Shown piece after piece: positions 1 to 64,000 of a DNA stretch of 64,000 nt. The translations under genes were made by a program, and so were the position numbers. Source of the stretch: Polaribacter sp. WD7 (GTDB taxonomy: Bacteria > Bacteroidota > Bacteroidia > Flavobacteriales > Flavobacteriaceae). Under the pieces are notes generated by a model. The model saw nothing but the letters and a program-made list of their open reading frames with translations. It searched no databases and had not been told where the DNA came from. Within the stretch, counting starts at the first letter, position 1. Each line of letters opens with the position of its first letter. The stretch is taken from NCBI RefSeq assembly GCF_003335085.1, contig NZ_QPEJ01000018.1:744001-808000 (forward strand). The letters run 5' to 3'.

Positions 1-46
1 TAAAAATTGTTTTATTAGATTACACAATAACGCTGGCAAACAAGTT

Positions 47-173
47 GCGTTAGCGATTGAAGTGGCATCCTTTTTGGCTGTCAGTTTGAGTGAATTTTGA
101 GGAACGAAAAAATTTGTATCGATAACAAAGCAAAAAAGATAAAACGTAAAGCGAGACCTGAAAGGGAACGCCC
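47..173 (+). repeat. Nested intergenic inverted repeat, copy A
   Basis: The outer element has a left end beginning TGCGTTA and ending GGCATCC, with an arm ATCCTTTTTGGCT (67-79). The right arm AGCAAAAAAGAT (129-140) is nearly its reverse complement. The right end closes with AACGCCC near 168-173. The loop (about 79-127) holds a second, imperfect inverted repeat starting TGTCAG and ending GATAACA. An inverted second copy of the outer element, without the inner one, lies at 60386-60462 inside the trp operon. I recall similar elements as common between genes in Flavobacteriaceae, but that is recollection. No coding frame is evident in positions 1-185. Confidence 0.6.
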
Positions 174-185
174 AAGAAATAGAAA

Positions 186-1142
186 ATGAAGATTACAGAT
201 CATATAAAAGAGGCAAACGGAAAAACATTGTTTTCATTTGAGATTATTCCGCCAAAAAAAGGAAATAACATTCAGCAATTGTATGACAATATAGATCCGT
301 TAATGGAGTTTAATCCGCCATTTATAGACGTTACCACTTCTAGAGAGGAATATGTTTATATAGATAAAGGAAATGGCTTGTTAGATAGAAAAATTACTAG
401 AATGAGACCGGGTACTGTTGGCATTTGTGCGGCTATTAAGCATAAATATGATGTAGATACTGTACCTCATGTTTTGTGCGGAGGCTTTACCAAAGAAGAA
501 ACAGAGTATGTGTTGGTAGATTGCCATTATTTAGGAATTCAAAATGTTATGGCATTACGAGGTGATGCCATGAGTCATCAAAAATATTTTATTCCTAACA
601 AAGATGGAAATGCTTACGCTAAAGATTTAGTAGCACAAATTAAAAATTTAAATAAAGGTAAGTATTTGCACAATGTTGTAGAAACAAATAACTGTTCAGA
701 TTTTTGTATAGGTGTTGCAGGGTATCCAGAAAAACATTTAGAAGCGCCGTCTTTGCAAACCGATTTAAAGCGTTTGAAAGAGAAGGTAGATGCAGGGGCA
801 GATTATGTAGTTACACAAATGTTTTTTGACAATCAGAAATATTTTGCGTTTGTAGATGCAGCTAAAAAAGCAGGAATTAATGTACCAATAATACCAGGTA
901 TTAAGCCGATAGCCACAAAAAAACATTTGCAGTTGTTGCCTCAGGTTTTTAGAATTGACATACCAGAAGAGTTAATTTCTGAAGTAGATAAATGCAAGAC
1001 CAATAAAGATGTACGACAGGTAGGTATTGAGTTTGCTATTAATCAATCTAAAGAGTTGTTAGCAGCAGGAGTTCCTGTACTACATTATTACTCTATGGGT
1101 AAAAGTGATAATATTCATGCTATTGCCTCAGAACTATTTTAG
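186..1142 (+). CDS. metF: 5,10-methylenetetrahydrofolate reductase
   Basis: This cytosolic flavoenzyme reduces 5,10-methylene-THF to 5-methyl-THF, the methyl donor for methionine synthesis. The 318-residue protein is the usual bacterial length and shows the TIM-barrel family signatures in order: FSFEIIPPKKG near the N-terminus, DVTTSREE, the segment ending VMALRGDA (the folate/FAD-binding region), AGYPEKHLEAPS, DYVVTQMFFDN and the late PIIPGIKPI motif. The ATG start puts the conserved FEIIPPK motif about 17 residues in, as is normal. The gene stands directly after an intergenic repeat. In relatives metF often follows metH, but no metH end can be seen in the first 185 bases. No terminator is obvious downstream. 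Confidence 0.96.
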   Translation: MKITDHIKEANGKTLFSFEIIPPKKGNNIQQLYDNIDPLMEFNPPFIDVTTSREEYVYIDKGNGLLDRKITRMRPGTVGICAAIKHKYDVDTVPHVLCGGFTKEETEYVLVDCHYLGIQNVMALRGDAMSHQKYFIPNKDGNAYAKDLVAQIKNLNKGKYLHNVVETNNCSDFCIGVAGYPEKHLEAPSLQTDLKRLKEKVDAGADYVVTQMFFDNQKYFAFVDAAKKAGINVPIIPGIKPIATKKHLQLLPQVFRIDIPEELISEVDKCKTNKDVRQVGIEFAINQSKELLAAGVPVLHYYSMGKSDNIHAIASELF

Positions 1143-1216
1143 GTTAGGAATAAACACAATTGATACATAAATAATAAAAAGCAATTTTTTGAAAATAAAT
1201 AAGTAAATAAAATGTT

Positions 1217-1224
1217 TACTTTTG
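1217..1224 (+). promoter_or_regulatory. Probable -7 element for trxA
   Basis: TACTTTTG fits the Bacteroidota -7 consensus TAnnTTTG, 37 nt before the trxA ATG. A TTTG at 1188-1191 is the only -33 candidate, but its 25-nt spacer is longer than usual, so only the -7 box is well supported. Confidence 0.5.
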
Positions 1225-1261
1225 CTTTTACAAAAAAATAATAACTCTTAAAAAATAGATA

Positions 1262-1579
1262 ATGGCATTAGAAATAACAGACGCAACTTTTGATGAAGTA
1301 GTATTACAATCAGACAAACCTGTATTAGTAGATTTTTGGGCAGCTTGGTGCGGTCCTTGTAGAATGGTTGGGCCAATTGTTGATGAAATTCACACAGAGT
1401 ATGATGGTAAAGCCATTGTAGGTAAAGTAGATGTAGATGCTAATCAAGAATTTGCAGCTAAATATGGGGTAAGAAATATACCAACTGTTTTAATTTTTAA
1501 AAACGGTGAAGTGGTAGACAAACAAGTAGGAGTTGCTCCTAAAAACGTGTATACAGGTAAAATTGATGCTGCATTATAG
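1262..1579 (+). CDS. trxA: Thioredoxin
   Basis: A 105-residue single-domain cytosolic thioredoxin, which reduces protein disulfides and is itself recharged by thioredoxin reductase. The redox motif WCGPC is at residues 29-33 inside the canonical VDFWAAWCGPCR stretch, and the cis-proline is P74 in RNIPT. There is no signal peptide or extra domain, and the length is standard for the family. It appears to be transcribed alone: it has its own -7 element upstream and a clear intrinsic terminator 25 nt after the stop. Confidence 0.97.
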   Translation: MALEITDATFDEVVLQSDKPVLVDFWAAWCGPCRMVGPIVDEIHTEYDGKAIVGKVDVDANQEFAAKYGVRNIPTVLIFKNGEVVDKQVGVAPKNVYTGKIDAAL

Positions 1580-1603
1580 TAGTTTAACAATATTATATAA
1601 TCT

Positions 1604-1633
1604 AAAGGTTTGGCTAACGTCAAACCTTTTTTT
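1604..1633 (+). terminator. Intrinsic terminator of trxA
   Basis: A 9-bp stem AAAGGTTTG / CAAACCTTT with an 8-nt loop is followed by a T-run. Confidence 0.85.
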
Positions 1634-1660
1634 ATTTTAGGAGTTTAGTAGTTTCGATTT

Positions 1661-2014
1661 ATGATAAAAGAAGCATTGTTTGTTTATGGTACGTTAAAGC
1701 CAAATTGCGAAAATGAACACGTATTAAAAGAAATTGAAGGAAAATTTACGAAAGCAATGTTAAAGGGCTTTACATTTGATGATGAATGGCAAAAACAAAC
1801 AGGGTATCCGGGAATTAGAGAGACCAACTTGAGCTCTGAAGTAAAAGGATTTTTATTTACATCTACCAATTTAATAAATAACTGGAAAGTTTTAGATAAA
1901 TTTGAAACTGAAGCATACCATAGAATAAATGTGCCTGTTATCCTTACAGATAAAAGTATAGTAAACGCATATGTTTACACAATTAATAACAACTTTGATA
2001 TTTGTAAATTTTAA
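1661..2014 (+). CDS. AIG2/gamma-glutamylcyclotransferase-like protein
   Basis: A 117-residue small cytosolic protein of the gamma-glutamylcyclotransferase-like (AIG2/YtfP) fold. The family hallmark FVYGTLKP is at residues 7-14, and the C-terminal LDKFETEAYHR segment (78-88) supplies the acidic residue (E82 or E84) and the Tyr/Arg pair expected at the active site. Known members act on gamma-glutamyl amines or peptides; the real substrate cannot be read from sequence. The stop is 9 nt before the aminopeptidase start, so the two are probably co-transcribed, along with the DUF58 gene after that. The fold is well supported, the reaction is not. Confidence 0.85.
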   Translation: MIKEALFVYGTLKPNCENEHVLKEIEGKFTKAMLKGFTFDDEWQKQTGYPGIRETNLSSEVKGFLFTSTNLINNWKVLDKFETEAYHRINVPVILTDKSIVNAYVYTINNNFDICKF

Positions 2015-2023
2015 AAGAAAAAG

Positions 2024-4585
2024 ATGAAAAAATTAATACTCCTTTTTATTGCAATATTATCTTTTTTAAGTTGTTCTTCTAAAAGAGAAGAATTACAATT
2101 GAAAAAAGGTATTTCTCACGAATTAGCCAAGTATAGAAAACAACAGATTACAGACCTTGTTTACAACCTTCATTTTAAAATTCCGAAACAAAAAAGTAAA
2201 GTAATAGATGCTAGATTAGCGTTGGTATTTACTGTTAAAGATTTAAAATATGATGTTTTTTTAGATTTTAATGAAAGCGCATCTAAACTTAAATCCTTAA
2301 AAATAAATGGAGCTACAGCAGAAATCAATCATCAAAAAGAACATCTTATTATTGATAAAAAGAATTTGAATTTAGGAGAGAATTCAGTTGAAATCTTTTT
2401 TGATGCAGGAGAGAAATCATTAAATAGAAATCAAGATTTTTTATATACATTATTAGTGCCAGACAGAGCAAGTACTTTGTTTCCTTGTTTTGATCAACCA
2501 GACTTAAAAGCAAAGTACAACTTAAGAATTACTGCGCCAAAAGATTGGAATGTTTTAGCAGGAGCTTTTGAAGAAAGTGCATTAGAGATAGATGATTTTG
2601 TAGAGCATAATTTTGCCACTTCAGATGTAATGAGTTCTTATTTATTTTCTTTTGTAGCAGGCAAATTTACAGAAGAAATTAAAAATCCAGGAGCGTTTGA
2701 TATGCGCTTTTTATATAGAGAAAATAATGAAGAAAAAATAGGTGAAAGTGTTGATGAGGTGTTTAAAATTCATCAAAATTCAATAGATTTTCTAGAAAAT
2801 TACACAGCGGTTACATTCCCATTTCAAAAAATGGATTTTGTTGCGATTCCGCCTTTTCAATATGGAGGAATGGAACACGTTGGCGCTATACAGTACAGGC
2901 AATCTTCATTGTTTTTAGATAAAAATGCAACGCAAACTCAAAAATTAAGAAGGGCTAAATTGATTGCTCATGAAACCTCTCATATGTGGTTTGGAGATTT
3001 GGTTACTATGCGTTGGTTTAATGATGTTTGGATGAAAGAGGTCTTTGCTAATTTTATGGCAGATAAAATTGTAAACCCTGTGTACCCTCAAGTAAATCAT
3101 GAGTTAAGTTTTATGATGTCTCATTACCCAAGTGCATATTCAGAAGACAGAACAAAAGGAACAAATGCAATTCGTCAACAATTAGACAACTTAAAAAATG
3201 CAGGTTCTTTATACGGAAGAATTATTTACAACAAGGCGCCAATTATGATGCGTCAACTAGAATTTTTGTTAGGCGAATATGAGTTTCAAAAAGGGATTCA
3301 AAAATATATTAAAAGTTATAAAAATAATAACGCAGATTGGAATGATTTGGTAGCTATTTTTGATGAAAATGCGAACGGAAATATAAAAAGTTGGAGTGAT
3401 GTTTGGGTAAATTCTTCTGGAAGACCCATTTTTTATGAAGAAATAGAAACCAATGAAAAAGGAAACGTAACCAAATTTATAATTCATCAAAAGGCAGAAG
3501 ATGAGACAAACAAAATTTGGACACAATCTTTTAAAATTCAGCTGTTAGATGCTAGGGGTTACGTTAAAAATATTACCATAAGAAATATGGGTAAATCCTT
3601 TGATATTACTTCTGCAACAAAAGATTTTAAACCTGGTCAAATTTTATACAATACAAACGGTTTTGGGTACGGTGTTTTTCCAATTTACAAAGATAACATT
3701 AACGATTATAAGAATATTAAAGATCAGGTTTCTAGAGGGTATCAATACATCAACCTTTATGAAAATATGTTGATAGGAGAAATTACACCTTTACAAACGT
3801 TTAATGTTTTTTTAGATGCTATTCAATCAGAAAAAAACGAATTGATTACCAATTACCTGTCTAATAATATGCAAAACATATATTGGCAATTTTTAACAAA
3901 TGTGCAACAGCAAGAATTACAAAGGTCAACAGAAAAAAGCATTTTTGCACTATTAGAAAGTAACTTGCCTTCTAATCTTAAAAAAACAATATTTAGACTG
4001 TTTCAATCTATCGCTATTTCAAAAGAAGGCAAAGAGCATTTGTATAAAATTTGGGCTAAAGAAAAATCAATTCAGAATTTATTTTTAAATGAAAATGAGT
4101 ATACTATTTTAGCGATGCAGTTAGCAATTATAAATCACTCAAAGGTTGCAGAAATTTTAAAGGAGCAACAAAATAGAATTACAAATCCAGATCGCTTAAA
4201 ACGTTTTAAGTGGTTGTTACCTTCTTTATCTTCTGATGAAATAGAGAGAGATAATTTTATGAAATCGTTGTTGCAAAAAGAGAATAGAGAAAAGGAATCT
4301 TGGGTGCAAATAGCTTTACAAAATATTCATCATCCGTTAAGGCATCAATCGTCAACAAAACATTTAAATTCAGTTTTAGAAAAACTAGAAGAAGTACAAT
4401 TAACAGGAGATATTTTTTTTCCGAAAGGATGGTTGGCAAGTTCTATAGGTAATTATTCTTCTAAAGAAGCGTATGTTGTTTTAGAGCAGTTTTTAGGACG
4501 TAATACAAACTACAAAAAGAGTTTGTTGCAAAAATTGCATCAAACAACAGATAATTTAATAAGAGCACAAGATATAAAGAAATAG
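2024..4585 (+). CDS. M1 family aminopeptidase, probable lipoprotein
   Basis: An 853-residue zinc aminopeptidase of the M1 (gluzincin) family, removing N-terminal residues from peptides outside the cytoplasm. It starts with a hydrophobic signal followed by LSCSS, a plausible Bacteroidota lipobox, so it is probably anchored in the outer or inner membrane facing the periplasm. The zinc motif HETSH is H316-H320 with the third ligand E339 after the expected 18-residue spacing. The exopeptidase motif, GAMEN in most homologues, reads GGMEH (281-285), a substitution I associate with Bacteroidota homologues. The ERAP1-like C-terminal half is long and helical. It sits in a tight run between the AIG2-like gene (9 nt) and the DUF58 gene (2 nt). 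Confidence 0.93.
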   Translation: MKKLILLFIAILSFLSCSSKREELQLKKGISHELAKYRKQQITDLVYNLHFKIPKQKSKVIDARLALVFTVKDLKYDVFLDFNESASKLKSLKINGATAEINHQKEHLIIDKKNLNLGENSVEIFFDAGEKSLNRNQDFLYTLLVPDRASTLFPCFDQPDLKAKYNLRITAPKDWNVLAGAFEESALEIDDFVEHNFATSDVMSSYLFSFVAGKFTEEIKNPGAFDMRFLYRENNEEKIGESVDEVFKIHQNSIDFLENYTAVTFPFQKMDFVAIPPFQYGGMEHVGAIQYRQSSLFLDKNATQTQKLRRAKLIAHETSHMWFGDLVTMRWFNDVWMKEVFANFMADKIVNPVYPQVNHELSFMMSHYPSAYSEDRTKGTNAIRQQLDNLKNAGSLYGRIIYNKAPIMMRQLEFLLGEYEFQKGIQKYIKSYKNNNADWNDLVAIFDENANGNIKSWSDVWVNSSGRPIFYEEIETNEKGNVTKFIIHQKAEDETNKIWTQSFKIQLLDARGYVKNITIRNMGKSFDITSATKDFKPGQILYNTNGFGYGVFPIYKDNINDYKNIKDQVSRGYQYINLYENMLIGEITPLQTFNVFLDAIQSEKNELITNYLSNNMQNIYWQFLTNVQQQELQRSTEKSIFALLESNLPSNLKKTIFRLFQSIAISKEGKEHLYKIWAKEKSIQNLFLNENEYTILAMQLAIINHSKVAEILKEQQNRITNPDRLKRFKWLLPSLSSDEIERDNFMKSLLQKENREKESWVQIALQNIHHPLRHQSSTKHLNSVLEKLEEVQLTGDIFFPKGWLASSIGNYSSKEAYVVLEQFLGRNTNYKKSLLQKLHQTTDNLIRAQDIKK

Positions 4586-4587
4586 CT

Positions 4588-5508
4588 ATGAATTTATCAG
4601 AAGTACAATCTTCAGACATTAAAAATTTAGATCTTTTGGCAAAACAAGTAGTGGAAGGGTTTATTACAGGTATGCATAAAAGTCCATTTCACGGATTTTC
4701 AGTAGAATTTTCTGAGCATAAACTATACAATAAAGGAGAAAGTACAAGACATATAGATTGGAAATTATTTGCTAAAACAGAAAAATTATATACAAAAAAA
4801 TACGAAGAAGAAACTAATTTAAGATGTCATATTATTGTAGATAATTCTGCGTCAATGCATTACCCTGTTGTTAAAAAGCAAACAATAGATAATTTAAATA
4901 AAGTAGGTTTTGCTGCTGTAGCTTCTGCATCTTTAATGGAGTTGTTAAAGCGTCAAAGAGACGCTGTAGGATTAAGTATATATGCAGATAGTTATGAGTA
5001 TTATGCGCCTGAAAAAGGAAGTGAACGTCATAGAAAAATGTTGTTACATCAATTAGAGCAGCTTCTCACCAAAACATCAAATGCAACAACGGAAACTTAC
5101 CAATATTTACATGAAATTGCAGATAAAATTCATAGACGATCTTTAATTTTTTTGTTCACAGACATGTTTCAGACTACAAAAGAAAATAATGAGTTATTTG
5201 AAGCATTACGGCATTTAAAATACAACAAACATGAAGTTGTTTTGTTTCACACTTTTGATGCAGAGACAGAATTTGATTTTAATTTTGATAATAGTCCCAA
5301 AAAATTTATTGATGTAGAAACAGGATCAGAAATTAACGTTTATGCAGAAAATATACAGCAAAAATATAGTCAATTGGTATCTTTTTATTTTAAAGAACTG
5401 AAAAATAAATGTTTACAATATCAGATAAATTATGTTCCTGTAGATATTAAAAAAGGGTATCAAGAAATCTTAACGACTTATTTAATTAATCGAAAAAAAA
5501 TCAAATAA
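4588..5508 (+). CDS. DUF58 / VWA-like domain protein
   Basis: A 306-residue DUF58 protein, the partner usually encoded with MoxR-type AAA+ ATPases. The conserved block (about residues 35-62) contains GESTRHIDWKLFAKT. A VWA-type MIDAS-like DNSAS follows at 85-89, suggesting metal-dependent protein binding. There is no transmembrane segment, so it is cytosolic. It starts 2 nt after the M1 aminopeptidase stop. No MoxR gene is present in the window, so any ATPase partner must be encoded elsewhere. The molecular role of the family is poorly defined, and nothing here adds a specific one. Confidence 0.9.
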   Translation: MNLSEVQSSDIKNLDLLAKQVVEGFITGMHKSPFHGFSVEFSEHKLYNKGESTRHIDWKLFAKTEKLYTKKYEEETNLRCHIIVDNSASMHYPVVKKQTIDNLNKVGFAAVASASLMELLKRQRDAVGLSIYADSYEYYAPEKGSERHRKMLLHQLEQLLTKTSNATTETYQYLHEIADKIHRRSLIFLFTDMFQTTKENNELFEALRHLKYNKHEVVLFHTFDAETEFDFNFDNSPKKFIDVETGSEINVYAENIQQKYSQLVSFYFKELKNKCLQYQINYVPVDIKKGYQEILTTYLINRKKIK

Positions 5509-5524
5509 TTTTTTGATTTTATAC

Positions 5525-5554
5525 TTGTGTATATAAAAATCTGTATTATATTTG
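5525..5554 (+). promoter_or_regulatory. tRNA-Asp promoter
   Basis: TTG (5525-5527), a 19-nt spacer and TATATTTG (5547-5554) match the Bacteroidota/flavobacterial promoter consensus exactly. Transcription should start about 5 nt on, roughly 13 nt before the mature tRNA. Confidence 0.85.
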
Positions 5555-5571
5555 CATCCGCTATTAGCAAC

Positions 5572-5645
5572 GGTCTGGTAGTTCAGCTGGTTAGAATACC
5601 TGCCTGTCACGCAGGGGGTCGCGGGTTCGAGTCCCGTCCAGACCG
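5572..5645 (+). tRNA. tRNA-Asp (GTC)
   Basis: A 74-nt cloverleaf. The acceptor stem GGTCTGG pairs with CCAGACC, followed by discriminator G, the identity base for Asp tRNAs. The anticodon GTC is at 5606-5608 in the loop CTGTCAC, and the T-arm contains GGTTCGAGTCC. CCA is not encoded. It has its own promoter and terminator, so it is a single-tRNA transcription unit. Confidence 0.98.
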
Positions 5646-5650
5646 CGAAA

Positions 5651-5678
5651 AGCATCTCAATTGAGATGCTTTTTTTTT
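5651..5678 (+). terminator. Terminator of tRNA-Asp
   Basis: A perfect 20-nt palindrome AGCATCTCAATTGAGATGCT is followed by eight Ts. Confidence 0.92.
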
Positions 5679-5821
5679 GGTGTAAACTTAGAATGTATGT
5701 TTTGCTTTAAAATTTTAATGTGTAGAATTTATGATGAATTACATTTTAATTTTAGAGATGTGTTTTTTGATATAACATTAACGTATCTACTTTCTTAAAG
5801 TAAGATTGATAGTGTTAACTT

Positions 5822-5829
5822 TACTTTTG
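5822..5829 (+). promoter_or_regulatory. Probable -7 element for tamB-tamA
   Basis: TACTTTTG matches TAnnTTTG 35 nt before the proposed tamB start. No TTG lies at the right distance upstream, so this is a partial match. Confidence 0.45.
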
Positions 5830-5864
5830 AAAAAGTCAATAAGATTACGCTGATAGTAGTAATC

Positions 5865-8800
5865 TTGCAAATAAAAATTATCAACGTGCCTTCAAATAAA
5901 AAAAATAAAAAGAAAAATCATTGGTTAAGGTGGTTTTTCCGGTTAGTAGCAAGCGTTATTGCTTTTCTTTTGCTAATTATTCTTTTTGTAAGAAGTTCTT
6001 GGGGACAAGCTATTATTATTAATAAAATAGTTAATTATGTCTCTGAAAAAACAAATACCAAAGTAGAAATAGACAAAGCATTTGTAACTTTTGATGGTAA
6101 TGTTAAAGTACAAGGATTGTTTTTAGAAGACACAAAAAAAGACACGCTTGTATACCTAAACTCTTTAGAAGCAGATTTACCTTTAATTGGAATGATAAAA
6201 GGGACAACCTTAGGAGTAGAAAACATAGAAATAGAAGGATTAAAGGCAAATATTGAAAGAAAAGACACCATAAACGGCTATAATTTTCAATTTTTGATAG
6301 ATGCTTTTGTTACAGAAACACCAGGTAATTCTGAACAAGAAGCAACTACTAAATCGCCAATTATTGTAATAGGCGATTTCTCATTAAAAAATATCAATTT
6401 TACATACAATGACGCATCATTGGGTATTCAAAATTCCAATAAAATAGGAAGCTTTAAGGGTAGTTTTGATACTATTGATCTAGAAAAAATGGTATTTAAA
6501 GCAAATGAAATACGGCTTGTAAACTCAGATATAGTTTATCAACAATTACCCGCATTAATAGTATCAACAGAAGAAGTAGTTTTGCCAAAGCTATATGCCA
6601 ATTCAATTACTGTAAACCGTACTAAATTACAATACGATGCAATACCACAAGATTTTTATACAGATGTAGATATCAATACCTTTACCTCAAATGCAATAGC
6701 ACTAGATTTGCAAAAATCTGTATTTGCTGTAGAAACAGTTTTTTTAAAAGACACTAAAGCAGAAATTGAAGTTGCAATAAACCCAAAGGAGAACCAAAAC
6801 GATTCACAAAAAAAACAATTTTTATGGCCAGAATTAACTGTAAATATTGATAATATTACATTTGAAAATAATACTGTTGCCTACATTCTTAATAAAACTG
6901 AAATAAAAGAGAATGTTTTTAATCCCAATGCCATTTTATTAGATAGTCTAAATTTAGAAATATCTAAAATCAACTATGTAGAAAATGAAGGTAATCTATT
7001 TCTAAAATCATTAACATTTCATGAGAGCTCAGGATTCAATTTGCAAAGATTTACAGTAGAAACTTCATTTTCAGACAACAACATTGCAATTGATAATTTT
7101 CTTTTTGCATCCAATAAAAATACCGTTGCAGGTAATGCAAATCTAAACTTCAAATCAATTGAAGCGCTTATAAACCGGCCAGAAAATGTTACTGTAGATT
7201 TACAATTACCAATAATTCAACTCAATATTAACGAAATTTCTCAATTTGTACCCAATTTAAAAGCAAATCCATACATCTCTGAATTGGGCAAAAAAATGAT
7301 AAACGGACAGCTGCATGCAAACGGTACATTGTCTAAAATAGATATTACTGAAAGTACTATTTCTTGGGGAAAATCAACAAAAATATCTGTAGAGGGTAGT
7401 ATTTATAACGCAACTACCCCAGATTTCTTAAAAGTAGATATTCCCAATTTTAAAATTTCTACAGCCAGAAAGGACATCTTAAATTTTGTAGACCAAAAAG
7501 CACTTGGCATTCAATTGCCTAAAGAAATTTTCTTAGAGGGTAAGGCAAACGGAGGTTTAGAAAATATTACAACAGACGCAAAATTAACAACCTCTCATGG
7601 TATCGTAGCTTTAAAGGGAGGCGTTAGTAGTACACAAGGTATTCGTTTTGATGCAGATTTAGAAATTAAAGAGTATAAAATTAATCAACTTTTACAAGAT
7701 GATAGTTTTGGGACATTAAGTTTACAAGTGAAAACGGAAGGAAAAGGGGAAAGTATCAATTCTTTAAACGGAAAAATAGATGCTACGGTCTCAAAATTTA
7801 TTTTGAACGATTATGCTATAGAAGATTTGTCGTTAAAAGGTAATTTTGTAGATGGTATAGGAAATCTATCTTCTAAATATAAAGATGAAAATATAAATGC
7901 AAATCTAAAAGCTTTTGTAGATTTAGATAGGATAAATACCCTTGCTAACCTAACCTTAGATTTGGTAGGTGTAGATTTGCAAGGTATAGGCGTAATGCAA
8001 AGAAATATTAAAGCAGGTATGGATATTTCTGTAGATTTTGAAGGTAATTTAGAGAAATATCAAATAAAAGCACTTGTAGATGACGGAGCCGTAGTGTACG
8101 ACAACAAAACTTACTTAGTGGGGCAAATAGATGCAAGAGGGTTTATAGATAAAGATACAACTTCTGTAACATTAAAAAATAAAATGATAGACCTAAAATT
8201 AGCGTCTAATACAGATCCTCAATCTTTTGGAGTGGCTTTACAAAAACACATTTCTAGCTATTTCTATAGAGATGTTATTATAGCCGATAGCATTCAAAAA
8301 CCAGTTAACATAACGTTAGAAAGTAAGATAGTACAAACCCCCCTTATAAGTGATGTTTTTTTAGTAAATGTAAAAGACATAGATACAGTAAGCATAAATG
8401 TTGATTTTGATGAATTGAAAAGAAAATTAAATGCAAATATTACCGCACCCCATATCAATTATAATGATAGCGAGGTTGATAGTTTAGCATTTACAATGAA
8501 TACAGATAAAGAAAATTTTAATTTCAAACTCGGTTTTAAAGATATAAAAGCAAACCCTTTATTTGTGCCCAAAACGGTCATTACAGGAAATCAAAAAAAC
8601 AATGAGTTGTCTTTAAATTTTGCGGGTTACTATGATTCTGAAACCTTAATGAATGTAAATGCAAAAATTACAGGCAGTAAAGAAAGGTTACGTTTTACTG
8701 TAAATCCAAATAAATTAATTTTAAACAAACATATCTGGTCTATCCCCGCAGACAATGAAGTTGTTTTAGAAAACTCCAATACACTTTTATTTAACAATTT

Positions 8801-10880
8801 TAAGGTTACAAAAGGCAATCAATCCATTCGTATTACAGATAAATTAGAAGCTATAACAAATAATCACGTGGCTCTAGAGTATAATAATTTTAAAATTAGT
8901 GAAGTATTTAATTATTTGAATCCTGAAAAAGAAATTGTAAAAGGTGTTTTAAACGGAAACTTTGTTTTAGAGCAACCTTTTGGAGATACAGGTATTTTGG
9001 CAAACTTAAATATCAACAAATTAGAACTTCTAAAAACCAATTTTGGCAAACTAACCATAGATGCTAAATCTAAAGGGTATAGTACTTACGACTTTAACGC
9101 AAAATTAAAAGAAGGAGATATAGATTTAGATTTAACTGGAGATTACATAGTTGCCAATCAAGATGCAAAATTAAACTTAAATTTAAATATTAATAAGTTT
9201 AGTATGAGTGCTTTAAATACGCTTTCTTTAGGAGAGATTAAAGAGGCTAACGGAAGTTTTACAGGTAATTTTAAGGTTGATGGTAAAACCTCTAATCCCC
9301 AATACAACGGGGGTGTACAATTTAATGACGCTGTATTTAAAATAACTAAATTAAACACCAAATTTACTTTAGTTAATGAAGATTTAAAAGTAGATAACCA
9401 AGGTTTATATGTGTCTAATTTTACAGTCTTAGATGCTAAAAGGAATAAACTTGTCTTAACTGGAGATATCAAAACAGAAAGTTTTCTAAATCCCTCGTTT
9501 AATTTAGAACTTAAAGCAGATAATTTTAGAGTACTAAACGCATCAAAAGAAGATAATGAAGATTTATATGGAATTGCAACATTTGATGCCAATGCACAAT
9601 TGACAGGAGATTTGCAAATACCTAAATTAACCGCAGATGTAACATTAGGTTCAGATACTAAAGTAACTTATGTTTTGCCATCTACCTATGCCAATATAGA
9701 AAAGAGAGATGATGTTGTTGTGTTTGTTAATCGTAAAAATCCAAATGCAATTTTAACGCAAAGAGAAGAACAAACCGCAATTGTAAGCGGGTTTGATATT
9801 GCTACTAAACTTAGTGTAAGTAAAGAAGCATCAGTAACTGTTGTAATTGACAAAAATACAGGAGACAACTTTAAAGTGTCTGGAGATGGAGATTTTATTT
9901 TTGATATGAGTCCTAATGGAAGAATTGGATTAAGCGGTACTTTTGAAGTGGCAGAAGGGCATTACGAACTCAATTTATACGGTCTGGTCAATAGAAAGTT
10001 TAATTTGGCTCCTGGCGGATTAATCAAATGGTCTGGTAATCCTTTTAATGCAGATATAAATGTTAGCGCTATTTATAATGTAGAAACTTCTGCAGCACCC
10101 TTAATGGCAGCTCAAATTTCTGATGAAGACCCATCTGTAAAAAATAGATTTAGACAAGTAATACCATTTAATGTTTATCTTAATATTGATGGAGAATTAC
10201 TACAGCCAAAAATATCGTTCAATTTATCTCTACCAGAAGAAGAAAGAGGAGCTATTGGCGGACAAGTATATGGTAGAGTACAACAGGTTAACCAACAAGA
10301 AGAAGAATTGAATAAGCAAGTTTTTTCATTGTTGGTGTTAAATAGATTTTATCCAAATTCGGGTAGTGATGGAAGCGCGGGAGGCTTTGCAACCATAGCT
10401 AGAGATAATTTAAATGACGCTGTTTCAGAACAATTAAATGCTTTTTCAAATAAAATATTAGGAAATGCAGGAATAGAAATAAATTTCGATTTAAATAGTT
10501 ATACAGATTATCAAAGTACAACAGCCACAGACAGAACAGATTTAGGAGTTACGGCTCAAAAGAAGTTGTTTAGTGATCGATTGGTGGTAAGGGTAGGGAG
10601 TGATGTCAATCTTCAAGGAAGCAACTCTACACAGCAAGCTTCACCATTAATAGGTAATGTTAGTTTAGAGTATAAAATCACAGAAGATGGTAGGTATCGT
10701 TTAAAAGGATTTCGAAAAAGTGAATTTGAAAATGTAATTGATGGTCAAACCATAATTAGTGGAGTTGCTTTAATTTTTATGCAAGAATTTAATGAGTTTA
10801 GAGAGCTGTGGAATGCTATTTTTAGTAGCCAAAATAAAGAGAAAGAGACAGAAGAAGAGCAAAACAACAAAACAAATTAA
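5865..10880 (+). CDS. tamB: TamB-like translocation/assembly module protein (DUF490)
   Basis: A 1671-residue inner-membrane-anchored protein that spans the periplasm and partners an Omp85 protein, with roles in outer-membrane assembly and phospholipid transport in studied bacteria. After a Lys-rich cytosolic tip there is one membrane segment (about 24-44), then more than 1200 residues of repetitive beta-rich AsmA/TamB-like sequence. The C-terminal DUF490/TamB domain follows, recognisable from the NGRIGLSGTFEVAEGHYELN region and the SLPEEERGAIGGQVYGRVQQ region. No ATG is available at the N-terminus: the frame opens with TTG at 5865, with GTG at 5886 as the alternative. tamA follows 13 nt after the stop, so the two form an operon. 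Confidence 0.93.
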   Translation: MQIKIINVPSNKKNKKKNHWLRWFFRLVASVIAFLLLIILFVRSSWGQAIIINKIVNYVSEKTNTKVEIDKAFVTFDGNVKVQGLFLEDTKKDTLVYLNSLEADLPLIGMIKGTTLGVENIEIEGLKANIERKDTINGYNFQFLIDAFVTETPGNSEQEATTKSPIIVIGDFSLKNINFTYNDASLGIQNSNKIGSFKGSFDTIDLEKMVFKANEIRLVNSDIVYQQLPALIVSTEEVVLPKLYANSITVNRTKLQYDAIPQDFYTDVDINTFTSNAIALDLQKSVFAVETVFLKDTKAEIEVAINPKENQNDSQKKQFLWPELTVNIDNITFENNTVAYILNKTEIKENVFNPNAILLDSLNLEISKINYVENEGNLFLKSLTFHESSGFNLQRFTVETSFSDNNIAIDNFLFASNKNTVAGNANLNFKSIEALINRPENVTVDLQLPIIQLNINEISQFVPNLKANPYISELGKKMINGQLHANGTLSKIDITESTISWGKSTKISVEGSIYNATTPDFLKVDIPNFKISTARKDILNFVDQKALGIQLPKEIFLEGKANGGLENITTDAKLTTSHGIVALKGGVSSTQGIRFDADLEIKEYKINQLLQDDSFGTLSLQVKTEGKGESINSLNGKIDATVSKFILNDYAIEDLSLKGNFVDGIGNLSSKYKDENINANLKAFVDLDRINTLANLTLDLVGVDLQGIGVMQRNIKAGMDISVDFEGNLEKYQIKALVDDGAVVYDNKTYLVGQIDARGFIDKDTTSVTLKNKMIDLKLASNTDPQSFGVALQKHISSYFYRDVIIADSIQKPVNITLESKIVQTPLISDVFLVNVKDIDTVSINVDFDELKRKLNANITAPHINYNDSEVDSLAFTMNTDKENFNFKLGFKDIKANPLFVPKTVITGNQKNNELSLNFAGYYDSETLMNVNAKITGSKERLRFTVNPNKLILNKHIWSIPADNEVVLENSNTLLFNNFKVTKGNQSIRITDKLEAITNNHVALEYNNFKISEVFNYLNPEKEIVKGVLNGNFVLEQPFGDTGILANLNINKLELLKTNFGKLTIDAKSKGYSTYDFNAKLKEGDIDLDLTGDYIVANQDAKLNLNLNINKFSMSALNTLSLGEIKEANGSFTGNFKVDGKTSNPQYNGGVQFNDAVFKITKLNTKFTLVNEDLKVDNQGLYVSNFTVLDAKRNKLVLTGDIKTESFLNPSFNLELKADNFRVLNASKEDNEDLYGIATFDANAQLTGDLQIPKLTADVTLGSDTKVTYVLPSTYANIEKRDDVVVFVNRKNPNAILTQREEQTAIVSGFDIATKLSVSKEASVTVVIDKNTGDNFKVSGDGDFIFDMSPNGRIGLSGTFEVAEGHYELNLYGLVNRKFNLAPGGLIKWSGNPFNADINVSAIYNVETSAAPLMAAQISDEDPSVKNRFRQVIPFNVYLNIDGELLQPKISFNLSLPEEERGAIGGQVYGRVQQVNQQEEELNKQVFSLLVLNRFYPNSGSDGSAGGFATIARDNLNDAVSEQLNAFSNKILGNAGIEINFDLNSYTDYQSTTATDRTDLGVTAQKKLFSDRLVVRVGSDVNLQGSNSTQQASPLIGNVSLEYKITEDGRYRLKGFRKSEFENVIDGQTIISGVALIFMQEFNEFRELWNAIFSSQNKEKETEEEQNNKTN

Positions 10881-10893
10881 AAGAAGTAAGGTT

Positions 10894-13173
10894 TTGAAAA
10901 TAAATACCAAAGAAAGCGTTGCGGTATTCATGTTTGTTTTACTACTATATTCGTGTAGTATAAACAAGTATATTCCAGAAGGGGAACGATTGTATACAGG
11001 TGCTACTATAGAAATGAAGCTAGATTCTGTAGTGCAAAATAAAGACAAGCTTAAAAACAACTTAAGCAACGTTGTAAGACCAGAACCAAATTCCAAATTT
11101 TTAGGAATGTATTTAGGTTTGTATTATTATTACAAAAATAAAAAGGAGAAAGCAAATTTTGTAAACAGATGGTTGTATAAAAAATTTGGAGAAGAACCTG
11201 TGTATCAATCTGATGTTTCACCACTAGAAGTAGAGGATGTTTTGAGAAATAGGTTAGAGAATAACGGCTTTTTTTATAGTACAGTGAATTCTTCATTTAT
11301 AGAGAAGAAAAACACAGCTTCAGTTCTGTATAATTTAAATATTACAAAGCCATACACAATGACAAGTTATCAACTAGATAGTTTACCTTTTCCTATATCT
11401 GCTGCTATAAGTGAAATTACAGAGCAAACACCATTTCAAAAAAATATGCGGTTTAGTTTGAGTAATTTAAAATTAGAAAGAGAACGAATAGATACAAATC
11501 TTAAACAAAAAGGTTATTATAATTTTAACTCAAACTTTTTAGTTTTTGAAGCAGATACCAATCAGTATAAAAATAAAAGATTTGATTTATTTTTGAAGCT
11601 AAAAGCAAAAGTGCCACAAAAGGCAATTATACCCTACAAACTAAAAGAAATTAATATTTATCCAAATTATAATTTAAAAGATTCTTCAACAACAAAAATT
11701 ACTCGGTTTAAAAATAAAAACTTTTTTCAAGAAGACATTTTTTTCAAGCCAAAATATCTTAATGATTTTATAATGCTTAAAGAAGGTGAAACATTTAATC
11801 CAACTACATCAAAAAATACAGCTAGACGCTTATCTTCTATTGGTGCGTATAAATACGTGAATATTCAATACGAAGAAATAGATACTTTAAATACTAAAAA
11901 AGAAGGTAGTTTAGCTGCTAACATTTACTTATCTCCCTTAACCAAAAGAGCCATACGTGCAGAATTACAGGCAGTAACAAAATCTAATAATTTTGCGGGA
12001 CCAACTTTAGGAGTGACATTTAGCAATAGAAACTTGTTTAAGGGTGGAGAAACGTTAAATATTAGTGGAACTTTGGGATATGAAACACAAGTGTCATCAG
12101 GAGCTAATGCAGGTTTAAGCAGCGTTGAATTAGGAGTAAAGGCAGAATTAATTTTCCCGAGAGTAATTGCTCCGTTTTCATTTAAAGAAGATTTTTTTGA
12201 ATATTCTATCCCCAAAACAAAAACTAGTTTAAGTACAACATATTTAAGTAGGAGTCAGCTGTATTCTCTCTTGTCAGGAGCAGCACTTTTTGGCTATGTT
12301 TGGAATGCCAACAAATATATTACATATGAAATAAACCCTATTTCTGTAAACTACACGCGGTTGTCAAATACTACTCCAGAATTTGAAGAGATTTTGGACA
12401 ATAACCCTTTTTTAAGACGTAGTTTTGACCAGCAATTTATTTCTGGATTAACTTTTTCATTTACTTACAACGAGTTTTCAAGCAGCAAAACGCATCAGTT
12501 TTATGTAAACTCTACATTAGATGTTGCGGGTAATTCTATTGGTTTGTTTGGAAAAGAAGAGGTTTCTGGACAACCAAAGCAATTTTTAGGATTAGAATAT
12601 GCCCAATATGCCAAAGTCGATGTAGATTTTAGATATCATTTTAATTTTGGAGATAAAAAAGCACAAACCATTGCAGCAAGACTTTTTGGAGGTTATGGTT
12701 ATGCCTACGGAAACTCTAATGTAATCCCTTTTGTAAAACAATATTTTTCAGGTGGTCCTTATAGTGTTAGGGCCTTTAATATTAGATCTTTAGGTCCAGG
12801 GACATATGATGGCAGAACAAACCAAAATACCACATCTTTTTTTGATAGAACAGGTAACATTCGGTTAGAAGCTAATCTTGAATATCGTTTTCCAATATTT
12901 TCATTCTTTAAAGGTGCAGTTTTTGCAGATGCAGGTAACGTTTGGAATTCAGAACCTAATCCCACTTTTGATGGTCAGGATAGGTTTACGTCAGATTTTA
13001 TCAACCAATTAGGTATGGGAGCAGGTGTGGGATTACGCATAGACGTTCAAGGTTTTGTAATTCGTTTTGATTTAGCAGCACCTTTTCATGATCCTGCTTT
13101 ACCGGAAGGAGAACGTTTAGATTTTAGGTTAGATGAGCCTGTATTAAATTTTGCTATTGGCTATTCATTTTAA
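10894..13173 (+). CDS. tamA: TamA-like Omp85 family outer membrane protein
   Basis: A 759-residue Omp85/BamA-superfamily protein. It has a lipoprotein-type signal (VLLLYSCS), POTRA-like repeats over roughly the first 370 residues, and a 16-strand-type barrel carrying the family loop motif GGPYSVRAFNIRSLGPG and ending in aromatic YSF. It should act with the TamB encoded just upstream. Start choice: the open frame runs back into tamB, but a TTG at 10894 gives MKINTKES and a normal signal sequence 13 nt after the tamB stop. The first ATG (10930) would leave a signal with no positive N-region. TTG is therefore preferred, by inference. Confidence 0.88.
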   Translation: MKINTKESVAVFMFVLLLYSCSINKYIPEGERLYTGATIEMKLDSVVQNKDKLKNNLSNVVRPEPNSKFLGMYLGLYYYYKNKKEKANFVNRWLYKKFGEEPVYQSDVSPLEVEDVLRNRLENNGFFYSTVNSSFIEKKNTASVLYNLNITKPYTMTSYQLDSLPFPISAAISEITEQTPFQKNMRFSLSNLKLERERIDTNLKQKGYYNFNSNFLVFEADTNQYKNKRFDLFLKLKAKVPQKAIIPYKLKEINIYPNYNLKDSSTTKITRFKNKNFFQEDIFFKPKYLNDFIMLKEGETFNPTTSKNTARRLSSIGAYKYVNIQYEEIDTLNTKKEGSLAANIYLSPLTKRAIRAELQAVTKSNNFAGPTLGVTFSNRNLFKGGETLNISGTLGYETQVSSGANAGLSSVELGVKAELIFPRVIAPFSFKEDFFEYSIPKTKTSLSTTYLSRSQLYSLLSGAALFGYVWNANKYITYEINPISVNYTRLSNTTPEFEEILDNNPFLRRSFDQQFISGLTFSFTYNEFSSSKTHQFYVNSTLDVAGNSIGLFGKEEVSGQPKQFLGLEYAQYAKVDVDFRYHFNFGDKKAQTIAARLFGGYGYAYGNSNVIPFVKQYFSGGPYSVRAFNIRSLGPGTYDGRTNQNTTSFFDRTGNIRLEANLEYRFPIFSFFKGAVFADAGNVWNSEPNPTFDGQDRFTSDFINQLGMGAGVGLRIDVQGFVIRFDLAAPFHDPALPEGERLDFRLDEPVLNFAIGYSF

Positions 13174-13325
13174 TAATAATAAAATAATCAGTTTTAATTA
13201 AACTTATCAATCTTTTTAAGGTCTTATTACAGTAAGGAGTATATCTGATTTATTATTGGATATTTTCTTTACATAATTATAATGTTAATACGCATTGTAT
13301 CTATGAATTATTATTCGAAATATAA

Positions 13326-13333
13326 TATATTTG
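13326..13333 (+). promoter_or_regulatory. Probable -7 element upstream of porP-like gene
   Basis: TATATTTG lies 26 nt before the ATG in a 185-nt AT-rich spacer. No correctly spaced -33 TTG was found (the nearest gives 28 nt). Nothing else is seen in 13174-13358. Confidence 0.45.
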
Positions 13334-13358
13334 ATATTTAAACATATTCTGATTTTAA

Positions 13359-14342
13359 ATGAGGTTAAACAGTTTCTATTTTCTTTTAATTTCTATTGTT
13401 TTTTTTGTAAGCACATCTAACGCTCAAGAAACACTGCCTATTTATCAAGATTACTTATCTGATAATGTTTATCTCGTTCATCCTTCTGCTGCAGGAATAG
13501 GAAATTCCAGCAAATTAAGAATGACTGCTAGACAACAATGGGCAGGAATACCCAATGCGCCTACCTTACAAACACTAAGTTTTCATACCAAGTTGGGGTT
13601 AGAATCTAATGCAGCTTACGGTTTTATATTATTTAATGATCAAAACGGATTTCATTCACAAAAAGGAATACAAGGAACTTATGCATACCATTTACCTTTG
13701 AGTGATGGTAGGGTATTTAAACAACTTTCTTTTGGTTTGTCTTTTACTTTTGTGCAAAATCAATCAGACCAAAGAACATTTTTAGGAGATCCTGCAGTGG
13801 CTGCTATAATTCAAAGTACAAGTTATTACAATGCAGATTTTGGGATGGCTTATCATAGTGGGGGTTTCTTTTCATATGCTACTGTCAAAAATCTATTATT
13901 AACTGCTAGAAATAATATTAACATTCAGCAAAATTTAAATTTAAGAAACTATATTATGTCTGTTGGATATTATTATGGTGAACGAAATTTTATACAACTA
14001 GAACCTTCTATAATGTTTCAGTATAGAGAAAATTTAGGACAAACAATAGCAGATTTTAATATAAAAGCCTATAAAACTATTTCAGAAACTCAGTTATGGG
14101 CCGCCTTATCTTTTAGAACCAGTTTTGATGAGAATGTGCCACAGAATGCGCGTTTTATTTCCCCTATAATAGGTATAAACTACAAGAATATTATGTTTTC
14201 TTACACATATACGAATCAAATAAATGATGTAGTTTTAACCAATGCAGGATTTCACCAAATATCATTAGGTTTTAATCTATGGACTAGAAAGCAAAGAGGT
14301 GCAGCATGCCCTAATATTAACGCACCTTATGGAGGATTTTAG
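13359..14342 (+). CDS. PorP/SprF family type IX secretion membrane protein
   Basis: A 327-residue outer-membrane protein of the PorP/SprF family, which attaches to the type IX secretion system and helps deliver or anchor partner surface proteins. A signal peptide ends at SNAQE (about residue 23). The family opening follows immediately: PIYQDYLSDNVYLVHPSAAG, then MTARQQWAGIPNAPTLQTLSFH. The rest is barrel-like, ending in ISLGFNLWTRK. Many family members sit beside a large adhesin gene; here none is adjacent. Its stop codon overlaps that of the convergent murI (shared bases 14339-14342), so there is no space for a terminator between them. Confidence 0.93.
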   Translation: MRLNSFYFLLISIVFFVSTSNAQETLPIYQDYLSDNVYLVHPSAAGIGNSSKLRMTARQQWAGIPNAPTLQTLSFHTKLGLESNAAYGFILFNDQNGFHSQKGIQGTYAYHLPLSDGRVFKQLSFGLSFTFVQNQSDQRTFLGDPAVAAIIQSTSYYNADFGMAYHSGGFFSYATVKNLLLTARNNINIQQNLNLRNYIMSVGYYYGERNFIQLEPSIMFQYRENLGQTIADFNIKAYKTISETQLWAALSFRTSFDENVPQNARFISPIIGINYKNIMFSYTYTNQINDVVLTNAGFHQISLGFNLWTRKQRGAACPNINAPYGGF

Positions 14343-15130
14343 AAAACCTTCTGATGAATAGTTATGCCTTTACCTGAAACCAACTGTTTTAAAACGTTTT
14401 TGTTTTTATTGATAAAAAATTCATATTTAACATTTGTGTTACTTAAATTAAGCAATTGATGTTTATCTAAAACAGCTTTAGTTTGTCTAGCTACAGCTTC
14501 TCCAGAATCTATAATTTGAATTTTATGACCAACAATATTTCTTATTTGAGGAATTAAGTACGGATAGTGGGTGCAACCTAATACTAAACAATCTGCATTT
14601 TCATTTAACAACGGAATAAGATAAGAACGTAAAAGTTTTGTCATTTCAGGTGAGTTTATTTTCCCGTTTTCTATCAGCTCTACCAAACCAGTACCAGTAA
14701 CTTCTTTACGTATTATTTTTTGATCTATGGTGCTAGAAGTGTTTTCAAAAAGTTTGCTGTTTAAGGTACCTTTTGTTGCTAAAATTCCGATAACTTTTGT
14801 AGTTGTTTTTAAAGCAGCAGGTTTAATAGCAGGTTCTATGCCTATAAAAGGAACATTGTATTTTTCTCTTAAAACTTTTATTGCATTAGTGGTAGCTGTA
14901 TTGCAAGCAACAATAATTAATTTTGCATTATGTTCTAATAATATTTCAGTATTTTTTATAGATAATTCAATGATTTTATCTTTAGTTTTATTGCCGTAAG
15001 GAGCGTTTGCACTATCAGATAAGTAGATTGTACTTTCTGAAGGCAGAAGTGTAACTATTTCTTTCCATATGGAAGTACCTCCTACACCAGAGTCAAAAAT
15101 GCCAATAGGTAAATTAGTAGATTGTATCAT
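14339..15130 (-). CDS. murI: Glutamate racemase
   Basis: A 263-residue cytosolic enzyme converting L- to D-glutamate for peptidoglycan precursors. The two-cysteine mechanism is intact: DSGVGG with D13, C76 in VACNTAT, and C186 with H188 in LGCTHYP. Start choice: the frame could open at 15160, but that ATG lies inside the stem of the ompH terminator. The ATG at 15130, just past the T-run, gives MIQSTNLPIGIFDSGVGG and is preferred. It lies downstream of the uppS-bamA-ompH cluster on the same strand but behind a terminator, so it depends on read-through or on its own promoter. It converges with, and overlaps by 4 nt, the porP-like gene. Confidence 0.95.
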   Translation of the reverse strand: MIQSTNLPIGIFDSGVGGTSIWKEIVTLLPSESTIYLSDSANAPYGNKTKDKIIELSIKNTEILLEHNAKLIIVACNTATTNAIKVLREKYNVPFIGIEPAIKPAALKTTTKVIGILATKGTLNSKLFENTSSTIDQKIIRKEVTGTGLVELIENGKINSPEMTKLLRSYLIPLLNENADCLVLGCTHYPYLIPQIRNIVGHKIQIIDSGEAVARQTKAVLDKHQLLNLSNTNVKYEFFINKNKNVLKQLVSGKGITIHQKVF

Positions 15131-15139
15131 TCTTGTAAA

Positions 15140-15170
15140 AATAAAAAAACCTACTGACAACAGTAGGCTT
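15140..15170 (-). terminator. Terminator of the ompH operon
   Basis: On the minus strand the stem CCTACTG (15167-15161), loop TTGT and CAGTAGG (15156-15150) are followed by seven Ts. It separates ompH from murI. Confidence 0.85.
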
Positions 15171-15197
15171 ATTTATTATTTATCGATTTAAATATGA

Positions 15198-15704
15198 TTA
15201 GAATCCTAATTTAGCTTTAACAGCGTTATAGATATCTTCACCTTTTTTAACCAATAATCCTTTTCCAGGGGATGCGTCAAAAACGTAAGTAATACCTTTT
15301 GCAGCAGCAACTTCTTCTATAGCCTTTTGAGCTTTTTCTATAATTGGTTGTAATTCGTCGGCTTGTTTCTTCTGCATATCTTGGTAAGCAAAACGTCTAG
15401 CTTGTTCAATTTTTAAACCCTCTTGTTGCATTTCTTGTGCTCTTTTAGCATTTGTTTCATCTGTTTGAGACTTAGATTCTGCGATATACTTTTTTCTGGT
15501 ATCTTCAAGTTTTTTCTCCATACCGGTAATTTCATCTTGGTATGTTTTTCCTAACTTTTCCATATCAGCTTTTAAAGAGTTTGTCGCTGGCATAGCTGCT
15601 ACTAATTTTTCAAAGTCAATATGACCTAGTTTTTGCGCATTTGCAACACCACCTACTCCTAAAGTAAATACAGCAATTAATAGTAACGTTTTTAAATTTT
15701 TCAT
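15198..15704 (-). CDS. OmpH/Skp family periplasmic chaperone (1)
   Basis: A 168-residue Skp-like holdase that keeps unfolded outer-membrane proteins soluble in the periplasm. A cleavable signal peptide (residues 1-23, ending VANAQ) is followed by KLGHIDFEKLVAAMP, the first trimer-forming strand. A long charged coiled coil covers about 45-125, and a C-terminal strand pair (GITYVFDASPGKGLLV) completes the trimerisation body. Its length is typical of Skp. It lies 12 nt after a second ompH-type gene and downstream of bamA, the usual chaperone-assembly-machine arrangement. Confidence 0.93.
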   Translation of the reverse strand: MKNLKTLLLIAVFTLGVGGVANAQKLGHIDFEKLVAAMPATNSLKADMEKLGKTYQDEITGMEKKLEDTRKKYIAESKSQTDETNAKRAQEMQQEGLKIEQARRFAYQDMQKKQADELQPIIEKAQKAIEEVAAAKGITYVFDASPGKGLLVKKGEDIYNAVKAKLGF

Positions 15705-15716
15705 TCTTGTTTTGAT

Positions 15717-16532
15717 TTAATTATTATTCTCGTCTTTTTTTTCTTGTTCTTTCTTTTTTCTAGCAGCTTCCTTTTTTTCTCTTAGAATTCTTCTAGCTTC
15801 ATCTCTTTTTTTGAGAGCTTCTTTTCTTTTTTCTGCAATTAATTTCTTTTTAGCTTCTACTTCTGCAATCTTTTTAGCCTTTGCGTCCTCTTTCTGTTTG
15901 ACAATATTTTTTTGATTTTCTGTTAATTCTCTTTTAGGAGCTGCAATATTTTTTTTAGTGTTTCTTTTACTTTTCTTTTTTGCTTCTCTTTTCTCGTTTT
16001 TTTCTTTTACCAGTCTTGTTCTGTCTATTGTTGATAAAACAAGTTCGCTAATATCGTATTTTTTATTTGAATACAACATGACTAACTCACTAGATTTATC
16101 AAATACAAAATCATATTTTTTTCTTTTAGAAATACTCTGTATAGCATTGTATACTTGATCTTGTATTGGTTTGACTAATTGTTTACGAATCGTAAACATA
16201 TCTCCATTTGGTCCAAAATATAAAGACTCTAATCTTCTTAACTCTGCTTGTTTTAAAGAAATTTCTTCTTCTTTTTCTTCAATTAAATCTTTTGTGAGAA
16301 TAGCTTTTTCGTTTGCTAAATCTGTTTTTAATACTTCTATATGTCTCGCTTGATCATCTAATTTTTTTCTCCATTTAGAAATTTTAGCATTTAATGTATT
16401 TTGAGCATCTAGATATTCAGGAACATTTTCTAAAATATACTCCATATCAATATAAGCTATATTTTGACTTCTTTGAGCCCAAGAAGAAGTAGCAAAATAT
16501 AAAAGAACTGTTACTAAAAAAACTTTTTTCAT
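15717..16532 (-). CDS. OmpH/Skp family protein (2) with Lys-rich tail
   Basis: A 271-residue periplasmic OmpH-family paralogue. A signal peptide (MKKVFLVTVLLYFATSSWAQ) precedes the core, with AYIDMEYILENVPEYL near the N-terminus, a coiled coil, and the C-terminal strand KKYDFVFDKSSELVMLYS. Beyond the normal end (about residue 180) is an extra tail of some 90 residues made almost entirely of Lys, Glu, Ala and Arg, predicted to be one long charged helix. Ordinary Skp lacks this tail; it may bind peptidoglycan, LPS or the assembly machine, which is speculation. The start at 16532 is chosen because it begins the signal peptide exactly; an ATG 27 nt upstream adds nine residues before it. Confidence 0.9.
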   Translation of the reverse strand: MKKVFLVTVLLYFATSSWAQRSQNIAYIDMEYILENVPEYLDAQNTLNAKISKWRKKLDDQARHIEVLKTDLANEKAILTKDLIEEKEEEISLKQAELRRLESLYFGPNGDMFTIRKQLVKPIQDQVYNAIQSISKRKKYDFVFDKSSELVMLYSNKKYDISELVLSTIDRTRLVKEKNEKREAKKKSKRNTKKNIAAPKRELTENQKNIVKQKEDAKAKKIAEVEAKKKLIAEKRKEALKKRDEARRILREKKEAARKKKEQEKKDENNN

Positions 16533-16595
16533 TTGTATAATGTATTTAGAAAAAACCATGCCAAAAAAATAAATTTACACAATTTTAGTGTTTTC

Positions 16596-19190
16596 TTAGA
16601 ATTGTCTTCCTATGATAAAATGTGTTTGCCAACCAGATTTAACGGTTTGTCCTGGTAAAGGGTCAAATCCATGGGCAAAGTCTATTCCTAATAAACCAAA
16701 CGCTGGCATAAATATTCTGACACCCAATCCTGCTGATCGTTTTACATCAAACGGATTAAATGTCTCAAAATTGTCATAACCATTACCTGCTTCTAAAAAT
16801 CCTAATGTATAAATAGAAGCAGAAGGAGAATCTGTAATAGAATAACGCAATTCTAATTGAAATTTATTATAAATAGAACTACCTTGTATTGGAGATAATC
16901 TATTGTTTTCATAACCTCTTAAACCTACAACTTCTCTACCATCTAATTGAAAAACGGCAATTCCATCACCACCTACAAAATATCTTTCAAAAGGTGTCAG
17001 TCCAATTTTTGAATTGTAAAAACCTAAGTAACCAAATTCTGCATTTGTCATTAAGACTAACTTGTCAGTAAAAGAAGTGTACCATTTTCCTTTTAATGTA
17101 AATTTATAATATTCTAACCATTCAAATTTGTCAGCAAGAAAGTCATTTTGTTGGGCAGAAGTTAAACCTTCTGGTTGAATAAAATCGTTCCCGCTTAATA
17201 AAGAATAAGGCAATGTTGCTTTTACACCTAAAGAGAATTCTGAACCATAAGTAGGAAAAATTAAACTTGGTCCTGCAGAGTTTCTCGAAAGTGTTGCACT
17301 GTAAGAAAGGTTTTTTAAGTTACCGTTATTTAAAATAGATTCACCAACTCTAAAATTATAATTATCTAAGTTAAAGCTTTGAAAAGCTATGCTTTGAGAT
17401 AGTTGAAAGAAATCATCTGGCCATTTTAAACGTTTACCTAAACCAACAGAAGCTCCTATAATTCCTAAACTTCTATTTCTGTCTACATCAAAAGTTTGGG
17501 GGTTAATTTGAAATTGATTAGATGAATAAATAGAAAATGATAAAGATTGTGGTTTTTTACCCCCCAACCATGGTTCTGTAAAAGAAAAACTATACGTACT
17601 AAAGGTTCTACTGGTTTGTAGTCTTAACGATAATGTTTGACCGTCTCCTGTAGGCAAAGGTCTATATGCTTCTTTGTTAAAGATATTACGTATAGAAAAA
17701 TTATTAAAAGAAAGCCCTAATGTACCAATAAAAGCACCACCACCATAACCACCTTGTAATTCTATTTGACTTCCTCCTTTTTCAGTAACAGAAAAATCTA
17801 TATCTGCAGTTTTGTTTTGATAATCTGGCACTACATTTGGACTAACATTAGCGTCAAAGAAACCAAGTTGACCAATTTCTCTAATAGATCTTATAATTTG
17901 GCTTCTACTAAATAAATCACCCGGTTTTACACGTATTTCTCTAAATAAAACATGGTCATTAGTCTTATCGTTTCCAGTAACAGTTACTTTTCTAATTCTT
18001 GCTTTTTCGTCTTCTCTAATTCTAATTTCAACAGTGATAGAATCATTTTGAACTTTTGTTTCTACAGCATTTACAGAAGAAAATAAGAATCCATTATCTT
18101 GGTATAATGTAGAGATATCTTGAGAAGTTGGGGTTCCATCTCCTTGAATTCTTTCTTTAAGAACAGCACCATTATAAATATCTCCTTTCTCTATTCTTAA
18201 ATAGTTTTGCAACTGATCATCTGTATATTCTTTGTTGCCTACAAAAATTATATCAGCAAATCTGTATTGTTTACCTTCTTCTAGTGAGAGATGAACATTA
18301 ATTGTATTGTTATCATTCCAAGAAATACTATCACTTAAAATACGAGCATCTCTATAACCAAGCCTACTATATTTATCTAATACGTTTTCTAAGTCTTCTT
18401 GAAAATCTTCTTCAATATATTTAGAACCTTTCCAAAAACGACCAATAAATTTTCTCTTGGTGTTTTTTAAAGCTTTTCTCAAATTTTTATCGGAAAGCGC
18501 TTCATTTCCATCAAAAAATATATCTTTTATTTTTATTTTTTGTCCTTTATCTACGTAGATAGACATATCCACAGCATTAATATCTGTAGTGTCTTTTTTA
18601 AGGTCTAAACTAACTTTGGTTTTTAAGAAACCTTTGTCTGTATATTTCTTTGAGATGTAGTTTTTTGTTGTTACCACAAGATTGTCGGTAACCATAGCTC
18701 CTGTTTTTAATTCGGCATCTTTTTTTAATTCTTTAGCTTTTCCTTTCTTTATACCAGAAATTTTAATCTGGCTCAACTGAGGGAGTTCTTGGACATCAAA
18801 TTGAAGGTAAATTGTGTTACCATCTACTTTGGCTAGGTATACATCTACATTACTAAATTGTTTACTCTCGTATAGTTTTTTGATAGCACTCGTTAATTTA
18901 TCACCAGGGATTTTAAGAGGCAATCCTATTTGTAAGCCCGTAAAAACCCTAACCGTTTCTTCGCTAAATTTTTGTAAACCAGTTACAGATATACCACCTA
19001 AAATGTATTCTTTTCCTTTTTCGTAAGAAACATTTTTTACAGCAGAAGTATCTTTTTCAACTGTTTTGATACTATCATTTTGCTGCTGTGCACTAACATT
19101 TATATTAAAAAATAGTGATAAAAACACTATTGCAGCAAAAATTAATTTCGTTAAGAATTTATTCTGTAATCTGTTCGCTTGTCTTTCCAA
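16596..19190 (-). CDS. bamA: Outer membrane assembly protein BamA
   Basis: An 864-residue central component of the beta-barrel assembly machine. A signal sequence (ending NVSAQQ) is followed by tandem POTRA domains to about residue 480, then the Omp85 barrel with the loop motif VVGLRGYENNRL and C-terminal IIGRQF ending in Phe. The only usable N-terminal start is a TTG at 19190, which lies 32 nt inside the 3' end of uppS; no ATG exists before the signal sequence. Translation is therefore probably coupled to uppS. Downstream are two skp/ompH genes, the conserved neighbourhood of bamA. Confidence 0.95.
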   Translation of the reverse strand: MERQANRLQNKFLTKLIFAAIVFLSLFFNINVSAQQQNDSIKTVEKDTSAVKNVSYEKGKEYILGGISVTGLQKFSEETVRVFTGLQIGLPLKIPGDKLTSAIKKLYESKQFSNVDVYLAKVDGNTIYLQFDVQELPQLSQIKISGIKKGKAKELKKDAELKTGAMVTDNLVVTTKNYISKKYTDKGFLKTKVSLDLKKDTTDINAVDMSIYVDKGQKIKIKDIFFDGNEALSDKNLRKALKNTKRKFIGRFWKGSKYIEEDFQEDLENVLDKYSRLGYRDARILSDSISWNDNNTINVHLSLEEGKQYRFADIIFVGNKEYTDDQLQNYLRIEKGDIYNGAVLKERIQGDGTPTSQDISTLYQDNGFLFSSVNAVETKVQNDSITVEIRIREDEKARIRKVTVTGNDKTNDHVLFREIRVKPGDLFSRSQIIRSIREIGQLGFFDANVSPNVVPDYQNKTADIDFSVTEKGGSQIELQGGYGGGAFIGTLGLSFNNFSIRNIFNKEAYRPLPTGDGQTLSLRLQTSRTFSTYSFSFTEPWLGGKKPQSLSFSIYSSNQFQINPQTFDVDRNRSLGIIGASVGLGKRLKWPDDFFQLSQSIAFQSFNLDNYNFRVGESILNNGNLKNLSYSATLSRNSAGPSLIFPTYGSEFSLGVKATLPYSLLSGNDFIQPEGLTSAQQNDFLADKFEWLEYYKFTLKGKWYTSFTDKLVLMTNAEFGYLGFYNSKIGLTPFERYFVGGDGIAVFQLDGREVVGLRGYENNRLSPIQGSSIYNKFQLELRYSITDSPSASIYTLGFLEAGNGYDNFETFNPFDVKRSAGLGVRIFMPAFGLLGIDFAHGFDPLPGQTVKSGWQTHFIIGRQF

Positions 19191-19902
19191 ATCTTCGTTC
19201 TCTATTCTGATAATCTATAATAGCATCGCAAAAATGCTCCCTTCTAAAGTCTGGCCAAAGTACATCTGTAAAATATAACTCAGCATATGCCATCTGCCAT
19301 AATAAGAAATTACTAATACGATGTTCTCCACTAGTTCTTATCATAAGATCGACCTCGGGCAAATTAAACGTATATAAATGATTATTTATAGTGTTTTCAT
19401 TAATTTCTTCTAAAGAAAGTTCTTTATTAACAACTTTTTTAGATATGTTTTTAATAGCATTAACAATTTCTTCTCTAGAACCATAGCTTAAAGCTAAGGT
19501 CATTACAATTCTTTTATTATTTTTTGTTTTCTTTATAACTTCTGATAGAGTTTTTTGCGCATTTTGAGGTAAATTTTCGATATTACCTACAGCATTTACT
19601 TTAACATCATTTTTTTGAAATGTATCGTATTCTTTCTTTAAAGAATTTACCAAAAGTCTCATTAGAGCATCTACCTCAAATTTAGGACGTTTCCAGTTTT
19701 CTGTTGAAAATGCATATAGTGTTATGGCTTCAACTCCAATTTCAGCAGCAGTTTCTATAGACTGCCTTACAGATGTTAACGCGTTTTTATGGCCAAAAAC
19801 CCTGTTCATACCTTGTCCTTTGGCCCAACGTCCATTACCATCCATAATAATGGCAACATGTTTTGGAACTCTATCTAAGTCAATGAGTAGTTTTTTATCC
19901 AT
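19159..19902 (-). CDS. uppS: Isoprenyl transferase (undecaprenyl diphosphate synthase)
   Basis: A 247-residue cis-prenyltransferase making the C55 lipid carrier for peptidoglycan and O-antigen. The catalytic aspartate is D21 in AIIMDGNGRWAK. The central FSTENWKRP and C-terminal LMIRTSGEHRISNFLLWQ and ELYFTDVLWPDF signatures of the family are all present, and the length is normal. It follows the porG-like gene by 5 nt and overlaps the start of bamA by 32 nt, so lipid-carrier synthesis and outer-membrane assembly genes are translated from one message. Confidence 0.97.
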   Translation of the reverse strand: MDKKLLIDLDRVPKHVAIIMDGNGRWAKGQGMNRVFGHKNALTSVRQSIETAAEIGVEAITLYAFSTENWKRPKFEVDALMRLLVNSLKKEYDTFQKNDVKVNAVGNIENLPQNAQKTLSEVIKKTKNNKRIVMTLALSYGSREEIVNAIKNISKKVVNKELSLEEINENTINNHLYTFNLPEVDLMIRTSGEHRISNFLLWQMAYAELYFTDVLWPDFRREHFCDAIIDYQNRERRFGKTSEQITE

Positions 19903-19907
19903 ATTTA

Positions 19908-20585
19908 TTAAAATCCGTCTTTATAACATGAGGGTCTACCAAATGTGTAAATTAAAGATACTCCTGTAAACATATACCAGTCGTTACCTGTACCTTCTAA
20001 ACTAACACCAGGGGTTTCATTAGATACAAAATCTAAATCATCTTCAAATGTATATCTAAATTTAGCTTCAACAGCAAAAGCCAAAGTACCATATATTTTA
20101 GTTTTATATCCTATTCCAAACGGTATTGCAAATGCAGTTTTGTTTCCTAAATTAATTTCGCTTGGGGTAGGGTTAGACACTACATTTCTATAATTAAAAC
20201 CCACAAGTTCTAGTAGTAAATAAGGAGTCCAAGTATTGTTTGAAGAAGACATATCAAACTCATAAAAATTATACTCTATACCCACAGCAAGTTCATTAAT
20301 TGTGTTTGAAAATGAAATTCCTCTATCTTTTCTAAAACCAGTATCTGCCTGAGAATCATTTCCTTTTATAGGTAAATAACTATAGGTTGCTCTCAAGGCT
20401 ATTCTAGGATTCCAATTGTATTTGTACATAAGTGCACCTGCGCCTTGGTTAGGATAGATATAGTTATTTTTACCAATATCACCCACGTAATTTGTTCCTC
20501 CTAAAGTGAAACCAATTTCGTGTACTTGTCCTTTTAAAATAGAGACAAAACCTAATATTGCAATAAATAAGATACCTTTTTTCAT
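19908..20585 (-). CDS. PorG-like outer membrane protein (DUF6089)
   Basis: A 225-residue barrel protein with signal peptide (ending LKGQ), opening EIGFTLGGTNYVGDIG, a motif typical of the DUF6089 family to which the T9SS protein PorG belongs. The strands alternate hydrophobic and polar residues, and the C-terminus is VSLIYTFGR followed by a short tail. In Porphyromonas PorG binds the PorK/PorN ring. I recall porG lying near uppS and bamA there too, which would match this neighbourhood, but I cannot check it. Assignment as the functional T9SS PorG is therefore family-level inference. Confidence 0.78.
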   Translation of the reverse strand: MKKGILFIAILGFVSILKGQVHEIGFTLGGTNYVGDIGKNNYIYPNQGAGALMYKYNWNPRIALRATYSYLPIKGNDSQADTGFRKDRGISFSNTINELAVGIEYNFYEFDMSSSNNTWTPYLLLELVGFNYRNVVSNPTPSEINLGNKTAFAIPFGIGYKTKIYGTLAFAVEAKFRYTFEDDLDFVSNETPGVSLEGTGNDWYMFTGVSLIYTFGRPSCYKDGF

Positions 20586-20601
20586 TCTAAAAAATAGCGA
20601 G

Positions 20602-20609
20602 CAAATATA
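20602..20609 (-). promoter_or_regulatory. Probable -7 element of the porG-uppS-bamA-ompH operon
   Basis: The minus strand reads TATATTTG here, 17 nt before the ATG. No well-spaced TTG was found upstream. Confidence 0.5.
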
Positions 20610-20691
20610 AGTAATTCAATTTGCTTTATGAAGTTAATATTCAGTCTTTTTTGGATAACAACTTTTTTAAATAATTATTGTAAAAAAATGG

Positions 20692-21591
20692 TTAAAGATT
20701 GGTTTTGTTTCTGATATCTTCTCCCCATAACAATTTACTTCGTAATGTTTTTAAGAAAGATTGGTTTTTTGGAAGAATACTCTTTATTGTATAACTTGTT
20801 TTTTCAATGAAAATCTTTGTGTTTTTTGGTACTGTAGTCACTCTAGAGTCAAGTGAAATTAGATAGCTTTTTTCTCTAGAGTCTACTTCTAATTGTATCT
20901 TAGTTTCATCAGAAATTACAATAGGTCTAGCATTTAAATTATGAGGAGCAATTGGTGTAACCACCATATTTTTAGAATCTGGTAAAATTACAGGGCCATT
21001 ACAACTTAATGAATATCCTGTAGAGCCTGTTGGGGTAGATATGATTAAACCATCTGCCCAATAATTTGTAAGATATTCATTGTTTAAATACGTTTTTACT
21101 CCTATCATAGAAGTTGTATTTTTTTTAGCTATGGTTACTTCGTTTAAAGCAAAATCTAACTCTTTTAAATCCTTTATAGATGGTTCTGTCTTTATGGTTA
21201 ACAGAAATCGTTCTTGTAATGTATATTCTCCATTTAAAACATGATTTATACTTTCTTCAATTGCATCTTTTGGCACCGTGGCTAAAAAACCCAATCTACC
21301 TGTATTAATACCTAAAATAGGAATGTTTAAATCTCTAATATGCGTTACTGAACGTAAAAAAGTACCATCACCACCTATGGTAAACATAATGTCATAAGTG
21401 TTATCTAAATCATCAAAACTTTTAAAACAGGTATGTTTGTCTTCTAAGACTTTTTGTTGTATTAGAAGTTTATAAAATTTATTTTCAATACAGAATTCAA
21501 TGTTATTTTTTTCTAAAACATTAAGTAGTTTTAGAATTTCAGCTTCAGATGAGATAGCGTAAGATTGTGCGTAAATAGCTGCTTTTTTCAT
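20692..21591 (-). CDS. nadK: NAD kinase
   Basis: A 299-residue cytosolic enzyme phosphorylating NAD to NADP. The diagnostic GGDGT is at residues 73-77 with catalytic D76, followed by GINTGRLGFLAT, NEVTIAKK and the glycine-rich STPTGSTGYSLSCNGPVI block. The length is standard. Its ATG shares one base with the stop of the upstream CBS gene (TAATG), indicating translational coupling. A spacer of about 106 nt then separates it from the porG-uppS-bamA operon. Confidence 0.97.
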   Translation of the reverse strand: MKKAAIYAQSYAISSEAEILKLLNVLEKNNIEFCIENKFYKLLIQQKVLEDKHTCFKSFDDLDNTYDIMFTIGGDGTFLRSVTHIRDLNIPILGINTGRLGFLATVPKDAIEESINHVLNGEYTLQERFLLTIKTEPSIKDLKELDFALNEVTIAKKNTTSMIGVKTYLNNEYLTNYWADGLIISTPTGSTGYSLSCNGPVILPDSKNMVVTPIAPHNLNARPIVISDETKIQLEVDSREKSYLISLDSRVTTVPKNTKIFIEKTSYTIKSILPKNQSFLKTLRSKLLWGEDIRNKTNL

Positions 21592-22250
21592 TACATTTCT
21601 AAATATTTCTGTAAATATTCTGATCTGTTTTTTAGGTCTTCTAAGTAAATATCATTCTCATGAATAGAGATGATTTTGTAATCGTATCTTCTAAAAGTAT
21701 GCATGATTTCATTGATTTCTTCAGAAATAATTTTTAAGGTAATTTGTACAGTTTCGTGTGTTTTTTCTGAAATGTATAAGCCTAAAAGTTTTCCGTTATT
21801 AGATTCTACTATTTGTGTTACTTGACTCATAGAGTAATCATTAATAAGCTTTTCTACAATTAAAGTTTCACCTTCATCAATCATAAAAGGACTTGTAGAA
21901 AAAACATCTAATACGTCACGTAAATCTAGATAACCCATGTATTCTTTAACATCATTTAGAATAGGAATAATGTTGGTGTCATTGTCTGCAAAAATTTTAA
22001 GCAATTCTAAAACAGTTGCTTTTTCGTCTGCAAAAAAAGAATGCAACAAATCTCCATAAATTACCAAAGTGTTTTCCTTTTCTTCTATGGTCTGTATATC
22101 TTCTTCAGCAAAATTGCCTAATAATCTGTTATTTTCAACTACAGGAAAATGGGTAATAGGGTAGTTTTTAAATACTTTTTTTGCCTTTTTTACCGAATTT
22201 TCTAGGTGTAGTGGTTTTATTTCTTCGAGTATGTAATCAGTAATATTCAT
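21591..22250 (-). CDS. CBS domain protein
   Basis: A 219-residue cytosolic protein made of a pair of CBS motifs (about 1-125), which in other proteins bind adenosine nucleotides. Recognisable pieces are NYPITHFPVVENNRLLGNF and NIIPILNDVKEYMGYLDLRDVL. An ACT-like C-terminal region follows (MSQVTQIVESNNGKLLGLYI). Coupling to nadK by a one-base overlap suggests a role in nucleotide sensing linked to NAD(P) metabolism, which is inference only. Confidence 0.88.
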   Translation of the reverse strand: MNITDYILEEIKPLHLENSVKKAKKVFKNYPITHFPVVENNRLLGNFAEEDIQTIEEKENTLVIYGDLLHSFFADEKATVLELLKIFADNDTNIIPILNDVKEYMGYLDLRDVLDVFSTSPFMIDEGETLIVEKLINDYSMSQVTQIVESNNGKLLGLYISEKTHETVQITLKIISEEINEIMHTFRRYDYKIISIHENDIYLEDLKNRSEYLQKYLEM

Positions 22251-22285
22251 CTAGTACGAATATAGGATAAAATGATTTAATAAAG

Positions 22286-22293
22286 TACCTTTG
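22286..22293 (+). promoter_or_regulatory. Probable -7 element of pdxJ
   Basis: TACCTTTG matches TAnnTTTG 17 nt before the ATG, in the 60-nt divergent gap with the CBS gene. No spaced TTG is seen. Confidence 0.5.
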
Positions 22294-22310
22294 CAGCTTA
22301 ATTTTAAGGA

Positions 22311-23024
22311 ATGACAAAGCTAAGTGTAAATATCAATAAAATTGCAACTTTACGCAATTCTAGAGGAGGAAATGTACCTAATCTTTTAAAAGTAGCTAGA
22401 GATATTCAAGAGTTTGGTGGAGAAGGAATAACTGTACATCCAAGACCAGATGAAAGACACATTAAATATCAAGATGCTAGAGATTTAAAAGATGTTGTGA
22501 TTACGGAATATAATATTGAAGGAAATCCAGTAAAATCTTTTATGGATTTAGTGTTAGATATTAAACCAACTCAGGTTACGCTAGTGCCAGATGCAGTGGA
22601 TGCAATTACGTCTAACGCAGGTTGGGACACTATAACGCATCAGAAATTTTTACAAGAGGTAATACAAGAGTTTCAGCAAAACGGAATACGAACTTCTATT
22701 TTTATAGGTACTGATTTAAAATTGATGGAGGCTGCTGCCAAAACAGGAACGGATAGAATTGAATTATACACCGAGCATTTTGCTAGTGAGTTTGAAAAAG
22801 GAAATAAAGAGGCTGTTAAACCATACACAGATTCGGCAATTTTAGCAAATAGTTTGGGGTTAGGCATAAATGCAGGACACGATTTAAGCTTGGATAATAT
22901 TAAATTTTTTAAAGAAAATATCCCGAATCTAGCAGAAGTATCTATTGGTCATGCCTTAATTGCAGAAAGTCTCTATTTAGGGTTAGAAAATGTTGTAAAT
23001 ATGTATTTACATCGTTTAAAATAA
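22311..23024 (+). CDS. pdxJ: Pyridoxine 5'-phosphate synthase
   Basis: A 237-residue TIM-barrel enzyme condensing aminoacetone phosphate derivatives with deoxyxylulose 5-phosphate to form pyridoxine 5'-phosphate. It opens with the canonical [18 protein letters not shown], then [36 protein letters not shown] and the C-terminal [13 protein letters not shown]. All family signatures are intact and the length is typical. It is transcribed divergently from the CBS-nadK pair, with the esterase-like gene 28 nt downstream. Confidence 0.97.
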
Positions 23025-23052
23025 TTTGTTGTAATAATATCTAAATTAGTTC

Positions 23053-23823
23053 ATGTCTCAAAAAGTTTTACATTCAACCATAAAAGGAGAAGGTGTTCCA
23101 TTATTAATTCTGCATGGTTATTTTGGTATGAGTGATAATTGGAAAACTTTAGGAAATCAGTTTTCTGAAGATTTTGAAGTACACTTAATAGATCAAAGAA
23201 ACCATGGAAGAAGTTTTCATGATGACGAATTTAATTATGAGGTTTTGGTTGATGATTTATATGCTTATGTTAAGTATCATCAGCTAGATAAAGTGTATAT
23301 TATTGGTCATTCTATGGGAGGTAAAACAGCAATGTTATTTGCAGTAACCTATCCTGAGTTTGTAGAAAAGTTAATAATTGTAGATATTTCTCCGAGACAA
23401 TATGCACCACATCATAATGCAATTTTAGCAGGATTAAATTCAATAGATTTTGCTCTCCAGAATACAAGAAGCTTGGTAGATAAAAAATTGGCTGAATTAA
23501 TTCCAGAGTTTGGGGTAAGGCAGTTTTTATTAAAGAATGTTTATTGGAAAGAAAAAGGAGTTTTAGACTTTCGTTTTAATTTAGCATCGTTAACAGAGAA
23601 TAATCCTGAAGTTGGTGCTTCATTGCCTTCTTTTACTGTGTTTGAAAACGATACATTATTTTTAAAAGGCGATAAGTCCGATTATATCACAGATAAAGAA
23701 GTACAAATTATTGAAGCTCATTTTCCAAATTCTAAAATTGTAGAAATTTCCAATGCAGGCCATTGGTTACATGCTGAAAACCCAAAACAATTTTACAAAG
23801 AAGTTCATACATTTTTGAGTTAA
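23053..23823 (+). CDS. Alpha/beta hydrolase, YbfF/ABHD11-like esterase
   Basis: A 256-residue cytosolic alpha/beta hydrolase. The oxyanion-hole motif LHGYFG lies near 20-25, the nucleophile is S87 in GHSMGG, an acid is D207 or D210 in GDKSDY, and the catalytic histidine is H237 in NAGHWLHAENP. IDQRNHGRS (46-54) resembles the YbfF/ABHD11 esterases, which act on short acyl esters. The physiological substrate is unknown. It is probably co-transcribed with pdxJ. Confidence 0.88.
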   Translation: MSQKVLHSTIKGEGVPLLILHGYFGMSDNWKTLGNQFSEDFEVHLIDQRNHGRSFHDDEFNYEVLVDDLYAYVKYHQLDKVYIIGHSMGGKTAMLFAVTYPEFVEKLIIVDISPRQYAPHHNAILAGLNSIDFALQNTRSLVDKKLAELIPEFGVRQFLLKNVYWKEKGVLDFRFNLASLTENNPEVGASLPSFTVFENDTLFLKGDKSDYITDKEVQIIEAHFPNSKIVEISNAGHWLHAENPKQFYKEVHTFLS

Positions 23824-23936
23824 TTGTTTACAAGCGATTTTTCAGTATTGTATGTTTTTAATAAGAATAGAATTTTATAAATAAAGTAACTAATTTTTTT
23901 TCAACACTTTGTAAATTTACACTTTAAAGCGAAAAG

Positions 23937-24263
23937 ATGAGTATAACAAGCGCACAAGAACAAGTAGACAATTGGATTAAAAACCATGGGGTACGTTATT
24001 TTAACGAATTGACAAATATGGCTCAACTCACAGAAGAAGTTGGTGAAGTAGCACGTATCATTGCAAGACGCTATGGAGAGCAAAGTGAAAAAGAATCTGA
24101 TAAAAATAAAGATTTAGGTGAAGAGTTAGCCGATGTTTTATTTGTGGTTTTATGTTTGGCAAACCAAACAGGAGTTGATTTGCAAGATGCTTTTGAAAAA
24201 AAACTAGAAATTAAAACCAAACGAGATCACAATCGTCATCACAACAATGAGAAATTAAAATAA
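23937..24263 (+). CDS. MazG-like nucleotide pyrophosphohydrolase
   Basis: A 108-residue all-alpha NTP-PPase of the MazG/dCTPase superfamily, the type that hydrolyses non-canonical or surplus NTPs to NMP and pyrophosphate. The two acidic helices that bind magnesium are visible: EEVGE (33-37) and EELAD (62-66). The length fits a single-domain member. The exact nucleotide preference cannot be read. It has a 113-nt AT-rich upstream gap with no strong promoter match. Confidence 0.85.
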   Translation: MSITSAQEQVDNWIKNHGVRYFNELTNMAQLTEEVGEVARIIARRYGEQSEKESDKNKDLGEELADVLFVVLCLANQTGVDLQDAFEKKLEIKTKRDHNRHHNNEKLK

Positions 24264-24425
24264 TTTTATTGTATGAATTTTACGATTGAAATGAGCTAAA
24301 TTTATATTGAAAATAAAAACTTCAGTTACTAAATAGTTCTCAATAACTTATTACAAAAAAAACTAGAACTGAGAGTTTAAAACTTTTTTAAAGTACAACG
24401 CACAACACATTAATATATACAACTA

Positions 24426-24674
24426 ATGCATTTTTTAGAGAAAATTAAAAAGAAAAGTTTTTGGATCAATTTTGCTAAAATTACAATCCCGTTTTTTGTA
24501 ATTGTTACTGTAGTTTCTTTATTGATAAATAGTTCTTCAGAAATTTTTTCAGGTGATTTTAAAGCACTGTCTCAAAGTAATTTTACTAATGGTAAATGGA
24601 AAGTTTTTTTTGCATATAAAATTGTACTTAGTATATTTTACGGACTTTATATTACCAATAAAAACACCAAGTAA
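24426..24674 (+). CDS. Small two-helix membrane protein, unknown
   Basis: An 82-residue protein with a Lys-rich N-terminus and two predicted membrane helices (about 15-35 and 60-76) separated by a polar loop. I do not recognise the family. The ATG follows a 162-nt AT-rich gap. Its stop is 4 nt from the end of the convergent DUF1684 gene. Codon use resembles the neighbours, which supports a real gene, but no function can be given. Confidence 0.6.
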   Translation: MHFLEKIKKKSFWINFAKITIPFFVIVTVVSLLINSSSEIFSGDFKALSQSNFTNGKWKVFFAYKIVLSIFYGLYITNKNTK

Positions 24675-24678
24675 TTCT

Positions 24679-25290
24679 TTATTTTTTAAAAGCTTTAATA
24701 CCCGCTTTAATTGCAATATTAAGATGGTTTTTTCGAGGTGTTAACGGACAAGAATATTTGTCATTATATGCACAATAAGGGTTGTATGTATTGTTAAAAT
24801 TTAGTATGACAATGTTTTGATCGTTAATGTCAGAAATCATAATGTCCATATAACGTCCTCCACCATAAGATGTATCACCAGAAGTGTCATCTGTAAAAGG
24901 TAAAAACAAATAGTCTTTATATTTTGTATCTTCTAAATCATCTTGACTTTGGTAAATTGTTAATTCACAACTTTGCTCTTGTAAAGTAAAATTTAGTTTA
25001 CCATACTCTTTATATAGCGGTTTTCTAGTAGTTGTGGTAGGCATTTCAAAAGTTACAGCATTCTCTGTTTTTGTAAATTTAGCTTTTACAATATATGTTG
25101 AGTCTATAGGAAAAAAATCAAGACCTTTAAACTCTTTTAAATCTCTCTTTTTTAAAGGAGATTTAGAAGCATCTTTATAGGTTGCATTAAGATTTCTTTG
25201 GTATTCAGACTCACCAACTAAAGGTCTTTTGCTTTGAGAGTTGCAAGAAATAATAACAGATAAAAGAGAAAGTAAAAAGATTTTTTTCAT
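24679..25290 (-). CDS. DUF1684 lipoprotein
   Basis: A 203-residue lipoprotein. The signal peptide ends in IISCNSQ with a clear lipobox, followed by the DUF1684 domain. Recognisable signatures are the FFPIDSTYIVKAKF segment, DTSYGGGRYMD, LNFNNTYNPYCAYN and YSCPLTPRKNHLNIAIKAG. The two conserved cysteines in the last blocks are present. The function of the family is unknown. It ends 4 nt from the convergent small membrane protein gene. Confidence 0.88.
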   Translation of the reverse strand: MKKIFLLSLLSVIISCNSQSKRPLVGESEYQRNLNATYKDASKSPLKKRDLKEFKGLDFFPIDSTYIVKAKFTKTENAVTFEMPTTTTRKPLYKEYGKLNFTLQEQSCELTIYQSQDDLEDTKYKDYLFLPFTDDTSGDTSYGGGRYMDIMISDINDQNIVILNFNNTYNPYCAYNDKYSCPLTPRKNHLNIAIKAGIKAFKK

Positions 25291-25338
25291 AAGGTGTAAA
25301 ATTCTAAATCAAAAATACAATAATCAAAATATTTTGTG

Positions 25339-25346
25339 TAGTTTTG
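25339..25346 (+). promoter_or_regulatory. Probable -7 element of the MFS leader transcript
   Basis: TAGTTTTG matches TAnnTTTG. A start about 5 nt downstream gives a 5' UTR of roughly 12 nt before the leader ATG, the same layout as the gat leader. No spaced -33 TTG was found. Confidence 0.45.
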
Positions 25347-25363
25347 ATGCATAAATAGCAAAA

Positions 25364-25444
25364 ATGCGCAACGTTAATACACATATTACTCAATTATCAT
25401 GGATTAAGAAGATCCATAATGGTCGGTATTATAACGTATTTTAA
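25364..25444 (+). CDS. 26-aa leader-like ORF upstream of MFS transporter
   Basis: An ATG-initiated ORF of 26 codons encoding a basic peptide starting MRNVNTHITQL and ending NGRYYNVF. It lies after a -7 element and 31 nt before a strong terminator. Its Gly-Arg codons (25421-25426, GGTCGG) can pair with CCGAC in the terminator's left arm (25478-25482), so translation could affect folding. No single amino acid is strongly enriched. I do not recognise the peptide. It may be a regulatory leader or a small protein gene. Confidence 0.45.
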   Translation: MRNVNTHITQLSWIKKIHNGRYYNVF

Positions 25445-25474
25445 TGTGCTAAACATAAAGCAATTACTTATAAA

Positions 25475-25501
25475 GGTCCGACAATTTTGTCGGACCTTTT
25501 T
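25475..25501 (+). terminator. Terminator between leader ORF and MFS gene
   Basis: A 9-bp GC-rich perfect stem GGTCCGACA / TGTCGGACC with a 4-nt loop is followed by five Ts. It lies 95 nt before the transporter start, so it may act as an attenuator. Confidence 0.88.
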
Positions 25502-25595
25502 GTTTGATGAAATTTTGAAGTTTTATAAAAAAGCTACAACGCATTACTTGTAAAAGAACAAGATGTGTTTAAACCTTAAAACTGATTCAATAAAA

Positions 25596-26846
25596 ATGAG
25601 AACATTATTTAGAAATTACGCAAATACGTTTAGAGGACTCTCTACAGAGGTTTGGTGGTTGTCTTTAATTACGTTTATCAATAGATCTGGTACAATGGTA
25701 ATTCCGTTTCTGTCTTTATACCTTACTAAAAGTCTTAATTTTACATTAACTGATGTAGGGTGGATTATGTCCTTTTTTGGTTTAGGTTCTGTTGTAGGAA
25801 CTTGGATTGGAGGAAAACTTACAGACATTATTGGTTATTATAAAGTTATGTTTGTAAGTTTAGTGTTAACAGGTGTTTTATTTGTGTTGTTGCAATATGT
25901 AGAAACTTTTTACGGTTTTTGTGTGGGTATATTTTTAGTTATGCTTGTAGCCGATGCTTTTAGACCAGCTATGTTTGTGGCTTTAAGCGCTTACAGTAAA
26001 CCAGAAAATAAAACACGTTCTGTAACTTTAATTCGTTTGGCAATCAATTTGGGGTTTTCTGCAGGTCCTGCAATTGGAGGTGTTATAATCACAACCGTAG
26101 GTTACCAAGGCTTGTTTTGGGTAGATGGTATTACCTGTGCTTTGGCGTCTATTTTATTGCTTAAGGTGTTACATCCAAAAAAGGTAAACATTTTGGATGA
26201 GGTAAAAACGGCAAATCCTATTTCTGCTTATAATGACAAGGCTTTTTTGATTTTTTTTATAGCCATGTTTATTTTTGGATTTGTCTTTCTTCAATATTTT
26301 TCTACTATACCTTTATACTATAAAGATAGTAGATTGTTGTCTGAATTTGAGATAGGGTTACTTATGGGGTTTAATGGGTTTTTCATTTTTCTTTTTGAAA
26401 TGCCTTTGATTAAATGGTTAGAAGATGCAAAAAAATCAAAAATTAAATTGGTAACTCTTGGTTTATTTCTAACAGCTATGAGTTTTGTAGTCTTAAATAC
26501 AACAGGTTGGATAGGAATTTTAATTCTTGGAATGGTATTAATGACTGTGGGAGAAATGATTGCTTTTCCGTTTTCTAATGCATTTGCAGTAGAAAGAGCT
26601 AAAAAAGGAAACCAAGGAGAGTATATGGCTTTATATAGTATTTCTTTTTCTTTATCACATATTTTTAGTCATAATACAGGAATGCAAATGGTAGCTAAAT
26701 TTGGTTTTACTATAACTTGGTATGCAATTACAATTTTTGCATGTGTTGGGGTTGTAATTCTTTTATATTTACTACATGTCTTAAAAAAAGAGCATAAAAA
26801 TTTTACATTTCAAGAAGTTCAAACTAATAAAGGAGAAAACCAATAA
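25596..26846 (+). CDS. MFS transporter, DHA1-like, putative drug efflux
   Basis: A 416-residue major facilitator protein with about 12 hydrophobic helices. Motif A is in the loop after helix 2 (GGKLTDIIGYYKVM). A motif-C-like NLGFSAGPAIGG in helix 5 is characteristic of proton-driven drug antiporters of the DHA1 group. The substrate is not predictable. The ATG at 25596 (MRTLFRNYANTF) is preferred; an in-frame ATG at 25563 would add eleven polar residues. The gene is preceded by a 26-codon ORF and a strong terminator, suggesting regulation by attenuation. Confidence 0.87.
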   Translation: MRTLFRNYANTFRGLSTEVWWLSLITFINRSGTMVIPFLSLYLTKSLNFTLTDVGWIMSFFGLGSVVGTWIGGKLTDIIGYYKVMFVSLVLTGVLFVLLQYVETFYGFCVGIFLVMLVADAFRPAMFVALSAYSKPENKTRSVTLIRLAINLGFSAGPAIGGVIITTVGYQGLFWVDGITCALASILLLKVLHPKKVNILDEVKTANPISAYNDKAFLIFFIAMFIFGFVFLQYFSTIPLYYKDSRLLSEFEIGLLMGFNGFFIFLFEMPLIKWLEDAKKSKIKLVTLGLFLTAMSFVVLNTTGWIGILILGMVLMTVGEMIAFPFSNAFAVERAKKGNQGEYMALYSISFSLSHIFSHNTGMQMVAKFGFTITWYAITIFACVGVVILLYLLHVLKKEHKNFTFQEVQTNKGENQ

Positions 26847-27116
26847 TAATACTAAACTTTATAAAGAATATAAAAAGAATACTTAAATCAAATAAGGAAG
26901 TTAAAAGGTATGGTACTTATTAATAGTGTGTAAAATGTCTGTAATAATTTTTTTTATCGCAAGAAAAAATTACTATCTACACCAAATATGCTAATAAAGA
27001 AGTTTAAAAGAAATTGTTTAAAGGTAATTCTATATGTAACTACTTTAGCTCTCTAATTGTCAAAGAAGTATGCATTTTATTTAAAAAGATTAAGACAGTT
27101 TTAGTAGTATATTGTA

Positions 27117-27530
27117 TCAATTTTTGAGTTCTCTTATTCTCATTGGCATACTATCAATTAATGATGATATTTTTTTTAAAGATATTAATTTTGTCTGTCT
27201 GTATTTCAATTCTCCGTCCAAACCAATAAGTAGCACTTCAAAGCTGTTAGTTTTTTTTAAATGCGTTATCTTTTTATTTTTGAAAGGAAACCAATCTGAC
27301 TGAAAACCCATTTTAAATTCATTTTTTGTAAAATTGTAAATAACCAGTTTTCGTTCTAAAAGCCCTTTTTTATCATTAGCTAAGAGATTCATTTGGTTTT
27401 TAAGTGTTGCATTATTTTTATCATCAACAAAAACCAACAGGAGTCTATCTTTCCATTGATGTTTCTTTAAATCCTGACCTACTAAATTAACAATAAAAAA
27501 AACAAAAATAAGGAAATGTAAACTCCTCAT
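27117..27530 (-). CDS. DUF4174 protein
   Basis: A 137-residue secreted or periplasmic protein with signal peptide (ending NLVGQ) and a DUF4174 domain: DRLLLVFVDDKN at the start, VLLIGLDGELKYRQ, and the terminal SLIDSMPMRIRE block. The fold is thioredoxin-like, but no CxxC is present. The function is unknown. It lies 6 nt downstream of the S15 hydrolase pair, so it is probably part of that operon. The 270 nt between it and the convergent MFS gene hold nothing I can identify. Confidence 0.85.
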   Translation of the reverse strand: MRSLHFLIFVFFIVNLVGQDLKKHQWKDRLLLVFVDDKNNATLKNQMNLLANDKKGLLERKLVIYNFTKNEFKMGFQSDWFPFKNKKITHLKKTNSFEVLLIGLDGELKYRQTKLISLKKISSLIDSMPMRIRELKN

Positions 27531-27536
27531 TTAAAA

Positions 27537-29354
27537 TTAGTTTATTGCTTTTTTAAAAGCATCTTGACCACCTACAATAGGAATCGTAATTTTTGTACCC
27601 GTTAAATCTACTGTCAATTCGGTACCAGGTTTGGGTAGCAAAGTGTACTCAGAATCACTAGAGAAAATCATCAAACCTATTTGTTGTCCTTTTTTTATAA
27701 TTTGATCATCAGGTTGTAATTTAAAAGTCATCTCGTAAAACTTCCCTTTTTTTAGAGGTTTACTTTTAGTTAATGATTTATAATTTTGTAAATCTGCCCA
27801 TCCTTTTGTAATAATATTATCTGTAATTTTTGCACGTCGTCCTTTACTCCAAGGTAAAGAAACTAAATAAACAGATAGGTTAACTGCTTCTTTAGAGCTT
27901 GCTGCTTTTATGGTAATAACAGAGGTTCCAGAAATATGAAGATCTTCTTTTAAAATAGGTGTAGTGTATAGTAAGCGATGATTTGTATAATCTGCCTGAG
28001 CTAAAGAGGCTGCAGAAAAAGAATAATTGTCTATTAAAGTTTCTGTTTCCTTAATTTCCAATTTTTCTGTAGACAAATGTCCAATTCTAGGAGCTCCGCC
28101 TTTTAAATAAAAAGTAATTTCTTTAGCATCAGGATTTGGGTATTCTTTATAAGGTGTTGGTTCGCTTCTTTTGTCGTTTTCTCTAACAATCCAAGCTTTG
28201 GCATCATTTTCTACATTATTTTCAATTCCGTGTAAATAACGAGTAAACCATCTGTTCATCATTTTTACAGGAGGTGGTCCTCCATGTCCATTTTGATGAT
28301 AGTAAATTTGAGTTGGTAAGCCCATTTCAGAAGCTTTTTTATAAATTCTATAACTATGTTCTGGCATTACATTCCAATCGTTAAAACCGTGAGACATTAG
28401 TAAGGCTGCTTTCATCGGTTTCATATCATTTAAATAGTCTCTTCCAGCCCAAAAATCGTTGTAATCTCCAGATAATCTGTCCATTCCATTTGCTATTTCT
28501 GTATCTCTTACAACTTTGTTATTTCTAGCTCTGTTTTCTTCTTTTCCACTATGGATAAAATCGTATAAAACATCAATATCTTCACCTAAATATCCTCCTG
28601 GAGAACGAACCAAACCATTAGAACGATAATAATGGTAATAAGACGTATTAGGAGCAACAGGTATAATTGCTTCTAAACCGTTAACTCCAGTTGTTGCTGC
28701 TGCAAGCGGAATAGTTCCGTTATAAGAAGTTCCTGTCATTCCTACCTTTCCTGTAGACCAAAATGCAGTTACTTCTTTATTTCCTTCTCTTTCTGAAAAA
28801 CCTTTTGCACGACCATTTAACCAATCTATTACAGCTTTAGGCGCTAAAGATTCGTTATCGCCACCAACGGTAGGTGCACCATCTGATAACCCCGTTCCTG
28901 GTGAAGATGAATGCACAACAATGTAACCTCTAGGAACCCAAGTTTTTATTTGTGAATTAGAGATTATTGGACGTTTGCCCGTTCTTTTTACGTTAGACCT
29001 TGTAGGTTCTGGAACTTTTTCACCCAATTCATGTTTTACGTTCCAAAATAATTCTCTTCCTCCGCTAGCAACTCCAGAATAATAAGGGCTTGACTCATAT
29101 ACAATAGGTAACTTTAACCCGTTTTCGGTTTGTGCAGGTCTTGTTACATCTACATGCATTCTGTCTAATTTACCGTCTCCATCAGAATCAAAAGTTGTTT
29201 CTACCCATAGGTCATGACGAATCCAATTTTCAGGATTTTTAAATGCTGTTACTATTTGAGCTTCTCCATTTTTAAATACGGGTACAGCTTGTTCTTGTGC
29301 TTGAATGGTAAAAGCAAAAACAAATAAACAGATAGATTGAACTATTTTTTTCAT
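27537..29354 (-). CDS. CocE/NonD family hydrolase, X-Pro dipeptidyl-peptidase type (S15)
   Basis: A 605-residue secreted serine hydrolase. After the signal peptide (ending IQAQ) is an EF-hand-like DSDGDG (56-61), then the alpha/beta hydrolase core with nucleophile S210 in MTGTSYNG, D326 in SHGFNDWNV and H357 in NGHGGPP, and finally the jelly-roll PepX C-terminal domain. GTSYNG and the overall order resemble Xaa-Pro dipeptidyl-peptidases, so cleavage of X-Pro dipeptides is likely, but cocaine-esterase-like activities share the fold. It lies 9 nt downstream of a second S15 gene. Confidence 0.88.
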   Translation of the reverse strand: MKKIVQSICLFVFAFTIQAQEQAVPVFKNGEAQIVTAFKNPENWIRHDLWVETTFDSDGDGKLDRMHVDVTRPAQTENGLKLPIVYESSPYYSGVASGGRELFWNVKHELGEKVPEPTRSNVKRTGKRPIISNSQIKTWVPRGYIVVHSSSPGTGLSDGAPTVGGDNESLAPKAVIDWLNGRAKGFSEREGNKEVTAFWSTGKVGMTGTSYNGTIPLAAATTGVNGLEAIIPVAPNTSYYHYYRSNGLVRSPGGYLGEDIDVLYDFIHSGKEENRARNNKVVRDTEIANGMDRLSGDYNDFWAGRDYLNDMKPMKAALLMSHGFNDWNVMPEHSYRIYKKASEMGLPTQIYYHQNGHGGPPPVKMMNRWFTRYLHGIENNVENDAKAWIVRENDKRSEPTPYKEYPNPDAKEITFYLKGGAPRIGHLSTEKLEIKETETLIDNYSFSAASLAQADYTNHRLLYTTPILKEDLHISGTSVITIKAASSKEAVNLSVYLVSLPWSKGRRAKITDNIITKGWADLQNYKSLTKSKPLKKGKFYEMTFKLQPDDQIIKKGQQIGLMIFSSDSEYTLLPKPGTELTVDLTGTKITIPIVGGQDAFKKAIN

Positions 29355-29363
29355 TTTATTGTT

Positions 29364-31286
29364 TTATTTTAATACTGAAAATTGAATTGATGAGTCTGTG
29401 AAAATAGTGTGTGTTTGAGTTTTAAAGTCGGCTTTATCTGCTTTGTAAATATTATCTACATAGGTTTGCGGATTTAAATCAATCAAAGGAAACCAAGTAC
29501 TTTGAACTTGAATTTGCAGTTTGTGCCCTTTTTTAAACGTATGAAAAACATCTTGTAAGGTAATGTTTACAGCTGTTTTTTTGTTGGGAGTAAAAGGTTC
29601 TGGAAATTCAAAACTATTTCTAAATCTACCACGCATAACTTCGCTTCTTACCATTAAATGATAGTTGCTCATTTTTAGATGGTTTTGCATATTTTCATTG
29701 TTCTCTTCCGCATCTGAAGGATGAACATCTATAACTTTAACAATCCAATCTGCAGCGGTACCTGTAGTGGCAACTTTTAATTGTGCTAAAATATCTCCAG
29801 CAAGCGTATAGTCTTCTGTTAAAACATCAGTTTCAAAGACCAAAACATCGGGTCTTCTTGCTGCAAATCGTTGGTCGTCTGTCATGTATTTTCTTGGAGT
29901 AAAGACGGTTTTAATATCTTCAGAATACGGTACAGGGTGTTTTACATCACTAATAAATTGTATTTTTTCTGAGTTCTCCTTGCCAGTAGTTAGTTTCTGG
30001 TTGTTAGACAAATACCAATTCTCTTTTTTGGTATTTTTAGGAGGCCAAGAGTCATAAGATTTCCATTCTTTTTTTCCAGAATCAAAAACATAAGCTTCTG
30101 GTAAGCCAGAGTTTTTATCACCATTGCCTTTTAAGAAATGATGAAAAAATTGAGTTTCAACTTTAGCTTGATATTTTAATGATATAGAATCTCCAAAATA
30201 ATAATTACCAACGGTATTTTGTACAACATCTCTAGCCCATTTTCCATGATCCCAAGGCCCAAAAACCAACGTATTGTAATTGTTTTTACCATGTTTTTCT
30301 ATGGCTTTGTAGGTTTCTAGAGGTCCGTACAAATCTTCTGCATCAAACCAACCCCCAACAATCATAGTGGCAACTGTAGATGGTACTTTGTCTAAATGTT
30401 GTATAATGCCTTTACTTTGCCAGATAGAATCGTAATTTGGATGTTCTACAATTTCTTTCCAAAAGAAGTCATCAATTTGATTTTTACTCTTGGTATTGTT
30501 TACATCTAGTTTTTCATACTCAAAATATTCATTTAAATTTTTAAGAGGTCCTTTGTCTAAGAAAAATTGATATTGATCTTGGGTATTCATTTTAGGAAAA
30601 GAATACCAAGCAGTATCTGTAGGAGTGTCTTTAAATGTACCAAATAAAGAAATGGCTCTAAAATAGCTTAATAAAAATGCTCCATTATGATGAAAGTCAT
30701 CAAAGAAAAAATCGCCAATACAGGCTTGTGGTGAAGCTGCTTTTAATGCAGGATGTGCGTCTATTGTAGATACTGTTGCGTAATGACCAGGATAAGAAAT
30801 TCCCCAAGTACCAACTTTTCCGTTATTGTTTTCTACATTATTAACCAACCAATCAATAGTGTCATAAGTATCAGAAACTTCATCAGCCTCGTTTTCTTTT
30901 TTGTTGGGTATATAGGCACGCATATTGTCGTAAACACCTTCACTCATCCAACGTCCACGAACATCTTGATACACAATAATGTATTTGTCTTTCATTAAAT
31001 GCGTGTTAGGCCCAATTTTAGTTTTCATTTTTGCACCATAAGGCTTAGAACTATAAGGCGTTCTTTGCATTAAAATAGGATATTTTTGGTTTTTGTCTTT
31101 TGGAGAATAAATGGTTGTGTGCAATTTTACACCATCTCTCATAACAATGTCTACTTCTTCTTTAACATAGTTTTCAGCAACAAAATTTTTGTTTTTTTCT
31201 GTTTTTGGTGATGTGTTTGTAGAGCAGCTATATGAGAATAAAAGGATACCCAATAGTACAAAACGAACAAAGAACAATCTTTTCAT
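29364..31286 (-). CDS. CocE/NonD family hydrolase lipoprotein (S15)
   Basis: A 640-residue paralogue of the next gene, with a lipoprotein signal (SYSC, C21). The nucleophile is S164 in WGISYPGHY, acid D in GGWFDAEDLYG and histidine in GPWDHGKWA, with a PepX C-terminal jelly roll ending in QIQVQSTWFPLIDLN. The GISYPG motif resembles the CocE/glutaryl-7-ACA acylase subfamily more than true PepX. The pair suggests breakdown of exogenous peptides or acylated amines at the cell surface; the substrate is not determinable. Confidence 0.88.
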   Translation of the reverse strand: MKRLFFVRFVLLGILLFSYSCSTNTSPKTEKNKNFVAENYVKEEVDIVMRDGVKLHTTIYSPKDKNQKYPILMQRTPYSSKPYGAKMKTKIGPNTHLMKDKYIIVYQDVRGRWMSEGVYDNMRAYIPNKKENEADEVSDTYDTIDWLVNNVENNNGKVGTWGISYPGHYATVSTIDAHPALKAASPQACIGDFFFDDFHHNGAFLLSYFRAISLFGTFKDTPTDTAWYSFPKMNTQDQYQFFLDKGPLKNLNEYFEYEKLDVNNTKSKNQIDDFFWKEIVEHPNYDSIWQSKGIIQHLDKVPSTVATMIVGGWFDAEDLYGPLETYKAIEKHGKNNYNTLVFGPWDHGKWARDVVQNTVGNYYFGDSISLKYQAKVETQFFHHFLKGNGDKNSGLPEAYVFDSGKKEWKSYDSWPPKNTKKENWYLSNNQKLTTGKENSEKIQFISDVKHPVPYSEDIKTVFTPRKYMTDDQRFAARRPDVLVFETDVLTEDYTLAGDILAQLKVATTGTAADWIVKVIDVHPSDAEENNENMQNHLKMSNYHLMVRSEVMRGRFRNSFEFPEPFTPNKKTAVNITLQDVFHTFKKGHKLQIQVQSTWFPLIDLNPQTYVDNIYKADKADFKTQTHTIFTDSSIQFSVLK

Positions 31287-31395
31287 GATGGTTATGTTTA
31301 GTGATGGCTAAAATTACAAAACAAAAAAGTGTTATATGAAAATGATTTGTTAAAATGATTTTAAATACATTTATACAACTTTAAATAGAAAAATC

Positions 31396-32142
31396 ATGAG
31401 ATTATTGATGTTGATTGTATTGGTGGTGTTTATAAGCTGCCAAAACAAAAAAGAAAATACACCTGTTAAGAGCAATACTACAGAAACTGAATATAAAAAA
31501 CAGCTTGAGTTAACTAAAAACAGATACAATGTAGCTTTTTTAATTATGAATGGTACATATAATACAGAGTTAACAGCGCCTTATGATATTTTTCAGCATA
31601 CTATTTTTAGAGAACACATTAAAGCGATGAATGTTTTTACAGTAGCCAATACAGATGCACCTATAACTACTTTTGAAGGGATGCGAATTTTACCAGATTA
31701 CAATTATTTAAAAGATGCGTTGCCTAAAATAGATATCTTGGTAATTCCTTCTGCAGAACACCACTTAGATACTGATTTAGAAGATGAAGCTATGATTGGT
31801 TTTGTACAAAAAATAGATAAAGAAGCCCTATTTATGACTTCGCATTGTGATGGTGCTTTTGTTTTAGCCAAAGCAGGTTTGTTAACAGGTAAAGTATCTA
31901 CAACTTTTCCTAGCGATATTGATAAGATGAGAATAATGTTTTCTAATTTAGATATTAGAAAAAATGTTTTATTTGTACACGATGATAAGTACATTACTTC
32001 AGCAGGTGGTGCTAAATCTTTTGAAGCAGCTTTATACTTATGTGAAATTTTATACGGTAAAGAAATTGCAAAATCTCTTGCAGGTGGTTTGGTTATTGAT
32101 TGGAATTTGGAAACTGTACCGCATTTGATTATTAAAGAGTAA
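31396..32142 (+). CDS. DJ-1/PfpI family lipoprotein
   Basis: A 248-residue protein with lipobox FISCQ (C15) and a DJ-1/PfpI (class I glutamine-amidotransferase-like) domain. The nucleophile-elbow cysteine is C151 in TSHCDGAFVLAKAG. The upstream acidic residue E59 in NTELTAPYD is in the position usual for the family, and SAGGAKSFEAALYL follows later. Secreted DJ-1 homologues are uncommon compared with cytosolic ones. Chaperone, glyoxalase or protease-like roles are reported across the family, and I cannot choose between them. Confidence 0.85.
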   Translation: MRLLMLIVLVVFISCQNKKENTPVKSNTTETEYKKQLELTKNRYNVAFLIMNGTYNTELTAPYDIFQHTIFREHIKAMNVFTVANTDAPITTFEGMRILPDYNYLKDALPKIDILVIPSAEHHLDTDLEDEAMIGFVQKIDKEALFMTSHCDGAFVLAKAGLLTGKVSTTFPSDIDKMRIMFSNLDIRKNVLFVHDDKYITSAGGAKSFEAALYLCEILYGKEIAKSLAGGLVIDWNLETVPHLIIKE

Positions 32143-32170
32143 ATCCAAATCATCACAAAAAAATGTAAAA

Positions 32171-32203
32171 AAGAGGCTGTCATATTGAGAGCCTCTTTTT
32201 TTA
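32171..32203. terminator. Bidirectional terminator between DJ-1-like and M61 genes
   Basis: The stem AAGAGGCT / AGCCTCTT with an 11-nt loop has a T-run on the plus strand, and A-rich sequence on the left gives Ts on the minus strand. It serves two convergent genes. Confidence 0.8.
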
Positions 32204-32205
32204 TT

Positions 32206-34065
32206 TTACAATGCCTTTAACCAAGCATCTCTTAGTTTTTTCTTTGGATTTGTATCAGGCAAATCTTCAATTACCAAACTTTCAATTTCAGTTGTACCTT
32301 TAATAAAGGTGCCTTCTAATTTTAAAACTTCTCCACCTCTAATTACTTCAAATGTAATTTTATCTCCAGCTTTCCATCCTACAGATTGGCCTATAAAATT
32401 TCTGATATTTTGTAGTGTAACCTCGGTACCATTTACAGATTTTAAGACATCGTTAGGTTTTACACCTAAAGCAGCTAATGCTGTATTTTTTCTATCGGTA
32501 AAAAAGATTTCCCTTTTGTTGTTGGCAGAGATAAACATTTGTCTACTGCTGTCAAAAAAGTACCCTGCATCTATATTTTCTTTTTTCTTGGTTACACCAA
32601 CCTTCTCAAAGTATTGGTCATAGTTAATTGCTACATTTCCTGTCAAATGATTATCGAAAAAAGTACCCACAGAAGGATATGTCATTGCAACTATTTCTGC
32701 TAAGATTTCATCATCTTTAAAAGGTTTGTGTTGCCCGTATTTTTCAGATAAATCTTTCATTAAATTTCTAACGCCATAAGTACCTTTACTTTCTTCTCTT
32801 AGCAAAATGTCAAGTGTCATACCAATTAAAGCACCCTTCTGGTATACATTTCCATAGTTTTTTGCATACTTGTCTTCTAAAATATTTTTACTCATTTTGG
32901 TAAAAGACATCGTGTCATTATAACGCAAAGAACTTGCAATTTTATTTTTCATCTCGTCAATAAACTCCTGATCAGAAATTAAGCCTTGATTTACCTGAAA
33001 TAAATTTGCAAAATATTCTGTAATTCCTTCGTACATCCATAAATGTTTAGACATGTTTGGTTGGTTAAAATCAAAAGAATGTATTTCTTCAGAATGCACA
33101 GATAATGGTGTTACGATATGAAAAAATTCATGAGAAACAGTTCCGTTAATCATTCCGTTTGTCAATTGCTCTTTGCTGTATGTTTCAGGAAAGACTACAG
33201 TTGTAGAAGATAAATGTTCTAAAGCACCAAAACTACTCCAAGCATATACTTTAGGATCAAATAAATACACTAAAATATTGTATTGGTTAGTGGTAGAAAA
33301 TCCTTCTAAAAAATTAGTTTGAGCCGCTACCATTTTTTTCAAATCTTCCTCCATATCTTTTGCAGCATGTATGTTGTTAGGAGAGTATAAAGCCAAAGAA
33401 ACTACAACTCCGTTTACAGTAAAATCTACATTATTTAAAGGGGCATACATGATTGGGTTATCAGAAATCTCATCATACCTATTGGCTAAAAATATATCTT
33501 TTGTATTGTCTTCTTTGGTCTTATTTTTGGTAATTAACGAAGTCGTTTCATACAAATCTGTTGGATGAGAAATTGTTAATTGATAAGGTGTTTCTTTTTT
33601 ACCTTTAAAATATCCTACAAGACCAGGTAAGTTCAAAAAGAAATTTTTACCTTCTTCAATATTAGTGCCTGCCATGACGTAAATACCATGTTCTATTTCT
33701 GAGTCAAAAGTATCATTAACCCAATAGGTTATTTTTTCTAGTTTAGGGGCGTTGTTTATAAGCCAAGAGTTAGTGTCTAATTTGTTTACACTTAGCTCAT
33801 TTCCATTTTTATCGAACGCTTTTATATCTGTTACGAATTGGCCATAATTGCTCATTGCATAGGTGCCAGGGACAATAGCAGGTATTTGATATATAATGCT
33901 TTGTTCGGTTATTTTTCCTGGATCAACTTCAATTTTTATTTTGTCATCAACTACATTATTTAAATCTATTGCTACGGCTATAATTTGTTTTTTTGCAACT
34001 ATTTTAGAAGAAGCACATCCTACTAAAAATAAAGCAACAATAAGGGAAGCAAGTATATTTTTCAT
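32206..34065 (-). CDS. M61 family metallopeptidase with PDZ domain, lipoprotein
   Basis: A 619-residue periplasmic or surface lipoprotein (C17 in LVGCASS). The N-terminal M61 beta domain is followed by a gluzincin catalytic domain with HEFFH (312-316) and the third zinc ligand E346 in WMYEGITEYF. A C-terminal PDZ domain (about 520-600) is recognisable from ALGVKPNDVLKSVNGTEVT. M61 enzymes are glycyl aminopeptidases or related broad aminopeptidases. It has its own -7 element upstream and converges on the DJ-1-like gene across a shared terminator. Confidence 0.92.
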   Translation of the reverse strand: MKNILASLIVALFLVGCASSKIVAKKQIIAVAIDLNNVVDDKIKIEVDPGKITEQSIIYQIPAIVPGTYAMSNYGQFVTDIKAFDKNGNELSVNKLDTNSWLINNAPKLEKITYWVNDTFDSEIEHGIYVMAGTNIEEGKNFFLNLPGLVGYFKGKKETPYQLTISHPTDLYETTSLITKNKTKEDNTKDIFLANRYDEISDNPIMYAPLNNVDFTVNGVVVSLALYSPNNIHAAKDMEEDLKKMVAAQTNFLEGFSTTNQYNILVYLFDPKVYAWSSFGALEHLSSTTVVFPETYSKEQLTNGMINGTVSHEFFHIVTPLSVHSEEIHSFDFNQPNMSKHLWMYEGITEYFANLFQVNQGLISDQEFIDEMKNKIASSLRYNDTMSFTKMSKNILEDKYAKNYGNVYQKGALIGMTLDILLREESKGTYGVRNLMKDLSEKYGQHKPFKDDEILAEIVAMTYPSVGTFFDNHLTGNVAINYDQYFEKVGVTKKKENIDAGYFFDSSRQMFISANNKREIFFTDRKNTALAALGVKPNDVLKSVNGTEVTLQNIRNFIGQSVGWKAGDKITFEVIRGGEVLKLEGTFIKGTTEIESLVIEDLPDTNPKKKLRDAWLKAL

Positions 34066-34087
34066 GATTTTAAATTTTTTAGAATCG

Positions 34088-34095
34088 CAAAAGTA
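34088..34095 (-). promoter_or_regulatory. Probable -7 element of the M61 gene
   Basis: The minus strand reads TACTTTTG, 22 nt before the ATG. No -33 TTG lies at standard distance. Confidence 0.45.
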
Positions 34096-34175
34096 TCAGA
34101 ATAAAAGTATCTATTTATAGATTTAACAAAAATTTTACAGCCATGACAAACGATAGCTTATAAAAACAAATGGCT

Positions 34176-34209
34176 TTTGCTGTAATCTTTGCAAAAACAT
34201 GTATTTTTG
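34176..34209 (+). promoter_or_regulatory. Candidate ygiQ promoter, near-leaderless
   Basis: TTTG (34176-34179), a 22-nt spacer and TATTTTTG (34202-34209) fit the consensus. The implied start is only about 2 nt before the ygiQ ATG at 34216, so the mRNA would have almost no leader. Confidence 0.4.
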
Positions 34210-34215
34210 CAGTAT

Positions 34216-36177
34216 ATGGAGAACGCTAAAGCAAATTTATTAACAGATTGGTTACCAACAACAAACAAAGAAGTAAAGTTACGTGGTTGGGAAGAGTTGG
34301 ATGTAATTTTGTTTAGTGGAGATGCATATGTAGACCATCCTTCTTTTGGGCCAGCAGTAATTGGCCGTATTTTAGAAAGCTACGGTTTGCGAGTTGCCAT
34401 TGTGCCACAACCAAGTGTACATGATAATTTACAAGATTTCACCAAATTAGGGAAACCTCGTTTGTTTTTTGCAGCGACTGGAGGTTGTATGGACCCTATG
34501 GTTTCGAATTATACAGCTAGCAAAAAAAGAAGAGATAAAGACGCTTACACTCCAAATGGTGATAAAGGGTTTAGACCAGATTATGCTACTTCTGTATATT
34601 CTAAGATTTTAAAAGAAAAGTTTCCAGAAGTACCTATATTAATTGGTGGAATAGAGGCTTCATTAAGACGCGTAACACACTATGATTATTGGTCTGATAA
34701 ACTATTGCCAACCATTTTAGAAACCTCTAAAGCAGATATGTTGGTTTACGGAATGGGAGAACAACCTTTGCGAGAAATTGTAGAATTATTGCAAAAAGGA
34801 GTTCCGTTTTCGAGTTTAAAAAACATAAAGCAAACAGCAGTTTTAATTAACCCAAAAGAAGAGAAAGTTCCGGTTGTTAAAGATTGGGAAGATGTAGAAA
34901 TCAATTCTCATGAAGCTTGTTTAGCCGATAAGAAAACATTTGCCTCTAACTTTAAAGTTATAGAACAAGAATCTAACAAGTTAAAAGCTAGACGTATTTT
35001 TCAAAAAGTAGGAGATCAATTGTTGATGATTAATCCGCCTTTTCCAACAATGACAGAAGCAGAAATTGATGGTTCTTTTGACTTACCTTACACACGTTTG
35101 CCGCATCCTAAATATAATAAAAGAGGCCCTATACCTGCGTTTGAGATGATTAAATTCTCTATAAACATTCATAGAGGGTGTTTTGGAGGGTGTAGCTTTT
35201 GTACCATTTCTGCACATCAAGGTAAATTTATTGCCAGCAGAAGTCAAGAATCTGTTTTAAAAGAGGTAGATAAAGTAGCCAATATGCCAGATTTTAAAGG
35301 GTATTTGTCTGATATTGGCGGACCGTCTGCAAATATGTATCAAATGAAAGGTAAAGTGCAAGAAATATGCGACAAGTGTGTTGCTCCTTCTTGTATTTCT
35401 CCTGTTATTTGTTCTAATTTAGATACTTCTCATAAACCGTTAACAGAATTGTATCAAGCCGTAGATAAACATCCGAAGGTAAAAAAATCGTTTATTGGAA
35501 GTGGAATAAGACACGATATGTTAGTGCCTGAATTTAATAAAAACGCAGATGCAAAAGAGTTAGACGCTTATACAGAAGAAGTGATGACTAAGCATGTTTC
35601 AGGACGATTAAAAGTTGCACCAGAACATACCTCTGACCCTGTTTTAAAATTAATGCGAAAACCAAGTTTTACTTATTTTCATAAGTTTAAAGAACGTTTT
35701 GATAGAATAAATATGAAAAAACGGTTGAACCTACAATTGATTCCGTATTTTATTTCTAGTCATCCTGCAAGCGAAGTAGAAGATATGGCAAATTTGGCGG
35801 CAGAAACCAAAGACATGGGCTTTCAATTAGAACAAGTTCAAGGTTTTACGCCAACACCAATGACGGTTGCTACTGTAATTTATTACTCAGGATATCACCC
35901 GTATACGTTAAAACCAACACGAACACCAAAAACAAAAAAGGAAAAAGAAGATCAGCACAAATTTTTCTTTTGGTACAAAAAAGAAAACAAAGACTGGATT
36001 AGAAAAACATTGCATAAAGTTGGAAGACAAGATTTGTTACAAAAGCTTTTACCAGAAAATAAATCTTGGCAAAAAAACAAAAAAGCAAAACCTGCAAAAC
36101 ATACTTTTGATGATGCGATACCTTTTAACAAACGTAAGAAAAAGGTAAAAAGAACGTCTTCTAAAAAGAGAAGGTAG
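34216..36177 (+). CDS. ygiQ: YgiQ family radical SAM protein
   Basis: A 653-residue member of the YgiQ radical-SAM family. The 4Fe-4S motif CxxxCxxC is at C322, C326 and C329 in RGCFGGCSFCTISAHQGKF, preceded by the N-terminal YgiQ domain (FSGDAYVDHPSFG, GRILESYG). The DUF3362-type C-terminal region ends in a Lys/Arg-rich tail. The reaction catalysed by the family is not established. The open frame extends back to a TTG at 34189, but that lies within the promoter; ATG 34216 (MENAKANLLTDWLP) is the natural start. Confidence 0.93.
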   Translation: MENAKANLLTDWLPTTNKEVKLRGWEELDVILFSGDAYVDHPSFGPAVIGRILESYGLRVAIVPQPSVHDNLQDFTKLGKPRLFFAATGGCMDPMVSNYTASKKRRDKDAYTPNGDKGFRPDYATSVYSKILKEKFPEVPILIGGIEASLRRVTHYDYWSDKLLPTILETSKADMLVYGMGEQPLREIVELLQKGVPFSSLKNIKQTAVLINPKEEKVPVVKDWEDVEINSHEACLADKKTFASNFKVIEQESNKLKARRIFQKVGDQLLMINPPFPTMTEAEIDGSFDLPYTRLPHPKYNKRGPIPAFEMIKFSINIHRGCFGGCSFCTISAHQGKFIASRSQESVLKEVDKVANMPDFKGYLSDIGGPSANMYQMKGKVQEICDKCVAPSCISPVICSNLDTSHKPLTELYQAVDKHPKVKKSFIGSGIRHDMLVPEFNKNADAKELDAYTEEVMTKHVSGRLKVAPEHTSDPVLKLMRKPSFTYFHKFKERFDRINMKKRLNLQLIPYFISSHPASEVEDMANLAAETKDMGFQLEQVQGFTPTPMTVATVIYYSGYHPYTLKPTRTPKTKKEKEDQHKFFFWYKKENKDWIRKTLHKVGRQDLLQKLLPENKSWQKNKKAKPAKHTFDDAIPFNKRKKKVKRTSSKKRR

Positions 36178-36189
36178 TGGCGTTTAAGT

Positions 36190-37107
36190 CTAAAAAATAG
36201 AAGATTCTGTATCTGTTGTAAATTGCTCTAAAAAGTGCATGCCTTTATAAGAATTTCCTTTTTTATTAAGTTTTGGACTCCAAACAGCAATTGCATAATT
36301 ATCTGGATGAATGGCTATGATACCACCACCAACACCACTTTTTCCGGGTAAACCAACCCTAAAAGCAAACTCACCAGATTCATCATAAAAACCACAAGTA
36401 AGCATAATAGCATTTACCCTTTTTGCTTGACTGATGGTTAAAATATGATTTCCTTTTTGACATAAAAAATGTTCATCTGCCAAAAACAGAAAAACTTTAG
36501 AAAGTTCTTCGCAAGTCATTTCTATAGAACAAGTGTAAAAATAAAAATCTAAGACATCATCTATATTATTTTTAATGTTACCAAAAGATTTGATAAAATT
36601 ACATAGTGCTGTATTTCTATATCCTGTTTTCTTTTCTGATAAAGCAACTTTATCAGAATATTGTAAATCTGAGCTATGGCAAAGATCTCTACAGAAATTT
36701 AAAAAATCTTCTTTAGGATTTTTCAGATGACTGATTAAAACATCGCAAACAACAATAGCACCAGCATTAATAAATGGGTTTCTAGGTTTACCTAAATCTG
36801 CTTCTAGTTGTAGTAATGAGTTAAATGGATTACCAGAAGGTTCTACATCTACACGTTCCCATAATTTTTCTCCAACAATTTGATAAGCTAACGTTAAGGT
36901 TAGTATTTTAGATATACTTTGTATTGAAAATTTTTTATTGTAATCCCCAATTCCGTAAGAGGCTCTATCTGTTGTGGTAATATTTACACCAAAATTATCA
37001 GCAGAAACAGTACCTAATTCAGGAATGTAATCAGCTACATTTCCGGGGTCATCAATGTTTTTTAGCTTTTTGTAAATATTGTTGATGATGTCTTGATAAT
37101 TTTTCAT
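36190..37107 (-). CDS. glsA: Glutaminase
   Basis: A 305-residue serine-dependent glutaminase hydrolysing glutamine to glutamate and ammonia, with the beta-lactamase-like fold. The catalytic SxxK is S64-xx-K67 in FSIQSISKIL. The family blocks GNPFNSLLQLE and NPFINAGAI follow, then the late LPGKSGVGGGIIAI motif. The length is standard. It is convergent with ygiQ (12-nt gap). A TAGTTTTG-like -7 box is present on the minus strand about 20-27 nt upstream, without a clear -33. Confidence 0.96.
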   Translation of the reverse strand: MKNYQDIINNIYKKLKNIDDPGNVADYIPELGTVSADNFGVNITTTDRASYGIGDYNKKFSIQSISKILTLTLAYQIVGEKLWERVDVEPSGNPFNSLLQLEADLGKPRNPFINAGAIVVCDVLISHLKNPKEDFLNFCRDLCHSSDLQYSDKVALSEKKTGYRNTALCNFIKSFGNIKNNIDDVLDFYFYTCSIEMTCEELSKVFLFLADEHFLCQKGNHILTISQAKRVNAIMLTCGFYDESGEFAFRVGLPGKSGVGGGIIAIHPDNYAIAVWSPKLNKKGNSYKGMHFLEQFTTDTESSIF

Positions 37108-37151
37108 TAATGATTTTTTATATGCTCAAAACTATTAGAAAATTATGAAAT

Positions 37152-37180
37152 AAAAAAGGAACTACATTAGTGCAATTCCT
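37152..37180 (-). terminator. Probable lysS terminator
   Basis: On the minus strand an imperfect stem AGGAA-TGCA / TGTA-TTCCT is followed by a run of Ts. It lies 55 nt beyond the lysS stop. Confidence 0.6.
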
Positions 37181-37234
37181 CTTTTGTTATAAAATTTTTT
37201 AACGGTAATCTTTATAAAGTTTTTTTTCTTTTTG

Positions 37235-38932
37235 TTACAATACTTCTACAAACAAACCCTCGTCCGTTTTAGAAACTTTAGCAACTTCTTTTTTGGTTAA
37301 GCCTTTTATGGTTTTATCCCATTTTTTATTAGATAAACCAGATTGAGTTTTTAATGCTGTTAAATCAATCTTTTCAACTTTGGTAATTATTGCTAAAACT
37401 GCTTTTTCATCATCGTTTAATTCTACAGCAGGTGCTTTTTTCTCTGGTCTCATCTGCGGAAAAAACAATACTTCTTGTATAGATTGGTTATTGGTTAAAA
37501 ACATAATTAATCTGTCCATTCCAATTCCCATTCCTGAGGTTGGTGGCATGCCATATTCTAACGCTCTTAAAAAATCTTCGTCAATAAATCCAGTAGCTTC
37601 ATCATCGCCTTTGGCAGCTAATTTTAACTGATGCTCAAAACGTTCACGTTGATCAATAGGGTCATTCAATTCAGAATAAGCATTGGCAATTTCTTTACCG
37701 CAAACCATTAACTCAAAACGTTCTGTTAATTCAGAGTTTTCTCTATGCTCTTTACAAAGGGGAGACATCTCTTTTGGGTAATCTGTAATGAATGTAGGCT
37801 GAATGTAGTTTCCTTCGCATTTTTCGCCAAAAATTTCATCAATCAACTTTCCTTTCCCCATAGTTTCATCAACATCTATATGCATCGATTTTGCAGCGGC
37901 TCTAATTTCATCTTCAGTTTTGTTATAAATATCAAAACCTGTAAATTCTAAAATAGAATCGCGCATGGTAATGCGTTTATAAGGTGCTTTAAAATTAATT
38001 TTGTGTTCGCCAAAAGTAGCTTCAGAAGTTCCGTTTACGGCAATTGCACAATGTTCTAACAACTGCTCGCAAAAATCCATCATCCAATTGTAGTCTTTGT
38101 AAGAAACATAGATTTCCATGGCTGTAAATTCTGGATTATGAGTTCTGTCCATCCCTTCATTCCTGAAGTTTTTAGAGAATTCATAAACCCCGTCAAAACC
38201 ACCCACAATTAATCGTTTTAAGTACAACTCATTGGCAATTCTCATATATAAAGGAATATCCAAAGAGTTATGATGTGTAACAAACGGTCTTGCAGCTGCA
38301 CCTCCTGGAATAGGTTGTAAAACAGGTGTTTCTACCTCAAAATACCCAGCATTATTAAAAAAAGAACGCATTGCGTTAAATAACTTAGTTCTTTTTACAA
38401 AAACTTCTTTTACATGCGAATTTACTACCAAATCTGCATAACGTTGTCTGTAGCGCATTTCTGGATCATTAAACGCATCATATGTATTTCCTTCCGCATC
38501 TACTTTAGGTAAAGGTAAAGGTTTTAAGGCTTTAGAAAGCAATTTAAAATCTTTAACCATTACTGTTTTTTCGCCTACTTTTGTCGTAAATAATGTTCCT
38601 TCAATTCCTATAAAATCTCCTATATCTAAGAGTTTCTTATAGACATCATTATACAAGGTTTTATCTTCACCAGTACAAATTTCATCTCTATTAAAGTATA
38701 CTTGAATTCTACCTTCGCCATCTTGTAATTCTGCAAAAGAAGCTTTTCCTTGAATTCTACGAGACATTAACCTTCCAGCAATAATTACCTGTTTTTCATC
38801 AGAAAAGTTTTGTTTAATTTCCTTTGAATTAGAATTGATTGGAAATAAATCTGCAGGATAAGGATTGATACCTAAATCTCTTAATTTTGCTAGCTTTTCT
38901 CTACGTACAACTTCTTGTTCTGATAATTGCAT
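37235..38932 (-). CDS. lysS: Lysyl-tRNA synthetase, class II
   Basis: A 565-residue class II aminoacyl-tRNA synthetase charging tRNA-Lys. It has an N-terminal OB-fold anticodon-binding domain (GRLMSRRIQGKASFAELQDG), motif 2 in FRNEGMDRTHNPEFT and motif 3 in GMGIGMDRLIM. About 60 residues extend past the end of a typical LysS (ELNDDEKAVLAIITKVEKID onward), looking like a small winged-helix module. The start at 38932 is fixed by a strong promoter at 38967-38997; the longer frame would begin at the promoter itself. Confidence 0.96.
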   Translation of the reverse strand: MQLSEQEVVRREKLAKLRDLGINPYPADLFPINSNSKEIKQNFSDEKQVIIAGRLMSRRIQGKASFAELQDGEGRIQVYFNRDEICTGEDKTLYNDVYKKLLDIGDFIGIEGTLFTTKVGEKTVMVKDFKLLSKALKPLPLPKVDAEGNTYDAFNDPEMRYRQRYADLVVNSHVKEVFVKRTKLFNAMRSFFNNAGYFEVETPVLQPIPGGAAARPFVTHHNSLDIPLYMRIANELYLKRLIVGGFDGVYEFSKNFRNEGMDRTHNPEFTAMEIYVSYKDYNWMMDFCEQLLEHCAIAVNGTSEATFGEHKINFKAPYKRITMRDSILEFTGFDIYNKTEDEIRAAAKSMHIDVDETMGKGKLIDEIFGEKCEGNYIQPTFITDYPKEMSPLCKEHRENSELTERFELMVCGKEIANAYSELNDPIDQRERFEHQLKLAAKGDDEATGFIDEDFLRALEYGMPPTSGMGIGMDRLIMFLTNNQSIQEVLFFPQMRPEKKAPAVELNDDEKAVLAIITKVEKIDLTALKTQSGLSNKKWDKTIKGLTKKEVAKVSKTDEGLFVEVL

Positions 38933-38966
38933 TTTTTTCTGAAATTTCTGATGATTATTAAGTTGG

Positions 38967-38997
38967 CAAAGATACAATCAATAAAACTATTCCGCAA
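38967..38997 (-). promoter_or_regulatory. lysS promoter
   Basis: On the minus strand TTG (38997-38995), a 20-nt spacer and TATCTTTG (38974-38967) match the consensus. The predicted start leaves a 5' UTR of about 30 nt before the ATG at 38932. Confidence 0.8.
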
Positions 38998-39028
38998 TTG
39001 CTAGAATTTATAAAATAACCATAAAACA

Positions 39029-39058
39029 TTGTGATGTTACGAAATGGTTGTATATTTG
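39029..39058 (+). promoter_or_regulatory. Promoter of the putative small RNA
   Basis: TTG (39029-39031), a 19-nt spacer and TATATTTG (39051-39058) have the same spacing and -7 box as the tRNA-Asp promoter. No protein gene lies downstream on this strand before the terminator. Confidence 0.8.
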
Positions 39059-39062
39059 CGCG

Positions 39063-39170
39063 CTATTTAATGTTAAAATAGCAAACAGTTGTGTTGTTTT
39101 GTCACTTTCATAAAAGTGTCGTGGTTTTGTTAACCAATGGAAAGCTTCCCATACATGGGACGCTTTTTTT
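39063..39170 (+). ncRNA. Putative structured small RNA, about 108 nt
   Basis: A transcript from the promoter above would contain four hairpins in order: GCTATTT/AAATAGC (39062-39082), CACTTT/AAAGTG (39103-39118), TGGTT/AACCA (39122-39136) and a terminator. The terminator is AAAGC-t-TCCCAT / ATGGGA-c-GCTTT followed by Ts (39141-39170). No ORF longer than a few codons exists within it. It lies between divergent lysS and convergent DUF456, so it is not a leader of either. I could not match it to SRP RNA, 6S RNA or tmRNA motifs, so its identity is unknown. Confidence 0.65.
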
Positions 39171-39187
39171 GTTTACAGAAGTTGGTT

Positions 39188-39688
39188 CTAAAAGAAATTT
39201 CCTTTTACTTCCCAAAATTTAATTACAAATAAGATTACATACACTACAGCAATTGAAAACTTAATAGTTGCAGAAGTTAAAAACCCTAAAAAAGCTCCAA
39301 AAGAAGCTTTAATGGCTCTATTGGTATCTTTACTATCGTATAGTAACTCTCCAATAAGTGCTCCTAAAAAAGCACCAATAAGAATACCAAAAGGAATAGG
39401 AGAGAATAAGCCAATAAGTAAACCTATCGTTGTTCCGTAAACTCCGTATTTACTACCACCAAAGCGTTTTGTGCCAATAGCTGGAATAAGATAATCTAGA
39501 ATCCAAATAAGAATAGCCACAGCTAAAGTAATTCCTAAAAAAGTCCAATTCATAGGAATAACTGAGGTAAAATGTATTGCTAATAAACCCAACCAACCTG
39601 TTAATGGGCCAGGTAAAATTGGTAAAAAAGAACCAACAATACCCAATAGTACCAATACAAAGCCAAGAATTAATAAAAATATGTCCAT
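39188..39688 (-). CDS. DUF456 membrane protein
   Basis: A 166-residue inner-membrane protein with about five hydrophobic helices. The DUF456 signatures are visible: GIVGSFLPILPGPLTGWLGL at the N-terminus, the central DYLIPAIGTKRFGGSKYGVYG with its conserved Gly/Lys loop, and GLFSPIPFGILIGAFLGALIGEL. The function of the family is unknown. It is transcribed toward the small RNA terminator. Confidence 0.9.
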   Translation of the reverse strand: MDIFLLILGFVLVLLGIVGSFLPILPGPLTGWLGLLAIHFTSVIPMNWTFLGITLAVAILIWILDYLIPAIGTKRFGGSKYGVYGTTIGLLIGLFSPIPFGILIGAFLGALIGELLYDSKDTNRAIKASFGAFLGFLTSATIKFSIAVVYVILFVIKFWEVKGNFF

Positions 39689-39785
39689 AGTTCGTTATTT
39701 TTTAGACGATATATTTCTTCCTTTGTTACACTTTAATGATTATTATAAAATTAAATTTTAGTAATTTCACCCAATAAATATAGTG

Positions 39786-40262
39786 ATGTTCTTACGTATT
39801 CTTTTCTTTTTATGTGCATTAATTTTTATCACTTCGTGTGATAAATTTTCATTTTCAAAAAAAGAAAGCAGGCAAGCTATAGATACTATAGTAGATTTTT
39901 CTTCTGTAGATACGTATCCTTCTTTTAAAATTTGTGATTCGATTATTAATAAAGATAGAAAAGCGAATTGTTTTAGAACTACCGTTCATCAAAAAATTGG
40001 CAAGGAATTAGCGTATTATAAGTTGACAACAAAAGATTCTATTAATGCAGTTGTAACTGTAGCTATAATTATCAATTCTAAAGGCGAGTTTCAATTAGAG
40101 TCTATAGAATCATCTGAAAACATTAAAAATCAAATCCCTAAATTAGATAGTTTGTTAAAAGTGAGCATTAAAAATTTGCCTAAAATCTATCCTGCAATTA
40201 AAAGAGGGATACCAGTCACAACAAAGTATCAATTACCAGTAAGAATACAGCTAAGAGAGTAG
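39786..40262 (+). CDS. Hypothetical lipoprotein
   Basis: A 158-residue lipoprotein with signal ending FITSCDK. I do not recognise a family with certainty. The C-terminal half (IIINSKGEFQLESIESSE to KYQLPVRIQL) has the layout of a TonB-C-like domain, with a strand, a helix of spaced leucines, then a proline-containing stretch and LPVRIQL, so a distant TonB-C relationship is possible. A GTG at 39783 precedes the ATG; ATG 39786 is preferred. It converges on obg with a 1-nt gap. Confidence 0.7.
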   Translation: MFLRILFFLCALIFITSCDKFSFSKKESRQAIDTIVDFSSVDTYPSFKICDSIINKDRKANCFRTTVHQKIGKELAYYKLTTKDSINAVVTVAIIINSKGEFQLESIESSENIKNQIPKLDSLLKVSIKNLPKIYPAIKRGIPVTTKYQLPVRIQLRE

Positions 40263-40263
40263 T

Positions 40264-41253
40264 TTAATTCAGCATAGCCCAAAGTTTATCTTTCAATTCT
40301 AATAGACCTTGCTGTGCAACAGAAGAAATAAATATAGTGTCTACATCTTTAGGTAAATCAGCTTTAATTTCTGCCTTAAGTTCATCATCTAACATATCTG
40401 TCTTAGAGATAGCTAATACACGATCTTTGTCTAATAATTCTGGATTGTGTTTCTTGAGTTCGTTTACCAAAATTTCGTATTCTTTATTAATATCATCAGA
40501 ATCTGAAGGAACTAAAAATAATAAAGCAGAATTACGTTCTATATGTCTTAAAAAACGGTGTCCTAAACCTTTACCTTCTGCAGCACCTTCTATAATTCCG
40601 GGTATATCTGCCATCACAAACGTTTGATGATTTCGATATTCTACAATGCCAAGATTTGGTTTTAGTGTTGTAAAAGCGTAGTCTGCGATTTTAGGTTTTG
40701 CAGCAGTTAAAACAGATAATAAGGTAGATTTACCGGCATTAGGAAAACCTACTAGACCAACATCTGCCAGTATTTTTAATTCTATTCTAAACCAGCCTTC
40801 TAAACCGTCTATTCCTGGTTGGGCGTATCTAGGAGTTTGATTGGTAGAAGATTTAAAATTCCAGTTTCCAAGTCCGCCTTTGCCTCCTTTTAAAAGGATA
40901 ATTTCTTTACCATGTTCTGTAATCTCAAACAAAATTTCATCGGTATCTGCGTCTCTGATGATGGTTCCTAGAGGAACATCTATATACACATCTTCACCAT
41001 CATGACCAGTACTTCTACTTTTGCTACCTGCACCACCTTGAGTTGCTCTAAAATGACGTTTAAATTTTAAGTGAAATAAAGTCCACATATTTTTATCACC
41101 ACGTAAAATGATGTGTCCTCCGCGTCCGCCATCACCACCATCAGGACCACCTTTTGTAATGTACTTTTCTCTGTGCAAATGCGCAGAACCTTGTCCGCCT
41201 TTACCAGAAGATGCGTAAATTTTTATGTAATCAACAAAATTTCCTTCGGTCAT
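40264..41253 (-). CDS. obg: GTPase Obg/CgtA
   Basis: A 329-residue ribosome-assembly and stress-related GTPase. The glycine-rich Obg fold occupies about 1-158 ([30 protein letters not shown]), followed by the G domain: G1 GFPNAGKST (169-177), G3 DIPG in [11 protein letters not shown]4 ISKTD and G5 ISSVA. It lacks the optional C-terminal OCT extension. It shares a convergent 1-nt gap with the lipoprotein gene and follows the hpt-adk fusion on the same strand after 162 nt. In many bacteria obg is next to adk, as here. Confidence 0.97.
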
Positions 41254-41415
41254 AGTTTCTAAAATTTAAATTCAAAATAACTAACACTTATATGGTATTA
41301 GCTATTTTGAATCTTTAGTCATTTTTTATGTTGCATTTCCTATCTTAAAAGAACTAATAAAATTATTTTCTAAATTCTTAAAAATAAGATTCCTGTATAA
41401 GCAGAAAATTAAAAA

Positions 41416-42534
41416 CTAAAGTTTGTCAAATACTTCAGCAATTCTTTTTGTAATATCAGCAATAGAACCTACACCATTAACTCCGTAGTATTTGTTCTGT
41501 TCTTCAAAATAGTCTTTTAAAATGGCTGTTTTTGTGTTGTATTCATTAAAACGATTTCTAATTTTTGCTTCATCGGTATCATCCGTTCTTCCGCTAGTTT
41601 TTCCTCTTTCTAAAAGACGAGTAACCAAGATATCTTCTGGCACCTCTAAGGCAACCATTCCGTTAATTTGCTCTCCTTTTTCAGCTAAAAAATCATCTAA
41701 AGCTTCTGCTTGAGATTGTGTTCTTGGAAATCCATCAAAAATAAATCCGTTTGCTTTTGGGTTTTTTTCAACTTCGGCTTTTAGCATGTTAATGGTTACT
41801 TCATCAGGAACCAAATCACCTTCGTCCATATATTTTTTAGCTAACAATCCTAAATCGGTAGCATTTTTAATATTGAAACGAAATACATCTCCAGTAGAAA
41901 TATGCACTAGATTGTACATTTCTTTTAAAAATTCTGCTTGAGTTCCTTTACCTGCTCCTGGAGGGCCAAATAATACAATGTTTTTCATTTTTGGTGGTGT
42001 TGTTAATTGGTATATAGTTGAGTAGTTTCTTCCTAAACTGTTGTAATCTAATCCATAACCTACAATAAATTTATCTTCAATACTTTTTCCGATATAATCT
42101 ATGGGCAACTCTTTTTTGAATACGTCAGGTTTAAAAAATAACGTTGCAACCTTTAGTTGTTTTAAATTCTTGTTTCTAAAAATATTATAGATTTGTTGAA
42201 GCGTATTTCCGGTATCTATAATATCTTCTAATATAATTACTGTTCTACCTGTTAAGTCTTCGTTAATCCCTACAAGTTGTTTTACGTTTTCTGTAGAGGA
42301 TGTTCCGTTATATGACGAAAGTTTTACAAAAGAGACTTCACAATTTCCATGATATTCTCTAATAAAATCTGCAGCAAATAAAAAGCATCCATTTAAAATT
42401 CCTACAAAAATAGGGACTTCATCTTGTGGTAACTCTCTTTGTACTTGATTTGCTAAATGTTTTACAGTAGCAGCAATCTCATCCTTATTAATGTAAGGTT
42501 TAAAGTACAAATCATGAAGTTTGATAATGCTCAT
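41416..42534 (-). CDS. Hypoxanthine phosphoribosyltransferase-adenylate kinase fusion
   Basis: A 372-residue bifunctional protein. Residues 1-180 are a purine phosphoribosyltransferase (hypoxanthine/guanine salvage) with the PRPP loop VIILEDIIDTGNT (99-111). From M183 there is a complete adenylate kinase of the short-LID type, with Walker A GPPGAGKGT (190-198), HISTGDVFR and GFPRTQSQAEAL. The reading frame is continuous and there is no linker beyond a few residues (TTPPK). The fusion links purine salvage to AMP phosphorylation; it is not a sequencing artefact as far as one continuous frame can show. It has a -7 element immediately upstream. Confidence 0.94.
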   Translation of the reverse strand: MSIIKLHDLYFKPYINKDEIAATVKHLANQVQRELPQDEVPIFVGILNGCFLFAADFIREYHGNCEVSFVKLSSYNGTSSTENVKQLVGINEDLTGRTVIILEDIIDTGNTLQQIYNIFRNKNLKQLKVATLFFKPDVFKKELPIDYIGKSIEDKFIVGYGLDYNSLGRNYSTIYQLTTPPKMKNIVLFGPPGAGKGTQAEFLKEMYNLVHISTGDVFRFNIKNATDLGLLAKKYMDEGDLVPDEVTINMLKAEVEKNPKANGFIFDGFPRTQSQAEALDDFLAEKGEQINGMVALEVPEDILVTRLLERGKTSGRTDDTDEAKIRNRFNEYNTKTAILKDYFEEQNKYYGVNGVGSIADITKRIAEVFDKL

Positions 42535-42541
42535 TGTTTTG

Positions 42542-42549
42542 CAAATATA
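42542..42549 (-). promoter_or_regulatory. -7 element of the hpt-adk gene, near-leaderless
   Basis: The minus strand reads TATATTTG, ending 7 nt before the ATG, so the transcript would have a leader of about 3 nt. No spaced TTG was found. Confidence 0.45.
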
Positions 42550-42570
42550 CTAGCAATATACTGAATGTAA

Positions 42571-42624
42571 AAACCGTTTTCCTAATACCGAATTTACTTT
42601 GGTAGTTTTGTAGGAAAACGGTTT
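42571..42624 (-). terminator. secDF terminator
   Basis: A perfect 14-bp stem AAACCGTTTTCCTA / TAGGAAAACGGTTT with a 26-nt loop has Ts following on the minus strand. It separates secDF from hpt-adk. Confidence 0.75.
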
Positions 42625-42649
42625 CTAATTTATTTTAAAATTAGAACGA

Positions 42650-45625
42650 TTAGTTCTTTTCTTCTTTTTTAGTAGTGTCAAACATAATAGGAGTTGCTAC
42701 AAATAGAGACGAATAGGTACCTACTGCTACACCAACAATTAAGGCAAACATAAATCCTTTAATAGAATCTCCACCAAATAAGAAAATGGCTAACATTACT
42801 AATAAGGTGGTTAAAGATGTGTTGATGGTTCTTCCTAAAGTAGAACTTAAGGCTTTGTCAACAACTTCACTATATTTCCATTTTGTATGAATTCCTGCAA
42901 ATTCTCTAATTCTATCAAAAATAACCACGGTATCATTCAGAGAATATCCCACCACTGTCAAAATTGCAGCAATAAACGATTGACCAATTTCCATATCAAA
43001 AGGCATTACTTTATAAAAAATTGAAAATACCCCTAATACGATAAGAACATCATGAAAAACAGCAATTACAGCACCAATAGAGAATGATACTTTTCTAAAA
43101 CGCAATAAGATGTACAAGAAAACTACTAATAAAGAACCAAATACAGCATATAACGCAGATGTTTTAATATCGTCTGCAATAGTTGGCTCTACTTTCATAT
43201 AGCTCATTACTCCTGCACCTTCTTTTTCAAAACCAGGTTTAAAATCTTCATACGAGGTTGCGCCTAAATAAGATTGTAAACCTTTGTAAAGTGCGTTTTG
43301 TACTTGATCGTCTACTTCTTGACCTTCTTCATCAATCTTATAAACAGTAGTTATTTTTAATTGATTAGCACTACCATAGGTTTTTACTTCTGGTGCAGTA
43401 CCAAAGGCATCTTTTAATGTACCAGCAACTTCTGTAGCGCTCATATCTTGATCAAAACGAACAACATAAGAACGACCACCTTTAAAATCTACTCCTTGTT
43501 TTAATCCGATAGAGAAAATTGAAATTAATCCACCAATAATAATAGCTCCAGAAATGATGTAGGCAATTTTACGTTTCTTTAGGAATTCTACATTAATATT
43601 TTGGAACCATCCTTTAGAAATAGAGGTGTTAAATGTTAAGTCTGTTTCTTTTTTAGTAGCTCTATCAATTAATAAACGAGTAATAAATACTGCTGTAAAT
43701 AATGATGTTGCAATACCAATCATTAATGTTAAGGCAAAACCTTTAATTGGTCCTGTACCAAAAACATATAAAATAATACCTGTTAATAAGGTAGTAATGT
43801 TTGCATCTATAATTGCAGATAAAGCACCTTTTACAGAGAAACCTTCTTCTACAGATTGCTTTAAACCTTTCTTTTTAAATAAACCTTCTTTAATTCTTTC
43901 AAAGATAATTACATTGGCATCTACAGACATACCAATGGTTAAGATAATACCTGCAATACCAGGTAAAGTTAACACAGCATTAAAAGAAGCTAAAATTCCG
44001 AAGATGAACAAGATGTTTACAATCAAAGCAATATCTGCATACAAACCTGCCTTACCATAATATAAAATCATCCAAAGTAAAACTAATAAAATAGCCAAAC
44101 CAAATGAACGAATAGAAGCGTCTATAGATTCTTGACCTAAAGAAGGCCCAACAACTTCTGCCTGAATAATTCTAGCAGCTGCTGGTAGTTTACCCGCTTT
44201 TAGCACTGTAGCAATATCTTCTGCCTCAGCAATCGTCATACTTCCTCCAGAAATAGAGGTTCTACCTCCAGTAATAGGTACATTTACAGAAGGAGCTGTG
44301 TATACATAATCATCTAAAACTACAGCTACAAATTTACCAACATTATCCGTAGTCATTTTAGCCCATTGTTTGGTCCCAGAGCTATTCATAGTCATAGAAA
44401 CTTCAGGCTTATTTAATTGATCAAAAACTTGGGCAGCATCCAAAATAACATCACCTTCTATACTCGCTTTATTTTTTCTATTCCCTTTTATAGCGTATAA
44501 ACCGATAACTTCTGTACCGTCGTCACTTTTGTTAGATTTGTAATCCCATAAAAATTTAACGTATCTTAACTCACTTGGCAATAACGCTCTTATTTCTTTT
44601 TTGCTTAGTAAATCATTAACTGTAGCGGTATCTAAAACTCTAGCTTGCGCTACTAGAGAGCTCATTTGTTGTTGAGATTGCGCTACGTTTGGAAATAAAT
44701 ACGTGAATAAGTTTTTCTGATTTTCAACATCTAAAGAATCTTTAGATTCTCCTAATAAATCATCAATATCATCTTTCTTCGTAGAGTCTATTTCTTTTTC
44801 TAAAACGCTTTCATCTTTTAGCAATTCAGCAACTTTTGCATTAGCAGAAAAGAAGAATCCTTGCACTTCTGCGTTTGTATAAACTTCCCAGAATTGTAAT
44901 TCGGCTTTACTTGTAATTAATTTTGTAACACGCTCAATATCCTTAGCTCCTGGCAATTCAATTTGAATTCTTCCAGAGTTTCCTATTCTTTGAATGTTTG
45001 GTTGTGTTACACCAAACTTATCTATTCTGCTTCTTAATACCTCAAAAGCAGTACCAATAGAGCTGTTAATTTCTTCTTGTAGTGTTTCTTTTACTGTAGC
45101 ATTATCTTCATTAAAAGAAATTTTTTCGCTTAAAGCTTTTGTTCCAAAAATAGAAGGATCACTTAATTTGGTGTCTCCAGCTATCTTTTCAAATTCTTCA
45201 AAGAATAAGTCTAAATAGGTAGCGTTACTGTTTTTTTGTCTAGTATCAGCTGCATTTAAAGCTTGATTAAAAACTTCATTTTTAGAGTCGTTAGCCAAAC
45301 TTTTTAAGACCTCTTTTACAGATACTTGTAAAATAGCATTGATACCTCCTTTTAAGTCAAGACCAAGATTCATTTCTTTGTCTTTTACATCATTATAACT
45401 ATATTTAGTAATACCTAAGTTAATAATGTCTTTGTTTGCAACACTATCTAGATACTTTCTTTCTAAAGTAGCTTTTTGTCTTGCGTCTTCATTTGCACCT
45501 TTGGTTTCAGCATATACCTTTGCATCGTCCTCCACTTTATTAGCTAAAAATGTGAATGATAACTGGTATAAACTTACCAACCCAAAAAGGATTGCAAATA
45601 ATTTTATAAGTCCTTTATTTTGCAT
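42650..45625 (-). CDS. secDF: Protein translocase SecDF fusion
   Basis: A 991-residue inner-membrane protein with SecD and SecF in one chain, using proton motive force to help pull secreted proteins through SecYEG. The SecD half has a large periplasmic P1 region (VLRSRIDKFGVTQPNIQRIG) and the membrane motif LPGIAGIILTIGMSVDANVIIFERI. The SecF half begins after about residue 650, contains GVDFKGGRSYVVRF and ends with VGYSLNDTVVIFDRIRE and six helices. The fused form is common in Bacteroidota. It has its own promoter and terminator. Confidence 0.96.
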   Translation of the reverse strand: MQNKGLIKLFAILFGLVSLYQLSFTFLANKVEDDAKVYAETKGANEDARQKATLERKYLDSVANKDIINLGITKYSYNDVKDKEMNLGLDLKGGINAILQVSVKEVLKSLANDSKNEVFNQALNAADTRQKNSNATYLDLFFEEFEKIAGDTKLSDPSIFGTKALSEKISFNEDNATVKETLQEEINSSIGTAFEVLRSRIDKFGVTQPNIQRIGNSGRIQIELPGAKDIERVTKLITSKAELQFWEVYTNAEVQGFFFSANAKVAELLKDESVLEKEIDSTKKDDIDDLLGESKDSLDVENQKNLFTYLFPNVAQSQQQMSSLVAQARVLDTATVNDLLSKKEIRALLPSELRYVKFLWDYKSNKSDDGTEVIGLYAIKGNRKNKASIEGDVILDAAQVFDQLNKPEVSMTMNSSGTKQWAKMTTDNVGKFVAVVLDDYVYTAPSVNVPITGGRTSISGGSMTIAEAEDIATVLKAGKLPAAARIIQAEVVGPSLGQESIDASIRSFGLAILLVLLWMILYYGKAGLYADIALIVNILFIFGILASFNAVLTLPGIAGIILTIGMSVDANVIIFERIKEGLFKKKGLKQSVEEGFSVKGALSAIIDANITTLLTGIILYVFGTGPIKGFALTLMIGIATSLFTAVFITRLLIDRATKKETDLTFNTSISKGWFQNINVEFLKKRKIAYIISGAIIIGGLISIFSIGLKQGVDFKGGRSYVVRFDQDMSATEVAGTLKDAFGTAPEVKTYGSANQLKITTVYKIDEEGQEVDDQVQNALYKGLQSYLGATSYEDFKPGFEKEGAGVMSYMKVEPTIADDIKTSALYAVFGSLLVVFLYILLRFRKVSFSIGAVIAVFHDVLIVLGVFSIFYKVMPFDMEIGQSFIAAILTVVGYSLNDTVVIFDRIREFAGIHTKWKYSEVVDKALSSTLGRTINTSLTTLLVMLAIFLFGGDSIKGFMFALIVGVAVGTYSSLFVATPIMFDTTKKEEKN

Positions 45626-45662
45626 TTTAATATGTTTTTTTAAGTCAAATTTTTAAAACGAG

Positions 45663-45693
45663 CAAATGTATAACTTCTCGTATAATTTGACAA
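45663..45693 (-). promoter_or_regulatory. secDF promoter
   Basis: On the minus strand TTG (45693-45691), a 20-nt spacer and TACATTTG (45670-45663) match the consensus. The predicted 5' UTR is about 33 nt. Confidence 0.75.
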
Positions 45694-45777
45694 TTATTTT
45701 ATTTTGATTGTTTTTGAAAGAATACGTTTGAGAACCAATAGTTTACATTGGCTTAAACCTGTTGTAAAATAACATGT

Positions 45778-46374
45778 TTATAATGAACTGTTGCTGGGGC
45801 CAGCTCTAACTTCTGGTTTGGTATGAGAAGATTGATCTTGTGCTAAAGCCTTACTTGTATTACTTTTATATTTTGTTCTAAAAAGTTGATTTGCATTTTG
45901 AATTTCAGAATTTCTTAGAAAAACAGAAGCGTAAGAAGTTAGGGAGCGGTCTGTACCAAATTTTACTTCTAAGATATAATTTTCATTAGGCTTAGATGTG
46001 TTAGAATTATCATGTAACTCGTAAACATCTATACTGTAGGTAAATGAACTTTGTTTGTCTTTGTCAGACGGATTTTTATCAACAACTAAATCGTGTTCAT
46101 TTAGTGCTTTCTTGATAGTGTTGATATCTGTAACACTATGATAAGAAATTTTTAAGGTGTTGTTGTTTATTTTTTGAATGGTAATGTTCTGAACACCAGA
46201 TGTTAGTAGTTTTTCTTTAACCTTAGCAATAGTACTATTAATATCTTGTTGCTTTACAGACGAGTTAGCAAACTGTAAAGCAATCTCTTGATTAGGAAGA
46301 GAAGTTTGTTTTTGTAAAGCTCCAAAAACAGCAAATATTAAAAATAAAGTACAAATGTACCACCTTGTGCGCAT
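45778..46374 (-). CDS. Hypothetical membrane-anchored protein, SecD P1-like region
   Basis: A 198-residue protein with one N-terminal hydrophobic helix (about 5-20), the rest periplasmic. I do not recognise a named family. Residues about 45-90 (IAKVKEKLLTSGVQNITIQKIN...DINTIKKAL) follow the same helix-strand plan as the SecD repeat in the adjacent SecDF (VLRSRIDKFGVTQPNIQRIG...DIERVTKLI). A distant relationship to the SecD P1 domain is therefore possible. The C-terminus is polar and low in complexity. It lies between mdh and secDF on the same strand. Confidence 0.65.
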   Translation of the reverse strand: MRTRWYICTLFLIFAVFGALQKQTSLPNQEIALQFANSSVKQQDINSTIAKVKEKLLTSGVQNITIQKINNNTLKISYHSVTDINTIKKALNEHDLVVDKNPSDKDKQSSFTYSIDVYELHDNSNTSKPNENYILEVKFGTDRSLTSYASVFLRNSEIQNANQLFRTKYKSNTSKALAQDQSSHTKPEVRAGPSNSSL

Positions 46375-46383
46375 GCGTCAAAT

Positions 46384-46426
46384 ATATAAAAAAAGATTGC
46401 TTTCTACCTAAGTAAAAAGCAATCTT
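46384..46426 (-). terminator. mdh terminator
   Basis: An 11-bp stem AAGATTGCTTT / AAAGCAATCTT with a 12-nt loop is followed on the minus strand by seven Ts. Confidence 0.85.
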
Positions 46427-46445
46427 ATTATGTTGTAGGTATATC

Positions 46446-47372
46446 TTAAAGTTCTAGTAAACCGTTGGTTTTAGAAACTCCAGCCGCAGATTCTTGTATA
46501 TGCTCTTTTTCAGCATCATTCAAATCAATTTCTACAATGCTTTCAATACCATCTTTTCCTAATACAACAGGTACACCAATACATAAATCAGATAACCCGT
46601 ATTCTCCATCTAGTAAAGCAGAACATGGAAATATTTTTTTAGTATCGCAAGCAATTGCCTGTACCATTCCAGATACAGCTGCTCCAGGAGCATACCATGC
46701 AGAAGTACCTAATAATTTTGTTAAGGTTGCGCCACCAACTTTAGTATCTTCTTTAACTTGATTTAATCTCTCATCAGAAATAAATTCTGAAACGGGTACA
46801 GAATTTCTTGTAGCCAAACGTGTTAAAGGAACCATACCTTTGTCTGAATGACCGCCAATAACCATACCGTCTACATCAGAAATAGGAGCACCTAAAGCTT
46901 CTGCTAATCTATATTTAAAACGAGCAGAATCTAAAGCACCACCCATTCCAATAATTCTATTTTTGGGTAAACCAGTTGTTTTGTGTACTAAATACGTCAT
47001 TGTATCCATAGGATTTGAAACTACAATGATGATTGTATTTGGAGAGTGTTCTATTAAGCTAGCAGAAACAGATTTTACAATACCTGCGTTAATACCTATT
47101 AATTCTTCACGAGTCATACCTGGTTTTCTTGGAATACCAGAAGTAATAACACAAACATCAGAATTAGCCGTTTTAGCATAATCATTTGTACTTCCTGTAA
47201 TTTTCGTGTCAAAACTGTTTAGAGAGGCAGTTTGCATTAAATCCATCGCTTTACCTTCTGCATAACCTTCTTTAATGTCTAGTATTACAACTTCAGAAGC
47301 GAAGTTTTTAATAGCTATGTATTCTGCACAACTTGCACCAACTGCACCAGCACCAACAACTGTAACTTTCAT
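46446..47372 (-). CDS. mdh: Malate dehydrogenase
   Basis: A 308-residue NAD-dependent malate dehydrogenase of the LDH-like type, interconverting malate and oxaloacetate in the TCA cycle. The Rossmann motif GAGAVGASC is at the N-terminus, and the substrate loop ITSGIPRKPGMTREEL carries the two arginines expected for malate. VVSNPMD precedes the catalytic histidine in VIGGHSDKGMVPL. The length is normal. It is a single gene with a terminator on each side. Confidence 0.97.
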   Translation of the reverse strand: MKVTVVGAGAVGASCAEYIAIKNFASEVVILDIKEGYAEGKAMDLMQTASLNSFDTKITGSTNDYAKTANSDVCVITSGIPRKPGMTREELIGINAGIVKSVSASLIEHSPNTIIIVVSNPMDTMTYLVHKTTGLPKNRIIGMGGALDSARFKYRLAEALGAPISDVDGMVIGGHSDKGMVPLTRLATRNSVPVSEFISDERLNQVKEDTKVGGATLTKLLGTSAWYAPGAAVSGMVQAIACDTKKIFPCSALLDGEYGLSDLCIGVPVVLGKDGIESIVEIDLNDAEKEHIQESAAGVSKTNGLLEL

Positions 47373-47455
47373 AATGATTTATTTTTTAAGTTTTTATGAT
47401 AAATTTATGGCGTAAAAATACGATATAAAAAATAGTTAAATGTGATATATATCAT

Positions 47456-47480
47456 AAAAAAATGCATCTAAACGAGATGC
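47456..47480 (-). terminator. Terminator of the DUF6588 gene
   Basis: A GCATCT / AGATGC stem with a 5-nt loop is followed by Ts on the minus strand; the plus strand also has a T-run, so it may work both ways. Confidence 0.75.
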
Positions 47481-47505
47481 CTTTTTTTTGTTGAATTTTT
47501 TATTT

Positions 47506-48543
47506 TTAGCGAATACTGATAGCAACGCCTAAGTTTGCTGTATTGTACTCTTGAAGAGAATAACTACCGTAAATTTTGAAAAAACCTAAACTTAGACGAG
47601 CACCAATAGTAGCAGCTACTCCGTTAGATTCAAAATCCAAATCAGAAGGAACAATAAGTGTTTCTTCTACAGTGTCATTAGGAGCAGGAAAACCTGTGTC
47701 AAAAACACCAGTATATCTTCCTGTCATATTATAGGAAGAGTTACCAGAGTTGTAACCAAAACCTCCATATATATTGATGATTGGAAAATTTAAAGAAGCT
47801 ATTGCTTGCACAGTAAATGCAGATAAGTCAAATTCTGCTAATGCAGCTTGAGTTCTAATAGGTCCTGTAGTAATATCTGCAATACCGTAGCTAACAGTCA
47901 TACTTGTATATGCTGCTAAAAGTGAAACGTGTAAAGGAGTTTTGTCTAATGGTCCAAACCAATTTGTAATCTCTTTTTTTAATCCAATACCAAACATGTT
48001 TAACGAACTTTCGTCTTGATCGTCTCCAAAACTAATATCTGGAATAAATCTAGCCATCACTTCAAATTTACCAGGTAAACCAACATTTAACTGTACAGCG
48101 GGAGCAGGAACTAGGTTTGCAGGTAAATTAACGCCTCCAGGTGCGGTAAAGTCTGCGGTTACATTTTCTCCTCTGATGTTTCTTTGAACTCTAAATTGTG
48201 CACCGTTATCTGAACCTGAAAAAGTAGGTGATGTTGTAGAGGTTGATGATACAGAAACAAGTCCAAGAGCAGCTATATCAAAAGAATCTCTATCTGAAGG
48301 AATAGCAGCACCGCTAGCTCCAATAGAGATGTCAAAACCAAAAGGTTTATGCACTTTTGCGGTATGGTACCATCCGCTATTCATAGCGTTGATAAAACCT
48401 TCCATTCCTGGAGCAAAATAAGCTTGTAAAAGTTTTTTGGAATCAGAGGGATCTGCTAGTAGTATGTTTTCAAAACCTTCTTGCGCTTTAGTGTGTAATG
48501 AAAAGGCAAAAAAACTTAAAAATAAAGCAATACATTTTTTCAT
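47506..48543 (-). CDS. DUF6588 outer membrane protein
   Basis: A 345-residue secreted barrel-like protein with signal peptide (ending LHTKAQE). The opening LLQAYFAPGMEGFINAMNSGWYHTAKVHKPFGFDI is typical of the DUF6588 family of Bacteroidota outer-membrane proteins, and later alternating strands end in VAISIR. The function is unknown. A porin-like role is only a structural guess. It is flanked by terminators on both sides. Confidence 0.8.
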   Translation of the reverse strand: MKKCIALFLSFFAFSLHTKAQEGFENILLADPSDSKKLLQAYFAPGMEGFINAMNSGWYHTAKVHKPFGFDISIGASGAAIPSDRDSFDIAALGLVSVSSTSTTSPTFSGSDNGAQFRVQRNIRGENVTADFTAPGGVNLPANLVPAPAVQLNVGLPGKFEVMARFIPDISFGDDQDESSLNMFGIGLKKEITNWFGPLDKTPLHVSLLAAYTSMTVSYGIADITTGPIRTQAALAEFDLSAFTVQAIASLNFPIINIYGGFGYNSGNSSYNMTGRYTGVFDTGFPAPNDTVEETLIVPSDLDFESNGVAATIGARLSLGFFKIYGSYSLQEYNTANLGVAISIR

Positions 48544-48601
48544 GATAATTGAGTTTGGTTAATATTTGTTTAAAAGTTGAGTTTAATCAAAACGAAGATA
48601 T

Positions 48602-48634
48602 AAAAAAATACACACTCCTATGAGAAGTGTGTAT
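48602..48634 (-). terminator. gyrB terminator
   Basis: A 9-bp stem ATACACACT / AGTGTGTAT with a 9-nt loop is followed on the minus strand by a T-run. Confidence 0.8.
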
Positions 48635-48656
48635 AAAATACTATAAAACAAACCTT

Positions 48657-50606
<1,950 letters not shown>

Positions 50607-50644
50607 TTATATTTTGATTGATAATTGTATAAAATACAACCTAC

Positions 50645-50652
50645 CAAATATA
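50645..50652 (-). promoter_or_regulatory. Probable gyrB -7 element
   Basis: The minus strand reads TATATTTG, 51 nt before the ATG. Farther upstream lie two TGTTGATAAA direct repeats (50681-50690 and 50700-50709), possibly regulatory. Confidence 0.5.
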
Positions 50653-51077
50653 ATCAAATACATGGCTTTTTACAGTTTTATGTTGATAAAAATAAAAATT
50701 GTTGATAAATCTAAAAATGTCTTAAATAGCCTGTAAGGTATCTTAAATTTGATTTCTAGAGCTTATAAATAATTTTTTTTATTTAAAAATGAGATAATCG
50801 ATTGTAGCTTTTATAATGCAGTTTGGGTTTTTAGAAATTGTTTGCAAATAATTCAATAAAGGTTAATTTTTAATTGAAAACGGAAAAATCATCAGATGTT
50901 CAAACTTAATTTATAAAAGAGAAATAACTTAGGGTGATATTTTTTAAAAGAAAAGTAAAGAGACGCTATTAAATGTGTAGAATTTTAAAAACTAATAAAT
51001 TAAGAATCATAAATTTATCATATTCGTAATAAAATTTGGATATTTTAAAAAATAGTGTTTAGTCTATTTATTTACTC
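50653..51077. other. AT-rich divergent intergenic region
   Basis: About 425 nt between gyrB and the gat promoter. It contains the two TGTTGATAAA repeats near the gyrB end and otherwise very AT-rich sequence with stop codons in all frames. I see no gene, tRNA or strong hairpin in it. Confidence 0.6.
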
Positions 51078-51085
51078 TATATTTG
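51078..51085 (+). promoter_or_regulatory. -7 element of the gat operon leader
   Basis: TATATTTG lies 16 nt before the leader ATG, giving a predicted 5' UTR of about 12 nt. The -33 region lacks a clean TTG. Confidence 0.55.
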
Positions 51086-51101
51086 GCGACGAATTATATA
51101 T

Positions 51102-51149
51102 ATGAATCGTAATAATAACAATAATAATTTCAATAATCCTAATTTATAG
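51102..51149 (+). CDS. Asn-rich leader peptide of the gat operon
   Basis: A 15-codon ORF, MNRNNNNNNFNNPNL, with ten Asn codons (nine AAT, one AAC) out of fifteen and stop TAG at 51147-51149. It stands between a -7 element and a three-part hairpin set ending in a terminator, directly upstream of the genes for Asp-tRNA(Asn) amidotransferase. This is the arrangement of classic amino-acid leader peptides, where scarcity of one charged tRNA stalls the ribosome in the leader. Function is inferred; translation is not proven. Confidence 0.8.
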   Translation: MNRNNNNNNFNNPNL

Positions 51150-51210
51150 GTAAGGAAGGTTATTGTTTACATATAGATAAAACCTTCCAAATTTTGGAAG
51201 GTTTTTTTTT
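51132..51210 (+). promoter_or_regulatory. Transcription attenuator of gatC-gatA-gatB/aspS
   Basis: There are three alternative pairings. Region 1 AATAATCCT (51132-51140, within the leader ORF) can pair with AGGTTATT (51158-51164 and flanking base), a one-base bulge apart. Region 2 GGAAGGTT (51154-51161) is the exact complement of region 3 AACCTTCC (51181-51188), forming the antiterminator. Region 3 can instead pair with region 4 GGAAGGTT (51196-51203), forming the terminator. Regions 2 and 4 are identical 8-mers, so pairings 2:3 and 3:4 exclude each other. A ribosome stalled on Asn codons would cover region 1 and favour 2:3, allowing transcription. Confidence 0.78.
51179..51210 (+). terminator. 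Attenuator terminator hairpin of gat operon
   Basis: A perfect stem AAAACCTTCC / GGAAGGTTTT with an AT loop is followed by an unbroken T-run to 51210. It lies 19 nt before gatC. Confidence 0.9.
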
Positions 51211-51228
51211 GAAGCTAAATGAGTAACA

Positions 51229-51495
51229 ATGGGTAAAATGATGACAGTCGACATTTTGTCGAGTATTAAAGGAGCTAAAGAATCAGAGGCGGTTAGCAAA
51301 TTGTTTGATGCAATTAAAAGTGCTAATGTAAATAACATAGATTCAGAAAATAAATTTAAGAATGCAGTGTCTTTAGATGATTTGCGAGAAGATGTTGTTT
51401 TAGATAGCTCAACTATTGAGAAAGAAATCATTATCGAGAACTTTCCAAAAAAGAAAAATGGTTATCTGGTAGTTGCTAAAGTTATAGAAGAATAA
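51229..51495 (+). CDS. gatC: Asp-tRNA(Asn)/Glu-tRNA(Gln) amidotransferase subunit C (divergent)
   Basis: An 88-residue small subunit that stabilises the GatA-GatB interface. Identity rests on the C-terminal pattern SLDDLREDVV...NFPKKKNGYLVVAKVIEE, matching the family's LRxDxV and FxVPKVI-type end, and on its position before gatA. The N-terminal helix pair is divergent from textbook GatC. In-frame ATGs at 51238 and 51241 are alternative starts. gatA follows after 52 nt. Confidence 0.82.
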   Translation: MGKMMTVDILSSIKGAKESEAVSKLFDAIKSANVNNIDSENKFKNAVSLDDLREDVVLDSSTIEKEIIIENFPKKKNGYLVVAKVIEE

Positions 51496-51547
51496 ATTAG
51501 TTTTTGATTGTTTGTAAAACAGGCGATTAAGCTAAAAAACAATAGAT

Positions 51548-52945
51548 ATGAGTAAAATCAGAGAAATCCACAATAAGCTAAAAAACAAAGAGGTTACTTG
51601 TTTAGAGTTGGTGCAAGAAAAGTTGGATTTATTAAAATTAAATACCCACAACACTGTTAATTCGCTTTTAGATACCTTAGCTATAGATTTAGCAAAAAAA
51701 GTAGATGCTAAAATAGCAGACGGAAAAGAAATTGGGTTGCTAGAAGGAATTCCCTTTGGAATTAAAGATGTGTATATGGTACAAGGAACGTACACAACCG
51801 CTAGTTCAGATTTATTAAAAAATTATAAATCATCATACACAGCAACAGCTATTCAAAAATTATTGGATGCAGGTGCAATTCCTTTAGTAAAAGAAAATTG
51901 CGATAGTTTTGGCCACGGTTCATCATCAGAAAACACCATTTTTGGTGCTGTAAAAAATGCTGTAAATCCAACGTTAGTTGGTGGAGGTTCAAGTGGAGGT
52001 TCTGCTGTAAATGTAGCAAAAGAGTATACAATTTTTTCTATTGGAGGAGATACAGGGGGTTCTATTAGGCAACCAGCTGGTTATAACAATGTATATGGTT
52101 TAAAACCAACTTATGGTAGAATCTCTCGCTTCGGATTAATGGCCTACGCATCTTCTACAGATTGTGTTGGTCCAATTGCAAAATCATTAGAAGATATCAG
52201 AATTGTTTTAAACGCAATGAGTGCGAAGGATGTAAAAGACCAAACTACATATCAATCAGAAAGTATTTCTAAAGATGTAGTTTTACTTACTGATGAAATT
52301 AAAACGGTAGGATATTTTAAAAACTTTATAGAAAGTGAAGCCATTTCATCAGAAATAAAACAAAGTTTTTTAAGAACAATAGATACAATAAAATCAAAAG
52401 GAATTGCTGTAAAAGAATTGGATTTCTTTGAATCTGACACTTTAGTTTCTACTTATTATACTTTGGCTATGGCAGAAACCGCCTCTAATTTGTCCAGGTT
52501 AGATGGTACTAACTATGGCAACAGAATTGAAGGTAAAAATTTAAAAGATACGTATTCTATTACACGTTCAGAAAATTTTTCTGAAGAAACGAAACGCAGA
52601 ATTGTGGGAGGTAATCAAGTCTTGTCTCAAGGTTTTTCTGATGAAATTTATTTAAAAGGGTTGAATTTGAGAGATCAAATTGCTGCTAATTTTGAGAAAG
52701 ATTTTAAAAAGGTTGATCTTATTTTGTCACCTGTAACTCCCAATAATCCACCTAAAATTGGAGATAGCTTAAAAGATCCTTTGGCAATGTATTTGTCAGA
52801 TGCGTATACTGTTGGTTTTAGTTTAGGTCAATTACCAACGTTAACAACGCCAAAAGGAACAGCAACAGGAATTCAAATTACAGCAGCCAAAAAGAATGAT
52901 GAATTGGTTTTGCAATTCGCAAACTTTTTAAACGATATTTTATAA
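51548..52945 (+). CDS. gatA: Asp-tRNA(Asn)/Glu-tRNA(Gln) amidotransferase subunit A
   Basis: A 465-residue amidase-signature glutaminase subunit that releases ammonia from glutamine for use by GatB. The Ser-cisSer-Lys triad is complete and correctly spaced: K73 in GIKDVYMVQG, S148 in GGGSSGGS and nucleophile S172 in DTGGSIRQPAG. The surrounding GVYGLKPTYGR-type block (NVYGLKPTYGRISRFGLMA) is that of true GatA rather than a general amidase. The stop shares one base with the gatB-aspS ATG (TAATG), showing tight coupling. Confidence 0.96.
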   Translation: MSKIREIHNKLKNKEVTCLELVQEKLDLLKLNTHNTVNSLLDTLAIDLAKKVDAKIADGKEIGLLEGIPFGIKDVYMVQGTYTTASSDLLKNYKSSYTATAIQKLLDAGAIPLVKENCDSFGHGSSSENTIFGAVKNAVNPTLVGGGSSGGSAVNVAKEYTIFSIGGDTGGSIRQPAGYNNVYGLKPTYGRISRFGLMAYASSTDCVGPIAKSLEDIRIVLNAMSAKDVKDQTTYQSESISKDVVLLTDEIKTVGYFKNFIESEAISSEIKQSFLRTIDTIKSKGIAVKELDFFESDTLVSTYYTLAMAETASNLSRLDGTNYGNRIEGKNLKDTYSITRSENFSEETKRRIVGGNQVLSQGFSDEIYLKGLNLRDQIAANFEKDFKKVDLILSPVTPNNPPKIGDSLKDPLAMYLSDAYTVGFSLGQLPTLTTPKGTATGIQITAAKKNDELVLQFANFLNDIL

Positions 52946-55900
52946 TGGAGTTAGCACAATTAAATGAGCTTTTAAAAAAGCATGAATTAGAATTAGTTAT
53001 TGGTTTAGAAACACATGTTCGGTTAAATACAAAATCTAAATTATTTTGTTCTTGTGCCAATCAAGAAGCTGAAGAAGCTAACACTAATATTTGTTCTGTG
53101 TGCACAGGGCAAATGGGCGTGTTACCTGCTGTAAATAAAGAGGCTATAAAAAAAGCTATTTATTTTGGAAAAGCAGTACAATCTACTTTTGAAAACGAGG
53201 TTATTTCTTGGGATAGAAAACATTATGAATATCCAGATAATCCTAAGAATATTCAAATTACACAGTTTCATAATCCTGTAATTCCAGATGGTCAAGTGTC
53301 TTGTTTTAGAAATGATGGGTCTCAATTTACAGTAAATCTAACTCAAGTTCATATAGAGGAAGATGCTGCTAAATTAATGCATGAGAAAAACATTTCTTTG
53401 GTAGATTTTAATAAGGCAGGAGTTCCGTTAATAGAAATTGTGACAGAACCGTGTATCAGGCATATAGAAGATGCTTCCATCTATGCGCAATATATACAAA
53501 GAATTGTGCAGAATTTAAAAATATCTGAAGCAAACTTAGAAAAAGGGGAGTTTAAAAGTGATGTATCTGTTTCTTTAAGAAAAATAAATAGTGATGCATT
53601 AAACCCAAGAACAGAGATCAAAAACTTAAATTCTTTTAAGTTTATGGTAGATGCTTTAAAGGAAGAAATAGAAAAGCAATTAAATTATTTTATAGAGCAT
53701 AAAGAGTTTAGACCAGACCAAACTACAGTGTTGTTTGATGCAGATTTAAAGCAGACCAAAACAATGCGTAAAAAGGAATTTGAAGCGGATTACAGATTTA
53801 TTTCTGAACCAGATATTCCTTTTGTGGCTATTAAAAATGTTGTAGAAAGTATAGATGTAGATATTAGCTCTTTGCCTTTTGCAGTAGAATCAATTTTGAT
53901 AAAAGGTGGGGTTTTACCTCAAGATGCAAAGTTTTTTACAGCAGATTCTTTGCGTTCGGAAACCTTTATAGCACTAAATAATCAAATTAAAGACCCTTCT
54001 TTTGTAGCAAAAGCCTTGGTAAATAATATTGCTGCAGATGAGTATGTAAATATTCATGATGTAGCTAAACTCAGTGAAATTTTTCAATTATTTAAACAAG
54101 ATAAAATTACATCTGTTTTGGTTCAGAACGGAATCTCCAATTATTTAAAAGACAGCACTTTTGATTATAAAAAATACTTTGATGAAAATACCATTTCTGA
54201 AGATACCATTAAAAATGCTGTTGCAAAAGTAATTGTAGAAAATGAAGCAATTGCAAATGACATTAAAAATGGTAATCAAGGAAAATCAGGTATTTTAGTA
54301 GGTAAAATCATCAAAATTATTGGTAAAGGAGCTTCAGGGAAAGTAATTCGTGAAGAAATTCTGAAACAAGTTTCTGTTGATAAAGTTGGAAGCAAGAATT
54401 TAGAAATTGAAAGTAAAAAAACGTCTACCAATAACCAATCATCAACAACAAATAACCAACAAGAAGAATTACCGGAGATTCCTATTGTTATTAAAGATGA
54501 ATATAGAACACATAAAATAGCACAGCTATCAGAAAATACAATTAATGAAGAAGTACTTTTATCGGGTTGGGTAGCTAGTGTTCGTGATCATGGAGAATTG
54601 ATGTTTATTGATTTAAGAGGTTCTAATAACGAAATACTTCAGGTACGTTTAAGTAGAGAATCTTTCCCCAATTTAGACGAATTGGTAAAATTAAAACCAG
54701 AAACTGTAATTACCGTAAAAGGAATTGTTGTTCAGCGGAAAGAAGATGATTATAATGCTGGTTTAAGAACAGGTAAAATTGAATTAGAAACTGCTGAATT
54801 AGAAATTTTAAACCTTTCTAAAACATTGCCTTTTGAAATTAAAAGAGCAATGAAAACGAATGAAACAACACGTTTTCAGTATAAATTTTTAGATCATAGA
54901 AATGATGATGTTCGTAGAGCAATTGTAAACAGGCACAAAGTAATTAAATTATTGCGTGATATTTTAGATGAAGAAGAGTTTTTAGAAATTGAAACGCCAA
55001 TTTTAACAGCTGGCACAGATGAAGGAGCAAGAGAGTTTATTGTGCCTACTCGTAAAGAAGCAGGTTCTTTTTACACGTTACCGCAAGCGCCGCAGCAATT
55101 TAAACAAATGTTAATGGTAAGCGGCTATGAAAAATATTTTCAAATAGCACGTTGTTTTAGAGATGAGGATTCTAGAGGTGATAGACAGCCAGAATTTACA
55201 CAGTTAGATATTGAAATGGCATACGCAAGTATGCAACAAATCATAGACTTAAACACTAAAATGTTTAATGAAGTAGTAAAAAAAATCTACGGTAAAAAAT
55301 GGATTTTACATCCTTTTGTAACCATAACCTATAAAGAGGCTATGGATAAGTATGGATGTGATAGACCAGATTTACGTTTTGGTTTAGAAATGCAAGACAT
55401 TACTAATATTGTAAAAGACACCACTTTTCAGGTATTTAGCAAACCAATAGATGAGGGCGGAATTGTAAAATGCATCAAAGTTACTGCCAAAGAGCAAGGA
55501 AACAAACGTATGTCTAAAGGTCAAATAGAAAACTTAACTGCAATTGCTCAACAAAATGGGTTAGGTGGTTTGGCATACATTATCGTAAATGAAAACGATT
55601 TACAATCACCAATTATTAAGTTTTTAGGAGAAGAAATTGCGGCTAACATTATCAAAGAAACCAATGCAAAAGTTGGTGATATTGTATTCTTTTCTGCTGC
55701 AGATTATGCAACTGCTAACAAAGCCTTAGATGCTGTTCGACAAGAAATGGGGCGTATGTTAAAGTTGATAAACCCTAAAGAATTGAGACCAGCTTGGGTA
55801 GTAGATTTTCCAATGTTTGAAAAAACAGATGAAGGTAGATGGACGTTTACACACAACCCTTTTTCTATGCCGGCTATCTATGACCTAGAAAAACACATGA

Positions 55901-56283
55901 CTGGAAATAATGATGAAATAGGAACCATTATTGCTCAGCAATACGATTTAATCTTAAACGGCTATGAAATTGGGGGAGGTTCTGTTCGTGCTCACAAATC
56001 AGAAATCTTAGAAGCTACCTACAAAAACATGGGGTATAATAAAGAAGAAATGATTAAAAGTGTGGGTACTATGCATAAAGCCTTTCAATATGGAGCACCA
56101 CCTCATGGAGGAATTGCTTGGGGGGTAGATAGATTGATGATGATTTTAGAAAAAAAAGTATCTATTAGAGAAGTAATGGCTTTTCCTAAAACAGGTACTT
56201 CAGAAGATCTATTATTTAATGCTCCTTCTATTTTGCCAGATAAAAAAGTTGAAGAAATGAATGTGAAAATTATCAGAAATTAA
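52945..56283 (+). CDS. GatB-aspartyl-tRNA synthetase fusion
   Basis: A 1112-residue bifunctional protein. Residues 1 to about 400 are the GatB kinase/transamidase core (VIGLETHVRLNTKSKLFCSC, RKHYEYPDNPKN, HIEEDAAKLMHE), then the GatB/YqeY tail domain to about 485 (GKIIKIIGKGASGKVIREEI). An Asn/Gln/Ser/Thr-rich linker (about 490-512) follows. The rest is a full bacterial AspRS: OB-fold anticodon domain, class II core with motif 2 (FQIARCFRDEDSRGDRQPEF), a GAD insertion domain, and motif 3 GGIAWGVDRLMMIL. H549 in VRDHGEL occupies the position where non-discriminating AspRS enzymes carry His and discriminating ones Leu. One chain would thus charge Asp onto tRNA-Asn and amidate it, with GatA and GatC. 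Confidence 0.95.
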   Translation: MELAQLNELLKKHELELVIGLETHVRLNTKSKLFCSCANQEAEEANTNICSVCTGQMGVLPAVNKEAIKKAIYFGKAVQSTFENEVISWDRKHYEYPDNPKNIQITQFHNPVIPDGQVSCFRNDGSQFTVNLTQVHIEEDAAKLMHEKNISLVDFNKAGVPLIEIVTEPCIRHIEDASIYAQYIQRIVQNLKISEANLEKGEFKSDVSVSLRKINSDALNPRTEIKNLNSFKFMVDALKEEIEKQLNYFIEHKEFRPDQTTVLFDADLKQTKTMRKKEFEADYRFISEPDIPFVAIKNVVESIDVDISSLPFAVESILIKGGVLPQDAKFFTADSLRSETFIALNNQIKDPSFVAKALVNNIAADEYVNIHDVAKLSEIFQLFKQDKITSVLVQNGISNYLKDSTFDYKKYFDENTISEDTIKNAVAKVIVENEAIANDIKNGNQGKSGILVGKIIKIIGKGASGKVIREEILKQVSVDKVGSKNLEIESKKTSTNNQSSTTNNQQEELPEIPIVIKDEYRTHKIAQLSENTINEEVLLSGWVASVRDHGELMFIDLRGSNNEILQVRLSRESFPNLDELVKLKPETVITVKGIVVQRKEDDYNAGLRTGKIELETAELEILNLSKTLPFEIKRAMKTNETTRFQYKFLDHRNDDVRRAIVNRHKVIKLLRDILDEEEFLEIETPILTAGTDEGAREFIVPTRKEAGSFYTLPQAPQQFKQMLMVSGYEKYFQIARCFRDEDSRGDRQPEFTQLDIEMAYASMQQIIDLNTKMFNEVVKKIYGKKWILHPFVTITYKEAMDKYGCDRPDLRFGLEMQDITNIVKDTTFQVFSKPIDEGGIVKCIKVTAKEQGNKRMSKGQIENLTAIAQQNGLGGLAYIIVNENDLQSPIIKFLGEEIAANIIKETNAKVGDIVFFSAADYATANKALDAVRQEMGRMLKLINPKELRPAWVVDFPMFEKTDEGRWTFTHNPFSMPAIYDLEKHMTGNNDEIGTIIAQQYDLILNGYEIGGGSVRAHKSEILEATYKNMGYNKEEMIKSVGTMHKAFQYGAPPHGGIAWGVDRLMMILEKKVSIREVMAFPKTGTSEDLLFNAPSILPDKKVEEMNVKIIRN

Positions 56284-56340
56284 GGTTAAAAATGATATCG
56301 TTTTTTTTAATTAAATTTATAGGTTGAAAAATTATTAATT

Positions 56341-58809
56341 ATGTACAAATTGAAGATTGTAAGTGTTTTTTTATTTTTAGTAATAAACACATTTTCTCAA
56401 ACCCCCATTTTTGTAGAAGATTTTAATGACTCTAATGTTAATAGCATAAGTACACCAACTGGTTTTTCAAGTGCTATTTCTAATGGTACTCTGCAGATTA
56501 TAGGAAATGGTAATGGGGGATTGTGGAGTTCTATATCGTATAACGTAAATAATGGAATAGACCTTTCTGAAAGTCCTAAATTGTTTATTAGGGCTAAATC
56601 ATCACCTAGTGTAGAGATGAGAGTCGATTTAAGAGACGATACAGGGTATTTAACCAATCAAAATCCAATATCAGCAAGATTAAGTGGAGAATTCGTTACT
56701 TATGAATTTGATTTTACAGATAAACTTTTTGATGGTGCCTTTGGTGGTCCTTGTAAGTTAGGACCCTGTGCTGTAGATGCTACAAATATTAAAACCATCT
56801 CAATTTATGCAAATCCAGGAATAGGTAAGTATAATGGAACTATCGAGTTAGACTGGATAAGTTTTGGGTATGTAGAATCTTCAGATCAGCAAGAAACAAC
56901 TAATTTTCAAATTAGATACAATCAAGTTGGTTACTTAATAGGTAGAGCAAAAACAATTAGTATTACATCACCAGTTAATTTTTTACCTTTAACCTACAGT
57001 ATAAAAAATAAAAGTGGTGTTACAGTTAAAACTGGACAAACACCTAACCCTAATTTTTGGGGAGATGCACAAGAATACGCATCAATCATAGATTTCTCAG
57101 AAATTGAAACAGCAGGAGAGTATACTATAGAGGTTAACGATAAAAAACAAACCTTTACAATAGGCAATGATGTTTATGATGATTTGTCTTTAGCTGCATT
57201 AAAATACTTTTATTACAATAGGGCAAGTACAGCTATTACGGCACAATATGGTGGTATTTGGGCAAGAACATCAGGCTTACCAGATACTCAGGTAAGAGTG
57301 CACTCATCTGCAGCTTCAACAGCAAGACCTACAGGTACAATAATTTCTGCTCCAAAAGGATGGTTTGATGCTGGTGATTATAATAAGTACATAGTAAATA
57401 GCGGAATTTCTACCTATACATTATTAGCCGCATTTGAGCATTACACGTCTTATTACGCCTCTAAAAATCTGAATATTCCAGAATCAGGAAACAATTTACC
57501 AGATATTTTAGATGAAATTATTTGGAATTTAGATTGGATGTTGGCTATGCAAGATCCAAATGATGGAGGTGTATACCATAAACTAACTGGGTTAAATTTT
57601 GCAGGGAGAATAATGCCAAATAGGTATACAGCAACACGCTATGTGGTACGTAAAAGTACATCAGCAGCGCTAAATTTTGCAGCAGTTACAGCAATGGCTT
57701 CAAGGATTTTTAAACAATATGAAGTTCAAAAACCAGGTTATAGTACAGCCTTACAAGAAGCTGCTAAAGAAGCCTACGCTTGGGCAAAAGCTAACCCTAC
57801 AAATTATTTTACTAACCCTACAGGAGTTAGAACTGGAGAGTATGGAGATAGAAACGTAACAGACGAATTCCAATGGGCTGCAACAGAATTATTTATTACA
57901 ACTAAAGAAGCACAATTTAAAAATGACATCAATATTAACAATATCAATAATGGTGTTCCTAGTTGGCATAGTGTTGGCGGGTTAGCTTTGTTTTCTATGA
58001 ATCATCATTCGGCACAACTTTCTGCAGATATAAATGTTACTATAGCTCAATCTAAAGTACTAGAAAAGGCAAATGAAATTCGCGCAAAAGTAAATACATC
58101 CCCAATGGAAATAGGAATGGCAAATAGTGATTATGTTTGGGGTAGTAATAGTGTTGCAGCAAATCAAATGATGTACCTAATAAGAGCTTATGAAATTTCA
58201 AAAGAAGAAACCTACTTAAAAGCAGCATATAAAACAATGGATTATCTTTTAGGTAGAAATGGTACAGGTTTTTCTTTTGTATCTGGTTTTGGAGATAAAA
58301 CACCAATTAGGCCTCATCACAGAATTTCTGATGCAGATGGTATTGCAGCACCTATACCAGGTATGTTAGCAGGAGGTCCACAACCAGGACAACAAGACAA
58401 ATGCACTACATATCCTAGCAATGCTGCTGCTAGATCATTTTCAGACACTTGGTGTTCCTACTCTACAAACGAAGTAACAATTAATTGGAATGCACCTCTA
58501 GCTTACGTTACCAATGCATTAAGATTTTATCAAAATAGCGGAGTAGCATTATCAGTCTCAGAAAATAATTCTTTTCAAGATCAAATTCAACTATACCCAA
58601 ATCCTGTCAGTAATTTGTTACACATAAACTTAACAAACCAAGATGTTCAAGAAATTTCTATTTATAGTATTGCGGGGAAACAAGTTTTTAAAACCAAAGC
58701 AATAGAGCGAAACATTACGCTAGATTTTAGTGACTTACAAACGGGGGTATATATAGTTAAAATAAAAAAACAAGATAAAATAATTACAAAAAAAGTAATT
58801 AAAAATTAA
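56341..58809 (+). CDS. Glycoside hydrolase family 9 enzyme with T9SS sorting domain
   Basis: An 822-residue secreted glucanase-type enzyme. It has a signal peptide (1-20), an N-terminal carbohydrate-binding-like beta module (about 22-178, ending TIELDWISFG), then the Ig-like CelD-N domain (IRYNQVGYLIGRAKTISI) and the (alpha/alpha)6 GH9 domain. The catalytic base pair is D343 and D346 in WFDAGDYNKY, H659 lies in PHHRISDADG, and the general acid is E711 in STNEVTINWNAPL. The last 75 residues (LYPNPVSNLLHINL...GVYIVKIKKQDKIITKKVIKN) are a type A T9SS sorting signal, so it is exported and displayed or released. The likely target is a beta-1,4-glucan or mixed-linkage glucan. Confidence 0.93.
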   Translation: MYKLKIVSVFLFLVINTFSQTPIFVEDFNDSNVNSISTPTGFSSAISNGTLQIIGNGNGGLWSSISYNVNNGIDLSESPKLFIRAKSSPSVEMRVDLRDDTGYLTNQNPISARLSGEFVTYEFDFTDKLFDGAFGGPCKLGPCAVDATNIKTISIYANPGIGKYNGTIELDWISFGYVESSDQQETTNFQIRYNQVGYLIGRAKTISITSPVNFLPLTYSIKNKSGVTVKTGQTPNPNFWGDAQEYASIIDFSEIETAGEYTIEVNDKKQTFTIGNDVYDDLSLAALKYFYYNRASTAITAQYGGIWARTSGLPDTQVRVHSSAASTARPTGTIISAPKGWFDAGDYNKYIVNSGISTYTLLAAFEHYTSYYASKNLNIPESGNNLPDILDEIIWNLDWMLAMQDPNDGGVYHKLTGLNFAGRIMPNRYTATRYVVRKSTSAALNFAAVTAMASRIFKQYEVQKPGYSTALQEAAKEAYAWAKANPTNYFTNPTGVRTGEYGDRNVTDEFQWAATELFITTKEAQFKNDININNINNGVPSWHSVGGLALFSMNHHSAQLSADINVTIAQSKVLEKANEIRAKVNTSPMEIGMANSDYVWGSNSVAANQMMYLIRAYEISKEETYLKAAYKTMDYLLGRNGTGFSFVSGFGDKTPIRPHHRISDADGIAAPIPGMLAGGPQPGQQDKCTTYPSNAAARSFSDTWCSYSTNEVTINWNAPLAYVTNALRFYQNSGVALSVSENNSFQDQIQLYPNPVSNLLHINLTNQDVQEISIYSIAGKQVFKTKAIERNITLDFSDLQTGVYIVKIKKQDKIITKKVIKN

Positions 58810-58827
58810 AATTTAGTCTAATAAAAC

Positions 58828-58858
58828 TTGGTCAAGTTAAATTTGGTTTCTAAATTTG
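58828..58858 (+). promoter_or_regulatory. trp operon promoter
   Basis: TTG (58828-58830), a 20-nt spacer and TAAATTTG (58851-58858) match the consensus. The implied start is about 5 nt before the leader ATG. An overlapping TAAATTTG at 58838-58845 is an alternative. Confidence 0.7.
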
Positions 58859-58867
58859 TAATCTAAA

Positions 58868-58915
58868 ATGAAAAGTAAGGTAAACAATATATGGTGGTGG
58901 AACTCTCTTATCTAA
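58868..58915 (+). CDS. trpL: trp operon leader peptide
   Basis: A 15-codon ORF, MKSKVNNIWWWNSLI, with three consecutive Trp codons (58892-58900) and stop TAA at 58913-58915. It lies between a consensus promoter and a terminator hairpin upstream of trpE. The Trp run and position are diagnostic of a trp leader peptide that senses charged Trp-tRNA. Confidence 0.9.
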   Translation: MKSKVNNIWWWNSLI

Positions 58916-58982
58916 TAAGTGAGAACTAAACCTATATGTAAACAATATATAAAAAAGGCTTATCTCACGATAAGCCTTTTTT
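58901..58982 (+). promoter_or_regulatory. trp attenuator
   Basis: Region 1 TCTCTTAT (end of trpL) pairs with region 2 ATAAGTGAGA (58915-58924), with a 2-nt bulge. Region 2 GTGAGA (58919-58924) pairs with TCTCAC (58963-58968) in the left arm and loop of the terminator, as antiterminator. Region 3 pairs with region 4 as the terminator. Stalling at the Trp codons would mask region 1 and free region 2. The antiterminator core is only 6 bp. Confidence 0.75.
58951..58982 (+). terminator. trp attenuator terminator hairpin
   Basis: A perfect stem AAAAAAGGCTTATC / GATAAGCCTTTTTT with the 4-nt loop TCAC. The T-run is part of the right arm. It lies 12 nt before trpE. Confidence 0.92.
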
Positions 58983-58994
58983 CAATTATACGAA

Positions 58995-60386
58995 ATGAAT
59001 AAAATAAAATTTAAAACACTATTTAAAACTAAAATAGCAGATACAATTACGCCAGTAGGTTTGTATTTGCGTTTTAGAGATAAATATGCAAACACATTGC
59101 TTTTAGAAAGTTCAGATTATCATAGCAAAGAAGAAAGTTTTTCTTTTATTGCTATAGATCCAATAGTTTCTATAAAAGCAGAAAACCATCATTTAAGTTT
59201 TTCACATAAAGGAATTGAGCTAGAAAATATAGAAATTGGTAGAAACTTCAATGCAATTTTCGAAAAATATAGCAATACAATTGATTTAGATTGTCCTTCA
59301 GAATTAAAATCGTTTAACGGTTTGTATGGTTATACAACATATGATTCTGTGCAGTATTTTGAGAACATCAACTTAAATGTAGCTGAAGCGCCGTCTGCAA
59401 TTCCGTTAATGCAATACAGTTTTTACAGATTTATTATTGCTATCAATCATTTTAATGATGAAATGACGTTGATAGAAAATATTGAAGAAGGAACTGAATC
59501 TAGAATTAAGGAAATTCAAACAATTATTGATGCACAAGCATTCAATACACAAAAATTTGAAATAGTTGGCGATGAGACTTCGAATGTAAAAGGAGAAGAA
59601 TTTATTGAATATGTTAGAAAAGCAAAATCGCATTGTAAACGTGGAGATGTTTTTCAGTTGGTGTTATCGCGTCAGTTTCAACAAAAATTTAAAGGTGATG
59701 AGTTTAATGTGTATAGAGCTTTGCGTTCTATAAATCCATCACCATATTTGTTCTTTTTTGATTACGGTTCTTTTAAGTTGATGGGGTCTTCACCAGAAGC
59801 ACAAATTAAAATATCGGCGGGAAAAGCGACTATCAATCCTATAGCTGGAACATTCAGAAGAACGAGTGATATGGCTAAAGATATCCAATTGGGTAAAAAA
59901 TTATCTGCAGATAAAAAAGAAACAGCAGAACATGTAATGTTGGTAGATTTAGCACGAAATGATTTAAGTAAACACGCTGACAATGTGGATGTTGAGGTGT
60001 TTAAGGAAGTGCAGTATTTTAGCCATGTTATTCATTTGGTATCTACAGTTTCTGGTCAGTTAAAAGGAAATCCTATAGAAATCGTGGGTGACACTTTTCC
60101 TGCAGGAACGTTAAGTGGAGCACCAAAATACAAAGCAATGGAATTGATTGACACGTATGAAAATCAATCTCGCGGATTTTATGGTGGTGCAGTTGGTATA
60201 ATTGGATTAGATGGTTCTGTAAATTTGGCAATTGCCATTAGAAGTTTTGTGAGTAAAAACAAGACGTTATATTATCAAGCAGGAGCAGGAATCGTTATTC
60301 ATTCTAACGAAGAAAAAGAATTACAAGAAGTAAATAATAAGTTAGCAGCGTTAAAAAAAGCGTTGATTTTAGCGGAAAATATTTAG
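58995..60386 (+). CDS. trpE: Anthranilate synthase component I
   Basis: A 463-residue chorismate-binding subunit producing anthranilate with ammonia supplied by TrpG. The Trp feedback site LLESS is intact at 36-40, so allosteric inhibition by tryptophan is expected. The catalytic domain carries GDVFQLVLSRQF, INPSPYLFFFDYG, GSSPE, NPIAGTFRR and the C-terminal GGAVGIIGLDGSVNLAIAIRS and QAGAGIVIHSN. Length and motifs indicate a complete enzyme. It is the first structural gene of the trp operon, 12 nt after the attenuator terminator. Confidence 0.97.
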   Translation: MNKIKFKTLFKTKIADTITPVGLYLRFRDKYANTLLLESSDYHSKEESFSFIAIDPIVSIKAENHHLSFSHKGIELENIEIGRNFNAIFEKYSNTIDLDCPSELKSFNGLYGYTTYDSVQYFENINLNVAEAPSAIPLMQYSFYRFIIAINHFNDEMTLIENIEEGTESRIKEIQTIIDAQAFNTQKFEIVGDETSNVKGEEFIEYVRKAKSHCKRGDVFQLVLSRQFQQKFKGDEFNVYRALRSINPSPYLFFFDYGSFKLMGSSPEAQIKISAGKATINPIAGTFRRTSDMAKDIQLGKKLSADKKETAEHVMLVDLARNDLSKHADNVDVEVFKEVQYFSHVIHLVSTVSGQLKGNPIEIVGDTFPAGTLSGAPKYKAMELIDTYENQSRGFYGGAVGIIGLDGSVNLAIAIRSFVSKNKTLYYQAGAGIVIHSNEEKELQEVNNKLAALKKALILAENI

Positions 60387-60462
60387 GGCGTTTTAACAGG
60401 CTTTCCACTATATCTTTTTTCCGAAAAAAAAAAAAGGATGCCGTTTTAATCCTTAACGCAAA
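60386..60462 (-). repeat. Intergenic inverted repeat, copy B, within the trp operon
   Basis: On the minus strand the element reads TTGCGTTAAGGATT...CGGCATCC, a T-rich arm, then AAAAAAGATA and an end AAACGCCC. It aligns arm for arm with copy A (47-173) in opposite orientation, lacking the inner insertion. It begins at the last base of the trpE stop and ends about 10 nt before trpG, filling the whole trpE-trpG spacer. Confidence 0.65.
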
Positions 60463-60472
60463 GTTGAGAAAT

Positions 60473-61048
60473 ATGAAAATATTAATAATAGACAATTACG
60501 ATTCGTTTACCTATAATTTGGTACACATGGTAGAAAAAATTACAGGAAATTTCCCTGCAGTTTTTAGAAACGATGAAATTAGTATTGCAGATGTAGGAAA
60601 TTACGACATCATTATGTTGTCTCCTGGACCTGGAATTCCAGATGAAGCAGGAATCTTAAAAGAGGTAATTAAAACCTATGCAGGTAAAAAACCAATTTTT
60701 GGAGTATGCTTGGGTTTACAAGCAATTACAGAAGTTTTTGGAGGAACAATCATCAATCTAGACGATGTTTTTCACGGAGTTGCTACAGAAATGAGGATAA
60801 CTGACACATCAGCTACTATTTTTAAAGATGTTCCAAAAACTTTTATGGCAGCACGTTATCATTCTTGGGCAGCAACAGATGAAGGATTTCCAGAAGAAAT
60901 TCAAGTTACTGCAAGAGATGAAGATGGAGGAATTCAAGCAATAGAACATAAAATATTTCCAATTTCTGCGGTTCAGTTTCATCCAGAATCTATTTTAACA
61001 GATGTTGGAGAGCAATTGGTTACTAATTTTATCAATGCAAATTCGTAA
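60473..61048 (+). CDS. trpG: Anthranilate synthase component II (glutamine amidotransferase)
   Basis: A 191-residue class I glutamine amidotransferase supplying ammonia to TrpE. The triad is complete: C79 in GVCLGLQAI, H170 and E172 in VQFHPES, with the oxyanion region LSPGPGIP (49-56). The frame opens at a TTG (60464) but ATG 60473 (MKILIIDNYDSFTYN) is the conserved start. It ends with TAATG, sharing one base with trpD. It could also serve folate synthesis, but its place in the trp operon argues for tryptophan. Confidence 0.96.
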   Translation: MKILIIDNYDSFTYNLVHMVEKITGNFPAVFRNDEISIADVGNYDIIMLSPGPGIPDEAGILKEVIKTYAGKKPIFGVCLGLQAITEVFGGTIINLDDVFHGVATEMRITDTSATIFKDVPKTFMAARYHSWAATDEGFPEEIQVTARDEDGGIQAIEHKIFPISAVQFHPESILTDVGEQLVTNFINANS

Positions 61049-62040
61049 TGAAAGCAATTTTAAACAGATTATACAATCATGAAAGACTGTCAAAATCAGA
61101 AGCAAAACAAATATTAATTGACATTGCCGCTGAGAAATACAATGATGCACATTTAGCGTCTTTTATGACGGTTTTTATGATGCGTCCAATCACAGCTGAT
61201 GAACTTTCTGGTTTTAGAAATGCACTAAAAGAATTGGCAATAAAAGTAGATTTTTCAGATTATAATACCATTGATATTGTAGGTACTGGTGGTGATGGAA
61301 AAGATACGTTTAACATATCAACATTAACTTCTTTTATTGTAGCAGGCACTGGACAAAAAGTAGCAAAACATGGCAACTATTCTGTGTCTTCGCAATCGGG
61401 GTCTTCAGATATGTTAGAAAGTTTTGGATATGAATTTACAAATGATGAAAGCATTTTAAAAGAACATTTAGAGAAAGCCAATATTTGTTTTTTACACGCA
61501 CCTAAATTTCATCCAGCAATGAAAGCTGTTGGACCAACAAGAAAGGCTTTACAGTTAAAAACCTTTTTTAACATGTTAGGGCCTTTGGTAAATCCGAGTT
61601 CACCAAAAAACCATATGTTGGGTACTTTTAATCTAGAAGTAGCACGTTTGTATAATTATATTTTACAAGAAGAAAAAGATATCAATTACGGAATCATCCA
61701 CGCTTTAGATGGATATGATGAAATTTCGTTAACAAGCGGATTTAAAATCTTTACCAAACAAGGAGAACAGTTATTCAATCCAGAAGATTTAGGATTGAAA
61801 AAAGTGCAACAATCTGATATTTTTGGAGGAGAAAATGTTGCTGATGCAGCAAAAATATTCAAAACGATTTTAGAAGGAAAAGGTACAGAAGCACAGAATA
61901 ATGTAGTACTAACAAATGCTGCTTTTGCTTTAAAAATAGTTGATGAGACTAAGAGTTTTGAATCGGCTTTTGAAGAAGCTAAAGAATCACTTTTTGGAAT
62001 GAAAGCCAAAAACACATTAGGTAAATTAGTAAGCATATAA
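61048..62040 (+). CDS. trpD: Anthranilate phosphoribosyltransferase
   Basis: A 330-residue enzyme joining anthranilate and PRPP. The PRPP-binding GTGGDGKDTFNIST block, KHGNYSVSSQSGSSDMLESFG and the metal-binding GPTRKAL...FNMLGPLVNP region are intact. The length is standard. It is translationally coupled to trpG by a 1-nt overlap and followed by a 56-codon membrane-protein ORF starting 2 nt after its stop. Confidence 0.97.
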   Translation: MKAILNRLYNHERLSKSEAKQILIDIAAEKYNDAHLASFMTVFMMRPITADELSGFRNALKELAIKVDFSDYNTIDIVGTGGDGKDTFNISTLTSFIVAGTGQKVAKHGNYSVSSQSGSSDMLESFGYEFTNDESILKEHLEKANICFLHAPKFHPAMKAVGPTRKALQLKTFFNMLGPLVNPSSPKNHMLGTFNLEVARLYNYILQEEKDINYGIIHALDGYDEISLTSGFKIFTKQGEQLFNPEDLGLKKVQQSDIFGGENVADAAKIFKTILEGKGTEAQNNVVLTNAAFALKIVDETKSFESAFEEAKESLFGMKAKNTLGKLVSI

Positions 62041-62041
62041 A

Positions 62042-62212
62042 ATGACAAAAAAGAAAAACAATTTAATTCTAATAATTCCAGCATTTTTATTGATGGGAAC
62101 TGCTGTAGGAATTCAAACAAAAGATCTTTTTAAACAAACGATTATTGGTTTGATTGTGGGAGTTATTGTGTACTTTTTTTTGAGATACAGAAATAAGAAA
62201 CTAAACAATTAA
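62042..62212 (+). CDS. 56-aa membrane protein within the trp operon
   Basis: A short ORF, ATG 62042 to TAA 62212, starting 2 nt after trpD and so very likely translated. The 56-residue product has a Lys-rich N-terminus (MTKKKNN), two hydrophobic helices (about 8-24 and 33-48) and a basic tail (RYRNKKLNN). I do not recognise a family. It could be a small inner-membrane protein with no link to tryptophan, carried in the operon. It is too short for standard ORF cut-offs and could be missed. Confidence 0.65.
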   Translation: MTKKKNNLILIIPAFLLMGTAVGIQTKDLFKQTIIGLIVGVIVYFFLRYRNKKLNN

Positions 62213-62220
62213 GAATTAAT

Positions 62221-62298
62221 GTCATTTTGAGCAAAATGGAATGAAGTCGAAAAATTTCACGTTAATGCTTTGAGATTTCTCCATAAAGTCGAAATGAC
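62221..62298. repeat. REP-like imperfect palindrome, copy 1
   Basis: A 78-nt element with ends GTCATTTTGA and TCGAAATGAC, which are near reverse complements, and internal GAGATTTCTCCATAAAG. It fills the gap between the 56-aa ORF and trpC. It aligns along its length with copy 2 at 63781-63860. Confidence 0.7.
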
Positions 62299-62312
62299 AA
62301 ATTAGAATAGAA

Positions 62313-63101
62313 ATGACTATACTTGATAAAATAATCGCATTTAAAAAGAAGGAAATTGCCAAAATAAAAGCAGAAGTTCCTGTTAAGAAATTGGTAGAAA
62401 GTCCAAGTTTTAAAAGAAGCCCTTTTTCTTTAAAAAAAGCCTTGTTAGAAGTAGGGTCAACAGGAATTATAGCAGAATTTAAGCGTCAATCTCCATCAAA
62501 AGGAATTATCAACGATAAAGCAACTATTACCGATGTTACTAATGGATATTTAGATGCAAATGTTGCTGCACAGTCTATTTTAACTGATACTTCTTTTTTT
62601 GGAGGAACTATGGCAGATTTGATGGAAGCGAGAGTTATCAATCAACAAAAACCAATTTTAAGAAAAGATTTTGTAGTAGATGGTTTTCAAATTGTTGAAG
62701 CGAAAGCTATTGGTGCAGATGTAATTTTATTAATTGCGTCTTGTTTAACATCAACAGAGTTAAAAAACTACGGAAACTTAGCAACAGATTTAGGGTTAAG
62801 TGTTTTGTATGAGGTACATACCCAAGAAGATTTAGATAAGATTAATGATTTAGATAACAAAATCATCGGAATTAACAATAGAAATTTAAAAACGTTTGAG
62901 GTTGATTTAGAGCATTCTATAAAATTGGCAGATCAAATTCCGGATACATCTATTAAAGTTTCTGAAAGCGGAATTTCTGACCCAAAAATAATTACGGGTC
63001 TAAAAGAATTTGGTTTTCAAGGATTTTTAATCGGAGAAAATTTTATGAAAGAAGAAAACCCAGGAGAAGCTTGTCAAGACTTTATCAATCAAATTAGATA
63101 G
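62313..63101 (+). CDS. trpC: Indole-3-glycerol phosphate synthase
   Basis: A 262-residue TIM-barrel enzyme closing the indole ring from CdRP. Motifs are in order: IIAEFKRQSPSKG (catalytic Lys), SILTDTSFFGG, LRKDFVVDGFQIVEA, ADVILLIASCL, LYEVHTQEDL, GINNRNLKTFEVDL and SESGI. It is a free-standing TrpC, not fused to TrpF. TrpF starts 1 nt after its stop. Confidence 0.97.
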   Translation: MTILDKIIAFKKKEIAKIKAEVPVKKLVESPSFKRSPFSLKKALLEVGSTGIIAEFKRQSPSKGIINDKATITDVTNGYLDANVAAQSILTDTSFFGGTMADLMEARVINQQKPILRKDFVVDGFQIVEAKAIGADVILLIASCLTSTELKNYGNLATDLGLSVLYEVHTQEDLDKINDLDNKIIGINNRNLKTFEVDLEHSIKLADQIPDTSIKVSESGISDPKIITGLKEFGFQGFLIGENFMKEENPGEACQDFINQIR

Positions 63102-63102
63102 A

Positions 63103-63804
63103 ATGAAACTAAAAGTTTGTGGAATGAAATACATAGAAAATATGCAACAAGTAGCTGCATTAGAGCCTGATTATTTGGGTTTTATTTTCTATGAAAAATC
63201 CAAAAGAAATTTTGAAGGAATTATTCCTGATCTCCCTGAAGGTATCAAGAAAGTTGGTGTTTTTGTTAATGAAATTCCAGAGATTTTAGTTTCTATTGTA
63301 GAAGAATATCAGTTAGATGCTATACAATTGCATGGTGATGAATCTGTGGAGTATATTAATTCTATAAGAGCAAAATTAGAGTTTAGTAGAACGTCATTTA
63401 TAGAACAAAATAAAGGTAGAAAAAAGGTAAAGAAACCAAAATCGTATCAGAATTTAGAAATTATAAAAGTTTTTGGAATCAAAGATGAATTTAATTTTGA
63501 GATTTTAAAGCCCTATGTAAATGTTGTGGATTATTTTTTATTTGATACAAAGGGAAAAGAAAGAGGAGGTAATGGTGTTAAGTTTGATTGGTCTGTTTTA
63601 GAAAAATATCCTTTAGATATACCTTTCTTTTTAAGTGGTGGCATTGGTTTGGATGATGTAGAACAAATCCAAATAGTAACAAAAGCCAATTTACCAATTT
63701 ACGCATTAGATGTAAATAGTAAATTTGAAACCGAACCAGGAAAAAAGAAAATACAAGAATTAAAACAGTTTAAAGAAGTTATCATTTCTAGCGAAAAGAA
63801 GTGA
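63103..63804 (+). CDS. trpF: Phosphoribosylanthranilate isomerase
   Basis: A 233-residue TIM-barrel enzyme isomerising PRA to CdRP. Catalytic C7 is in KVCGMK. LGFIFYEKSKR, GVFVNE, AIQLHGDES, FLFDTKG with the catalytic Asp, GGNGVKFDW, FLSGGIG and ALDVNSKFETEPGKK follow. It is about 20-25 residues longer than usual because of a Lys-rich insert (FSRTSFIEQNKGRKKVKKPK region) between the third and fourth strands. Its last eight codons (VIISSEKK) lie inside a REP-like element. Confidence 0.95.
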   Translation: MKLKVCGMKYIENMQQVAALEPDYLGFIFYEKSKRNFEGIIPDLPEGIKKVGVFVNEIPEILVSIVEEYQLDAIQLHGDESVEYINSIRAKLEFSRTSFIEQNKGRKKVKKPKSYQNLEIIKVFGIKDEFNFEILKPYVNVVDYFLFDTKGKERGGNGVKFDWSVLEKYPLDIPFFLSGGIGLDDVEQIQIVTKANLPIYALDVNSKFETEPGKKKIQELKQFKEVIISSEKK

Positions 63805-63860
63805 AATCGAAAAGTCTCTTGTTAGATAACTTTTAGATTTCTCTATAAAGTAGAAATGAC
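63781..63860. repeat. REP-like imperfect palindrome, copy 2
   Basis: An 80-nt relative of copy 1, sharing the CATTT left end, GAAGTGAAATCGAAAA, and the right half AGATTTCTCTATAAAG...GAAATGAC. The left 24 nt encode the trpF C-terminus and stop; the rest fills most of the trpF-trpB gap. Confidence 0.7.
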
Positions 63861-63883
63861 AAACGAACGAATATTTTAAAATT

Positions 63884-64000
63884 ATGAAATCAAAATTTCA
63901 ACCCGATAAGAATGGATATTTTGGACAATTTGGAGGAGCATTTATTCCAGAATTACTATATCCTAACGTAAAAGAGTTAGAAGATAACTATATTCAGATT
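63884..64000 (+). CDS. trpB: Tryptophan synthase beta chain, N-terminal part
   Basis: The first 39 codons of trpB, cut by the window end: MKSKFQPDKNGYFGQFGGAF followed by IPELLYPNVKELEDNY, matching the conserved GYFGxFGGxFxPE opening of TrpB. The PLP lysine and other sites lie outside. It continues the operon order E-G-D-C-F-B; trpA presumably follows. Confidence 0.95.
   Translation, partial: MKSKFQPDKNGYFGQFGGAFIPELLYPNVKELEDNYIQI

Follow-up and report, generated by a model that had tools for sequence, protein, structure and literature searches.

A putative asparagine-sensing leader-peptide attenuator upstream of the gatC-gatA-gatB::aspS operon in Polaribacter and other Flavobacteriaceae

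The gatC-gatA-gatB::aspS operon in the window, the 64,000-nucleotide stretch of Polaribacter DNA analysed here, is very probably preceded by a conserved ribosome-mediated attenuator, found where AsnB is missing, whose amino-acid specificity and target are both new. We consider it highly likely that this attenuator monitors tRNA(Asn) charging and thereby regulates the genes making asparagine on tRNA(Asn). A short ORF filled with Asn codons, alternative RNA pairings and a terminator lie directly before gatC, their position and the operon content are kept in relatives, and AsnA and AsnB were not found in the genome. In the mechanism that we infer, the fused AspRS would make Asp-tRNA(Asn), which GatCAB would amidate. 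With ample Asn-tRNA(Asn), a ribosome translating the leader would reach the stop codon and cover region 2, so that regions 3 and 4 would pair and transcription would end before gatC. When Asn-tRNA(Asn) is scarce, the ribosome would stall in the Asn run and leave region 2 free to pair with region 3; no terminator would form, and the operon would be transcribed. The locus has the following features.

48657–50594, minus strand: gyrB, identified by eye, the divergent neighbour upstream
51078–51085, plus strand: −7 promoter box TATATTTG (TAnnTTTG, Bacteroidota-type), 16 nt before the leader ORF
51102–51149, plus strand: leader peptide ORF MNRNNNNNNFNNPNL, 15 codons, 10 Asn, stop TAG
51113–51131, plus strand: region 1, Asn-codon run plus TTTC, can pair with region 2 (RNAalifold consensus, pair counts)
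51137–51151, plus strand: small hairpin CCTA..TAGG spanning the stop codon (RNAalifold consensus, pair counts)
51154–51167, plus strand: region 2, the antiterminator strand, GGAAGGTT (51154–51161) followed by ATTGTT
51181–51188, plus strand: region 3, AACCTTCC, shared partner of region 2 in the antiterminator and of region 4 in the terminator
51196–51203, plus strand: region 4, the second GGAAGGTT copy
51179–51210, plus strand: intrinsic terminator (3:4) with T-run, 12 perfect pairs at 51179–51205 and T's to 51210
51229–51495, plus strand: gatC, directly before gatA (TIGR00135, E 2.6e-6, 27.6 bits, under the cut-off of 47.1)
51548–52945, plus strand: gatA (TIGR00132, 419 bits, E 1.8e-125, under the cut-off of 481)
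52945–56283, plus strand: gatB::aspS fusion, 1112 aa (NF004012 and NF001750 both above cut-off in one ORF)

The initial annotation had described the 15-codon ORF with ten Asn codons and the identical 8-mers at 51154 and 51196 competing for one at 51181, and all these positions agree with ours. The perfect terminator with a T-run that it had placed before gatC is likewise present, separated from the gatC start (51229) by 18 nt instead of 19 nt; its amidotransferase/AspRS operon is there as well, with gatB and aspS as one fused gene. Because the upstream neighbour is divergent, a plus-strand terminator at this place has no transcript of another gene to end. TAnnTTTG, a consensus that agrees with passages of PMC9723704, is found no more than 75 nt ahead of the leader in all 63 relatives, and in 53 of the 63 it stands 16–20 nt before the ATG. 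A start codon only 16–20 nt after the −7 box would favour early ribosome loading.

The leader codons (ATG AAT CGT AAT AAT AAC AAT AAT AAT TTC AAT AAT CCT AAT TTA TAG) form a short ORF, translatable as predicted from its sequence, in which codons for the regulated amino acid are over-represented. Among the window's 790 ATG ORFs of 8–30 codons it ranks first in Asn richness, the runner-up having 0.30 Asn, and comparable ORFs (at least two-thirds Asn, at least 8 Asn) were absent from the 61,491 ATG ORFs of 8–30 codons in 60 Markov-1 shuffles. The peptide is common to 99 leader rows (one a probable duplicate), each with 6–10 Asn in frame and 14–17 codons; the consensus over these rows reads M-x-x-N-N-N-N-(R/N/L)-N-F-N-N-(P/S)-N-x-stop, with TAG as the stop in 97. 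One leader of the family sample starts with GTG. Two Asn codons are invariant over the 99 rows, and six more are present in 84–97 of them. At seven of the eight main Asn positions, AA-N codons end exclusively in T or C; the exception is the last position, where nine of the 99 rows have Lys. Such third bases do not prove coding by themselves, since the pairing of region 1 with GUU repeats also demands T or C in part of the run. The length changes from 14 to 17 codons, which keep the frame, add to the coding evidence, as does the kept AATAAT before CCT, which is unpaired in the consensus structure and paired in the version of the initial annotation.

The leader RNA folds with z = −3.64. Shuffling the 79-nt segment 20,000 times produced a triple made of an 8-mer, its reverse complement and the same 8-mer in 33 cases. 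Two further 8-mer triples in the window were dismissed, both lying inside long ORFs. RNAalifold, applied to 61 distinct sequences, paired the Asn-codon run with GTTGTTG and TTTC with GGAA, and recovered the stop-codon hairpin and the terminator; the 3' part of region 2 is GTTGTT in most relatives, complementary to the Asn codons. Altogether, 98.8% of the cells pair in this consensus structure, compared with at most 60.4% when it is slid. The stop-codon hairpin is paired in 99.0% of cells, with C-G changed to U-A in 6 of the 61 sequences, and the terminator in 99.4%, with G-C changed to A-U in 9 of the 61. Compensatory changes in these two elements amount to 15 cells against 3.3 in shuffles, and the two-sided changes fall on only 2 of the 24 pairs of 1:2 and 3:4, which is no excess over the shuffle mean of 1.6. 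For the 2:3 antiterminator, 95.7% of cells are paired, whereas slid versions reach 70.5% at most, and no covariation was seen in this helix among the aligned leaders, as expected because the strand is held in competing pairings. Hence, the initial annotation's expectation of conserved Asn codons with covarying 2:3 and 3:4 pairs holds for the Asn codons and for the retention of both pairings, and does not hold for covariation in 2:3. The 1:2 pairing of that annotation survives in 97.1% of cells, with no covariation, and the alignment consensus gives a different form; both forms are possible. As in known attenuators, an intrinsic terminator stands before the first structural gene, and a mutually exclusive 2:3 pairing is kept in relatives.

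Conserved residues could also arise if the nascent Asn-rich peptide itself, and not slow decoding of Asn codons, halted the ribosome, a reading that we regard as very improbable. The residues in question are kept over the 99 rows as an arrest peptide might require (Phe in 99 of 99, Pro or Ser in 91 and 8, and Arg partly, in 45). Their codons, however, coincide with RNA pairs, namely TTTC with GGAA, and CCT or TCT together with the TAG stop in the small hairpin, in which 6 of 61 sequences are changed on both sides. The hairpin explains the conserved Pro/Ser codon and the TAG stop, and Pro becomes Ser only by a change of CCT into TCT. Two codons before Phe, a position left unpaired by the RNA consensus, the residue may be R, N, L or T, and the last sense codon is variable (F, L, C, I, H, Y, S and others). 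Since RNA pairing accounts for the conserved Phe, Pro and TAG, an arrest peptide need not be invoked, and we retain slow decoding of Asn codons as the preferred reading.

An equally slim chance attaches to a constitutive terminator or small RNA unit having no switch, in which the Asn run would be a chance ORF in AT-rich sequence. The genome is indeed AT-rich, yet none of the 61,491 shuffled ORFs was equally Asn-rich, and frame, start, stop and Asn codons are preserved across the 99 rows. The antiterminator strand is also kept at a set distance, region 2 starting 6–8 nt downstream of the stop codon's first base in 56 of 63 leaders. Least probable of all is a riboswitch or T-box-like element binding asparagine or tRNA(Asn) directly, to which the strong conservation of the RNA sequence (mean column identity of the alignment 80%) might point, but codons and helices explain that conservation, and Rfam found no family at gathering score in positions 50600–51600 (1001 bases, E up to 5), the best match being Phe_leader with 28.8 versus 55 bits and no T-box family occurring among the nine weak matches.

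The attenuation mechanism was examined by folding 63 leaders at 20 °C, with the RNA masked to 12 nt past the first base of the A-site codon (a 13-nt mask, which we take to be the ribosome footprint) and the transcript ending at region 3. The predicted median probability of the 2:3 pairing stays at 1.00 while the ribosome is in the Asn run, falls to 0.83 on the last Asn codon and to 0.49 on the final sense codon, and drops to 0.01 when the stop is reached. According to this model, slow decoding anywhere in the Asn run leaves the antiterminator free, and a finishing ribosome blocks it. The initial annotation had proposed that low Asn-tRNA(Asn) stalls the ribosome, allows 2:3 pairing and turns the genes on, which both the comparison and the folding support. 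It had also cautioned that stalling at the earliest Asn codons might not mask region 1; this concern is eased because slow decoding anywhere in the run is predicted to suffice, region 2 being free at any Asn codon and covered near the stop.

For the ribosome-free transcript to region 3, the predicted median 2:3 probability is 0.996 at 20 °C. The preference for 2:3 in RNA bearing no ribosome means that, at equilibrium, untranslated RNA is predicted to read through. Taken alone, the helices have median energies of −11.9 (1:2), −10.9 (2:3) and −15.1 (3:4) kcal/mol at 37 °C, and of −20.4, −17.2 and −21.4 kcal/mol, in the same order, at 15 °C; 2:3 is stronger than 1:2 in 20 of 63 leaders at 37 °C and in 10 of 63 at 15 °C. 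As 1:2 is no weaker than 2:3, it could win kinetically by forming first, and in this model termination of untranslated RNA would depend on it doing so.

Downstream of the attenuator, the fusion protein matches GatB over residues 13–475 and a complete bacterial-type AspRS over residues 519–1109. The fused frame, 1113–1130 aa from stop to stop, was present in all 69 GatC genomes tested, each of which also has a separate second AspRS; three GatC-less controls own only the separate one. No paper on an AspRS-amidotransferase fusion was found in a search of the open literature. The other charging genes of the genome are AsnRS (606 bits), GlnRS (730 bits) and the separate AspRS of 585 aa. The fused AspRS carries RDHG, like two solved enzymes named Asp/Asn ligases (4wj3 and 4rmf), whereas 1efw and 6hhv have RDLG and the separate AspRS has RDKG. 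We take the His of RDHG to be a mark of relaxed AspRS enzymes. A second site presumed to mark relaxed specificity (Gly) is unmatched in the fused AspRS. The fused enzyme would be the one that charges tRNA(Asn). The tRNA(Asn) starts with U1-A72 in all 24 matches from 22 genomes, the pair required by bacterial GatCAB according to passages of PMC4206432 and PMC9976931, and it is not discriminating, since GatC-less relatives show it too.

With both AsnRS and GlnRS present, GatCAB is unneeded for plain charging of tRNA(Asn) or tRNA(Gln), and we dropped the notion that it serves such charging in place of a missing AsnRS or GlnRS gene. Neither AsnA nor AsnB was found in the genome, where the best asparagine synthase match was no better than E 8e-17. 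The operon is therefore best read as an asparagine biosynthesis route, a refinement of the initial annotation, which had assigned it to making Asn-tRNA(Asn). Homology and genome content indicate that the operon supplies the amino acid being sensed, or its charged tRNA, most likely by making asparagine from aspartate on tRNA(Asn), as the only recognisable asparagine route of the genome.

The distribution of these genes in the genus agrees with this reading. GatC occurs in 76 of 166 genomes and AsnB-type genes in 80, namely in none of the 76 GatC genomes and in 80 of the 90 others (Fisher p 1e-36, uncorrected for relatedness), and AsnA occurs in three further genomes. The AsnB-type genes were chosen by eye as those with the main match ending at profile position 384–387, including G027 with an interrupted frame. 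When nine of the 80 were fetched to check this typing, the eight intact ones scored 925–954 bits on NF006949 (cut-off 499), and the ninth was interrupted. Seven genus genomes have neither GatC nor an AsnB-type gene nor asnA; most are less than 90% complete, with G121 and G158 above 90%. A synthase gene fragment was seen in G139. AsnB-like proteins above the cut-off of the broad model TIGR01536 occur in 20 of the 76 GatC genomes, and all 22 such proteins listed for these genomes score 233–325 bits on NF006949, below 499. A free-asparagine synthetase may still be present in these 20 genomes. In the family sample, 59 of 397 genomes have GatC, and a broad-model asparagine synthase match (E 1e-60) is lacking in 37 of the 59, compared with 30 of the 338 others; none of the remaining 22 GatC genomes, which hold such a match, reaches the NF006949 cut-off.

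The attenuator is confined to part of the GatC genomes. In the genus, the Asn peptide lies upstream of gatC in 62 of 76, with 13 lacking it and one masked. A covariance model gave 64 strong matches of at least 85 bits in the 166 genus genomes (the next at 54) and 37 matches of at least 96 bits in the 397 family genomes (the next at 50), the latter in 27 genera and all among the 59 GatC genomes, 22 of which have no leader. The leader adjoins gatC in each of the 30 family loci that the scan fetched, as well as in six others. Homologues that keep the terminator and have lost the ORF or its Asn codons, named beforehand as evidence against the proposal, did not turn up: every readable strong match bears the Asn peptide, and the CCTTCC/GGAAGG hairpin occurs in none of 34 leaderless loci (12 genus, 22 family) within the last 450 nt before gatC. 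G065, the 13th leaderless genus genome, has neither peptide nor hairpin within the 225 nt examined. Since hairpin and peptide are absent together, the operon exists in one form that has the attenuator and another that lacks it. Among the leaderless loci, 11 of 12 in the genus and 11 of 22 in the family sample have TAnnTTTG no more than 75 nt from gatC, and most of the others show near forms of the box, such as TAATTTTA or TAATTTCG. On a GatC tree of 132 proteins and 89 columns, excluding G065 and the masked locus, parsimony requires 20 leader changes, at least 5 of them forced by starred branches; the alignment is too short for GatC to resolve the number of gains and losses. In G060 (L160, L161), one of the 13, the leader stands at a contig end with its terminator cut, and gatC follows unrelated sequence on another contig; a rearrangement or assembly break has parted attenuator and operon. 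No sign of a leader was seen on asnS, and a weak model match (40.5 bits) about 4 kb upstream of it, on its strand, was rejected as an ordinary terminator that has no Asn ORF.

As a tentative broader reading, the attenuator, gatC-gatA and GatB::AspRS as a covalent transamidosome might form a Flavobacteriaceae asparagine cassette that stands in for AsnB genome by genome and could be gained, lost or exchanged together with its own sensor.

Attenuators of the enterobacterial type, known by the class names his, trp, leu, thr and phe, share with the present element a short leader rich in the sensed amino acid, alternative 2:3 and 3:4 pairings, an intrinsic terminator before the first gene and a stop codon near region 2. 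Unlike them, the Flavobacteriaceae element would sense asparagine and control genes of tRNA-dependent amidation, and its 1:2 pairing is not clearly dominant in folding. It also differs in its flavobacterial host, which lacks Shine-Dalgarno sequences according to passages of PMC9723704. In the Actinobacteria survey PMC1262725, the main text of which holds neither 'Asn' nor 'asparagin', leader peptides likewise govern genes whose product is a charged tRNA, whereas the synthetase of the present operon is fused to an amidotransferase subunit and would make the amino acid on the tRNA. Bacteroid-trp RNA (RF01692) is a leader RNA of the same phylum, with a tryptophan peptide leader per Rfam; it concerns a different amino acid and is absent from the Rfam matches in the window's leader. 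Passages of PMC4206432 describe GatCAB beside AsnRS and GlnRS, with U1-A72 in tRNA(Asn), in Deinococcus, Thermus and Bdellovibrio, the last having no Asn synthetase; tRNA-dependent asparagine synthesis is demonstrated there for Bdellovibrio, and the same is stated of Deinococcus and Thermus. The second AspRSs of that survey are archaeal-type and belong to Deinococcus-Thermus, in contrast to the bacterial-type enzyme fused to GatB here, and its passages on regulation do not mention leader attenuation.

Searches of the open literature, covering titles and the starts of abstracts, gave no paper on an Asn-specific leader peptide or a gatC leader, in agreement with the initial annotation, and we found no open paper joining GatCAB, AspRS and Flavobacteri. 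PMC9723704 reports clues for leader-peptide attenuation at amino-acid operons of Flavobacterium psychrophilum; asparagine is unnamed in its main text, and its tables may hold an earlier mention of the element. In Bacteroides thetaiotaomicron, long 5' UTRs hold short ORFs reminiscent of such leaders, according to passages of PMC7366714. The attenuator proposed here would extend leader-peptide sensing of amino acids to asparagine and would tie such a sensor to a pathway that makes an amino acid on its tRNA, in a simple, testable regulatory system of marine bacteria initiating translation independently of Shine-Dalgarno sequences. It would also bear on the question that passages of PMC4206432 raise for Bdellovibrio, why owners of AsnRS and GlnRS retain GatCAB.

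Ten of the leaderless genus loci (L025, L030, L032, L049, L051, L058, L062, L078, L085 and L207) have another conserved unit farther upstream, consisting of a TTTGATTTGAATTTACTGAATTAA-like sequence, a CACCAA..TTGGTG hairpin with T's and then a TAGTTTTG box before gatC. In some of the loci, the TTTGATTTGAATTTACTGAATTAA-like sequence contains a very short ORF, FDLNLLN; two of its codons are for Asn, and its start codon is not conserved. Bacteroid-trp matches barely over threshold lie near three leaderless gatC genes (L030:2113-2227, L082:675-788 and L036:1038-1157).
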